Virus record (IMG/VR): IMGVR_UViG_3300035583_000002
Location: 1 to 37,112 of that record
Reading direction: 5' to 3' (one strand)
Source of the DNA: a virus
Length of the DNA: 37,112 nucleotides
Part shown: positions 1 to 37,112 of the stretch, one piece after another
How positions within the stretch are numbered: position 1 is the stretch's first letter
How the letters are laid out: each line of letters starts with the position of its first letter
Notes under the pieces: model-generated
The model's input: only the letters and a program-made list of their open reading frames with translations
Told to the model about the DNA's origin: nothing
Database searches by the model: none
Program-made: the position numbers and the translations under genes

Positions 1-307
1 CATAAACCGAAGCCCCGACCGAAGCCCCGACCGAATCCCAGACCGAAGCCCGGACCGAAGCCCGGACCGAAGCCCTAAATTTCCGGTCAAGAACAATCGT
101 CCTAGTCAATCCCTGCGAGAGTGGAGATCCGCACCACACAATCTTCCGCGGCGGAGGAAGTCCACCCAATCGATAAATCTCTCGGATCGCTGCTTCTGCG
201 CGTGGCCGATCGGCTGGTTCTGCGGATAGGCCGATCGCCAACCAACGATCTCGGAACTCCGAGAACCGCGCAGTTTGCTCAGGCGTGAGACGTTTGATTT
301 TTTTCAT
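1..307 (-). CDS. Tetrapeptide-repeat protein (DUF6745-like), N-terminal part, cut by window edge
   Basis: This reading frame starts at ATG 305-307, five bases after the stop of the 310-612 gene, and runs off the left edge without a stop. The first ~75 residues (beginning MKKIKRLTPEQ, with a later IVWCGSPLSQGLTR motif) are followed by [24 protein letters not shown] and VYG, encoded by the 12-bp repeat. The same repeat and frame continue in from the right edge into the ORF ending at 36165. Joining 307-1 to 36781-36165 gives 308 codons; joining through the 62-bp end overlap (307-68, then 37112-36165) gives 396 codons. Both stay in frame. From memory, an N-terminal LTPEQ/WCGSPLSQGLTR block, a SV-rich repeat and the C-terminal domain match DUF6745 proteins. 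Function unknown; no signal peptide or membrane segment seen. Confidence 0.85.
   Translation of the reverse strand, partial: MKKIKRLTPEQTARFSEFRDRWLAIGLSAEPADRPRAEAAIREIYRLGGLPPPRKIVWCGSPLSQGLTRTIVLDRKFRASVRASVRASVWDSVGASVGASVY
6..75 (-). repeat. Short copy of the 12-bp tandem array (left end)
   Basis: Five exact-length units of consensus ACCGAAGCCCCG plus a sixth that degenerates into ccctaaat. The array is preceded by cataaa, the same flank that precedes the long array at 36782-36787. Bases 1-63 equal 36782-36844, and bases 6-67 equal 37051-37112. This stretch therefore contains both unique flanks with only six units between them, unlike the right end of the window. Confidence 0.95.
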
Positions 308-309
308 GG

Positions 310-612
310 CTAGTCCGAAACCTGCCGGATTTCGCCTGGTGAATACTCTCTTTGACGGACGACCCGAAACGTTCCGGCTGGGAGCTTTATCTCTCGGTGT
401 TCATCGTGCTTTAGCATGGTCGGCCGAACGACTCGAAGAAATCGCTCAGTTCCCTTCGCGAGCAGCACCGCGTCAGACGCTGACGCAGCGTGGTAATGAC
501 CCGTGGCCTCACCCTCAGCCAGGATCACCCGATCACCGGATGGATCGACCTGCTCCAAACCTTCGGGTTCATCGCACGACTCCAAAAATACATCACCTTG
601 ACGTACCTGCAT
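310..612 (-). CDS. Small His-rich protein paired with the repeat protein
   Basis: 100 residues beginning MQVRQGDVF, with a good ribosome-binding site (GGAGG six bases before ATG 612). It lies 12 bases after the HTH gene and its stop is two bases before the repeat-protein ATG, so the three are probably co-transcribed. Two histidine pairs, G38-H-Y-H41 and K68-H-D-E-H72, sit in a chain that looks mainly beta (alternating hydrophobics, then LPAGTFRVVRQREY). That would suit a small metal-binding barrel, but this is inference. I recall similar ~100-residue RQGDV...GHxHA...RQREY proteins beside DUF6745 genes in other genomes. No enzymatic motif recognised. Confidence 0.82.
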   Translation of the reverse strand: MQVRQGDVFLESCDEPEGLEQVDPSGDRVILAEGEATGHYHAASASDAVLLAKGTERFLRVVRPTMLKHDEHREIKLPAGTFRVVRQREYSPGEIRQVSD

Positions 613-624
613 TTTTACCTCCAG

Positions 625-828
625 TTATGCTGCTCTTTTGGACTTCTTCTTCCAGGCCTCGACCGGGATCTCACCTTTGGTGGCATGAGCGATCTTCAGC
701 GCGCTGGTCAAATCCGGTGTCCGATACTCATGTAGCCACATCGATACGGCGGGCCGACTCACGCCGCACAACGCCGCAAACTCAAAAGGGCGCATTTTTT
801 TCCGGTCGAGATATTTCCTTAGGTCCAT
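625..828 (-). CDS. HTH transcriptional regulator (YdaS/XRE-like)
   Basis: 67 residues. Residues about 13-33 (PFEFAALCGVSRPAVSMWL) form a clear helix-turn-helix, followed by a short helix and a basic tail (KKKSKR). The size and its position at the head of one arm of a divergent promoter region resemble Cro/YdaS-type phage regulators. The ATG at 828 has no obvious ribosome-binding site of its own. It lies ten bases after the stop of an 11-codon leader ORF that has a strong one and is in the same frame, so translation may depend on reinitiation. It probably acts at the repeated 18-mers at 834-851 and 898-915. Confidence 0.85.
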   Translation of the reverse strand: MDLRKYLDRKKMRPFEFAALCGVSRPAVSMWLHEYRTPDLTSALKIAHATKGEIPVEAWKKKSKRAA

Positions 829-833
829 GACGC

Positions 834-851
834 ATATTTACGCGCGCACAT
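834..851. promoter_or_regulatory. Candidate operator copy 1
   Basis: ATATTTACGCGCGCACAT, an 18-mer repeated with 14/18 identity at 898-915. It lies just upstream of the HTH gene start, so a protein bound here could block its expression. Inferred from repetition and placement only. Confidence 0.45.
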
Positions 852-873
852 CGTTCGAGGTCAAGGGGTTCAT
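838..873 (-). CDS. Leader peptide upstream of the HTH gene, 11 aa
   Basis: ATG 873 follows AAGGAGAAGG, the best ribosome-binding site in this control region. It encodes MNPLTSNDVRA and ends at TAA 838-840. The HTH gene is in the same frame and starts after three further codons. This could be a leader used for reinitiation, or a former N-terminus of the regulator cut off by a stop codon. Confidence 0.45.
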   Translation of the reverse strand: MNPLTSNDVRA

Positions 874-889
874 TTTTTCCTTCTCCTTC

Positions 890-918
890 TTGACATCATA
901 TTTACGTTCGTGCATACT
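890..918 (+). promoter_or_regulatory. Sigma70-type promoter for the plus-strand unit
   Basis: -35 TTGACA (890-895), 17-bp spacer, -10 CATACT (913-918). It overlaps the second operator candidate. On the opposite strand a TATGAT -10 (895-900) could fire leftward, so the two promoters would compete or be co-regulated. The leftward -35 is weak. Confidence 0.6.
898..915. promoter_or_regulatory. Candidate operator copy 2
   Basis: ATATTTACGTTCGTGCAT, related to 834-851. It covers the spacer and the start of the -10 of the rightward promoter, and the upstream part of the leftward one. Binding here would be expected to repress rightward transcription. Confidence 0.5.
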
Positions 919-957
919 CGATCTTGGATAGACGCTTTCAGTAAGCACGAGGACAAA

Positions 958-1149
958 ATGACGACCCCGCAGACGAAGCAGCAGTACCCGGTACGGATGA
1001 CGCAGTCGGAGCTCGCAGCGCTGGTCCAGAGCACGGCCAACATTGTCGACGCCTGCCAGCGCACGACGGCCGCCACAGCCGCAGCGCTTCATGAACTCGT
1101 ACTGAAGCTCGAGTCCCATACCGAGCACGGGCAGACGGTGCGGTCATGA
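958..1149 (+). CDS. Hypothetical small protein, first gene of plus-strand unit
   Basis: 63 residues starting MTTPQTKQQYPVRM, from ATG 958 with gaggac upstream. The rest is a predicted helical pair (ELAALVQSTANIVDACQ and TAAALHELVLKLES). It is the first gene after the 890-918 promoter and overlaps the next start as ATGA. Not recognised. A longer start at 910 is possible but would begin at or before the likely transcription start. Confidence 0.6.
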   Translation: MTTPQTKQQYPVRMTQSELAALVQSTANIVDACQRTTAATAAALHELVLKLESHTEHGQTVRS

Positions 1150-1211
1150 CTACCTCTGCCGACACCATCCTTGATCTGATCGGCCGCACCCTAACGGAGG
1201 CGCTCACGTGA
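1146..1211 (+). CDS. Very small ORF, 21 aa
   Basis: Encodes MTTSADTILDLIGRTLTEALT. It is linked by a four-base overlap to the gene before it (ATGA) and to the one after it (GTGA), the same coupling seen throughout this unit. That is the main reason to accept it. One short amphipathic helix; function unknown. Confidence 0.4.
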   Translation: MTTSADTILDLIGRTLTEALT

Positions 1212-1390
1212 CGGTATCGGACGCGATCGTAGCACTCGAGATAGCGGTGCGGGTCGATGAGCGGCTCAGGTGGTCGACGATGGCCACCTCGATGATGAAG
1301 CTCAAATCGGAGCAGCGAGTAGTCCGTACCAGAGAGCAGTTACTGTCAGTAATCGAGTCAGAGGTTGAACGTGCTGGGAGGACAACATGA
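1208..1390 (+). CDS. Hypothetical small helical protein
   Basis: 60 residues from GTG 1208, overlapping the previous stop as GTGA, and ending in an ATGA overlap with the next gene. Predicted mostly helical and charged (EQRVVRTREQLLSVIESEVERA). Not recognised. Confidence 0.55.
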   Translation: MTVSDAIVALEIAVRVDERLRWSTMATSMMKLKSEQRVVRTREQLLSVIESEVERAGRTT

Positions 1391-1749
1391 AGAAGAAGGT
1401 CGAGCGCTGCGGAATCCCCAACAGGAATCCCCGGGTCCCGAACAGGGAGGGATCCCAGTCGGCTACCCGCCTAGAGGGGATTTCGGAGCGCTCGAAGATC
1501 GCGCGTCGTGATGGTCCCTCGGGGGAATCTCCTTCCTCGGGGAGTAGCGCTCCGGTCCCCGGGGCCCTTGCTCCCGAGGGACCTTCAGAGCGCACGATCC
1601 CAGTCGGAACGACGTTCGACGAATTCCGCCGGCTGCTTGAGCTCGAGCGGGACAGGCGAGACCTGACCAAAGCGCTCGACAAACTACTGGCGGACGTGAT
1701 CGCGGATCTTGGGCGGCAGGCGAAGCGGTCGACCAGGTGGCGCTCGTGA
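1387..1749 (+). CDS. Hypothetical protein with disordered N-terminus
   Basis: 120 residues. The first ~75 are Pro/Ser/Gly/Arg-rich and probably disordered. The last ~45 form a charged helix (FDEFRRLLELERDRRDLTK), possibly a coiled coil. Coupled on both sides by four-base overlaps. The 1440-1600 stretch is unusually rich in GGGAATC/CTCGGGG-type words, which give Pro/Ser/Glu runs. Function unknown. Confidence 0.55.
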   Translation: MKKKVERCGIPNRNPRVPNREGSQSATRLEGISERSKIARRDGPSGESPSSGSSAPVPGALAPEGPSERTIPVGTTFDEFRRLLELERDRRDLTKALDKLLADVIADLGRQAKRSTRWRS

Positions 1750-1937
1750 CCGACATCACCTATCGCGACCTGTTCGCGCGACACCGGGATCTGCGCCGGA
1801 GGATCGAGTCGGCAACCTCGCGAGCCGAGGCCGTCGAGCTCGAGGCGCAGCTCTCCGCCGTACGCGAGTTCCGCCTCACACTTCACATGCAGTTGATGGA
1901 GTTGGCCCGCACAGAACAACGAAAGGTGATGTCATGA
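1746..1937 (+). CDS. Hypothetical small coiled-coil protein
   Basis: 63 residues. I choose GTG 1746 (GTGA overlap) over GTG 1737. The sequence is a run of helices rich in Arg/Glu/Leu (RHRDLRRRIESATSRAEAVE), so a coiled coil is likely. Function unknown. Confidence 0.55.
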   Translation: MTDITYRDLFARHRDLRRRIESATSRAEAVELEAQLSAVREFRLTLHMQLMELARTEQRKVMS

Positions 1938-2350
1938 CAACCACGATCACATTCCAGGCGATCACGCGAGAGCGAGCCGAAAAGCTGATGTCGACCGCGA
2001 TCGAGGAGGCAAAGCAGCTCCAGGCGATAGCGCCGGACCTGGACCATGAGGCTGGTTGTCCGGGTGACCATGGCTGCACGTGCCGGATTGCATCACGACG
2101 GGAGAATGCGAGAGCGCTTCTCCAGTTGATCGCGAGTGGTGCCGTGATCGTAGCGGAGTCGGGCCTCACTCAGGCGCGGCTCAAGCCAGATGCACAGGTA
2201 GCTACCGCCGTGCTCGTAGGCGCGGCCAGGATGGCGGGCCAAATGCTACGCGGTGCAATCGACCGTCAGATGCTGGCTATCCGCCACGCACACGGCCGGC
2301 TCCAGGATGTTGCCGCCCTGTTCGAGTCACTCCCCGGGATAGTGAGATGA
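1934..2350 (+). CDS. Hypothetical helical protein with Cys cluster
   Basis: 138 residues from ATG 1934 (ATGA overlap). Helical throughout, with a Cys/His cluster at about residues 41-50 (GCPGDHGCTCR) that could bind zinc. The C-terminal half is Ala-rich and hydrophobic but has no clear membrane span. Not recognised. Confidence 0.6.
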   Translation: MTTTITFQAITRERAEKLMSTAIEEAKQLQAIAPDLDHEAGCPGDHGCTCRIASRRENARALLQLIASGAVIVAESGLTQARLKPDAQVATAVLVGAARMAGQMLRGAIDRQMLAIRHAHGRLQDVAALFESLPGIVR

Positions 2351-2568
2351 GTCCGAAGAAGATAAGCCCCAAAGATCAATGTGATTGGTGCAAAGAGCGG
2401 GCGCGGGGCCAGGTCTACACGCTGTTCCTGCCTGGACCGTCGAGCCTCCAGATCCTTGTGGCTTCGTGCTGCGCCCGTGCGGCCGCCCAGGCCGCGACCC
2501 GATCTCCGGTCCCGAAGGTGTCGAGTCGGGGGCGCGAGGTATTGCATTTACTGGAGGCCGAACCATGA
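2347..2568 (+). CDS. Small Cys-rich protein
   Basis: 73 residues. A CDWC knuckle at residues 12-15 and an SCC pair near residue 41 suggest a small zinc-binding fold. ATGA overlaps at both ends. One of several Cys-knuckle proteins in this unit. Function unknown. Confidence 0.55.
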   Translation: MSPKKISPKDQCDWCKERARGQVYTLFLPGPSSLQILVASCCARAAAQAATRSPVPKVSSRGREVLHLLEAEP

Positions 2569-2825
2569 CCAACCAGAAAAAATGCAAGGCGTATTCGGAT
2601 TGCCAGCGGCCCGCGAACACGGAAACCGGCCGATGCGACCTCCATGACGCGATCTCGATGGCCGCGGACGCCATGGACCTGCTCGAAAAAAACGCTCGAG
2701 AGCCTTGTCCGGATCGAGCGAAAGGATCGGGAGCCGGTTGTTGTCGCTGGATATGTCACAGACCGGAAGGATCTAGTTGTTGTGTTTGGCGAAAGTATCA
2801 AGCGCTCGACGGAGGCCGACCATGA
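2565..2825 (+). CDS. Cys/His small protein with probable frameshift at A7
   Basis: The frame from ATG 2565 begins MTNQKKCKAYSDCQRPA and continues with TGRCDLH, a C-x5-C-x9-C-x2-H zinc-type motif. At 2686-2692 there is a run of seven A (CTCGAAAAAAACGC). Beyond it the zero frame becomes Cys/Arg/Gly-rich with A/T-ending codons. The +1 frame (TLESLVRIERKDREPVV... ending at 2829) has G/C-ending codons and reads like normal protein. Either one A is extra (sequencing or real mutation) or translation shifts. The zero frame does end in the usual ATGA overlap with the next gene at 2822, which argues the other way. Confidence 0.55.
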   Translation: MTNQKKCKAYSDCQRPANTETGRCDLHDAISMAADAMDLLEKNAREPCPDRAKGSGAGCCRWICHRPEGSSCCVWRKYQALDGGRP

Positions 2826-3100
2826 TTGAGTCAATCGGCCAGGACGTGCACGACCATCTAGACGAGCGCGGCGGACCGCTCGCGCCATGCCGTGAGCGGA
2901 TATGCAGCGATTGCGAGGGCGCGATTGACGCGGGGCGCTATCACTCGCTCGGCGGGGAGCTGCTCTGTGACCAATGCGCGCCGGGCCACGCAATCCGGAT
3001 TATCACGAGCACATCCAACGCGGCCGAGCTTCAGGAGGCGATCGACGTGCTCCGCCAGATTGCGCGCGAGTTTGAGGCCGGGGAATGGAGGCGGACGTGA
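2822..3100 (+). CDS. Small zinc-ribbon-like protein
   Basis: 92 residues. Cysteines at about 23, 28, 31, 49 and 52 (CRERICSDC and LLCDQC) make a two-knuckle zinc site around residues 28-52. A helical tail follows (AAELQEAIDVLRQIAREF). Starts at ATG 2822, overlapping the upstream stop. Could be a DNA- or protein-binding adaptor; function unknown. Confidence 0.6.
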   Translation: MIESIGQDVHDHLDERGGPLAPCRERICSDCEGAIDAGRYHSLGGELLCDQCAPGHAIRIITSTSNAAELQEAIDVLRQIAREFEAGEWRRT

Positions 3101-3642
3101 GCCCGGAAGAGAGTGTGTACGAGAAGGCGAGGAATGCGCTGGAACGATTGGCGCAACCACTGCCAGAAAACCCAAGCGCCCGGTGCGCGAGACTCGGTGA
3201 CGATCCTGAGGACGTGATTTCAGCCGCCCTCGACGCAGGCGAGGCGGCCGAGAGGCGCGCAGAGGAAGTAGAGCTGGCAGGCCGCGCGCTCGTGGCGGAA
3301 GCCGAGGTGCAGCGGAATGTGGCCGTGTCAGTTGCGGAGCGTGGAAAATGGCACTCGAATGGGGTCTACCTGCTCGAGAAGGAGCGGCGGATCGCGGCCG
3401 AGGATCGGTGCATGAGGTTGGAGGGGGAAATAGCAGAACTCACATCACAGGAGGGAAACATGCAGGGACAAGAGACGCAGATTGAGAACGCGGCCGCACA
3501 ACCCGGAAGACAATGCCGGGTGACGGAGAAGCTCAAGGGGCTCACGGAGCTGATGCGCGCGAATGGCGTGCACCGGCTCGAGCTCGAGAGTGCTCTGGAC
3601 GGGCAGATGTCGATCCGCGCGATCGAGCTCGAGAAGCGATGA
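3097..3642 (+). CDS. Coiled-coil hypothetical protein with possible internal start
   Basis: 181 residues from GTG 3097 (GTGA overlap); ATG 3085 in the same frame is an alternative. Residues ~45-125 are Glu/Ala/Arg-rich and look like a long coiled coil. An in-frame ATG at 3460 is preceded by a strong aggaggga site. A separate 60-residue C-terminal product (MQGQETQIEN...) might therefore be made from the same frame. Not recognised. Confidence 0.6.
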   Translation: MSPEESVYEKARNALERLAQPLPENPSARCARLGDDPEDVISAALDAGEAAERRAEEVELAGRALVAEAEVQRNVAVSVAERGKWHSNGVYLLEKERRIAAEDRCMRLEGEIAELTSQEGNMQGQETQIENAAAQPGRQCRVTEKLKGLTELMRANGVHRLELESALDGQMSIRAIELEKR

Positions 3643-3648
3643 TGGCCT

Positions 3649-3795
3649 TTGACCCCAGTCTGCCGGTTGGGGTCGCCCGATGCGGATTGGCCGTGCCGGG
3701 ATTGTTTCCGGTGCCGTAGCTGGATGCGGCGCTGGGCTCGGGTGGGCGGAGTCCTCGTGAGAGGTCTATCCCACCGCTCACCCGGGTTTTCTTGA
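3649..3795 (+). CDS. Possible small Cys-knuckle ORF
   Basis: This frame from TTG 3649 gives 48 residues with C-x10-C-x2-C-x2-C (VCRLGSPDADWPCRDCFRC), like neighbouring zinc-type proteins. The start codon is poor and no ribosome-binding site is obvious. A competing 26-residue frame from ATG 3639 has ATGA coupling but little protein character. Weak call for the 3643-3804 gap. Confidence 0.25.
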   Translation: MTPVCRLGSPDADWPCRDCFRCRSWMRRWARVGGVLVRGLSHRSPGFS

Positions 3796-3804
3796 GGTGA
3801 AGTG

Positions 3805-4851
3805 ATGGCTGACGAGATCGTGAGGCCTGAAGGAAAGGATCGACGTTCTGCCTGGTTGGCCGCGCGCCGTGAGGTCGTGACCGCTACCGGACTGGCCTCG
3901 ATTATGCGGATCCCGGACGCATACGGTTCGCCGATGGGTGAATGGCTAGAGAAGATGGGGCGAAGCGAACAGCCGGCCGAGCCGATCGAGCGGATGATCT
4001 GGGGTCAGCGATTGCAGCAGGCGATCCTTGTCGGGTACGCGGAGCGCGAGGGACAGCCAATAGAGCTCGTTGACGAGTACGAGCTGGCCCGGTCCACGAC
4101 CTGCAAGCATCTTGGTGCTTCATTGGACGCGCGACTCCAGGGCGGGGATCGCCGGCCAATCGACGCGAAAAATATCGGCTACCAGGATCCGGTCGTGTGG
4201 GGCGAGCCGTACACCGATCAGGTTCCACCACGGCTCGTCGTGCAGCTCCATGGACAAATGGAGGTCACCGGCGCACCGATCGCGGATCTGGCCGCGCTAT
4301 TCGGCGGCAATCGGCTTGTGATCTACCGGGTCGAGCGTGACGAGGAAGTGATCTCCGCGTGCCGTGAGGCCGCGACGGACTTCTGGGAACGGCATGTCGT
4401 CCCAGACGTTCCACCTCCAGTTGACGGCTCGGACGAGTGGACGCGCTTTTTGAGGTCACGGGCGCAGCGATTCGAAAAGTACCTCGACGTAAAGGATCTC
4501 GATCCGGATTCCTGCGAGAAGGCTGTGGCATCGGTCAATCTGCTCGCCCTCGCCAAGGAAGCGAAGAAAGACGCCGAGGCGCTCGAGGCGCTCCACGGCA
4601 ATCGACTGCGCGACCTGATCGGTGAGAACGCGGGCCTCGTGCTTCCTGGCTCTCGGCTTCATTACCGACAGAACAAGCCATCTTCCGTCGCCGACGATGA
4701 CGGATATATCGCGTATCTGGAGCGTCTGGCCTATCTCGCTGGAGCCAAACCAAAGGCCCTACGGCGGATCAGGGCGCGAAGGTTCACGGGAAGCAAACCA
4801 GGCAATCGACCACTCATCCTGAAAACGGCCAAGGAGGCCAAGCAATCATGA
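3805..4851 (+). CDS. YqaJ-type phage recombination exonuclease
   Basis: 348 residues; gaggtga precedes ATG 3805. Matches the YqaJ/lambda-exonuclease fold: an early RRSAWLAARREVVTATGLASIM segment, the W-G-x-R-L motif near 66-75, D108 in GASLDARL, and the D120-A-K122 catalytic pair in RPIDAKN. The family degrades one strand of linear double-stranded DNA 5'-3' using metal ions and passes single strand to an annealing protein. The next gene, overlapping by four bases, is the likely partner. A helical C-terminal part (about residues 205-348) follows the nuclease core. Likely role: phage recombination and replication. Confidence 0.85.
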   Translation: MADEIVRPEGKDRRSAWLAARREVVTATGLASIMRIPDAYGSPMGEWLEKMGRSEQPAEPIERMIWGQRLQQAILVGYAEREGQPIELVDEYELARSTTCKHLGASLDARLQGGDRRPIDAKNIGYQDPVVWGEPYTDQVPPRLVVQLHGQMEVTGAPIADLAALFGGNRLVIYRVERDEEVISACREAATDFWERHVVPDVPPPVDGSDEWTRFLRSRAQRFEKYLDVKDLDPDSCEKAVASVNLLALAKEAKKDAEALEALHGNRLRDLIGENAGLVLPGSRLHYRQNKPSSVADDDGYIAYLERLAYLAGAKPKALRRIRARRFTGSKPGNRPLILKTAKEAKQS

Positions 4852-5915
4852 GCAACAATCCCGCAGGATCATATTCCCCTCAATCACTCGCGAAGGCGGA
4901 GCCGCAGGGCCTCACCGCCACGAACGAGACCGCCGCCATGGTGCTGGCCGCGCAGGCGAAAGCGCTCGTCTCGGCCCGGTACGAGATCGCCATTCGGCAG
5001 CCGCGCAATCTCGACCTTGTCCGGCAGAAGCTACTCCTGGAGTGTGAGCGGCCCTCGTTCGCGGCCGTGGCGATCTATCGCAAGCCGGTCGGCAAGGGAA
5101 TCGAGGGCCCGTCCATTCGCTTCGCCGAGGCTGCGCTCCAGAACATGGGCAATATCGCGATCGAGACGCCGGCAATCTATGATGACGCCGAGAAGCGGAT
5201 ACTGCGCGTGATCGTGGCCGACATCGAGACAAACGTCACCCACAGCAAGGATGTGACGGTCCAGAAGACGGTCGAGCGCCGGAGCGTGCAGGACGTCGAC
5301 ACCGTGCTCCGGTCGCGCAAGAACAAGGACGGACAGACGGTGTATATCCGTCTCGCGACCGACGACGAGATCCTGAACACCGAGAACGCGCTCGTGTCGA
5401 AGGCGCTCCGAACGACGGGACTCAGGCTGATCCCGGGGTGGCTTATCGACGAGTGCATGGCGGCGGTGCGCGCAACCCGCAAGAAGGGCGACGCGGAGAA
5501 CCCGGACGCAGCGAAGAACAAGCTTTTCGACGCTTTCCGCGCTCAGGGCGTCACAGCCGAGGCGGTCTGCGAATGGCTCAGGCATCCCGCCGACGCAATA
5601 CAGCCCGCCGAGATGGAGGAACTGCGCGGGATCTACACGGCCATCAAGGACGGCGATACGACCTGGGCCGAGGTCATGGACGCGCGGTGGGCAGAGACGC
5701 TCGAGCGGGGCTCAAGAGCTGCGGACAAGGCGAGCAATGCGCTTGATCCGGGGATCGACCCGACGAGCATGAGCACCCCGAAGAAAGGGACGGCCGCGGT
5801 CAAGGCGGCGATCAGGAATACCCAGAAGGCCGATGCGCCCAAAGACGACATCCCGTTCGAATCCTCAGCCGAAGAGGAGAAGCGCAGGGCGGCCGAGCTT
5901 GCGGAGACGGAGTAG
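4848..5915 (+). CDS. Single-strand annealing protein candidate (RecT/Erf-like)
   Basis: 355 residues, starting in an ATGA overlap with the exonuclease. The central region (about 40-200) contains a basic alpha/beta segment with GPSIRFAEAALQNMGNI and IPGWLIDECMAAVRATRK. I associate these motifs with phage recombination proteins found beside YqaJ exonucleases. The tail after ~290 is disordered and ends acidic (SSAEEEKRRAAELAETE), as in many single-strand-binding partners. The annealing role is inferred from family resemblance and gene order. Confidence 0.68.
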   Translation: MSNNPAGSYSPQSLAKAEPQGLTATNETAAMVLAAQAKALVSARYEIAIRQPRNLDLVRQKLLLECERPSFAAVAIYRKPVGKGIEGPSIRFAEAALQNMGNIAIETPAIYDDAEKRILRVIVADIETNVTHSKDVTVQKTVERRSVQDVDTVLRSRKNKDGQTVYIRLATDDEILNTENALVSKALRTTGLRLIPGWLIDECMAAVRATRKKGDAENPDAAKNKLFDAFRAQGVTAEAVCEWLRHPADAIQPAEMEELRGIYTAIKDGDTTWAEVMDARWAETLERGSRAADKASNALDPGIDPTSMSTPKKGTAAVKAAIRNTQKADAPKDDIPFESSAEEEKRRAAELAETE

Positions 5916-5950
5916 GCAGCACCACCATTCACCAACAGAAAGGGAACACC

Positions 5951-6235
5951 ATGGCACGAAGGCAACTAACGATCCAGGGCACCGAGAAGCCGACAATTGT
6001 AGAGATAGACTCTGCCGCCGAAGCGTACGTGGAGGCTCGAGACGAGCGGATGAAGCTCACGGACGCGGAGTCCGAGGCGCACGACGCGCTGCTGGAAGTG
6101 ATGAAAAAGCACAATATTGAGGTCTATCGCGACATGAACGCGATCCCTCCGCTCACGGTAACTCGCACTCCAGGGAAGGAAAAAGTGAAAGTTACCCGCG
6201 CGCAGGAGGAGGAAGGCGAAGGGTCCGATGACTGA
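5951..6235 (+). CDS. Conserved small protein after recombination genes
   Basis: 94 residues; aaaggga lies before ATG 5951. It has a beta-like N-terminus, a central helical hairpin (YVEARDERMKLTDAESEAHDALLEVMKKH) and an acidic tail. The helical hairpin recalls proteins found after phage recombinases, some Gam-like, but the match is loose. Likely accessory to the exonuclease/annealing pair by position. Confidence 0.6.
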   Translation: MARRQLTIQGTEKPTIVEIDSAAEAYVEARDERMKLTDAESEAHDALLEVMKKHNIEVYRDMNAIPPLTVTRTPGKEKVKVTRAQEEEGEGSDD

Positions 6236-6261
6236 GGCCGTAGGGATCAAGAGGGGATGAC

Positions 6262-6489
6262 GTGACCGCCTGGCCCGACCTCGAGGACGATCTGCGCCGC
6301 GTGCTCCTGCTCTGGCTCAAGGCCGCCCTAAATGCCGTTGACTCTGGGCTGATTGACGTTGAGACGATCTTCCTGCCGTTCCTGGAGGACCGAAACGGAA
6401 AGACGATCGCCGAGATCGCACTTCCTCGGCTTGGAGTCCTACTTGAGGGGAGCGCGGCCCGACTACTCGAGGCGCCGAAGGATCACTAA
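6262..6489 (+). CDS. Hypothetical small protein
   Basis: 75 residues from GTG 6262, with aagagggg eight bases upstream. Hydrophobic helices (LRRVLLLWLKAALNAV, RLGVLLEGSAARLLE) suggest a compact helical fold rather than a membrane protein. The stop overlaps the next start as TAATG. Function unknown. Confidence 0.55.
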   Translation: MTAWPDLEDDLRRVLLLWLKAALNAVDSGLIDVETIFLPFLEDRNGKTIAEIALPRLGVLLEGSAARLLEAPKDH

Positions 6490-6722
6490 TGATCCGTCCT
6501 CCCCCAGAGGCGACCTGCGCCATCTGCAACCAGCCCGGAGCGCACCCGAGCGAGGGGCACACGAGCTCGCTGTGTCGCGACTGCGAACAGGCATGGCTCC
6601 GCTCAGCCGAGCGCGCTCGAGCGGCCACAGCGAGGGATGATTTCGTGCGCCGGACGAGGGCGGAGCGGGATCGGCCGGCTCCGAAGAGGACCCCAGTGGA
6701 GGACGATCCGTGGTCGGGGTGA
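6489..6722 (+). CDS. Small zinc-ribbon-like protein
   Basis: 77 residues with CAIC (10-13) and CRDC (29-32) separated by 15 residues, a plausible four-Cys zinc site. An Arg/Ala-rich helix and a disordered acidic tail follow. Starts in a TAATG overlap. The following 218 bases to 6940 hold a promoter but no convincing gene. Confidence 0.6.
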   Translation: MIRPPPEATCAICNQPGAHPSEGHTSSLCRDCEQAWLRSAERARAATARDDFVRRTRAERDRPAPKRTPVEDDPWSG

Positions 6723-6856
6723 CCAGCGAGGTCCGCCATCATCCGCCTCTACCCCTCCCCTCCCGATCGCCCTGCAGAACCGATCCTCGTGCGTTTTACA
6801 GGCCTTCCAGGCGCGGGATAGGGCGCCGAATAGACGTTGGTATCGCGCGACACCCC

Positions 6857-6885
6857 TTGACGTGCGTCTCCAGTAGACGTATAGT
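6857..6885 (+). promoter_or_regulatory. Strong sigma70-type promoter with palindromic spacer
   Basis: -35 TTGACG (6857-6862), 17-bp spacer, -10 TATAGT (6880-6885). The spacer contains TGCGTCT-CCAGT-AGACGTA, an inverted repeat with one mismatch (6863-6881), a good operator candidate. The transcription start would fall near 6892. The DUF5710-like gene at 6941 is the first obvious gene served. Confidence 0.7.
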
Positions 6886-6940
6886 CTGATCATGCTGCAC
6901 GCCACGGAGGCGGACAGCGACCAAGGCCAAGGAGGCCACC

Positions 6941-7267
6941 ATGACGACCACCACCAGCAGCACCGTAGCGATCAGCGGCAATACCTATTCGGTCAAGGAT
7001 CAGCTCCGCGCCCTCGGCGGGCGATGGAACCCCGACGCGAAAGCGTGGATGGTCCCGGTCGCCAGGGCAGACGAGGCCCGCGCCCTGGTCAGCGGTGCCC
7101 CCGCGAAGTCCTCCAGCTCCTCCAGCTCCTCCAGCTACCGTCCCCGCAAGTGCGTCGCCTGTGGCCACGTCGAGCGCCGCAATGCGCGCGGCTACGTGGA
7201 CGGTGACCGTATCCTCCGCTCCGGTGAATGCCAGAGCTGCTACGAGGAGCGGAGGATGGGGTACTGA
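6941..7267 (+). CDS. DUF5710-like protein fused to zinc ribbon
   Basis: 108 residues, ATG 6941 after aaggagg. Residues ~16-42 (SVKDQLRALGGRWNPDAKAW) match the short DUF5710-type motif, which I know from DNA-primase- and relaxase-associated proteins. A run of nine serines (57-65) links it to a zinc ribbon with C71-x2-C74 and C97-x2-C100. It is first after a strong promoter and followed by structured spacer RNA, so it may be expressed separately from its neighbours. A DNA-transaction role is plausible but unproven. Confidence 0.7.
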   Translation: MTTTTSSTVAISGNTYSVKDQLRALGGRWNPDAKAWMVPVARADEARALVSGAPAKSSSSSSSSSYRPRKCVACGHVERRNARGYVDGDRILRSGECQSCYEERRMGY

Positions 7268-7276
7268 CCGCCTTCC

Positions 7277-7363
7277 CGCCCCTCCCCAGGGGCGCCTACG
7301 GGACGGCTCGTGAGACGAGCCTCCCCGCGGGCTCAGGGAGCCCAACCCCGGCACGGAGCCGGG
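7277..7363 (+). promoter_or_regulatory. Cluster of four hairpins between genes
   Basis: Four consecutive inverted repeats: 7277-7294 (stem 7, loop 4), 7305-7321 (stem 7, loop 3), 7329-7343 (GGGCTC-AGG-GAGCCC) and 7347-7363 (CCCGGC-ACGGA-GCCGGG). None is followed by a T run, so simple intrinsic termination is unlikely. The ribosome-binding site of the next gene follows directly (aaggag, 7370-7375). Confidence 0.65.
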
Positions 7364-7380
7364 ACTCACAAGGAGTGACC

Positions 7381-8466
7381 ATGGAACAGACCAGAATCAA
7401 GATCAGCGTGTCGCAGAAATCGGCCATCGCGGCTGGGCGGACCAGCTATGGAGACCAGGTAGTCACATTGAGTGACGCGGACGTGGCAGCACTTACGCCC
7501 GAGGAGCGGGAGGAACTCCTGCGTCTCGGGACCGGCTATGAGCGGGACGGCGAGAAAGGGGTCCTGCTCACCGAGACCATCACCGACAGCGACGGCCTGG
7601 CCGGAGTCCGCGAGGCACTCCAGTACCGTCGCGCGAAACGCCTGGAGGAGGAGGCAAAAAAGGCCCGCGACCACCAGGAGATGATCGCGGCGATCCTCGC
7701 TACGCCAGACGAGGAGCTGCTCGAGGACCTGGGGACGTGCCTCAAGGAGCGACCTGGCGTGATCAACTACACCACGGCTCCCTGGGGTGCACCCGAGCTC
7801 GCGGCGCGCAGGGCAGCGCTCGAGTCCAAAGCGGCGGCGAATAAAGTGCAGTGCCGCGCTCAGGCGGAGGGGCTGCTCGCTGAGATGCGCGCGCACCCTA
7901 AGCAGTACGCCGACCAGCAAATCAGGAGGTACGGCGCCACCGGTCCGCTGCGAGTGTATCTGTCGCGCGAGGAACTGGACGAGATCGACGAGCGAGAGAA
8001 GGCAGTCGGCGCGGCGCGCAAAGCGGCCGTGGCCGCCGAGGAGGAGGCTCTGCTCCAGCGGTACCGCGACTACGCCCTCACCGGAGCGGCCGGCGAGGCG
8101 GCGAAGCTCGCAGCCGCGCAGGGGTACGACGTGCGCAAGGCGGTGCTCGACGCAGTCGAGGCGTCCCTGCCCGAGACGGACAGGACGGACTACGACAAGC
8201 CCGACTACGAGTGGGAGGAGCGATCCAGTCCCTCCCTGGTGGCGCTCCAGCTCCATGCGCAGCTCGTGACGGCCGTCGCGGCGGCCAAGGCCCCGGCGTG
8301 GATCACGATCGAGGTCTCGCGCGTGCAGCGAATAACTGAACCCGCCCCGAGCGACGAGCAGGACGAGGACGGGGAACCGGCGAAAGCTGCCCGGCACACC
8401 GGGGTGGTGCTGACGATCACGGCGCCGAAGGCCGTGACCCGGTACCGCTTCTATTACTCGGAGTAA
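7381..8466 (+). CDS. Large hypothetical helical protein
   Basis: 361 residues, ATG 7381 after aaggag. Largely Glu/Ala/Arg helices (about 85-120, 165-185, 215-260), suggesting coiled coils. The C-terminal ~60 residues look beta (WITIEVSRV, GVVLTITAPK, RYRFYYSE) after an acidic linker. No catalytic motif seen. It is the longest unrecognised gene of this unit and is bracketed by structured spacers on both sides, so its mRNA may be separately processed or regulated. Confidence 0.65.
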   Translation: MEQTRIKISVSQKSAIAAGRTSYGDQVVTLSDADVAALTPEEREELLRLGTGYERDGEKGVLLTETITDSDGLAGVREALQYRRAKRLEEEAKKARDHQEMIAAILATPDEELLEDLGTCLKERPGVINYTTAPWGAPELAARRAALESKAAANKVQCRAQAEGLLAEMRAHPKQYADQQIRRYGATGPLRVYLSREELDEIDEREKAVGAARKAAVAAEEEALLQRYRDYALTGAAGEAAKLAAAQGYDVRKAVLDAVEASLPETDRTDYDKPDYEWEERSSPSLVALQLHAQLVTAVAAAKAPAWITIEVSRVQRITEPAPSDEQDEDGEPAKAARHTGVVLTITAPKAVTRYRFYYSE

Positions 8467-8472
8467 CCACTC

Positions 8473-8523
8473 GGGCGATCTCCGGATCGCCCCGCGGCTT
8501 CGCTCTCCGCCGGGTAGCGAAGC
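8473..8523 (+). promoter_or_regulatory. Two hairpins after the 361-aa gene
   Basis: GGGCGATC-TCCG-GATCGCCC (8473-8492, stem 8, loop 4) followed by GCTTCGCT...AGCGAAGC (8497-8523, stem 8, loop 11). No T run follows. The first could still slow or partly stop RNA polymerase, or protect the 3' end of the upstream message. Confidence 0.55.
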
Positions 8524-8537
8524 GACGAAAGGGCAAA

Positions 8538-9251
8538 ATGACGGGCGGTGGATACTGCGCATTCAATGGATGTGACCGCGTGCCCAGGGCACGCGGCATG
8601 TGCCATGCGCACTATCAGCAATGGCTCACCAAGGGGATCCTCTCACCGCTACGTGGTACACCCGGTCATCCAGCGATCGATATCCCGATCGGCACCCGCT
8701 TCGGCCAGTGGATGGTGACTGGCCGTGCGCCGTACGGTCCGTTCGGCGCAGTATATTGGTACGTCGAGTGTGACTGCGGTAGTCGCTCCGCGTGCCAATC
8801 GTCCAACCTGCGACACGGAAGAACGCTAGGGTGTGAGCGGTGCTACGGCGCTCGACTCACGGGCAAGCCTCATAAAGAGAAATTCATACGGCTGCGAATA
8901 CCGCCGTGGGGCTCTCGACAGCGCGCACCCTGCTCGATAGAGGGGTGCCCCCGGAAGGCTCACTCGAAAGGGCTGTGTCATGCTCACAACATGCGCCGCT
9001 GGCAGGATCGGGAGGTCGCTGGTGCTATTCGCCGGAAAGGTCACCTCGACGAGGACGCGGCCCGAGCTATTCGCTCGGCCTACGTCTCGCCCACGGCCCC
9101 AACCGTGGCGGAATTGGCCGCCGAGTACCAGGTCGGCCGGATCACGATCTGGCGTGTGCTGCGCGGCCAGCGGCACCAGGTCGAGGACGATCTCCAGGAT
9201 CGAATTGATATTCGCGCCGCGGAAAACATGCTGAGGAGAACACAAGGATGA
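8538..9251 (+). CDS. Modular zinc-knuckle / HTH DNA-binding protein
   Basis: 237 residues. Two matching knuckles, C7-x4-C12-x9-C22-x2-H25 and C132-x4-C137-x9-C147-x2-H150, flank a central domain (about 48-103). That domain contains IGTRFGQWMVTGR, CDCG (78-81) and CERC (99-102), the layout seen in phage HNH-adjacent DNA-binding modules. No HNH catalytic residues are visible. Residues ~172-212 form a resolvase-like HTH (ELAAEYQVGRITIWRVLRG). Probably binds DNA, either as a regulator or as the remains of a homing-type endonuclease. Confidence 0.7.
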   Translation: MTGGGYCAFNGCDRVPRARGMCHAHYQQWLTKGILSPLRGTPGHPAIDIPIGTRFGQWMVTGRAPYGPFGAVYWYVECDCGSRSACQSSNLRHGRTLGCERCYGARLTGKPHKEKFIRLRIPPWGSRQRAPCSIEGCPRKAHSKGLCHAHNMRRWQDREVAGAIRRKGHLDEDAARAIRSAYVSPTAPTVAELAAEYQVGRITIWRVLRGQRHQVEDDLQDRIDIRAAENMLRRTQG

Positions 9252-9520
9252 GACCGACCAAGCCGACAAAGCAACTCACCCGCAGCCTACGCTCCTACGT
9301 GGCAACGACCCTGCTCCGCTGCGAGCCGCTCCAATCCGCGGAACTCGCGCGCCGGCTGGATGACCGGCCGAGGACGATCGAGCGCCTGCTGGCGACCCTC
9401 CGAGAGGCGGGCGAATGGTGCCGGGCGCACGGGCTGCCGTGGTGGGAGGTCGTCACCGAGGTCCGGGGCCGCGAGAGGTGGCACCGGATCGTAGACCACG
9501 AAGCAAGGAGAAAGCCATGA
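9248..9520 (+). CDS. Winged-HTH-like small protein
   Basis: 90 residues, ATGA-coupled to the previous gene. Residues ~27-57 (QSAELARRLDDRPRTIERLLATL) fit a helix-turn-helix of the type used to sense or bind DNA. Then comes a wing-like segment (WWEVVTEVRGRERWHRIV). Likely transcriptional regulator or DNA-binding accessory. Confidence 0.6.
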   Translation: MRPTKPTKQLTRSLRSYVATTLLRCEPLQSAELARRLDDRPRTIERLLATLREAGEWCRAHGLPWWEVVTEVRGRERWHRIVDHEARRKP

Positions 9521-9759
9521 AGATCGCACTTATTGTCCTAGTCGCAGTGTCTGCAACGATCGCCGTGTTCGGTTTCTGGCCAGTCGCGTTCGGGCTGCTC
9601 CTCGCCTTTGTCTGCGCTTACCTGATGCTCCGCTGGGTCGTGATGATCCCCATCATCTGCGCGCTGTCCCTGCCGGCCGCCGGCCGAGCGGATGACCTCG
9701 AGGACCTACCGGCCTGCCAGGAATACGAGTGCGATTGGGCGAATCGAGGCCAGCCATGA
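9517..9759 (+). CDS. Small membrane protein
   Basis: 80 residues, ATGA-coupled. A hydrophobic N-terminal half with two or three spans (IALIVLVAVSATIAVFGFW, FGLLLAFVCAYLML, VVMIPIICALSLP) and a short acidic tail with two Cys (CQEYECDW). The last part, ALSLPAAGRADD, resembles a signal-peptidase site. It sits just before the lipoprotein gene and may act with it in the envelope. Function unknown. Confidence 0.6.
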   Translation: MKIALIVLVAVSATIAVFGFWPVAFGLLLAFVCAYLMLRWVVMIPIICALSLPAAGRADDLEDLPACQEYECDWANRGQP

Positions 9760-10280
9760 CCCGTGCGATCCTGCTCGCCGTGGCGATGCTCGCGTGCGGT
9801 CCTGGCTACGACGCGCCTGAGCCCGATTACTGGACCGAGGGCGGGATCGGGATCAAGGTTGAGCCCGGCGCTGCTGAGTGGACCTATGCGCCGGACTTCG
9901 GGGAGCGGGTGGACGCCATCGCGCAGGCCGTAGCGGAGTACGCAGATCATTCAGAGGAGGACTTCCGTTGGATCGTGGTCGTGTTCCAGTCCGGGATGGT
10001 CCAATGCGGAACCTATGAGGATGGATCTCCGTACATGACGACCGGATGCCATCACGGGCCGTGGATTGACATCGCAACCGACTATCCGGAGAGCCTTGCG
10101 CCGAATGGCACCGTTTGGAATGAATGGACTCCGGACAGGGTTGAGGATACTGCGCTTAACCATGAGTTTCTTCATGTGCTGATCGGTGACGACAAGCACC
10201 TGGATCGGCTTTGGGATGGCGTCACGTTTATCGGGCGGGATTATAGCTCTACAGCCACAAGCTTCATCGCGCGCACATGA
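9756..10280 (+). CDS. Lipoprotein with HExxH motif, putative metallopeptidase-like
   Basis: 174 residues from ATG 9756 (ATGA overlap). The N-terminus AILLAVAMLACGPG looks like a lipoprotein signal with the acylated Cys near residue 14. The C-terminal half has PWIDIATDYP and then DTALNHEFLHVLIG, an HExxH zinc motif. The same arrangement occurs in the 35561-36031 protein, so the two appear related. If active it would be an envelope-anchored zinc hydrolase. The third zinc ligand is not certain. The 3' end overlaps the convergent tail-fibre gene by 40 bp. Confidence 0.7.
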   Translation: MTRAILLAVAMLACGPGYDAPEPDYWTEGGIGIKVEPGAAEWTYAPDFGERVDAIAQAVAEYADHSEEDFRWIVVVFQSGMVQCGTYEDGSPYMTTGCHHGPWIDIATDYPESLAPNGTVWNEWTPDRVEDTALNHEFLHVLIGDDKHLDRLWDGVTFIGRDYSSTATSFIART

Positions 10281-11485
10281 CCTGTTACGCTCGGAGCGGC
10301 ACCGGCCTGCACTTTATACGTGTATGTTCCGGCCGATGGCGTGTCTATGTGGAGAATACTATTGTGAACAAGGATATCAACATCGAGCGATGCTCCATGT
10401 CGTTCAATTCCATAGGTCCTTGATATTTCCGTGGAGTCTCGGAAAAAATATATCCATAAAATTATTGATGTTGCAGCTGCTCCCTCCACTCCTAGAAAAC
10501 TTGGCGTAACGGTTGGCTCCCCTGAAATTAGCGCAAGCATAACTGGGCGTCCACGCGTGGTTATTGTTACGGATAGATTTGTTACATCTACCGGTGTTCC
10601 ACCTGTAACCGTAAACGAACCTGACGATGCACTTATTTGTGCAGTTTTATCTACGTATCCCTTGTTCGCCCCGTCGCCCGCAGCAACCGGAGTCGGAACC
10701 CCGGACGCAGCAACAAGCCCAGCCGGTGACAACGTCAACACCTGCGTCGTCGCCGGCAACGCGGATGGGAGCTCGAGATCATAGTCCGCGGCCAACGTAG
10801 CTGGCCCAGCGATCTTTACCCGTTTGCTGTTCGCCTCGATGCCGATCCCGCCCGCCCCGAACACCGAAAACCGCTCAGTTCCAGCGGATCGAACAGACAG
10901 CGCCTTCGCCGCTGCGTCGGCCAGCGCGTTCACGTTGTCCAGGATCACGCCCACGGCCGAGGCGCCGTCTGCAACATTGCCTTTCAGCGTAGCACCCACT
11001 GCGGCCAATGCCCGGAAGAGTCCCCCGCCCAGCACATTGCCGTCCTTGTCGAGATAGAACTTCTCGACCGCGTTGTTCAGGACGCGGAACAGTTTTGCGC
11101 CGGCATTTGTGATCGCGTTGGTGGTATCGAGCTCGAGACCAACGGCCGAGGCGCCATCCGCCACTCGAGCGACGAACTTGATCAGCGCGGCCGTAAGGGT
11201 GATGAGGTCGATACCGGCGAGGGAAAAACGGATGTCGTTTGCACCCGCCCGGTAGAGACCGCTGTTCGTTTCGGACGAAAATGTAGCCGCGGGAGCTCCA
11301 ACTGCTCCATCTGAAAACTCGAACGGAACCAGCATTCCGCCTTTTCCGCTCCGTGATAGTGAGTCCGTGATCTCGGCTATGATGTCGTTGATTAGGTTGT
11401 TGAACACCGTTGCCGAAATAACCGTCCCGCCAACAACAGGTTGACCGGCCGGGGCCGTATAGGTACCACTCGAATTGCGAGGCAT
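10241..11485 (-). CDS. Tail fibre / receptor-binding protein
   Basis: 414 residues; I start at ATG 11485 (MPRNSSGTYTAP) because aaggag lies just upstream. The N-terminus (GTVISATVFNNLINDIIAEI) is typical of phage tail-fibre attachment domains. Two copies of VADGASAVG..LD...NA....AKxxxV..AGxExF (about residues 85-135 and 155-200) are fibre-shaft repeats. The C-terminal ~130 residues are beta-rich. The coding DNA for that part (10290-10660) is clearly richer in A/T than its surroundings, which suggests an exchanged receptor-binding tip. Last gene of the minus-strand unit. Confidence 0.8.
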   Translation of the reverse strand: MPRNSSGTYTAPAGQPVVGGTVISATVFNNLINDIIAEITDSLSRSGKGGMLVPFEFSDGAVGAPAATFSSETNSGLYRAGANDIRFSLAGIDLITLTAALIKFVARVADGASAVGLELDTTNAITNAGAKLFRVLNNAVEKFYLDKDGNVLGGGLFRALAAVGATLKGNVADGASAVGVILDNVNALADAAAKALSVRSAGTERFSVFGAGGIGIEANSKRVKIAGPATLAADYDLELPSALPATTQVLTLSPAGLVAASGVPTPVAAGDGANKGYVDKTAQISASSGSFTVTGGTPVDVTNLSVTITTRGRPVMLALISGEPTVTPSFLGVEGAAATSIILWIYFFRDSTEISRTYGIERHGASLDVDILVHNSILHIDTPSAGTYTYKVQAGAAPSVTGHVRAMKLVAVEL

Positions 11486-11495
11486 GGCGCTCCTT

Positions 11496-11696
11496 TTACT
11501 CCATTGTGGCGGGTTGGCGCTTCCGAAGCGCGACAATCATTGCCGCCGTCTTCGGATCCCGGAGGTCTAGACCGAGAGCTCCAGGCGAGTCCGGGTTGAT
11601 GTCCATCGGCTCAATCGGCGCCTCTGTCTCTCCCCGGTACACGTTTAGTTCAATATTTGGGAGTTCAACATCCTTCTTCTTCCATTTGTCGGCCAT
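11496..11696 (-). CDS. Small hypothetical virion-region protein
   Basis: 66 residues starting MADKWKKKDVELPNI at ATG 11696, just after the 584-aa gene. Acidic and probably partly disordered, ending in a basic helix (KTAAMIVALRKRQ). Lies between an internal-virion candidate and the tail fibre. Not recognised. Confidence 0.6.
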   Translation of the reverse strand: MADKWKKKDVELPNIELNVYRGETEAPIEPMDINPDSPGALGLDLRDPKTAAMIVALRKRQPATME

Positions 11697-11698
11697 GT

Positions 11699-13453
11699 CT
11701 ATTCCTCTTGCATGGTGGCGCCCGTTCCGACTGCACCACTGGTTCGAACAGCATTTATGCCACGCGGTCCAAGTCCTCTCCTCAACGCCTCGATGTACGC
11801 AGTAGCCCTGCGCTGGGCCGCAGTCTGGCCCGTCAAGAGCGCCTTCGGGAGAGGCTGATTGGCCGCAGCGGACACCGGCGCTGTCACCCAACCGAACGGG
11901 CCAACCGTGAGGTATCGAGCCCCTGTTGGAGGACTCCGGACGTCGAAGACCTCACGGCCAGCCGCGGCCAACTTGCGAAGCTCCCCGCCTCCGCCTCGGG
12001 CATACTGGCCTGGCTCGGTTCCTTGCCGGACGCTCATCGAGAGCTGAGAGGGAGTAAATCCCTCGCCAACATCACCAGCACGTCGGACCGCGCTCTCTGC
12101 GATCTTGTACTGGGCGTACTTTGCGTCGGCTGCCCTCAGGAGCGCCGCTGCATCCTTCGGCAACTGCGTCTCAAGCGTATCGGTGACGGCTGACTCCGCA
12201 TTCTCGAGCAGTCGAGCCCGTGGAAAATCCTGAGCCTGGCCAGCTTCCCGAATGGCTCCCCGGATGTTCGATCGGATCTTGAGCAAAGAGCCGGCCGGCA
12301 CCTTGGGCAGTGCACCTTTTGGAGTCGGAAGGATCGATAGTTCGTTCTGAAGGAACCGATCGACGGCGATCTGGGTATCGCGCGGCGCCATTGCGGCCGG
12401 GTCCGTCACGGCCTTCCGGAATGCTCCCTTTGACCCTTGGAGCGGGATACCTTTTCCGCCCGCATGGATTGCCGGGAAGATCGAGACTCCTTTTACCGGT
12501 GCGTACGCTGCATCGAATCCCTGATAGACCGAGGCAAGTCGAGACGGAACATCTCCCGTGGTCGGTACCGCTGTACCGGTCGGCGCGACCTGCTTGAGTA
12601 TCGCTCCTTGCCAGGCCTCGCGCCCGGCTTGGCGTTGAGCAGCGATCGAGGGCCCGATTCCGCCGACCGATTGGCCCGCTTCTTCGAACTGACCAATTGC
12701 GGACCTCGGTGCCTGCTGGCCGATCGTGAGATCGACACCCTTTGACTGGAGATACTTAGCCGCTGGAGTAGCCTGAATGATCCCTCGAGCGCCCTTCCCA
12801 AGGAGCTTTGCTCCCCCGCGAAGCACCGCTCCGCCTATCGCGCCAAGTGCTGCACCGGATCCGCGCTCTTCCGGGCCGGCGAGGAATCCGCCCGCGGCTG
12901 CGCCCTGGATCATGTTCTGCGCAAGAGGCTTTAGCAGTCGAGATGCAACACCAGCCGCGGCCGGCAACGCCCTAGAGATTCCCGCCACCGCCATTTTGGT
13001 TCCCTGGCTCGCAAGTCCACCTATTGGCAATGTGGCTGCGACCTGGCCAACCAGGTTTCCAGCCTTCCCTGGGGTCGTAGTAAGAAGAGGTCGGTTTATG
13101 TCTTCTTCCTGGGCCCACTCTTCTTTTGTCGGAGCCGCCAGCACGTTGGGGATTCGTCCTCCAGTTAATTTACTTACAGAAGAAGCGACCTGTCCGGCGG
13201 GATTCAGGCCGAGATTGGTCATTGTCTCGCCGATGTCCTTGTAGTTCATGAGGGCATTTTTCATTCCCGCCCCCACCCCGGCCGCGAACCTCTGTTGGCC
13301 GTTCATTTCGGACATGAGTTTTTCTTCTCGCTGAGCCCTCACGGCCGCGGCGAGTCGTGCCTGAATCACCTGGGCCGCGCCTTCATCTCCAGCGGCTTTC
13401 GCTTTCTGGTAAGCCGCAAAATGCTTGGCAGTTATGTCGTCTTGCTGTGCCAT
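11699..13453 (-). CDS. Internal virion (DNA-ejection) protein candidate
   Basis: 584 residues. The N-terminal ~50 are helical and Ala/Gln-rich. Residues ~130-225 are strings of hydrophobic Gly/Ala segments (LVGQVAATLPIGGLASQGTK, GSGAALGAIGGAVLRGGAKLL) like the membrane-active parts of podovirus ejection proteins. A long helical C-terminus follows. Such proteins sit inside the capsid or tail and cross the envelope at infection. Assigned by composition, size and position between nozzle and fibre genes, not by a diagnostic motif. Confidence 0.6.
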   Translation of the reverse strand: MAQQDDITAKHFAAYQKAKAAGDEGAAQVIQARLAAAVRAQREEKLMSEMNGQQRFAAGVGAGMKNALMNYKDIGETMTNLGLNPAGQVASSVSKLTGGRIPNVLAAPTKEEWAQEEDINRPLLTTTPGKAGNLVGQVAATLPIGGLASQGTKMAVAGISRALPAAAGVASRLLKPLAQNMIQGAAAGGFLAGPEERGSGAALGAIGGAVLRGGAKLLGKGARGIIQATPAAKYLQSKGVDLTIGQQAPRSAIGQFEEAGQSVGGIGPSIAAQRQAGREAWQGAILKQVAPTGTAVPTTGDVPSRLASVYQGFDAAYAPVKGVSIFPAIHAGGKGIPLQGSKGAFRKAVTDPAAMAPRDTQIAVDRFLQNELSILPTPKGALPKVPAGSLLKIRSNIRGAIREAGQAQDFPRARLLENAESAVTDTLETQLPKDAAALLRAADAKYAQYKIAESAVRRAGDVGEGFTPSQLSMSVRQGTEPGQYARGGGGELRKLAAAGREVFDVRSPPTGARYLTVGPFGWVTAPVSAAANQPLPKALLTGQTAAQRRATAYIEALRRGLGPRGINAVRTSGAVGTGATMQEE

Positions 13454-13461
13454 CGCGACTC

Positions 13462-14523
13462 CTATTCGTAGTAGCTATTTGGGTCTGCGAGAGGAACCGG
13501 ACCGCTCGGCGCCGCTGAAGACCCCGCGCCCTCTCCAAACTTGATTTGCTCGACCCAAGACTCAATCTCTCGAAGTGCCGGCTCAAAGTTTGCGGCTTCG
13601 GCCGGTCCAACCTTGCGCTGAAGGGATCGATAAGATCCCGCCAACGCGTCGAGCTTGCGGAGCTGTTCGCTTCTGGGCTCTCCTGGGCTTGGGACATATC
13701 TGATTGCCAACCTTCGGACCTCCTCTGGCGGAACAGCGGCTCCAGATTCAGCCCTCACGATCGGCTCTGCGAGAGACAGCAGGAGCGATTGCCGAGTCTG
13801 CATGTTTTCGGGTACCATACTGGGAGCGTATGGACGCGCCGCCCAACCGAGAGCCTCGACGTTTCCTTTTACGCCGGTTCCAGGGAGGATCCCGCCCTTC
13901 GCCTGCGCTGCTCTGGCTTGTTTGAATGCGTTCACTCCCTGTTGCATGAAAAACGCAGCGTTCGCCTGGCTCTCCGTGAGCTTCCCGACTGGACCAACAC
14001 CCGAACCAGCGGTCTTTGCCCCAGGTGCCCCACCTCCAGGCCCAAGCGCCACCGTCTCTCCGGTGCGGCTGTTGTACTTGATGATCCCGCCCGTCGCAGG
14101 ATCATTCTGAGTCCGCCATTCCCCAGCCTCAAATTGTCGACGCTTCAGGCCGAAGTCGGCCTGCCGGAGGCCAAGTTCTCCGCGTTGGATCCCGAGTTGA
14201 GCTTGCCGATGTTGCTCGAGCGCCGCCTGCTCTCGAGACTGACGAGCGAGTGCCTCTTTCCTGAGTGCTCCCTCTTGCCTCATTTTTTGGAGCTCAAGGG
14301 CCTTTGACAGGCGAGTCCCAGCAAATCCGGAAAGCTTTTCCTCGCCGCGGGCCGCTTCCTCCATCATCCCGGCCCCGACCTTCGACAACACAGGATCTCC
14401 GGTGAGTGCACCGAGAATTCCGAGCGCTTTCTGGCGACGCAGGGCCGCGACCGTGGCCGCCGCCTGTTCCTTGGCCGTGGGTTCGTCCGCCGTGAGAAAC
14501 TCATATGGATTGTCGATGCCCAT
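13462..14523 (-). CDS. Internal virion protein candidate, coiled coil
   Basis: 353 residues from ATG 14523. Residues ~20-125 are an almost continuous Gln/Arg/Glu/Ala helix (LARQSREQAALEQHRQAQLG), then a short beta linker, then a helical C-terminal domain (about 175-335). This architecture fits a structural component of the ejection apparatus. Neighbours on both sides have similar composition. Confidence 0.55.
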   Translation of the reverse strand: MGIDNPYEFLTADEPTAKEQAAATVAALRRQKALGILGALTGDPVLSKVGAGMMEEAARGEEKLSGFAGTRLSKALELQKMRQEGALRKEALARQSREQAALEQHRQAQLGIQRGELGLRQADFGLKRRQFEAGEWRTQNDPATGGIIKYNSRTGETVALGPGGGAPGAKTAGSGVGPVGKLTESQANAAFFMQQGVNAFKQARAAQAKGGILPGTGVKGNVEALGWAARPYAPSMVPENMQTRQSLLLSLAEPIVRAESGAAVPPEEVRRLAIRYVPSPGEPRSEQLRKLDALAGSYRSLQRKVGPAEAANFEPALREIESWVEQIKFGEGAGSSAAPSGPVPLADPNSYYE

Positions 14524-14531
14524 GATTGCCC

Positions 14532-14921
14532 TTAGAATTCGAATGGAGCCTTGATCGGCTCTTCAGCGGGCCGATCACCCTGTTGACGCTTAAGGAGGTC
14601 GAGATAGGACATCCGGCCGGCCGTCTTCTCTCCAAGGATCTCTTTCTGCCGGCTACGCGCGCCGGCCGCTCCAACCTCACCTCGGATCCGATCGTAGAAT
14701 GCAAGTGCGTTTTCCATTCCACTCGCAGGCACGTACACTCGGCCCCTCATCTCTCCGCGGGGCAAAGGAGTGCTGCGCAACGCCTCGGCTGTCTGTTGCT
14801 GTTGGAGCATCTGTACTTGCTCTTCGCCAAGGACTCCAAGCCTCATGAGTTCCTTGAGCGTTTCCGGATCACTCTGAGCAAGAAGCTGGACGAGTTCGGC
14901 CTGATAATCTTGAGACACCAT
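14532..14921 (-). CDS. Small Gln-rich virion-region protein
   Basis: 129 residues. An N-terminal helical domain (QDYQAELVQLLAQSDPETL) with a Gln run (EEQVQMLQQQQT) and a basic, probably flexible C-terminus. Lies within the internal-virion gene cluster. Not recognised beyond composition. Confidence 0.55.
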   Translation of the reverse strand: MVSQDYQAELVQLLAQSDPETLKELMRLGVLGEEQVQMLQQQQTAEALRSTPLPRGEMRGRVYVPASGMENALAFYDRIRGEVGAAGARSRQKEILGEKTAGRMSYLDLLKRQQGDRPAEEPIKAPFEF

Positions 14922-14929
14922 GGTTCACC

Positions 14930-15952
14930 TCAAAACTGGAAGAGCCCAGCTGGATCGAGCGCTTGTGCCGCAGTACTGCGTCTCCCAGCATTGGCGTTGT
15001 ATTCGTCCAACATAGCCTGATAGGACATATTGGCCGCTGCAAGAGATTGCGTTGGGTCTGCCCCAGTTGCGCTTAGGAAACTGGGCGTCTGCATTTGGCC
15101 AACCTGTTGCCCGCTGAGTAGCGCGTTCATCTCGTTCAAGTTCATCCCACGGCGCTGCGCTTCCTCCGCGATCGCTTCCTGTCGGAGTTGGTTCTGGTAC
15201 GCGGACACCGCCTGATCCTGGGAGAGGCCCTGTGCCGCCGCACGGTTCATAAAGTCTGCTTGACTCGTAGTCTCGCCTACCGACTGTTGACGTGACGAGA
15301 GGTCCATCCCGTACTCGCGCGATGCCTCGGCCCCGCCGGCCGCGATTGCGTCTTGTCGAGCCGCAGCGTAAGCGTCTTGCTTGGATTGGTTGAACTTTCC
15401 AACCTCAGCATCAAAGGCCGCGTCACCCTCGCGCAACCCTTGGTTGTAGAGTCGGGTCCTGAGTTCGTTTTCCTGCTCTTCCATTTGTGGATCTAGTCGA
15501 GCAGTAGACCTACCGTAAATGGCTTCTTCGGCTCTGTTCCGGGTCTCCTCTCCAGACGAGAGAGATGGAGCTCCCGAGAAGTCCAAGCCGGTTGCGAGAT
15601 CGCGCGCTTGGATTGACCCGCCAGACTCCGGAAGAGCACCCCAATCCATCCCGGTTCCGAGATCGCCCTGGACTCTCCCCATTAGGCTGCTCGCCAACGT
15701 CGACCTTCCCTGCTGGATTCCCATCTGAGCATCTAGAGCCGCTTGCCGTTCAGGGGAAAGACTGCTCGTTAACGTCCAGTTTCCGTTTTCGTCGCGAGTC
15801 CAATTCTGCGATCCCTCTTGAGAGACGATATTTGGCCTGTTGGCCTGCGTCGTCTCTCGAGCGATCCGCTCGCTGCTTTGCGCTTGCGTGTCGGCCGCGC
15901 TCTGAAAATCAGGCGACGGGATATCGACTTCGTCCGCCTTGAAACACCCCAT
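14930..15952 (-). CDS. Internal virion-type structural protein
   Basis: 340 residues beginning MGCFKADEVDIPSP. It contains NWTRDENGNWTLTSSLSPERQAALD-type text and long Gln/Ala helices (SRQQSVGETTSQADFMNRAA). I associate this pattern with podovirus proteins coded next to tail nozzles. The C-terminus (ALDPAGLFQF) is hydrophobic. Probably packaged in the virion; exact place unknown. Confidence 0.6.
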   Translation of the reverse strand: MGCFKADEVDIPSPDFQSAADTQAQSSERIARETTQANRPNIVSQEGSQNWTRDENGNWTLTSSLSPERQAALDAQMGIQQGRSTLASSLMGRVQGDLGTGMDWGALPESGGSIQARDLATGLDFSGAPSLSSGEETRNRAEEAIYGRSTARLDPQMEEQENELRTRLYNQGLREGDAAFDAEVGKFNQSKQDAYAAARQDAIAAGGAEASREYGMDLSSRQQSVGETTSQADFMNRAAAQGLSQDQAVSAYQNQLRQEAIAEEAQRRGMNLNEMNALLSGQQVGQMQTPSFLSATGADPTQSLAAANMSYQAMLDEYNANAGRRSTAAQALDPAGLFQF

Positions 15953-15953
15953 G

Positions 15954-16217
15954 TCAATACCCTCCCTGCCTTTGGCTTCGAAGGGCTTCGATCATGGCGA
16001 GTTGCCGCGGATCCATTCCGGCCGAAGACCCTCCGGTCATTCCGGCGGCCATCGGCTCTGGCATCTGTTTTCCGCCCTGGGCAGGCATCACGGTAGGCGC
16101 TGCTTGCGGTTGCGGCGCCGTAACTGGAGCCTGGGGTCGGACCTGTTGCTGATCCTTGTTCTGCCCCTGCATTCCCTTGATGCCTTTGATTAGGTCCAAA
16201 ATCATCATAAAATCCAC
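15954..16217 (-). CDS. Small Pro/Gln-rich protein
   Basis: 87 residues from GTG 16217, six bases after aaaggcgg. ATG 16208 or 16205 is also possible. Short N-terminal helix (MILDLIKGIKGMQG), a Pro/Gln/Ala linker, and a final helix (LAMIEALRSQRQ). Probably a small structural or assembly component; no family recognised. Confidence 0.55.
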   Translation of the reverse strand: MDFMMILDLIKGIKGMQGQNKDQQQVRPQAPVTAPQPQAAPTVMPAQGGKQMPEPMAAGMTGGSSAGMDPRQLAMIEALRSQRQGGY

Positions 16218-16218
16218 G

Positions 16219-16647
16219 TTAGGCCGCCTTTCTGTTAGCCCTGAACCATGTGCAATCGTCTCGGTGAAGGACTGCATACACGAGATCGTCACCCTTCGCG
16301 CAGCCGTCTTTCAGACGGTGAATCTCCTTGAACCCAATCCGGATTCCCCACTCCAGCACCTTGCTACGGCTCGCAGGGGCCAACGCAATTATGTACTCGC
16401 GCTGTGCAATCTCGAATGCAAACCGGAATGCAGGAGGGGCCAGCAATCGAATCGACATAGGCTTCTCGATCGCCAGGTGCATCTCGACGCTATTGGGCAT
16501 CCAGTTGTCAAACCCGATCATCCCGACAATCTGGCCATCCTTGTCGACCGCTTCGAAGGCCTTAAGGTGAATCGTTGGGGCGTAATGAACGCGCTCAACC
16601 AGCCACCCAAGGTGATTCGGGGGGGCTCCGTGGACGGTGTAGCTCAC
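16219..16647 (-). CDS. GNAT-like acetyltransferase
   Basis: 142 residues from GTG 16647, GTGA-coupled to the nozzle gene. The order of segments fits a GNAT fold: GQIVGMIGFDNW (beta strands), SVEMHLAIEKP, a long helix (PPAFRFAFEIAQREYIIAL), then KVLEWGIRIGFKEIHRL, the usual final strand-helix. The acetyl-CoA loop (R/Q-x2-G-x-G/A) is not clearly preserved, so activity is uncertain. Similar GNAT-like genes occur among podovirus tail genes. Substrate unknown. Confidence 0.68.
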   Translation of the reverse strand: MSYTVHGAPPNHLGWLVERVHYAPTIHLKAFEAVDKDGQIVGMIGFDNWMPNSVEMHLAIEKPMSIRLLAPPAFRFAFEIAQREYIIALAPASRSKVLEWGIRIGFKEIHRLKDGCAKGDDLVYAVLHRDDCTWFRANRKAA

Positions 16648-18272
16648 AGTAATCCCCCCTCATCCCAGGCCAAATCGAATCCAATCAGGATCGTCTCGGC
16701 ATGCGATGATCCTTCGAGTGCGACCGACATGTGACTCCCTATCCCGGTCGCCCCAAACACGTTCGAAGTTGTTCGAAGCCCTTCGCCCCAAACCGCCACA
16801 TCCCAGAGCGAAACGTCCCAGAGCGCTACCGTCGTAGCGGAAGCGGCCGGCAAGGCTGTCGAGATGGTCGATTCGTCAAAGTCGTACCGGGCCGCCGCGA
16901 AAAGGCGCGGGTTTGCACCGTCGACCCGGAAGATTGGCCGAATCATCTGGATCCTCTTCAGGTTCACGTTCCCAAACGCCCCAAAGGCCGGAAGAAGATT
17001 CCACTCAACGTCGTATGCTGAGGCGATCGATCCATCTCTCGCCACGTTGTCATAGTGGCCGTCGTTGATGCAGATCCGTCCATCTGCCGTACCGAAATAG
17101 AGCTTTCCCTTCCAGCTTTCCGAGCACGCAACCGGAAGCCCGCTGTAAAGGCTCCACCCTTTTGCGGTCGACGAAAGCGACATGGCAAACTGCTGGGCTG
17201 ACTGGCCCGTCCATGCAGGGGTCGGGATAATGAGGGTCGAATCCTCTGGGTGAATTCGGATCTCCCAACCTCTCAGATGCTTCCGCTCGATCATCGCGTC
17301 TGTGAAGAGCGGCGCAAGCTTGCGAGTCGCATAGGTATCCGGGCTCGCGAGTTGGCCGCCTGAAAGAAGCTTCGACAGAGGGATTACTCCAAGAGAAGAA
17401 AGGAGCAGGATGTCACCGCCGAAATCGGTACAGATTCGGCGCCCGGCCGGTACCGCTCCTACGAACCACATTCCTTTCTGAGCGAAGGCGTTCGCGTCTG
17501 AAGGGTCGGTTCCCTGGTAAACAGCAACATCACCGCCGCGACTCACGGCAACCAGCAAATCATCGACCCCTGAACCGCCGTCGATCGTCCAGTTCCAGAG
17601 TCCTACAAGTGGACCGCCGTAGCGGAACTTGTTTCCGAAGTCGAACTTGGTCACGGTTCCTGTGATTTGACCAACCGGCAAATACCACATATTGGCAGTG
17701 TTTTTTTCAACGAACAGAAGCCGGCTCTTCCAGGCTACGACAAAAGCAAGATTGCGCGGATCGACACCGTTAATTTCGCCCGCGCCTGCTCCGGCAGGGA
17801 CAAGGGTCCAAGTGTCGGTGTCCTCTTCGTAAAGAACGTAACCATTAGTCTCATCACAATAGCAGTAGTAATGCCCCGCCGTCGTGACAAAGCTGGTCCC
17901 GATCCCGTATCCCGAGTTTCCATCTGCAACCGGGAATGAGTAGTCAAGATCTGGGGCATCGCTCGAGGTCGTCACATCCCAGATCCCGGAACTCGTTCCA
18001 GCGAACAACTTGTCATTCGTGCCGTCGTCTGCCGATCCAGCAAACGACAGAATGGACCTGGCTTCCTCGGCCGGGGTTCCAAGTCCCGTGCACCAGTCCC
18101 GAAACCCGTACCTGGCACGCAGTCCGTACTTGGAACCGATCATGTTGACGAGCGCCAAGCAATCAGAGGCCGACATTGCAGACGCTGGATCGGCTCGATT
18201 GATCCCGCCTACTGGTGCAGGAAGGTGCGCCGTTCGGTGAAGAGTCGGCCGAGGTCTGGAACGAAGAACCAT
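16644..18272 (-). CDS. Tail nozzle / beta-propeller structural protein
   Basis: 542 residues. After a basic N-terminus and a GGINRADPASAMSASDCLALVN motif it is almost entirely beta with repeated short Gly-turn strands (FAGTSSGIWDV, AVSRGGDVAVYQG, LYFGTADGRICIND). This is as expected for a propeller-type tail nozzle (functional equivalent of T7 gp12 or P22 gp10). It lies directly after the adaptor gene, the standard order. It would close the tail channel and hold packaged DNA. Confidence 0.72.
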   Translation of the reverse strand: MVLRSRPRPTLHRTAHLPAPVGGINRADPASAMSASDCLALVNMIGSKYGLRARYGFRDWCTGLGTPAEEARSILSFAGSADDGTNDKLFAGTSSGIWDVTTSSDAPDLDYSFPVADGNSGYGIGTSFVTTAGHYYCYCDETNGYVLYEEDTDTWTLVPAGAGAGEINGVDPRNLAFVVAWKSRLLFVEKNTANMWYLPVGQITGTVTKFDFGNKFRYGGPLVGLWNWTIDGGSGVDDLLVAVSRGGDVAVYQGTDPSDANAFAQKGMWFVGAVPAGRRICTDFGGDILLLSSLGVIPLSKLLSGGQLASPDTYATRKLAPLFTDAMIERKHLRGWEIRIHPEDSTLIIPTPAWTGQSAQQFAMSLSSTAKGWSLYSGLPVACSESWKGKLYFGTADGRICINDGHYDNVARDGSIASAYDVEWNLLPAFGAFGNVNLKRIQMIRPIFRVDGANPRLFAAARYDFDESTISTALPAASATTVALWDVSLWDVAVWGEGLRTTSNVFGATGIGSHMSVALEGSSHAETILIGFDLAWDEGGLL

Positions 18273-18273
18273 T

Positions 18274-19002
18274 TCAGGTTCCGTACCCGGTGTCTGGAAC
18301 GTTTGACATATCCAAAAATCGGGGCCCCATTGGTCCGCGTGTCAGAGACAGGACAGGTGCCGGAGAGTCATTCCCCGCAACCGAACTCCACGCCTGCTGG
18401 AAATCCTCGAGTGCCGCGGTCGTATCAAACCCTTTGGCCTTCGCCCAGGCAAGCTCAAGGGCCGACACCATCAGTATAGGGTCAAACAGGATCGTGTCAG
18501 TCGAAGCATCTGGGATGTCTTCCGTCGCGCTAGTCTCTCCGGACGGCATTACCCAGAGGCGAGACAAGTATTCGAAGGCGATCGTTAAAACGGTTGCGCC
18601 GGGAGTGGGGTACAGATGGATCTTGTCACCCCAGAATCGAACGAATACCTGAATGGTTGTACCGAAGTCGGTTGCGGCCAGGTATTGCCATTGCTCAGAC
18701 GAAAGAGGACCGCCCAGGGGCATCTCTCCTGTGCGGTCCCAGCCTGTCTGATCGATCATTTTGGCAAAGCTCGCCGGCAGGTCGTAACTTACCGTGCCGT
18801 TGACCGTTGTGAATGTGTGCTCCTTTACCATTGACGTCCAGTCGCGAGCCAGCGCGAGCTTTCGGCCAACGTTCTTTAGGAGCTTGCAGAGCAAGATGAA
18901 GTTTGGATCGGATGAAGCAAACGGATCCGTCACGGCGGAGAGACCGACCTCAACCGCCACGTCATTGATGATCGTTCCTGCCGTGTCGAATCTCGCCGCC
19001 AT
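18274..19002 (-). CDS. Head-tail adaptor protein
   Basis: 242 residues. Starts with a helix containing FDTAGTIINDVAVEVGL, then LLKNVGRKLALARDWTSM, then a beta section (EHTFTTVNGTVSYDLP, IQVFVRFWGDKIHLYPTP) and a C-terminal helical region. This layout is shared by podovirus adaptors (T7 gp11 / P22 gp4 type) that form a ring between portal and nozzle. The nozzle gene follows after one base. Confidence 0.72.
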   Translation of the reverse strand: MAARFDTAGTIINDVAVEVGLSAVTDPFASSDPNFILLCKLLKNVGRKLALARDWTSMVKEHTFTTVNGTVSYDLPASFAKMIDQTGWDRTGEMPLGGPLSSEQWQYLAATDFGTTIQVFVRFWGDKIHLYPTPGATVLTIAFEYLSRLWVMPSGETSATEDIPDASTDTILFDPILMVSALELAWAKAKGFDTTAALEDFQQAWSSVAGNDSPAPVLSLTRGPMGPRFLDMSNVPDTGYGT

Positions 19003-19005
19003 GGT

Positions 19006-19614
19006 TTATCCTCGCTTCCCGATCGGCATGTGCTTCTGGATCTCCTTGATCTGCTCGTTTTGCTCCTTCAGTGCGCGCTTAAGCACTTCGATCTCTCCAT
19101 CCTTCTGCTCCATCGCGACGCGCATCTGTTCGATCCCGGCCGTTCCCTTTGATGCCTCGATGTACGCCTGAGCCTTCTGGCGAAGTCCAAGGAACCCCGG
19201 TCCGAGCCCCTGGAGATGGACATCGGAAACGCCGGCCAATTGCTCGACGGTATAGACCTCAAACCGATGGAGCTCCTCAGCGCGCGACCTTGTGATACCT
19301 GTCCACTCACGGAGAGGCAGGCCTATCGCTCCGTGGTTATCGTCCTGCCCGGCCTTCCATTTCTCGTACCGACTCCGAAACCGATCCCTGTAGAGCGCCG
19401 CCGGGGCACGGATCGTGTCTCGGTCGCCGGGAATTCGAATCTCGACGAACTCCTGATCTTCGAATGTGGGTCGATTGTTCTTGAGTGAGAGTTCCTTGTT
19501 TTCGACGGCTTCGATGTAAAACTTCACTCCAAGTTTCTCATCACCTGCATTCGTATTTCCTGTGTAGATCTGCTCTGCCATCTTCACTTCGTCTTCGGTT
19601 GCTATTTGGAGCAC
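19006..19614 (-). CDS. Conserved structural-region protein with C-terminal coiled coil
   Basis: 202 residues from GTG 19614 with aaggag seven bases upstream; ATG 19581 (MAEQIYTGNTNAG) is a second choice. The N-terminal ~85 residues are beta and include FEDQEFVEIRIPGDRD. The middle has a helix-hairpin-helix-like segment (EVYTVEQLAGVSDVHLQGLG). The last 45 residues are a coiled coil (MEQKDGEIEVLKRALKEQNE). I recall this layout as conserved in phages with this capsid gene order. Function unknown; it follows a terminator. Confidence 0.65.
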   Translation of the reverse strand: MLQIATEDEVKMAEQIYTGNTNAGDEKLGVKFYIEAVENKELSLKNNRPTFEDQEFVEIRIPGDRDTIRAPAALYRDRFRSRYEKWKAGQDDNHGAIGLPLREWTGITRSRAEELHRFEVYTVEQLAGVSDVHLQGLGPGFLGLRQKAQAYIEASKGTAGIEQMRVAMEQKDGEIEVLKRALKEQNEQIKEIQKHMPIGKRG

Positions 19615-19635
19615 GGGTCATCTCCTTGCTGCTGT

Positions 19636-19667
19636 AAAAAGGCCCGCCCCCACAATGAGGGCGGGCC
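19636..19667 (-). terminator. Intrinsic terminator after the capsid/decoration genes
   Basis: Read on the minus strand: GGCCCGCCC, nine-base loop, GGGCGGGCC, then TTTTT. A nine-bp GC-only stem followed at once by a T run is a classic Rho-independent terminator. It sits between the decoration gene and the 202-aa gene. Confidence 0.88.
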
Positions 19668-19673
19668 CTGAAG

Positions 19674-20171
19674 CTATGGAGCGGTGTCAACTACTCCAAT
19701 CCACGGGTAATTCAGTTCCAGTTCACAGAAACCGGCCGCATCTTCAGACGCGGTCTTACAGCCCTGGATCTGTGCCGAAACCACACCGGTATCGTCGACT
19801 GATCCAGCCGTCGCAGTCGCGAACACCTGAGCATTGTCGGCAACATCGCCGCTCACTGCTGCGGCGCACCGGCCCTTCACCTGATACCAGCCATACTCCC
19901 CGGCTACGGTTGCTGCCATCGCAACACCGATTGTTCCGATAAGGGTATCGGCAACGTCGGTGTCAAGAAGCGCCGTCGTGAAGTCATCCTCCTTGATCTG
20001 GACGACTGATCCGGCGACCGTGTTCGCCACGCCCTTTGCGTAGATGAACTCGCCTTCACCGTAGGTTGGATCTCCCATGATAGCCCGGTACCCAAGAGGT
20101 GCGGCCTGGGTTGTGGAATGATCCGTTACAATCGGGAGTCCGATTCGAGAACCTGAATGCTTGAACGCCAT
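19674..20171 (-). CDS. Capsid decoration / head-stabilising protein
   Basis: 165 residues, with aaaggagg before ATG 20171. Beta-rich, with an SGSRIGLPIVTDHSTT start and a domain built from short Val/Ala/Gly strands (GEFIYAKGVANTVAGSVV, YGWYQVKGRCAAAV). This type (DUF2190-like) is common directly after the major capsid gene. Probably binds the outside of the head. Placed right after the capsid gene and right before a strong terminator. Confidence 0.7.
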   Translation of the reverse strand: MAFKHSGSRIGLPIVTDHSTTQAAPLGYRAIMGDPTYGEGEFIYAKGVANTVAGSVVQIKEDDFTTALLDTDVADTLIGTIGVAMAATVAGEYGWYQVKGRCAAAVSGDVADNAQVFATATAGSVDDTGVVSAQIQGCKTASEDAAGFCELELNYPWIGVVDTAP

Positions 20172-20202
20172 TTGGTTAGTTCCTCCTTTCTTTTACTGCG
20201 CG

Positions 20203-21171
20203 TTAATCGGAATCCACGAGCCGGCCATGGTAACGCGAGCCGGACATGGTGAGGTTGCCAGCCCAGGCGAGGAGCTGTACTTCCGCATCCTGGTTGGTGG
20301 CGAAACGCCGATTCGGGGACAGTGGAACCATGTTTCGGCGAGCGGCCGGGCGCCAGTGGATGTAGTCGGTGTTCAGGAAGAACATCGTCTTCGTGGTGCA
20401 CGACCCACCAATCCCGCCGTCAAGTACAACATCTCCACCCTTGTACTTGTACGACTGGAATCCGGCATCGGCCATCTTGGGATCGGTGATCCGCTGCAAC
20501 GGTTGCAATGCAGCTTCGTACAACGCCCACATGTTCGCGTCGCAAGGGTATAGATCGGGCTTGATTGTCCCAGAGACAAGCTGGGCCCAAAGCAGATCCA
20601 TCCCGGCAACAAGCGTCGCCGAGGTATAGCCGGCCGCCTGATAGATTGGACGCCAGAAGGTATAGACGTTCCGGTCAATACCGCCGTAGGTGTTGGTCAC
20701 GGTGATCGGAATGGCTGCACCCAGTCCGGTGACTTGCTTCCCTCCTGATCCGGTACCATCGGAGTAGAGACCCACCGAGAGGTTGTTCAGCATGGTCTTC
20801 TCGGCTACGTCGATTCGGGCCTCAAGGAGATCGATCAGCGCCTCCTTACCGGTGTTCTGGATGTCAGTCTCGAGACCGCTGGCAACAACCGCAACCGCGC
20901 ACTGCTTCCACGCGAACTCAGCCGCGCTGATCACGTCGGAGGGAGAGACCTGCAAGGTCTCATACCCCGAGTACCACATGAAGTTTCCGTTTTCAGCGAA
21001 GGAAACGGTTTGGACGATCTTGGAACCTCCTGAAACCGTCTGGATCTTGCCCTTCGCCTTGAGGCGATTGAGCAAGGCCGTATTGCTCGACATGTTATCG
21101 GCGATCGTCTTCGAGCGGTGCTCGAGGGTGGTCGCGATGATGTCGGTGTAACTCGCGTTTGCAAAAGCCAT
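20203..21171 (-). CDS. Major capsid protein
   Basis: 322 residues from ATG 21171 (ggag five bases upstream). HK97-fold-like features: N-terminal helix (YTDIIATTLEHRSKTIADN), LLNRLKAKGKIQTVSGG, an SFAENGNFMWYSGYE loop, a long spine-like helix (KEALIDLLEARIDVAEKTMLNNLSV) and a beta C-terminus ending LTMSGSRYHGRLVDS. Lies between scaffold and decoration genes, the usual head-gene order. Confidence 0.85.
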   Translation of the reverse strand: MAFANASYTDIIATTLEHRSKTIADNMSSNTALLNRLKAKGKIQTVSGGSKIVQTVSFAENGNFMWYSGYETLQVSPSDVISAAEFAWKQCAVAVVASGLETDIQNTGKEALIDLLEARIDVAEKTMLNNLSVGLYSDGTGSGGKQVTGLGAAIPITVTNTYGGIDRNVYTFWRPIYQAAGYTSATLVAGMDLLWAQLVSGTIKPDLYPCDANMWALYEAALQPLQRITDPKMADAGFQSYKYKGGDVVLDGGIGGSCTTKTMFFLNTDYIHWRPAARRNMVPLSPNRRFATNQDAEVQLLAWAGNLTMSGSRYHGRLVDSD

Positions 21172-21277
21172 ATTCACTCCATGAGAACCTTGCGCGACTA
21201 TCTGCGCGTGGACGGCCCAACGCCGTTCGCTCACGCCCCGCCGCACGAGGGGGCCTATGGAGTGAGTGGGCTCTACC

Positions 21278-21289
21278 TGAGAGCTCTCA
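21278..21289. other. Perfect 12-bp palindrome in the scaffold-capsid spacer
   Basis: TGAGAGCTCTCA in the 134-base gap (21172-21305) between scaffold stop and capsid start. No gene is seen in this gap. The palindrome may be a processing or regulatory site, or chance. Confidence 0.3.
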
Positions 21290-21305
21290 CTTGAATCGAT
21301 GCAAA

Positions 21306-22421
21306 CTACCTCGAAGACGCCTCGTCAAAGGCCTCTTCGATTACTCCGCGGAGGTTTTTCGACTGGGTCCCGTTGCTTTGGACTGTCGGAGAAGACCTCA
21401 CGCTTGATGCTGCGTTGCGTGCCCGCTGCGTGGCTCCTTGTGAAGTCGCTGCGGACTGAGCTGCTTTCCTCTGCTCAATGATCTTTGCTATGTCGTCATT
21501 CAGCATGCAGGCCTTACTATATGCCTGCTCGTTTGTCAGGACAATTCCCCGCTTTCCGGCGGACTCCATCAGGTCCGCCATGTCTAGGCGCACATCGTCA
21601 AGGAATTCGTGTGTTTCCGCGAATTCCGAGAGGCTTTGGCTTGCTTCTGTGACAAGCGATTGATTCCTTCGCTCTTCGGCCTGGGTGATCTTCTCGAATA
21701 GGGCATCTACACGAGGATCGCGAAGTTCCCCCTGGTTTCCTCGCGCACTCTGCGGCATTGGCTGTCCGTCTAACGCCGCAGCAAGCAAGTTGATGTCGAT
21801 GTTGTGCTCACGAATCAGGGACGCGATCCCTTGAGCCTTTTGAGCAGGGGGCGCGGTTCTGAGCATCACAGCCGTTCTGCACATATTCTCGACGGTCTTG
21901 AGCGGATCGGATCCGGCCGCGCGGATGAAGGCCTCGTAAGGCCCAACGACCTCGCGAAATTGCTGATACCCTTTGCGCGCCTCGGCCGACTCTCTGAGTG
22001 CATGCTCAGATTCACGCTCTCGGCGGATTGCCTCCTGTTGTACCTCTGGAGGAAGGGACGCCCACTTTTCCCGCGCGGCCGGCTTCCAACTCTGCGGAGC
22101 CTTCAGCGCCTGAACTGGAACCGACTCAACGGGCGCAGCGGCCCCAGGGCCGGACCCTGGCGACTCGGGGGCCGCTGCATCCCGGCCCACCGAGGATTTC
22201 GGTTTCATCGCCCCGTTGGGCTCCTCCGGATCCGTGGTGGGTTTCTTTGCGAACTTTCCATCTTCAGCTCGAGTTCGAGCCGGAGTGGGTTCGGCTTCCC
22301 GTGGGGAAACCGCCGAGGTCGGTTGGCTAACCGTCACCGGTTCGGGTGCAGGTGTAGAACTCGCCTCGAAGGCGCTTTCTATATCGTCTCTGAGACTGGT
22401 TTCTTCAGTTTCGTTTTCCAT
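21306..22421 (-). CDS. Scaffolding protein
   Basis: 371 residues from ATG 22421 (MENETEETSLRDD). Acidic and highly charged, with a disordered Pro/Ser/Ala-rich first third (about 20-105). Long helices follow (LPPEVQQEAIRRERESEHAL, ITQAEERRNQSLVTEASQSL) and then a basic tail (SSVRSSPTVQSNG...). It lies immediately before the capsid gene. Composition and position are typical of a podovirus scaffold, which guides head assembly and is absent from the mature head. Confidence 0.8.
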   Translation of the reverse strand: MENETEETSLRDDIESAFEASSTPAPEPVTVSQPTSAVSPREAEPTPARTRAEDGKFAKKPTTDPEEPNGAMKPKSSVGRDAAAPESPGSGPGAAAPVESVPVQALKAPQSWKPAAREKWASLPPEVQQEAIRRERESEHALRESAEARKGYQQFREVVGPYEAFIRAAGSDPLKTVENMCRTAVMLRTAPPAQKAQGIASLIREHNIDINLLAAALDGQPMPQSARGNQGELRDPRVDALFEKITQAEERRNQSLVTEASQSLSEFAETHEFLDDVRLDMADLMESAGKRGIVLTNEQAYSKACMLNDDIAKIIEQRKAAQSAATSQGATQRARNAASSVRSSPTVQSNGTQSKNLRGVIEEAFDEASSR

Positions 22422-22422
22422 G

Positions 22423-23190
22423 TCAGGGCCTCCAAATAAATCCCGCCTGAAAAGCAACGGAACCAGGGCCGGCGGAAAAAGCGCCGATTCCAAACAGGTG
22501 ATCGCCGAACACGGGTGGCGTAGCCACGACGGCGGAACCAAGCGGCCCACTCGTCCCGTACCCGGCCATGAGCCCGGCGCCCCACCCAGGCGAGCTCTCG
22601 AGCGGAACTGGCTCGCCCTTGGCCTCGGTGATCTCGGTCCGGAAACTCCCGCCGAAGAGTCGCAGGCGTGGCGCGGGCGAGACGCGGAATGCTTCTGCAG
22701 CGCCTACGAGTACGCGGTTGCCGGCCTCGGTCTCGAGTACCGCCTCGGTGACGGCCACCTCGCCCTGATCTCCAGGTCGAAGAAGGCACGGCCGCTCGGC
22801 CGGAGCGCCATCGGGTTTCTTCGGTGGATCCGGATTTTCCGGAGTCTCGACCGGAACCGGCCCAGTGCTGGCCCGCACGACGATCACGGTCCGCGCCTTG
22901 AGCGCTTCCTCGGCCCGCGCGAGCGCTTCGGCGAAGCTGGCTGATCCTTTTTTTGCCTGCTCGAGCTCGAGCTGGAGCGCCGCCTGCTCTGCGCCCTCGA
23001 TGAGCTCGAGGCCAGCGGCTCTGATCTCGGCCTGCTCTTGCACTCTGATCAGCTCCGCCTTTGCCTCGCGCTCTCCATTGCAGGCGCGGGCAAGTAGCGC
23101 GAGGGCGAAGAGCACGGCCACGATCAGCGCCACGTACCAAAACGCTTTCGCGCCGGCCGCCACCGCCTGAAGTCTCTCTGCGAGGGTCAT
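22423..23190 (-). CDS. Membrane-anchored coiled-coil protein, spanin-like
   Basis: 255 residues. One N-terminal membrane span (about 18-36, WYVALIVAVLFALALLARA) ending in Cys37. Then a coiled coil (EAKAELIRVQEQAEI... to about 100), a Pro-rich linker and a Gly-rich C-terminal half with alternating hydrophobics (LFGIGAFSAGPGSVAFQAGFIW). The first 100 residues look like an inner-membrane spanin (Rz type) and the gene is next to lysis genes. The long beta-like C-terminus is unusual and could reach the outer membrane. No separate Rz1-like lipoprotein is seen nearby. Confidence 0.55.
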   Translation of the reverse strand: MTLAERLQAVAAGAKAFWYVALIVAVLFALALLARACNGEREAKAELIRVQEQAEIRAAGLELIEGAEQAALQLELEQAKKGSASFAEALARAEEALKARTVIVVRASTGPVPVETPENPDPPKKPDGAPAERPCLLRPGDQGEVAVTEAVLETEAGNRVLVGAAEAFRVSPAPRLRLFGGSFRTEITEAKGEPVPLESSPGWGAGLMAGYGTSGPLGSAVVATPPVFGDHLFGIGAFSAGPGSVAFQAGFIWRP

Positions 23191-23375
23191 GACGCTGCTC
23201 CGTTTCCCGCGGCTGCAATCGCCGCGTGTTCGCTCTCCAGGGCGCGCTCAATCAGCCGCATGGCGAGCGTGAGGCCCGGCTGATCGACCACTCCGCAAAC
23301 GAGCCGAAGGGCACTGTGCGAGAACTCTAGGAGCAACACCGCCTCCTGATGCGCGAGGAGCTCGGCCTCGTTCAC
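23187..23375 (-). CDS. Small hypothetical protein in lysis cluster
   Basis: 62 residues from GTG 23375 (GTGA overlap), ending in an ATGA overlap with the spanin-like gene. Helical (EAELLAHQEAVLLLEFSH and LAMRLIERALESEHAAIAAA). No membrane span or signal. Not recognised. Confidence 0.55.
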   Translation of the reverse strand: MNEAELLAHQEAVLLLEFSHSALRLVCGVVDQPGLTLAMRLIERALESEHAAIAAAGNGAAS

Positions 23376-23671
23376 GCGGGAGGTCCCGGGGGTGGAGGAG
23401 GACGATAGGGATCAGGTTGGGCGGGCGGAGGCATGGCCGCGATCTGGCCCACCGCGATCTCAGCGTTGGCCGCGTAGGATTTGCCGTATGCGTTCATGAG
23501 CGTCCCGAAAGCGACGCCAAGTGCGCCCGCGTACGAGCCAAAAAGCGCCGCGGCTGCAAGTAGGTTTAGTGGTCCCGCCGTCCGAAGCGTCACCCAAAGA
23601 CCAGCGAACAGGAGTGCGCCAAAGGCGACGAAGAGAATGCCCTTCCGATACCCGGCGACGATCGTGTTCAT
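23372..23671 (-). CDS. Holin candidate, two membrane spans
   Basis: 99 residues from ATG 23671 (ATGA overlap with the endolysin). Two hydrophobic segments, about 12-30 (ILFVAFGALLFAGLWVTL) and 36-58 (LLAAAALFGSYAGALGVAF). A Pro-rich cytosolic tail (PPPAQPDPYRPPPPPGPP) follows. Two spans next to an amidase fits a class II-type holin that would release the endolysin. The 87- and 116-aa single-span proteins upstream are the rival candidates. Confidence 0.6.
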   Translation of the reverse strand: MNTIVAGYRKGILFVAFGALLFAGLWVTLRTAGPLNLLAAAALFGSYAGALGVAFGTLMNAYGKSYAANAEIAVGQIAAMPPPAQPDPYRPPPPPGPPA

Positions 23672-24171
23672 TTGGAGACCTCTAACGCTGCGTAAAGAGC
23701 GGTCCAATCAAAGTGCTTTCCAGGGTCGACGTGGCCATTGGCGCCGCCGAACTTGGTCGGGTCCTTCGGATTCGGTACCCGGTCATGTCCGATGATGTGC
23801 TCTCGATCGGCGGGGATGTGGAGCCGCTTGCAGATGTCGCGACAGAGGTCATGGAGCGCGGCCACGAGCTCCGGGGTCCACATCTTCGCGTGGTAGCAAT
23901 CCCCCGCGCATTCGATACCGATTGACCTCCGGTTGTACGGACCGTTCCCCGCATGCCAGGCGTTCTTGGTATCATCGACGCACCGGTAGATCTTCCCCTC
24001 CGGAGAGATCACGTAGTGCGCGCTCGCGTGCGCGTCCGGGTCCGCAAACCAATTGATCGCCGATTGTGCAGTCGGTCCCTGGGTCGTATGGATCACGATC
24101 ATGTCGATCTTCGAACCTCGCCGCTCGCTGTAGTTCAGCGGGTTTGCTGGCCTGTGCTCAATCTGGATCAT
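23668..24171 (-). CDS. Endolysin, N-acetylmuramoyl-L-alanine amidase
   Basis: 167 residues, amidase_2/PGRP fold. Likely zinc ligands by comparison with AmpD: H28 in MIVIHTT, H129 in IIGHDRV and D149 in HVDPGKHF. Further family marks are SAHYVISPEGKIYRCV and NRRSIGIEC (E87). No signal peptide, so it needs a holin to reach the wall. It would cut the amide bond between MurNAc and L-alanine in peptidoglycan. Overlaps neighbours by four bases on both sides. Confidence 0.92.
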   Translation of the reverse strand: MIQIEHRPANPLNYSERRGSKIDMIVIHTTQGPTAQSAINWFADPDAHASAHYVISPEGKIYRCVDDTKNAWHAGNGPYNRRSIGIECAGDCYHAKMWTPELVAALHDLCRDICKRLHIPADREHIIGHDRVPNPKDPTKFGGANGHVDPGKHFDWTALYAALEVSK

Positions 24172-24431
24172 GCTCGTGCCTCCAATAGGTCCACTCGGTT
24201 TTTCAGGTCGACGATTTCACGGCCCTGATCGTCTTGCTTCAGTTGGATCGGCTGATATGCCGACGCAATCCCGCGGGCCATCACCTCATTCATATTTGCG
24301 GTCGCCCTCGCGTGCTCGGCCACGTTCCGGCATTCCCGAATGCACCGCTTCAACGCCGCCAGCGATACGAACATGACCGCCAAGATAGCCATCTGGATCG
24401 CGAGCATCGCGCCCTGAAAGAGCTCATTCAT
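24168..24431 (-). CDS. Single-span membrane protein, lysis cluster
   Basis: 87 residues. One span at about 8-27 (AMLAIQMAILAVMFVSLAAL), then a helical tail ending in a coiled coil (EIVDLKNRVDLLEARA). Overlaps the endolysin as ATGA. Could be a pinholin, antiholin or spanin subunit; sequence alone does not decide. Confidence 0.6.
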   Translation of the reverse strand: MNELFQGAMLAIQMAILAVMFVSLAALKRCIRECRNVAEHARATANMNEVMARGIASAYQPIQLKQDDQGREIVDLKNRVDLLEARA

Positions 24432-24778
24432 TTTTTTACTCTCTTCTTTCTACGCAATCTCTTTGGGTCAATCGACGGGCGATGACGGTAGGAATTTGAC
24501 CTCGTCTTGATCCCGTTTAGACAATCAACCCGCTCTGCTCGCTCAAATAACTTCACCATGTCGGCGTGGATTGCCTGGCTCCAGGAGTCAATACGTCCGT
24601 GCGCTCCCTTCACGGAGTTCATGTGGTGCGAATCGTCCGTCTTAAGATCCGCGATCTCCGCCTTGATTGACTCGCATTCCTCGCGCTGCGCGAACAGGAG
24701 CCGGCACACGCTGACCGTTGCGATGATCGCGACTAAGATCGCAGGCAGGTGCTCGCCCTGTGCAAGGAGCCAAGTCAT
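24428..24778 (-). CDS. Single-span membrane protein, lysis cluster
   Basis: 116 residues. One span at about 12-29 (PAILVAIIATVSVCRLLFA), a coiled-coil middle (EECESIKAEIADLKTD) and a strongly basic tail (RHRPSIDPKRLRRKKRVKK). Coupled to both neighbours (TAATG, ATGA). Candidate holin/antiholin or spanin-like partner of the 87-aa protein. Confidence 0.6.
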   Translation of the reverse strand: MTWLLAQGEHLPAILVAIIATVSVCRLLFAQREECESIKAEIADLKTDDSHHMNSVKGAHGRIDSWSQAIHADMVKLFERAERVDCLNGIKTRSNSYRHRPSIDPKRLRRKKRVKK

Positions 24779-25638
24779 TACTCTCCGCGGATTTCCGCTT
24801 CAAGGTCCTCACACAGAGTCGACGTGATTGGCGTCCGCGTGATATAGAACTCATAGTAAGTCTTATCTGTCGCTGGCCGCCACTGCGTTCCGAAGCCGTC
24901 ATGAATCCCGAGATAGCCAGGGCCATAGGACGGAATGAACGCGCTTATGCACTCTGGGGCTCCAGTCGGCGGATCGCACAAGTCCTGCCAGTCACCCGCA
25001 GGGCCGGTCACGATCGCTCTTCCATTTGCCTTGATCGCTGGCTCAAGGTCTGCTGTGACTCCAAAGCAGATGACCTGTAGGCCGTCACCGGCGACAATTC
25101 CCTGGTTATCCTGCGCTCGTGGGGGAGCGGGCCACATGAGCCCTGGCGAGTAGAAGGACACGAGGCGTTCACGTGGAGGCGTACCGAAGCTCTGCGTGTA
25201 CAGATACCAGCCGTTGCCTGTCCCAAGTGTCGGGGTAGACAGCAAAAAGCGGGTTCCTGGATTTGTATCACCACCAGTGTTTTTAAAGGCGAGCACGCCA
25301 GTAAAGCTCGGCGAGCCGCAGATCCAGGGGTCATAGGCGCATTCATCGGCCGTGAAGTCCATCACCGAATAAGGCGGATTCCAACTCGGCTGAGGGTCGT
25401 TCGAGCCGTTGAAGTACCAATCGCCCGACGTGAAGCCCTCAGCGCCGGCTGAGTATCCGAACTCCGCGCCGGCCGGGGTGACGGTGCCCGTCTCGCCCCA
25501 CGCGTTGGCCTTGGTGTCCTGGATCCCGTAGGTGTCCCAGTATACATGCAAGACGGCATTGGCATCGTCTGTGATGAATTGCGCTAGAGTGGGCAATGCG
25601 GCAAAAAGAAATAGTGCAGCAATAACTGTCCGGAACAT
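24778..25638 (-). CDS. Exported beta-rich protein
   Basis: 286 residues from ATG 25638 (gaggtcac upstream). Clear signal peptide: MFRTVIAALFLFAALPTLAQ, with cleavage expected after LAQ/ALPTLA. The mature part is rich in Trp, Tyr and Gly (TSGDWYFNGSNDPQPSWNPP, KTYYEFYITRTP) and looks like a jelly-roll, lectin-like fold. No catalytic pattern identified. First of three exported proteins placed between lysis and portal genes; may change or decorate the host surface, or bind glycan. Confidence 0.7.
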   Translation of the reverse strand: MFRTVIAALFLFAALPTLAQFITDDANAVLHVYWDTYGIQDTKANAWGETGTVTPAGAEFGYSAGAEGFTSGDWYFNGSNDPQPSWNPPYSVMDFTADECAYDPWICGSPSFTGVLAFKNTGGDTNPGTRFLLSTPTLGTGNGWYLYTQSFGTPPRERLVSFYSPGLMWPAPPRAQDNQGIVAGDGLQVICFGVTADLEPAIKANGRAIVTGPAGDWQDLCDPPTGAPECISAFIPSYGPGYLGIHDGFGTQWRPATDKTYYEFYITRTPITSTLCEDLEAEIRGE

Positions 25639-25646
25639 GTGACCTC

Positions 25647-26960
25647 CTACGGGTTGACCGCTCGAACCGAGCAGATTTGATTGGCGGCAGGGGTGATCGA
25701 AGCCGCGCTGATGTTCGATGTGCGAAGATCGATCGTGTCCGCAGAACTCACGCGGCACGTCTGGAGTAGCCCAGCCTCAAGGGTGGTCGCGCCGCCAACT
25801 GAACACTCGGCGCCTACGGCTGCACCCGGGCAGGTGATGCTCTGCGTTGCCGTCCTGGCGGCCGCGATGGCCGCGGTGGCAAGCGTAGCGGTGCAGCGAA
25901 CACTAGAAGAGATCGTCGAGCCAGGCGTTCCTACGCTGATGCCTGATGTGAATATCTGAGTTCCCGCGATCGTTTGTCCGTGGGAATCAGGGCATGTATT
26001 TCCATCCCACGAACTCCTTGCGGCGTTCTCGGCGACGATAGTGAATCTGGATTGGCCCCAACCTATGCCGTATCCGCCGCTCTCTGAGACCGTCGTCCAC
26101 GTCGTTCCGTTCGTGCTTGTTGCGATGCTGTTACCGGTCGTGATGGCCACAAACTTGTCACCTCCATGCGCAACCGACACCCAGTCCCCCGTGCCAATCG
26201 TCCTGGTCGTCCACGTCGTTCCGTTCGTGCTGCTTGCGGCGATATTCGCGCCCCCAACAGCCACACAGATTGACGTGCTGCACGCGACGTCCATCACGTT
26301 CGAGAGAGAGATCGTGTTGGGCGTCCAGGTGACTCCGTCCGGAGAGGTGGTAGCCCTTGTTGCCGACATTGCTATGAACTTGTCAACGAACCATTCGACC
26401 GACGAATAAGGGGTCGAATAGATCGTTCTGCTGGTCCAGGTGACTCCGTCCGGAGAGGTCATTACGGTGCCTGAGTCGCTCACCGCAACGGCTATCCTCC
26501 CGTTCCAGGCGATAGCCAGCCATGAGCCTTCTCCGGTGCCGGTCTGCGCCACCCAGGTAGTCCCATCGGTGGATGTCGCCACAGCCCCGGTGCCGGTCTG
26601 CGCCCCAAAACCGTCGTCACCATCACCGACTGCCACAAAGCGAGAACCAATCCACTTTACGTTAAACCAGAATCCCGCTGGGATCGTTGTCGAGGTCCAA
26701 CTGACGCCGCCATCGTGCGATACGGCTGCTACTCCATTGCCAACCGCGACCGTCGCAAATCCGTTACTGGCGACACCGTTATAGGCCCCTGTAGCCAAGG
26801 CGGTGGTTGACCACGCCATTGCACCGCCTCGCAGACAGAGCGCAGGCGCCGTGAGCGGCACGGTCGAGACGCCGTCATACCCCACAGAAGATGGAGCAGA
26901 TAGCACCTGTGCTACAGCGAGGACAGGTAGAAGAGCAATAACAAGAAAGAGTTTTCGCAT
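25647..26960 (-). CDS. Exported Asp-box (BNR-like) beta-propeller protein
   Basis: 437 residues from ATG 26960. The signal peptide MRKLFLVIALLPVLAVAQ is followed by at least five repeats of the Asp-box type S-x-D/N-G-x-T/S-W (SHDGGVSW, STDGTTW, SPDGVTW twice, STNGTTW twice), each with a VAVG/FVAI strand. This is a BNR/sialidase-type propeller without visible sialidase active-site arginines. A Cys-containing C-terminal domain (SVRCTATLA..., SITCPGAAV, CRVSSADT) follows from about 340. Likely a surface or glycan-binding protein; enzymatic activity not supported. Confidence 0.75.
   Translation of the reverse strand: MRKLFLVIALLPVLAVAQVLSAPSSVGYDGVSTVPLTAPALCLRGGAMAWSTTALATGAYNGVASNGFATVAVGNGVAAVSHDGGVSWTSTTIPAGFWFNVKWIGSRFVAVGDGDDGFGAQTGTGAVATSTDGTTWVAQTGTGEGSWLAIAWNGRIAVAVSDSGTVMTSPDGVTWTSRTIYSTPYSSVEWFVDKFIAMSATRATTSPDGVTWTPNTISLSNVMDVACSTSICVAVGGANIAASSTNGTTWTTRTIGTGDWVSVAHGGDKFVAITTGNSIATSTNGTTWTTVSESGGYGIGWGQSRFTIVAENAARSSWDGNTCPDSHGQTIAGTQIFTSGISVGTPGSTISSSVRCTATLATAAIAAARTATQSITCPGAAVGAECSVGGATTLEAGLLQTCRVSSADTIDLRTSNISAASITPAANQICSVRAVNP
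26092..26231 (-). repeat. Direct repeat pair inside the Asp-box gene
   Basis: The same 26-mer occurs at 26092-26117 and 26206-26231 (starting GTCGTCCACGTCG). It encodes a TNGTTWTT-type Asp box, and the identity at DNA level suggests recent duplication of one blade. Confidence 0.85.
26323..26459 (-). repeat. Second direct repeat pair inside the Asp-box gene
   Basis: A 26-mer at 26323-26348 recurs at 26434-26459 (starting GTCCAGGTGACTCC). It encodes TSPDGVTWT. It differs from the 26092/26206 pair, so two separate blade duplications are visible. Confidence 0.85.
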
Positions 26961-26968
26961 GGCGGGCC

Positions 26969-27448
26969 TCACAGTTGCGTCTGACTATCGTACCGACCAA
27001 CCTGGACAGCGTTTATCCTGATGGTAATATTTCCACTACTCACGGCCCCCGCACTCGGCGCAAATGCTATTCGACCCACTGGGCCCGAAACTGAGAATCC
27101 CCCCATCGGTTGACACCTCTCGTTGATCCCGGTATTGGCCGCGAGATTCCACGCAACAGCAGGTGCCCAAACGAGCGCAAGGGAATCGTACACATAGGCG
27201 TTCAGCGCGAAAGAGGTCGTCACCGTTTGGCCTGCGTCCGCACAAACCATCACCGAAAACGCCCCAACTGAATCGAGCCACATGCCGTCCGTGGCTGATG
27301 CAGTCGCCTCAGTGAAAGTGCAGTTTGCCGCACCGGTTGCTACTTTACTGCGCGTTGCCCCCGTCACCGGCAACCATACACAGTCGGCGGCGAACGTTTG
27401 GACCGCAAACAACATCACCAAAAGACATGCAAATATCCTCATGATCAT
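26969..27448 (-). CDS. Exported small beta-rich protein
   Basis: 159 residues. ATG 27448 overlaps the previous stop as ATGA; ATG 27442 has better spacing from gggag. Signal peptide (MRIFACLLVMLFAVQTFAAD) with cleavage near FAA/D. The mature part has four Cys (VW...C, NCTF, MVCADAG, RCQPMG) that could form two disulphides in the periplasm. Its C-terminal half is beta-like (GRIAFAPSAGAVSSGNITIR). Third of the exported group; function unknown. Confidence 0.68.
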   Translation of the reverse strand: MIMRIFACLLVMLFAVQTFAADCVWLPVTGATRSKVATGAANCTFTEATASATDGMWLDSVGAFSVMVCADAGQTVTTSFALNAYVYDSLALVWAPAVAWNLAANTGINERCQPMGGFSVSGPVGRIAFAPSAGAVSSGNITIRINAVQVGRYDSQTQL

Positions 27449-27660
27449 CTCCCGTCTTCGAGAATCTTGTCAATTCGGCGCATTTTTTCCCTCTGCGCCA
27501 ATACGGCCTTTCGCCCGGACACCCCTTCAGGAAGAGCCTCATTGATCGCCTCGGCGCCGCCCTTTGCGGTCTCTGCGTTTTCGTCGATCTCTTCTTCGGT
27601 CTCTGCGCTCTTACCGATATTTCGGAGCGCCGCGATCATCGCTTCAAGTCGGGTCGTCAA
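27445..27660 (-). CDS. Small hypothetical helical protein
   Basis: 71 residues from TTG 27660, six bases after gaggag. Charged helices with an acidic middle (ETEEEIDENAETAKGGAEA) and a basic helix at the end (KAVLAQREKMRRIDKILED). Overlaps the upstream gene by 17 bases. Could be a head-assembly chaperone or small scaffold; not recognised. Confidence 0.55.
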   Translation of the reverse strand: MTTRLEAMIAALRNIGKSAETEEEIDENAETAKGGAEAINEALPEGVSGRKAVLAQREKMRRIDKILEDGR

Positions 27661-28090
27661 GGTATCTCCTCACTGGGCGCTTGCCCTTCTCGATCACCTC
27701 GTATACTGCGCGTCCTACCGCTTCTTTTCGGTCCTTCCGGTCATGGCGCTCGTGCTCTTTCTGCGCCTTCCGCTCAGACCAATGATCTCGGTAGTCGCTC
27801 GCGTTGGCGCAGCCGGTTTCCTTCAGATAATCCCGATACCGAGCCCTACTACCGAGATCTCGGCCATCAACCTGTGTTCCCTCGTAGAATCGACCGGTCA
27901 TGATTGGCGCATCGAGAGCGCGCTCTTGTGGCCTGTAGTCCTCGGAACGCACGAGTTCGCCGAGTTCCGCATCCCAGACCCAGCGGCCACGCTGCGCCTG
28001 CAGGTTCCCAAAGACGCGTTCGTAGCCCTGCTCGAACTCAGGGGTATTGGCCTGTGAAACTACAGCTTCGTTTGCGGCTGTTCCTCTCAT
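27644..28090 (-). CDS. Conserved hypothetical protein next to portal
   Basis: 148 residues. ATG 28090 overlaps the portal stop. It has a GRFYEGTQVDGRDLGSRARY motif (about 67-86), then YRDYLKETGCANASDYRDHW and a very basic Lys/Arg/Glu helix. I have seen this motif pattern in small podovirus proteins coded beside portals. Role unknown. Confidence 0.65.
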   Translation of the reverse strand: MRGTAANEAVVSQANTPEFEQGYERVFGNLQAQRGRWVWDAELGELVRSEDYRPQERALDAPIMTGRFYEGTQVDGRDLGSRARYRDYLKETGCANASDYRDHWSERKAQKEHERHDRKDRKEAVGRAVYEVIEKGKRPVRRYLDDPT

Positions 28091-30042
28091 ATCGGCACCT
28101 CCGGAGGGACCGGCCGCTCTCGACCCTCCGAGAAGATGGCCTGCGCCCCCTGCTCAATGACTTTTCCTTCGGTCTGCTTGTCGATCTTCAAGAGATCTAT
28201 CTGAGCCTTGACCTTCTCGCGCTCAAGCCCGGCCTTTGCGCGCACCTGCTCGACTTGTATCCGAGGATTGGGCTTTGGCGGAGTGGGTTGCTGGGCCGAC
28301 TTCTCGGCCGCTGCAATTGCCTGATCAAGCACTCCCTCGATCGTCGAAGCGCCGCGGAACCCTGTCATCACCCACTTGAGCATCTTGAGCAGTGACGGGA
28401 GAGAGCCTTGAATCTGTTGTGCAGCCGCCATCATCGGAGGGAGGAAGCTCGATAGCGCGGCAAGGAACTCGGTCCGCTCTTGCTTGAGCGCGGCGAAATC
28501 CGTCATTGCCACAGCCTCTGGCTTCACCGTGATTCGGTACGCGTGGAAGCGATCCTTGATGAGCTGGACGGCTTGCTGAGCGAGATCCCGATCATCAGTG
28601 TACTGGACGTTCGACCGAGTCATGATTGTCTCGGGGTCGAAATGCTTCGAGATGATCTCCGCCCGAATTCGTTGGGCATCACTCGCGCACCGAGCAACAT
28701 CGTCCTGGAGCCGCTGGACCCGCACGCTAGCGAACTTCGCTTTCAGTTGCTGAGCGCCGAGCGTCTCGGTTGGATTTGTAGCGCCCCGCATGATATCCGA
28801 CATTCCAGAGATCTGGTACAGGAGCTGAATTTTCTGGTTGAGCTGAGAAGTCAGCTTGTCGAGAACAAGTGTGATCGTCTCGATCGGGAACCAATCGACC
28901 GATCCCTTGAGTCCGCCTTTTTCTGCGAACATCGCCCAATTGTCTACTGGCACGAGCTCGTTTTCCGCGGCGATCGAGATGAGTCGGCCAACGTCCGGGT
29001 TCGCTTTGTCGTACACCCCTGATACCCTGATCGACTTCTCAAGCAGTCCAATCCTTACGAACAGCGTATCGATCTGGTAGTAAAGCTTCTTCGCGATCTC
29101 GAAATCAGGCTTCGGCACGAACTTCGAGGTTGCGACGTTGGCCATCATTGGCCGCGGACATGGCCAGAATCCATCAAGGCCAAGCAGGTCATCTTTTACG
29201 TCAAGAATTACGTCACAACCATCTACCCACCAGTAGACCTTCTTGTCTTCTTTGCTCCAGATCTCCCAGACCTCTGCGCGCGACCACGGATCGGCCTCGA
29301 GGCCAGTTCCCTCTTCATCGTCACCACGCTTCTTGCTCTTGAGCGGGACCTCGTCGGCGATCTTCTGACCAAATCGATCAACAAGCGACTCATACGGCAT
29401 GAAGGATCTGAATCCGATCCAGCGGACTTCCTTCCAGACACGGGCCGGGCTCCAGAGAAAGTCACGCCAATGGACGTAGTCCGTCTCGACATCCTCAAAT
29501 GTCTTCACCTCTTGTGAGTATGCAGGGGCAAGCTCTATCTCTACTGGTTGTCCCGTCACGGGGTCCGGCTGAGTTCCGACTTGTGCCGGGACTTCTTGTG
29601 TCTCAAACTCGGCCACGTACCGCATCCTCATTACGCCGAGCCCGGCCAGCAAACGGTCCAAAAGCGCAAGTTCCATCGCATCAGCGTAGCTGTCCGAATC
29701 GCGCTCGATGTCTGTGTTTAGCATCCTCTCGATCATCTCAGCCGCTACTCGAGCTTGATCATCGTCCGAATCCGCGAACCGCCGGCCGACATCTACACTA
29801 GGTGTTTTTCCGTACAGTAACGCCTGTAGTGTCGTGATGTTCGAATGGTACAGGTTGAGTCGACCACCCTCCTGGTACTCAGCATCCCGCTTCTCGTCCA
29901 AGTATTGGGCAATCGCCTTCGTGGCCTGCGTGTGCCAGGTCTCGACCTCTTTGCGTGCAGCCGCGATCTCTACCTGCCATCGCTCAGCCCAGCCTTGCGG
30001 CGTATCAGAAAACTGGGAGCGGCGTTCGATTGCTTCAGACAT
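28087..30042 (-). CDS. Portal protein
   Basis: 651 residues. It has an N-terminal helical region (WHTQATKAIAQYLDEKRDAEYQ), the early NLYHSNITTLQALLYGKTPSV motif, and YVHWRDFLWSPARVWKEVRW. A long central domain and the IQLLYQISGMSDIMRGAT segment, typical of podovirus portals, follow. The C-terminus is a coiled coil (about 590-640). The portal forms the twelve-subunit DNA entry ring and binds terminase and adaptor. It follows the terminase genes, as expected. Confidence 0.85.
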   Translation of the reverse strand: MSEAIERRSQFSDTPQGWAERWQVEIAAARKEVETWHTQATKAIAQYLDEKRDAEYQEGGRLNLYHSNITTLQALLYGKTPSVDVGRRFADSDDDQARVAAEMIERMLNTDIERDSDSYADAMELALLDRLLAGLGVMRMRYVAEFETQEVPAQVGTQPDPVTGQPVEIELAPAYSQEVKTFEDVETDYVHWRDFLWSPARVWKEVRWIGFRSFMPYESLVDRFGQKIADEVPLKSKKRGDDEEGTGLEADPWSRAEVWEIWSKEDKKVYWWVDGCDVILDVKDDLLGLDGFWPCPRPMMANVATSKFVPKPDFEIAKKLYYQIDTLFVRIGLLEKSIRVSGVYDKANPDVGRLISIAAENELVPVDNWAMFAEKGGLKGSVDWFPIETITLVLDKLTSQLNQKIQLLYQISGMSDIMRGATNPTETLGAQQLKAKFASVRVQRLQDDVARCASDAQRIRAEIISKHFDPETIMTRSNVQYTDDRDLAQQAVQLIKDRFHAYRITVKPEAVAMTDFAALKQERTEFLAALSSFLPPMMAAAQQIQGSLPSLLKMLKWVMTGFRGASTIEGVLDQAIAAAEKSAQQPTPPKPNPRIQVEQVRAKAGLEREKVKAQIDLLKIDKQTEGKVIEQGAQAIFSEGRERPVPPEVPI

Positions 30043-30044
30043 GT

Positions 30045-30122
30045 CTATTCCACATTCTCCGGTGTTCTATTGGGCTCTTGGATAGGTCGAACAGGTCTCG
30101 GCCAAGGATCAAAGAAGGCCAT
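30045..30122 (-). CDS. Possible 25-aa protein between terminase and portal
   Basis: ATG 30122 to TAG 30045, two bases before the portal ATG. The peptide MAFFDPWPRPVRPIQEPNRT... is Pro-rich and reads like a genuine short protein. A competing 63-residue frame starting in the terminase stop (30226) is Arg-rich and less convincing. No strong ribosome-binding site. Confidence 0.3.
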   Translation of the reverse strand: MAFFDPWPRPVRPIQEPNRTPENVE

Positions 30123-30173
30123 CTTTCCAGGTGTCTATCTCCAGTTATCCAGTTTCCAATCCATACCAGACCG

Positions 30174-30190
30174 GAACGTCTGCGACGTTC
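30174..30190. other. Perfect inverted repeat in the terminase-portal spacer
   Basis: GAACGTC-TGC-GACGTTC, seven-bp arms and a three-base loop, in the otherwise sparse gap 30123-30225. Could be an RNA hairpin or protein site. Confidence 0.55.
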
Positions 30191-30225
30191 TGCTGCCCTT
30201 CTTTGCTTAGTAGATCTACAGTGCA

Positions 30226-31623
30226 TCAGATCCTTCCCCTCTCCCGTTCTTTCCAGAGTTCATCAAGAGTGAAACTATTCGAGAGCGACCCTATCGGTTT
30301 GGTCTTGGTCGGCTCTTTCTTTCGCGTCATGAGTTCAGACGATTTGGCGACGCAGGCCAGATAGCGCCATGCGTCCGCTGTGTGGCTTGACCAATCGTGC
30401 TCAGGTGTTCGGCTGAACACCTTTGCGTTTTCATCCCAGATATTGTGATACGCCTTCAGGGCCTCTATTCCGGCCTCGCATCGCCTATGGATCCGCACAG
30501 GTTGCTCAAGCAACCAACGGCCGGCTTGTATGCCATCCATGAGCGATAACTCTGGGCCAATCGCCACGGATCCAACCCCGAACCGAGCCACGAACTGATT
30601 GATGATTGATGCGCCAGTCTGAAGCGTCTTCGACCTAGCGTCATGAGGAAGCCAGTGCTTAACATACTGGTAACCACGCTTGGCGAGCTCATCGAAATAG
30701 TGCGAGAGGGGCTCTCCGTGCGCCTCATAGTGGTCGATCACATCAGGCACACCATGCGCACCAATTCGCCAGAACCAGATGGCCGTCGAGTCCGTAAATC
30801 CAAGGTCCCAGGTCGTGAACACGCCATCAAGCGGGTGATCGAACTCACAGATCCCTCCGCGGGCCTCAAGCAGGGCCATCTGCACTCCCCAGATGGTCCC
30901 CTCGTCCGCGTCTGGGTACTGCCCGTCTCGATACGATTTCAACCAATCGCTCGACTTCTTCAGGGATATTCGCTCGTAGTATTTATCTGGTAGATTCTCG
31001 ATATTCTCGGCGAGTGGGTCAAGTCCCCCCGGCTGCTCAAAGAGCTCGTATCCATCTGGCCGAGGGGCCCGAAACATCTTGTACCCCCAGTGAGTCTTAG
31101 CCCACGGGTTTGAGTCGAGCCAGATGCCGAACCATGACGCGCCGCCTTGGGCCTTCGATGGATACCGTCCCACACGCGTTTGGAGCAGATCGCACACCGA
31201 CTGCGGGACCTCACGCGCCTCGTTGATCCAAGCGCCCGTGAGCTCAAGCGAGAGCAGCTTCTTAACGTCTTCCGGCCGGTCGAGAGCGCGAAACAAGATC
31301 TCACTCACGACATCATCGAACCGCATCTCGAAGATGAATTCCTGCTCACGCCATCGGCCGAGTTGTGAGGGGATCCATTGTTCGAATGTTTTACGGGTTG
31401 TATCTCGTAACTGAGGGTATGTGTTTCGGATGGCCGCGAAACGAGTATGCCGTTTTCCACTCGGCCCTTTCGCTTGCTGAGAAGCACGGCGGAGGAACTC
31501 GATCACGCATGCGCTCGACTTCCCAGAACCTACAGGCCCTATTACCCCACGCAGAAATGCATCAGACCCGAGGAAACGACCAAGCGTCGGGGGGGCCTGA
31601 TACTTGATCTCGATCCCGGGCAT
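30226..31623 (-). CDS. terL: Terminase large subunit
   Basis: 465 residues. ATPase domain: Walker A GPVGSGKS at 29-36, Walker B with catalytic Glu in GAWINEAREV (E135) and an adenine/coupling region after it. Nuclease domain: D273 in TWDLGFTDST and D328 in HWLPHDAR, two of the metal-binding acids of the RNase H-like fold. It pumps DNA into the empty head and cuts it to length. It is just downstream of two small genes, the second of which is the best small-terminase candidate. Confidence 0.95.
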   Translation of the reverse strand: MPGIEIKYQAPPTLGRFLGSDAFLRGVIGPVGSGKSSACVIEFLRRASQQAKGPSGKRHTRFAAIRNTYPQLRDTTRKTFEQWIPSQLGRWREQEFIFEMRFDDVVSEILFRALDRPEDVKKLLSLELTGAWINEAREVPQSVCDLLQTRVGRYPSKAQGGASWFGIWLDSNPWAKTHWGYKMFRAPRPDGYELFEQPGGLDPLAENIENLPDKYYERISLKKSSDWLKSYRDGQYPDADEGTIWGVQMALLEARGGICEFDHPLDGVFTTWDLGFTDSTAIWFWRIGAHGVPDVIDHYEAHGEPLSHYFDELAKRGYQYVKHWLPHDARSKTLQTGASIINQFVARFGVGSVAIGPELSLMDGIQAGRWLLEQPVRIHRRCEAGIEALKAYHNIWDENAKVFSRTPEHDWSSHTADAWRYLACVAKSSELMTRKKEPTKTKPIGSLSNSFTLDELWKERERGRI

Positions 31624-31624
31624 C

Positions 31625-31930
31625 TCATCTTCCAGGCACGATGATCAGAGGTGGCTCACTGGCTACTGCGGGCTCTTCCACGCCCTCCGGCTTTGACGAC
31701 CCGTGATCATCCATAAGCCTATAGTTGCGCTCCTTATCCCGGTTTTCAGCCTGTCGTTTTCTGAGCCGGCGGAGTCTCCATCTCCGGAAGAACGGAACCC
31801 TAAGCAGTCTGTATTCCTCGATGGTCTCAGCGAGCTGCTTGGTGGTGCGCACAAGAGCGAGACGGAGTTCAAGGTTCTCGTCTCGAAGATGCGCAACCGC
31901 GCGGCGTAGAGCAAGGGCTGATTCACTCAT
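31625..31930 (-). CDS. Small coiled-coil protein before terL
   Basis: 101 residues. A helix-rich, Arg-rich chain (RDENLELRLALVRTTKQLAET, then FFRRWRLRRLRKRQAENRDK) with a disordered tail. Overlaps the upstream stop by eight bases. Could bind DNA or RNA, or assist the terminase. Not recognised. Confidence 0.6.
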   Translation of the reverse strand: MSESALALRRAVAHLRDENLELRLALVRTTKQLAETIEEYRLLRVPFFRRWRLRRLRKRQAENRDKERNYRLMDDHGSSKPEGVEEPAVASEPPLIIVPGR

Positions 31931-32246
31931 TGGAATCCTTCTTGATCCCGTTGATCACGATAGAAACAGAAAGCTTCTCTCCGCCCGCGCCTACCAGCTC
32001 AGTTCGGTTGAGCTTTGGAACGAAATGTTCACCAAGGGAGAGTAGTAGCTCGAGCGCTTTGGCTGGATTCGTTTTTGCTGCGCGTTTAAACCACTCATTC
32101 GCGAACGGTATCTGGACGTTGAATACGGCCTGGAAGGCTTCACGGGCAGACCCAGTTACTCCATTCGGTACACCCTTGGGGCGGCCGGGACTTCCCCCAA
32201 CTTTGAGGTTCGCGAGACTTTTTGGGTTCGCTTTCCTCGCTATCAT
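31923..32246 (-). CDS. Small terminase candidate (DUF5681-like start)
   Basis: 107 residues. The N-terminus GGSPGRPKGVPNGVTGSA is the DUF5681-type motif that I associate with phage packaging-region proteins. A helical body (FANEWFKRAAKTNPAKALELLLSLGEH) follows, then a C-terminal GGEKLSVSIVING. Position before terL suggests DNA recognition during packaging, but no HTH is obvious. An alternative is an unrelated conserved protein. Confidence 0.6.
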   Translation of the reverse strand: MIARKANPKSLANLKVGGSPGRPKGVPNGVTGSAREAFQAVFNVQIPFANEWFKRAAKTNPAKALELLLSLGEHFVPKLNRTELVGAGGEKLSVSIVINGIKKDSNE

Positions 32247-32305
32247 TTTCCGTTTTTCGCCTTACCGGCTCTTACGTTTGCTCTTTTTGCAGCCCATATA
32301 CGCGC

Positions 32306-32334
32306 ATTGTTTTCGTTTCGTGCCAAAATGTCAA
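32306..32334 (-). promoter_or_regulatory. Candidate sigma70 promoter for packaging genes
   Basis: On the minus strand: TTGACA (32334-32329), 17-bp spacer, AACAAT (32311-32306). It lies in an A/T-rich 84-base gap after RusA and before the small-terminase candidate. The -35 is perfect; the -10 has four of six matches. Confidence 0.5.
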
Positions 32335-32732
32335 GCTTCTAACTTATATGGCTGCCATTTTGGTATGAAATCACTTGGGCGAACGCAGATCTCGACGCGC
32401 GGGTGGTCTCTGTCAACGCAGCGCTGGATTGCCAGCCTCTGAATCTGCGAGTCGTCCAGGTAGACGATTCCATTCATGGCGTCGAGGGTCGACTTCACTG
32501 GACCGTCGATGTCGGAGCGTGAAGTGCGGAAGGTGAAGCACAGCGAGACCTCGACTGGGCGGGTGTTGGGTCTCTCTCCCCGCATGGCCCGTCGGGCACA
32601 GATCCGGATTGCGTCCTGGTAGGCCTTCGCGGTCGAGGTTTTGGCGAGCCCGGCCCGCTTTCCGAATCGGACGACCCGGTAGGTCTCGTTTACGCCGATC
32701 GGATTCACCGGGACGGTGAAATTGACGTTCAC
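32331..32732 (-). CDS. rusA: RusA-type Holliday junction resolvase
   Basis: 133 residues from GTG 32732 (GTGA overlap). The RusA signature is intact: D74 and D76 in SDIDGPVK with K80, D84 in STLDAM, and D93/D94 in YLDDSQI. These match the D70/D72/K76/D91 catalytic set of E. coli RusA. It cuts four-way junctions so concatemers can be resolved before packaging. Directly upstream of the packaging genes. Confidence 0.92.
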   Translation of the reverse strand: MNVNFTVPVNPIGVNETYRVVRFGKRAGLAKTSTAKAYQDAIRICARRAMRGERPNTRPVEVSLCFTFRTSRSDIDGPVKSTLDAMNGIVYLDDSQIQRLAIQRCVDRDHPRVEICVRPSDFIPKWQPYKLEA

Positions 32733-32893
32733 TTTTTCCCCTTCCTGGCCTCATCGAGCCGGTCGAGCAGATACTTTGCCTTCTGGGCGTGAGCGTCCCA
32801 GGGGTCCGAGAGATCGATCGCGAGCTGCTCGCGCAGTTGCCGCTCGAGGTTCCGAGAGATGGTCAGCGGCCCACGGTTTGTCCGTTTTCTCAT
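32729..32893 (-). CDS. Small basic helical protein
   Basis: 54 residues, from ATG 32893 (MRKRTNRGPLTIS), which overlaps the preceding stop as ATGA; this favours it over a start at 32956. One or two charged helices (LERQLREQLAIDL, AKYLLDRLDEARKG). Function unknown. Confidence 0.55.
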   Translation of the reverse strand: MRKRTNRGPLTISRNLERQLREQLAIDLSDPWDAHAQKAKYLLDRLDEARKGKK

Positions 32894-33063
32894 ATGTTCA
32901 CCCACCGGTAATACAGGAACCAGCGAAGAGCGAATCCAGGCGCGAGTGTCCACCATGGGCGCCGGAAGTAGAGTGAGCCCCAGGGTGTTCGGAGCCGGAA
33001 GACGTGCACACCGATGGCGAATTGAAGTCGGCCGGTCACGCGCGGATTGAAATCGGTCGTCAT
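32890..33063 (-). CDS. Small Trp/Arg-rich protein, 57 aa
   Basis: ATG 33063 to TGA 32890, joined by ATGA overlaps to the genes on both sides. Without it the two couplings would be unexplained. The peptide starts MTTDFNPRVTGRLQF and is rich in Trp, Phe, Tyr and Arg (YFRRPWWTLAPGFALRW). Possibly membrane-associated. Not recognised. Confidence 0.6.
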   Translation of the reverse strand: MTTDFNPRVTGRLQFAIGVHVFRLRTPWGSLYFRRPWWTLAPGFALRWFLYYRWVNI

Positions 33064-33287
33064 CGTTCGTCCTCCGGTCCCTCGAGAAGCCCGCGCATCA
33101 GGCGGGCATATCGGCTCGTTGGATTTCTCGCGCTATAGATCACGCGCGCGCGTTGGTAAGGATCGCGCGCCCGCGCGTTGGCGGCATTCGGTAGAGGGTG
33201 ACCGACCCCCACCCGCCTTCTGGTACGGGTTAGGCCCAGTACCTCTCCGAATCGCTCTAAAACCCTTATAGAAATGGGGTCGCTCAT
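33060..33287 (-). CDS. Small basic hypothetical protein
   Basis: 75 residues from ATG 33287, directly after the stop of the small membrane protein. Starts MSDPISIRVLERFGEVLGL, then an Arg-rich middle and a final helix (SRYARLMRGLLEGPED). Function unknown. Confidence 0.5.
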   Translation of the reverse strand: MSDPISIRVLERFGEVLGLTRTRRRVGVGHPLPNAANARARDPYQRARVIYSARNPTSRYARLMRGLLEGPEDER

Positions 33288-33503
33288 TCAAGGAATCGAT
33301 TCTTGGGTTGGGGCCGAGACCTTCCGCGCCACCCACGGAAGCAGCTCTGGGGGGTATCCGGAGGCAATGTCCCGGACGACCGTCGGCCGAATCTTGCATC
33401 GGTTATGCCTTGGCGCATGCTGGTCGAACCATCGGGCGACCCGAATCCAAGCAAGTATCTCGAGCGCGAAGGCGATCCCGATCAGGATGTAGAACAGGGT
33501 CAT
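33288..33503 (-). CDS. Small membrane protein
   Basis: 71 residues, from ATG 33503, which overlaps the ATPase stop as ATGA; a longer in-frame start at 33548 is less likely. One N-terminal span (TLFYILIGIAFALEILAWI), then a basic soluble part (FDQHAPRHNRCKIRPTVV). Function unknown. Confidence 0.55.
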   Translation of the reverse strand: MTLFYILIGIAFALEILAWIRVARWFDQHAPRHNRCKIRPTVVRDIASGYPPELLPWVARKVSAPTQESIP

Positions 33504-34156
33504 GGCTGGAGCTCCAACGCCAGCACCGGCGCCATCGCGTTGATCCAACCATGCCCGAGTCGCGCCGAGATCCGTTTTCCCGCTCCCGCGCAGTACTGCG
33601 CCTGAAACTGCACACGGTCGAGATTGGTCGTGATGATCGTTCGAGCGTTTCCGTCGAATCGAGTCACGAGCAGGCCGATGATTCGCGCCTTCACGCGTTC
33701 GTCTCCCGGCTCAAGTCCGAGATCATCGAGAACCATCACGCCCGAGTTCTCGTTTTTCTTCCAGAAGGCCGGCTGGAAGATGTTGTCAAACGCTGACGGT
33801 GCGTGAATCCATAATCCGTCAAGAGGGTGACTTCCGACTTCGACCACTTCATCTCGGACCCAGTACCCGTACCAAACGCCATCGACACAGGCCTTGTACG
33901 CTCCGTCATCTCCCTCGTAGCAATTCACCATCGCGGTGATTTTCCGTCCAGGAGATCGAGCGTTCGCAGCCAACCACCCAGCCGCCGTGCTCTTCCCGCT
34001 CTGCGTCTGTCCGGAGAGAATAATCAGCGTCTCATTTCGATTCCACGCGGTTTGCGCTTTCCGCAGCAACGGCCGCTCGAGGTCCAGATTATTGCTCATG
34101 AGCAGGTCGGCGATCCTCGCCGGCATCCGCATTCCATCCAGTCGCTCTCGAGTCAT
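33500..34156 (-). CDS. DnaC-like ATPase (helicase loader type)
   Basis: 218 residues. Walker A SGQTQSGKST (48-57), Walker B VMVLDDLG (140-147) and a sensor-like RTIITTNL (about 171-178) identify an AAA+ protein of the DnaC/IstB type. It would load or replace a replicative helicase at the phage origin. The preceding gene, overlapping by four bases, is an initiator-like protein. No helicase is coded in the window, so the host helicase is the likely target. Confidence 0.8.
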   Translation of the reverse strand: MTRERLDGMRMPARIADLLMSNNLDLERPLLRKAQTAWNRNETLIILSGQTQSGKSTAAGWLAANARSPGRKITAMVNCYEGDDGAYKACVDGVWYGYWVRDEVVEVGSHPLDGLWIHAPSAFDNIFQPAFWKKNENSGVMVLDDLGLEPGDERVKARIIGLLVTRFDGNARTIITTNLDRVQFQAQYCAGAGKRISARLGHGWINAMAPVLALELQP

Positions 34157-35232
34157 TGTTTCTCTCCGTAAATACCATCGCCATCGAACCCTTCCCCGTC
34201 GAGACGTTTTCCGGTGAGGAAATCAATCCGGCCGCAGTACGCGTCGAACTTCCCAACCGGTTGAGCCGATCCCTTCCCCGCATTCACCCGTCCCCCGTTT
34301 CCGCCGTCCTGCGCGCGAGCAAGCCACGCGCTGAAATACCTACGGGCCCCACGGAACGTCTTGCGCTTGGTCGGATTGTCGGCTGCCCACTGCGCGGCGC
34401 GCTTGAGCTCACGCGGCACGTCGACGCCCGGATATGCAGCCGCCCACTCGGCCGCCAAGGATTCTCTAACCGTGAACTCTTTTCGGGTGGTACCAACGCA
34501 CTGCATCGTGACGACCGGAGGGCCAACGCCTTCCGGGAAGGTCTCCGGTTCGTCGGGAACCGGGGAAGGGGGCAGTTCGGCGTCTATCGCAAACGCCTCG
34601 GTCTGCTCCCCTCCCCCGGAATCCGGGGCGGGCGGCGGCGGAACTGCCGCGGGGGGAATGATTTCCGGACTCGAGAGCTCGAGCGGTTCGGCCACCTGGG
34701 CGAAGCCGAGCGTTTTTTTCGGCTCCGCCCCTGTAGCAATTACGGAGATCTTAGATCTTTGGGGTGTTGTTGGAGTTGGAGATGAAGATGCATCTGAAGA
34801 TGGATCTGGTATGGCGTTATTTTGCGTAACGGATCCGTTACGAACCGTTACGTTACCGTTATTGTGACTGTTTTTCTCTCGGTAACGTTTTTGGCGCCGA
34901 GCATTTGCCTCGGCCTCATTATCTTTTGATAATAGTTCCCGGTATTTACCGTGGTTCAGCACCATCCACCCACCGTCTACTTCAGCAACCCTACGCCCCT
35001 CGAAATCCTTCGATCGTGAGTACGGGTCCGGGAACTGGAATTTCCGAAGCGCCTCCTCGCATTCGTCGATTGTGACGCCCGCTGTGTGAGCGAGACCTGG
35101 GATCGAGCCCTCCACTACCCCGGTCTTCCCAGCGAGGGCGAGCATCGTGATCCACACCACTTTCGTCGAGCTTGGCTCCTGCCAAACAGTCGATTGGAGA
35201 ATCGAGGAAAACAGCTTCGTATAGCCGCTCAT
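34153..35232 (-). CDS. Replication initiator-like protein (phage O/DnaD type)
   Basis: 359 residues. The first ~100 (MSGYTKLFSSILQSTVWQ..., VVWITMLALAGKTGVV, IPGLAHTAGVTIDECEEALR) match the N-terminal winged helix of phage replication proteins. A GWMVLNHGKYRELLS segment and a basic stretch (ARRQKRYREKNS) follow. A long disordered Pro/Ser region (about 130-240) leads to a C-terminal helical domain. The next gene is a DnaC-like ATPase, a standard pair. Low-complexity Asn/Ser in the middle fits a linker. Confidence 0.75.
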   Translation of the reverse strand: MSGYTKLFSSILQSTVWQEPSSTKVVWITMLALAGKTGVVEGSIPGLAHTAGVTIDECEEALRKFQFPDPYSRSKDFEGRRVAEVDGGWMVLNHGKYRELLSKDNEAEANARRQKRYREKNSHNNGNVTVRNGSVTQNNAIPDPSSDASSSPTPTTPQRSKISVIATGAEPKKTLGFAQVAEPLELSSPEIIPPAAVPPPPAPDSGGGEQTEAFAIDAELPPSPVPDEPETFPEGVGPPVVTMQCVGTTRKEFTVRESLAAEWAAAYPGVDVPRELKRAAQWAADNPTKRKTFRGARRYFSAWLARAQDGGNGGRVNAGKGSAQPVGKFDAYCGRIDFLTGKRLDGEGFDGDGIYGEKQ

Positions 35233-35561
35233 TTTTTATTCCAATCCGGGATCGAACACTGCTCGATCGGCTGGCTTTCTATCCGAGCCGAGCGCATTCC
35301 ATCTTCCATACCTTTAGTGATTCCAAGATCTATGTAGACCACGGTCGCGTCAGCCTTGGCTCCCCAGTGGAACCCAGCCGCCATCCCGAGAGTGCGCTCT
35401 GACTGGATGTCGTCTCGGAGTACGCCTGGTTGGGTGTAGAGTAGATGGCTCGCGAACGGCGCCTCGCCGCGCATAAGGCAATCACGCATCGCGGCCCGTG
35501 CGTACGCGACGTTCCGCTCAATGTCGCCCGCGTAGGGCGATTCAATCACTACGAGGCGCAT
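35229..35561 (-). CDS. DUF7768-like (deoxyribosyltransferase-related) protein
   Basis: 110 residues from ATG 35561 (GTG 35564 also overlaps the previous stop). The start RLVVIESPYAGDIERNVAYARAAM and later GEAPFASHLLYTQPGVLRDD and TVVYIDLGIT match the small DUF4406/DUF7768 family, which has a nucleoside deoxyribosyltransferase-type fold. The role in phages is not established; nucleotide handling or NAD-type signal binding are guesses. Found just before the replication genes. Confidence 0.72.
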   Translation of the reverse strand: MRLVVIESPYAGDIERNVAYARAAMRDCLMRGEAPFASHLLYTQPGVLRDDIQSERTLGMAAGFHWGAKADATVVYIDLGITKGMEDGMRSARIESQPIEQCSIPDWNKK

Positions 35562-36031
35562 CACCCGGCCCTCCCTGCGCTGTACCGCGCAACCAATTCC
35601 CGAAACTCCGCCGTGTCGCCAAGTCCACTCGCGTGGTGAAGCAGCTCATGCTCGAGCGCCGTATCGGCGATCGTCTGCGGGATGAACACCCCGAACCCGG
35701 TGCTGACCTCGATCCAGGGGTGTGTCCATTCGTCGTCGGTGTGGTATAGGCCGCACGCGGTTTTGCCGTCCGAGAGCACAATCGGTCCCGCGACGAATAT
35801 AATCACGATTGGCTTCATCTTCACGCCCAGGAAGGTCTCGACCCGCCGGGCCAACTCGAGCGTCTCGGAGATTATCGAGGTGTCCATGATCTGAAAACCA
35901 ATATTCCCAGACCAAATAGACGCCTCGGGCGCATCCCTCTTCTGCCGCGCACGGCGGATATCGAGGACGATCGCGACAACGCACGCGATCGCGGCCAGAC
36001 ACCCGGCTATAATAAGGATCACCGTCAGCAT
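35561..36031 (-). CDS. Membrane-anchored HExxH protein, putative metallopeptidase-like
   Basis: 156 residues from ATG 36031, overlapping the zinc-ribbon stop. One N-terminal span (about 2-23, LTVILIIAGCLAAIACVVAI). The soluble part has PWIEVSTGFG and then DTALEHELLHHASG, an HExxH motif with a further His. The order of motifs matches the lipoprotein at 9756-10280, so the two look like diverged copies. If active they would act outside the inner membrane. Third zinc ligand uncertain; family not recognised. Confidence 0.7.
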   Translation of the reverse strand: MLTVILIIAGCLAAIACVVAIVLDIRRARQKRDAPEASIWSGNIGFQIMDTSIISETLELARRVETFLGVKMKPIVIIFVAGPIVLSDGKTACGLYHTDDEWTHPWIEVSTGFGVFIPQTIADTALEHELLHHASGLGDTAEFRELVARYSAGRAG

Positions 36032-36168
36032 TGGCGCCTTTCGGCCGCTCGCTCGCGGGCCAGCCGGCCGCAGTACGGGCACGGCGCTTTTTCTACGGCC
36101 CGTTCGGCGAGGCAGCTCGGGCAACCGCGCGGGTCGACGGTCGGCATCCGACAGCGAGGGCAAATCAC
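36025..36168 (-). CDS. Small zinc-ribbon protein, 47 aa
   Basis: I start at GTG 36168, which overlaps the repeat-protein stop as GTGA, rather than the in-frame GTG 36219. CPRC, GCPSC and CPYC knuckles make up to six Cys in 47 residues, enough for one or two zinc sites. It follows the repeat protein and may belong to its functional group or simply be a small adaptor. Confidence 0.65.
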   Translation of the reverse strand: MICPRCRMPTVDPRGCPSCLAERAVEKAPCPYCGRLARERAAERRQC

Positions 36169-37112
36169 GTTTCGGTCCTTGGTCGATATTGCTTTGAGTC
36201 GATGATCCCAAATGTCCACGCGACGGCCCGCGCGGCCGTTTCGATATCTGGAGGAACTCTCAAAAAATAGGTCTTCCTCGATCCATCTGATTCGGGTGTC
36301 GAGTTGATCACCTCGACCATGACAATCGGTTCATCGCCTGGCTGCTCTTTACGCCATAGTTTTCCGCGCTTCGATTGATTCACCAGTAGCGCTCCAGAAT
36401 CCTTCAGGTACCGACCGTGGCCATACTGATCGACCATCACACGGCGAATTTCCGCGTTGGTCTCGGAGTCGATTGATTGAATCGTAATCGATTTTGGCGA
36501 CTCAATTATATCCGCCGGAACCCGTACACCATGCACTGCGTAGATCTTCCAGCCGTCCGGATAGGACACAGCTGGACCGCCAATCGAGTGAAGACGACCA
36601 CGATCGTCGCGTGTCAAAAACGAGTGCCTTTCACTGACCCAGCAAATATTTGCGTGTGGGATTGCCCATCCAGCGGATTTCGCCAGTTCGCACAATCCGG
36701 TGATTTTTTCGGTTTCTTTTTCGAGGCCAACCACCTCACGGAAATAATCGTAAAACGACAACCATCCCGCATCGTGCGATCCATAAACCGAAGCCCCGAC
36801 CGAAGCCCCGACCGAATCCCAGACCGAAGCCCGGACCGAAGCCCAGACCGAAGCCCCGACCGAATCCCCGACCGAATCCCCGACCGAAGCCCCGACCGAA
36901 TCCCAGACCGAAGCCCGGACCGAAGCCCGGACCGAATCCCCGACCGAATCCCCGACCGAAGCCCGGACCGAAGCCCGGACCGAAGCCCCGACCGAAGCCC
37001 GGACCGAATCCCCGACCGAATCCCCGACCGAAGCCCGGACCGAAGCCCAGACCGAAGCCCCGACCGAAGCCCCGACCGAATCCCAGACCGAAGCCCGGAC
37101 CGAAGCCCGGAC
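36165..37112 (-). CDS. Tetrapeptide-repeat protein (DUF6745-like), repeats and C-terminal domain, cut by window edge
   Basis: The open frame enters at the right edge and reads the array as V-(R/W/G)-(A/D)-S units in phase, then [19 protein letters not shown], and ends at TGA 36165. TTG 36761 is therefore an internal codon, not the start. The non-repeat C-terminal domain (~205 aa) contains [53 protein letters not shown] and AVAWTFG, which I recognise as DUF6745-type. The N-terminus is at 1-307. No catalytic motif is evident. The gene is third after an HTH regulator and a small His-rich gene, and is followed by GTGA-coupled zinc ribbon and membrane genes. Confidence 0.87.
36787..37112 (-). repeat. 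Long 12-bp tandem array, 27 units plus 2 bases
   Basis: Consensus ACCGAAGCCCCG, with no insertion or deletion through 27 units. Only two positions vary: base 7 (G or T) and base 11 (C, G or A). In the coding frame these give Ala/Asp and Gly/Arg/Trp. From the N-terminal side the (second, third) residues read RA RA WD GA GA WA RA GD GD RA GA RA RA GD GD RA RA WD GA GD GD GA WA RA WD GA GA. The pair RD never occurs. All six frames are open here, so frame choice rests on the flanking protein. Confidence 0.95.

Follow-up and report, generated by a model that had tools for sequence, protein, structure and literature searches.

The window, by which we mean the whole 37,112-nucleotide stretch of viral DNA analyzed here, carries tailed-phage genes for a terminase, portal, major head protein, endolysin and RecE-like exonuclease. 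At both ends a minus-strand open reading frame (ORF) runs off the contig, and each of these ORFs contains a tandem array. The features considered below are the following.

2..307, minus strand: ORF, in our reading the 5' half of a split gene; N-terminal domain followed by six [R/W/G][A/D]SV units, running off the contig end
36165..37112, minus strand: in our reading the 3' half of the same gene; 27 tetrapeptide units followed by the DUF6745 domain, running off the contig end
6..75, minus strand: short array, 6 units of 12 bp
36787..37112, minus strand: long array; 27.2 units as it stands, 28 after closure at the 62-bp end overlap
1..5, no strand: CATAA, the sole bases specific to the short form; the matching place on the long side reads CCCAG
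36787..36844, no strand: 58-bp word with an exact second copy at 37051–37108; contains the short-form junction
3802..4851, plus strand: RecE-like / YqaJ-type recombination exonuclease (phrog_434, E 1e-45; PF09588, E 4e-16)

A DUF6745 gene at the two contig ends

At the left end, CATAAA forms bases 1–6 and six coding units occupy bases 7–75, comprising five full 12-mers and a last unit that merges into TAAATTTCC. CATAAA recurs at 36782 and is followed by 27 full units plus one base up to 37112; the copy numbers given by TRF were 5.8 for the left array and 27.2 for the right. These observations agree with a sequence-only reading of the window, which had described a six-unit copy at 1–75 between CATAAA and TAAATTTCC and a right end with the same flank and at least 27 units. 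The units are of constant length (12 bp) and the array is a coding tandem repeat. When the circle is closed at the 62-bp overlap, the gene is intact, with 395 codons and 28 units; the short form has 307 codons and 6 units. Both preserve the reading frame, as the same reading had proposed; the frame lies on the minus strand. What it overlooked was the context, in which both window ends are parts of one split DUF6745 gene.

The left piece encodes an N-terminal domain of 77 aa (MKKIKRLTPEQ...VLDRKF), 53–69% identical to the N-terminal domains of related contigs L008–L081. The right piece matches PF20530, DUF6745 (E 8e-66; 221.7 bits, curated cut-off 27; profile positions 8–206 of 206), a match which covers the C-terminal domain only and excludes the array and the N-terminal domain. 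Closing of the contig, which we infer from the 62-bp overlap, places the N-terminal domain, the [R/G/W][A/D]SV array and the DUF6745 domain in this order within one ORF. Relatives in IMG/VR that carry the gene inside a contig likewise have N-terminal domain, array and DUF6745 in a single ORF, and in array-less members the two domains are joined directly; an array between them is thus optional. Given this one-ORF layout in relatives and the end overlap, the window ends are almost certainly two halves of one minus-strand gene. The true array may exceed 28 units. An exact 18-mer from the N flank recovered no near-identical relative of the window in IMG/VR.

The ends could instead hold separate array genes that are paralogs of each other, and contig L011 shows that extra arrays can adjoin a DUF6745 gene. 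However, the left piece has only the N-terminal domain and the right piece only DUF6745, which together make one canonical protein. We rejected the paralogous-gene reading, which is hardly credible given these complementary halves, and return to a single split gene.

The RecE-like exonuclease is a candidate agent of repeat recombination. The ORF directly after it (4848–5915) matches phrog_3657, of unknown function, and by its position could encode a partner annealing protein.

Branch points of the assembly graph

Bases 1–63 are identical to 36782–36844. The last 62 bases (37051–37112) are identical to bases 6–67, yet bases 1–5 differ and the window lacks a direct terminal repeat. The length of this overlap, 62, equals k-1 for k=63. 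The short array contains no sequence absent from the long array, and it is the product of joining both copies of the 58-bp word. Repeated words of this size are unexceptional here: the longest in the array is 59 bp, at chance level relative to shuffled unit order (50.8 ± 8.6), and chance alone would produce repeats of about five units in an array of this kind.

With arrays at both contig ends, the window might have genuine genome termini with a short terminal repeat, the array being part of a packaging or terminal-redundancy signal. The first and last 63 bases, however, are not identical. Many relatives carry the gene intact in mid-contig, and in other relatives the contig ends fall at differing positions within the array, a pattern typical of assembly breaks. 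This very improbable reading was also rejected, on account of the intact mid-contig genes, and we consider the ends below as products of assembly.

De Bruijn graphs were built from a single 28-unit circle and from both the 28-unit and 6-unit forms. The value k=63 was deduced from the contig ends, and its use for the window's record is presumed; it appears in the assembly k-list documented for JGI data (PMC6243002). The 28-unit circle alone gave zero branches at node lengths of 61 or more. At node length 63, the graph of both forms branched at exactly two nodes, outward at the one that begins at position 1 (= 36782) and inward at the one that begins at position 6. Both branch points coincide with the ends of the window, and the contig reads as short edge, genome, long edge. 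Because a lone 28-unit circle has no branch at k=63, a second path is needed, and it is very likely that one existed in the assembly graph. This path may represent real reads, a PCR contraction or a join made at smaller k.

The sequence-only reading had offered two sources for the two lengths, expanded and contracted forms in the phage population or alleles mixed by the assembler. The contig ends fit a two-length assembly bubble exactly, but the contig cannot separate a real allele from a contraction during library preparation or assembly. In a pure artefact, only the long array would exist, and the short copy would be a chimeric assembler join at smaller k or a contraction by the polymerase in library PCR. 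We place this at somewhat below an even chance. The short form adds no sequence of its own, its junction lies inside a 58-bp exact repeat and only five bases back it; at node lengths up to 58 the long-only graph also branches, at the 58-bp word, and tandem repeats are a known source of assembly errors (PMC6868369). Against it, the unbranched circle at k=63 means that the break requires a second path, and the assembly runs unbroken through a longer repeat, of 59 bp, within the same array.

Breaks and length differences in related phages

Contig ends were found to concentrate beside the arrays. Among 54 array-bearing contigs found via the C domain, 16 had an end no more than 500 bp from this domain on its array side, against 2 on the opposite side (binomial p = 0.0013); at the same distance, neither side had an end in any of the array-less relatives (0/17). 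Among 79 contigs found via the N domain, the array side had 34 ends within 600 bp and the other side 2 (p = 2e-8). Additionally, at least 18 other phage contigs (8 + 10) of about 38–83 kb carry the gene halves at opposite ends, and exact terminal overlaps were found of 126 bp (L150/L191), 108 bp (L095/L062), 60 bp (L092/L022) and 35 bp (L108/L189). From the concentration of ends on the array side and the split halves in other contigs, we conclude that arrays of the DUF6745 phage gene often break assemblies, and the window is one more case. This explains a recurrent artefact, in which phage genomes with the DUF6745 array gene are frequently split at the repeat. Near-complete genomes are thus catalogued as linear fragments, and the protein is recorded as two pieces that seem unrelated. 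In three contigs (L012, L127 and L139) the array shifts the frame or has irregular units, and the gene looks broken or mis-assembled.

Array length in the family ranges from none to well over 100 units, and closely related records differ from each other. L072 and L074 have 35 and 30 units in different order; their N-side flanks are identical (500/500 bp) and their C-side flanks nearly so (1986/2000 bp). L073 taken with L096, which represent a third record and an independent assembly, reproduces the L072 array except for one unit, which indicates that the assemblies are reproducible. A second comparison sets L131 and L132, at 33 units each, against L138, at 29; over the 5.5 kb leading up to the point where the arrays differ, a single SNP separates them. 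The L138 contig ends in the C flank and shares exactly 126 bp with the long form, a length of k-1 if k is 127; it displays the same bubble anatomy as the window at this deduced k. Such a bubble requires reads of at least 128 bp carrying the short junction, which argues against a pure artefact. Comparison of these records shows real copy-number variation between nearly identical phages (35 against 30 units, 33 against 29), whereas the window itself shows only an assembly bubble. For population polymorphism the window contig alone is weak evidence, and the family as a whole gives better evidence.

The other main source of a short path is a real minority allele, in which the sampled population would include phages of about 6 units alongside those with the long array, the difference having arisen by recombination between the 58-bp words. 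The two-path graph at k=63, the frame kept in both forms, the allelic length differences in close relatives and the RecE-like exonuclease encoded by the phage are all consistent with this allele, whose probability we judge to be a little under one half. On the other side, the contig stops at CATAA without extension into the left flank, and the short form is only 75 bp long. The short form was therefore not common, since longer reads would be expected to have extended the contig. Arrays also agree wherever they overlap in four groups of near-identical records (L046/L047, L131/L132/L141, L033/L034 and L172/L177), which indicates that they are not wildly unstable. We give about even odds that the 6-unit form existed in phage particles.

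Our best explanation for the window is that a near-complete tailed-phage genome was opened inside its DUF6745 array gene by a two-length graph at k=63, with a probability of roughly 0.78 for this explanation as a whole. In it, the same pair of flanks would have been connected in the graph by a 28-unit path and by a 6-unit path, and the latter would omit 264 bp by joining the two copies of the 58-bp word. As to the manner of length change, we infer that arrays gain and lose whole units through recombination or slippage between near-identical words, possibly assisted by the phage RecE-like exonuclease. Such changes would usually be multiples of 12 bp and would keep the frame.

Unit composition, protein family and known systems

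We surveyed 74 arrays with 1685 units (L006–L171 and the window), the unit counts being non-independent events. Base 1 of the unit varies in 74/74 arrays and base 5 in 71/74. Bases 7, 8, 10 and 11 are invariant in all 74, a result partly due to Ser/Gln and Val being fixed in the search pattern. At the silent bases 9 and 12, variation within an array is confined to 3 and 15 of the 74 arrays, respectively, whereas phages differ freely from one another at the silent bases and use 17 combinations of these codons. R, G and W are all present in 70 arrays. Arginine is encoded by AGG only in 46 arrays, by CGG only in 22 and by both in 2, and the second variable site is C/A only in most arrays. Lag analysis found the unit order to be near random, with mild avoidance of WW and GG neighbors and no clear period. 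This is the pattern of turnover that homogenizes each array, silent bases included, and leaves variability at only two positions, both of which change the amino acid (base 1, R/G/W; base 5, A/D). A diversity-generating retroelement was considered and is a poor fit, given one Arg codon per array and a second site limited in most arrays to C/A.

We regard it as unlikely that the array acts as a rapidly reshuffled, frame-safe protein code with about six unit types, near-random order and variable number. If this were true, length and order variants, including the 6-unit form of the window, would let a binding surface change under diversifying selection, with no need for a retroelement.

Other arrays differ in their units. 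The array of MW202476 ([W/G/R/E]SSL) has other fixed residues and the same W/R/G choice. So does gene 38 of the Mycobacterium prophage prophiGD102-1 (L193:1182–2627), a DUF6745 gene with roughly 50 [W/R/G][G/D]QL units in a completely sequenced prophage. Arrays of a second class, built of [x][x]AV units (e.g. VDSAVYSAV), occupy the same place between both domains in L160, L161, L165–L167, L169, L170, L172, L173, L175–L177, L179 and L181. L011 has three more tetrapeptide arrays, of 79, 41 and 37 units (1–943, 1530–2021 and 2937–3376), around its array-less DUF6745 gene. Bacterial DUF6745 genes (L102 and the plasmid hits H10 and H11) adjoin radical SAM genes of the STM4015 family or STM4011 family, and are possibly part of a cellular operon related to the phage gene.

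AlphaFold modeling of an array-bearing member left the array unusable (pLDDT about 30), and the array-less homologue from L011 was predicted at pLDDT 92.6 and pTM 0.80. A Foldseek search with the array-less core found no PDB match below E 0.4; the Z scores from VIA-align were low (3.6 at most) and covered only part of the C-terminal half, a result uninformative on function. The match in BFVD was the DUF6745 protein of Microcystis phage LMM01. Profile matches from PADLOC, NCBIfam and PDB sequences were discarded as weak or as lying on the low-complexity array. Our literature and structure searches found no function or solved structure for DUF6745, and the literature collection searched contained nothing on DUF6745 or the DSVRDSV motif; broader searches on phage tandem repeats gave no match to the family. 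The most likely product is a phage protein built of two domains plus a linker or binding segment that can be extended. The comparison suggests that many phage proteins, as a group apparently undescribed, differ in the number and order of their units between near-identical phages. With two variable amino-acid positions per unit and a changing number of units, the role of such coding repeats becomes testable.

The window gene resembles other DUF6745 phage members in its PF20530 C-terminal domain and in the layout of N-terminal domain and array found in dozens of contigs, a layout shared by gene 38 of prophiGD102-1. It differs from them in being split over the contig ends. As in described assembly errors and breaks at tandem repeats (PMC6868369), contigs here break off within the array, and terminal overlaps and collapsed copies are seen; in contrast to those errors, the bubble holds two in-frame lengths, matched by allelic length differences in relatives. 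A biological parallel is the intragenic tandem repeat of E. coli tolA (PMC3477136), also an in-frame coding repeat whose copy number differs between strains. In tolA, multi-unit in-frame contractions occur by recombination at 6.9e-5 and are RecA dependent (PMC3477136). The phage repeat belongs to another protein in another host, with a 12-bp unit, dozens of units and two fixed variable positions.

Follow-up and report, generated by a model that had tools for sequence, protein, structure and literature searches.

Results

A gene that spans the ends of the viral contig

The window analysed here, the entire virus record IMGVR_UViG_3300035583_000002 (37112 bases), carries at its two ends the halves of a single minus-strand gene: as read from the open reading frames, the frame begins at an ATG at position 307, continues past the left edge, resumes at 37112 and reaches a stop at 36165. 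The features of the locus are as follows.

68..307, minus strand: N-terminal part of the DUF6745 gene (N-terminal domain and first array unit, up to the long-form join); ATG at 307, pattern conserved in relatives
36165..37112, minus strand: C-terminal part of the DUF6745 gene (remaining array and DUF6745 domain); stop at 36165
6..75, minus strand: left-hand stretch of the tetrapeptide array (5.8 units), which overlaps the window's right end; TRF and end identity
36787..37112, minus strand: tetrapeptide array, 27 units GTC NGG GNT TCG, encoding V-[GRW]-[AD]-S; TRF and unit alignment
36168..36791, minus strand: DUF6745 domain (PF20530); profile matches
310..612, minus strand: partner gene, 100 aa, with conserved GD, GHxH and HxxH; phrog_27831, conservation and adjacency in relatives
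625..828, minus strand: HTH_3 regulator gene upstream of the pair (context); PF01381 at E 2.8e-07, phrog_35

The ends can be joined through either of two overlaps: positions 6-67 are identical to the last 62 bases of the window, and positions 36782-36844 to its first 63 bases. The first-pass annotation had proposed a gene of 308 or 396 codons crossing the contig ends, and closing the circle and calling the reading frame bore this out, with both joins in frame and no stop or frame break at the junction by either overlap. The long join gives a product of 395 aa with 27-28 array units, and the short join one of 307 aa with 6 units; the 307-aa form may be a true length variant or an assembler short cut. 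The existence of two in-frame joins (1-67, 36782-36844) would also be compatible with array-length polymorphism within the sample.

Pattern scans revealed at least nine other IMG/VR contigs whose two ends each lie no more than a few hundred bases from a V-x-(A/D)-S array (3300031716_000030, 3300027706_000085, 3300028024_000008, 3300027496_000005 and 3300045107_000043 among them), and because of this recurrence the window ends are probably an assembly break inside the repeat. Most simply, the genome would be circular or terminally redundant, and its sequence would have been cut where the repeat was hardest to resolve. The gene does not head its operon, contrary to what had been suggested: the 310-612 gene and then the 625-828 HTH gene lie upstream of it in the minus-strand group. 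Shortly downstream is a DUF7768 gene (35229-35564, minus strand), which PHROGs describes as nucleoside 2-deoxyribosyltransferase-like.

The DUF6745 domain and its family

Residues 188-395 of the joined protein match PF20530 (DUF6745) at E 1.4e-65 and 220.9 bits, against a curated cut-off of 27, covering profile positions 8-206 of 206, and the genome search gave 222.7 bits for DUF6745; what had been noted as a resemblance is thus clear membership of the family. PHROGs matches of the joined protein were to families without assigned function only, and no mention of DUF6745 was found in the literature searched. The search with the joined protein returned 18 viral relatives, and wider profile scans returned 246 viral (IMG/VR) and 391 genome relatives, 80 of each being kept. 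Relatives conserve the N-terminal pattern LTxEQ..W..IGLSTEPADR..AE.AI..Y..AGL..P..IVWC.SP, many members (L004, L014 and L016 among them) have no array, and some plasmid members have leucine-rich-repeat-like N-terminal parts. Many relatives also end, right at the stop, in a short C-terminal motif E-T, Q-T, R-T or E-S (36165-36175 in the window).

In the model of the DUF6745 protein the terminal regions exceed pLDDT 90 while the array stays below 50, so that no fold can be claimed for the array. Sequence searches of solved structures matched the full profile through its repeat only, and matched neither the DUF6745 nor the partner profile. With the models of the DUF6745 protein and the partner, Foldseek found no match in the PDB at E <= 0.001, and VIA-align none at Z >= 5, which does not establish a new fold for either; BFVD gave three matches at E <= 0.001, all to phage proteins, two of the three being annotated DUF6745.

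A tetrapeptide array that varies at two columns

TRF detects period-12 arrays at 36787-37112 (27.2 copies, score 491) and 6-75 (5.8 copies), far beyond chance. The array had been described as an exact one, and its period is indeed exact; its sequence is not, in that columns 4 (G/C/T) and 8 (C/A) vary across the 27 units of the window while the other ten are invariant. The encoded units are V-[GRW]-[AD]-S, as the earlier V-x-(A/D)-S description held.

In a survey of 65 arrays (1518 units), mean within-array diversity was 0.65 at column 4 and 0.44 at column 8, with a median of 0 at the other ten, and 74% of all array diversity lay in these two columns. These columns correspond to position 1 of codon 2, which gives W/R/G, and to position 2 of codon 3, which gives A/D or G/D. 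In most arrays the synonymous columns are uniform inside one array and different from phage to phage; between phages the unit differs at position 1 (V/L), position 3 (A/D or G/D) and position 4 (S/Q/N), and in other synonymous codons. Three arrays (L134, L168 and L169) are exceptions, in that column 5 rather than column 8 varies, and three more (L005, L159 and L183) are more degenerate. Unit order is near random, the two variable residues (x and y) are largely independent of each other, and no x or y autocorrelation stands out at lags 1-8 to indicate a higher-order period; repeated blocks are, for all that, longer than in shuffled arrays, with some block duplication (233 versus 174 +- 5 when shuffled).

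The sister phages L114 and L116 are 98.75% (240 bp) and 95.0% (618 bp) identical in the array flanks, whereas their unit strings are as unlike as shuffled ones, at an edit distance of 20 with a shuffled mean of 19.6. In an ungapped comparison these two arrays differ at columns 4 and 8 only, with no difference in any scaffold column. Homogenised synonymous columns, diversity concentrated in two columns and turnover of unit order between L114 and L116 make up an evolutionary signature that is unusually clean, and together point to recombinational shuffling under selection: judged from these sequences, a small alphabet of units would be reshuffled by recombination and its diversity held by selection.

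A small histidine-rich partner

Two bases separate the end of the 100-aa partner gene (310-612) from the ATG of the DUF6745 gene that follows it. It matches phrog_27831, a family without assigned function, and had no match in Pfam or NCBIfam. G6, D7, H41, H69, H72 and D100 are invariant in an alignment of 54 sequences, and H39 nearly so; because these histidines are conserved, they could form a metal site. The AlphaFold2 model of the partner is beta-rich, at pLDDT 82. Among loci flanked by 1.2 kb or more on each side, 46 of the 49 viral and 73 of the 74 cellular ones have the partner on the strand of the DUF6745 gene and no more than 1.2 kb from it; the two proteins may pair physically. Whether the gene keeps the same place in other phages had been raised as a question, to which the answer is divided: the DUF6745-partner pair is kept, but the other window neighbours that were tested had no or very few matches around relatives. 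The first-pass annotation was incomplete here and elsewhere, having missed the partner gene, the two-column variation, the cellular STM4011-4015 context and the array in other proteins (the latter two are discussed below).

Discussion

Comparison with gp54 of mycobacteriophage Tweety and other repeat proteins

The closest design that we found is that of Tweety gp54, which has 48 tetrapeptide repeats (26 in Che8 gp57, 15 in PMC gp51) encoded by a 12-bp unit, with variation at first and second codon positions and the third invariant, a pattern that its authors judged consistent with selection for variation (PMC2884959). In the window protein, too, an array of tetrapeptides with a 12-bp unit lies between conserved ends; the arrays, in the window and in the 65-array survey, vary at first and second codon positions with the third invariant; G and W are among the variable residues in both; and in both the repeat number differs between related phages. 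The units themselves are unlike, being A-A-x-y in gp54 and V-x-(A/D)-S in the window, and Tweety gp53-gp56 had no match to the DUF6745, partner or full-length profiles, nor gp54 to Pfam.

Passages in two reviews state that Tweety escape mutants which beat the Phrann gp29/gp30 defence have a changed repeat number (PMC9262239, PMC8549241), and a passage in one of them proposes that the number of gp54 repeats alters the juxtaposition of the N- and C-terminal regions (PMC9262239). Counter-defence is thus reported for gp54; for the DUF6745 protein it rests on analogy, since no homology was detected between the two. The window protein is a DUF6745 member that works at most by analogy like gp54. The first-pass suggestion of an undescribed phage-host interaction module is accordingly plausible, by analogy, as regards a module, but the array design had already been described, in gp54 (PMC2884959, PMC9262239).

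A more distant case is variable region 2 of bbp36 in Bordetella phage BMP-1, which, as the Tweety paper cites it, has an isolate-dependent number of short repeats; the 24-bp unit with spacers given there is unlike the 12-bp array of the window (PMC2884959).

A proposed model for the DUF6745 protein and its partner

Observed directly were the anatomy of the gene, its membership of DUF6745, the variation at two columns, the turnover of arrays between the sister phages and the linkage to the partner. On this basis we propose that the phage carries an accessory module made up of the DUF6745 protein and its His-rich partner, with an array reshuffled by recombination under selection and retuned against a defence component. 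We put the probability of this reading at roughly 0.4, and so offer it tentatively. The accessory protein would comprise an N-terminal domain of about 75 aa, the variable tetrapeptide array and the C-terminal DUF6745 domain, would probably be co-translated with the small partner, and the two would act as one module. The array would be a rapidly evolving spacer or interaction surface, in which recombination between near-identical 12-bp units could alter how many units there are and how the six types, {G,R,W} x {A,D}, succeed one another, with selection keeping the mixture of units diverse. Following the Tweety gp54 analogy, a change in array length or order might retune the grip of the terminal domains on a partner that itself varies, most probably a defence component of the host or of a prophage.

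We infer a binding function for the DUF6745 protein from this arrangement; its counter-defence role is the best-supported guess, and is drawn from the analogy. PADLOC gave no convincing match, the matches of array proteins lying in the array or being weak, and because PADLOC is a library of defence systems this is weak evidence against a defence link.

Flexible linker or tuned surface?

It is possible, if rather unlikely, that the array is a length-tuned flexible linker, in which the number of units alone matters and the mix of W/R/G and A/D serves to prevent aggregation or to balance composition. The low pLDDT of the modelled array, the existence of DUF6745 members that do without one and the juxtaposition proposal made for gp54 in the review passage cited above would all suit such a linker. 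However, the near-maximum diversity of the two columns in very different phages seems to go beyond what a balanced composition would need.

Cellular copies and a possible metabolic origin

Plasmid copies of DUF6745 and its partner are often found beside STM4011-STM4015 genes, as in L022, L023, L024, L027 and L029, which adjoin genes for two radical SAM proteins, the STM4013 hydrolase, STM4014 and STM4015; no paper on STM4011 or STM4012 was found in the literature searched. At least one STM401x neighbour lies within 6 kb in 58 of the 80 genome-contig loci kept from 391 relatives. Cellular DUF6745 genes thus mostly adjoin this operon, and do so without an array, which suggests that the domain may have a non-defence biochemical role.

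DUF6745 and its partner might then be a metabolic or peptide-modifying module borrowed by phages, with the array an incidental repeat expansion, and the conserved histidines of the partner, which could bind metal, would agree with this. We consider it improbable: STM401x-linked copies have no array, while four genome-contig copies that do have one (L030, L031, L054 and L108) are without STM401x neighbours, three of them (L031, L054 and L108) lying near phage integrase or replication genes, and the selection-like diversity of the array would be left unexplained.

A recognition code in the array?

TAL effectors consist of near-identical repeats of 33-35 residues, each with two variable residues, that form a DNA-reading solenoid of two-helix units. 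The DUF6745 array is like them in having near-identical units with two variable residues each; unlike them, its units are of 4 residues. Its model lies below pLDDT 50. By a TALE-like code, the array would be a solenoid whose units each touch, through their two variable residues, a single element of an aperiodic ligand, be it nucleic acid, peptide or glycan, and unit order would encode specificity. Two adjacent variable residues on a fixed scaffold, with near-maximal entropy and x largely independent of y, are what such a code might look like, and similar arrays are used in unrelated phage proteins. Against this, the array was not modelled with confidence, and the wholly different unit order in L114 and L116 would imply a very fast change of target; we give the code only a slim chance.

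Two pattern scans found well over 200 stretches of V-x-(A/D)-S array. Some of the hits are to phage proteins that lack DUF6745; among them are proteins with an MCxFFS-type N-terminus and proteins with DUF7666, for which no paper was found in the literature searched. Several short or odd frames among these hits look like chance readings of repeats and may not be true families. Five of the loci (L248, L242, L268, L354 and L395) join the array to other N-terminal domains, and one group of these matches DUF7666. That the array is a portable recognition module shared by several unrelated families of phage proteins, in which an alphabet of two residues in each unit spells out specificity and recombination reorders it as phages diverge, is in our view a long shot.

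Targeted mutagenesis of the kind made by diversity-generating retroelements would put variation into two fixed columns, as is seen, but is hardly credible as its source. At column 4 it is rejected on codon grounds: random replacement there predicts arrays that hold both the AGG and the CGG arginine codon, and of the 61 arrays 1 holds both where independent draws would give 52, a result that speaks against new random mutations at this column. Column 8 takes no base other than A or C in the window.

Implications for phage biology

Should the analogy with Tweety gp54 hold, the DUF6745 proteins that carry arrays would belong to a widespread class of phage proteins capable of quick retuning through the number and order of their repeats. 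DUF6745 and the small His-rich partner, which bears no Pfam or NCBIfam name, offer a pair of definite targets for experiment, and the population pattern, in which synonymous sites are homogenised while diversity is kept at two columns, makes selection on a repeat array measurable.
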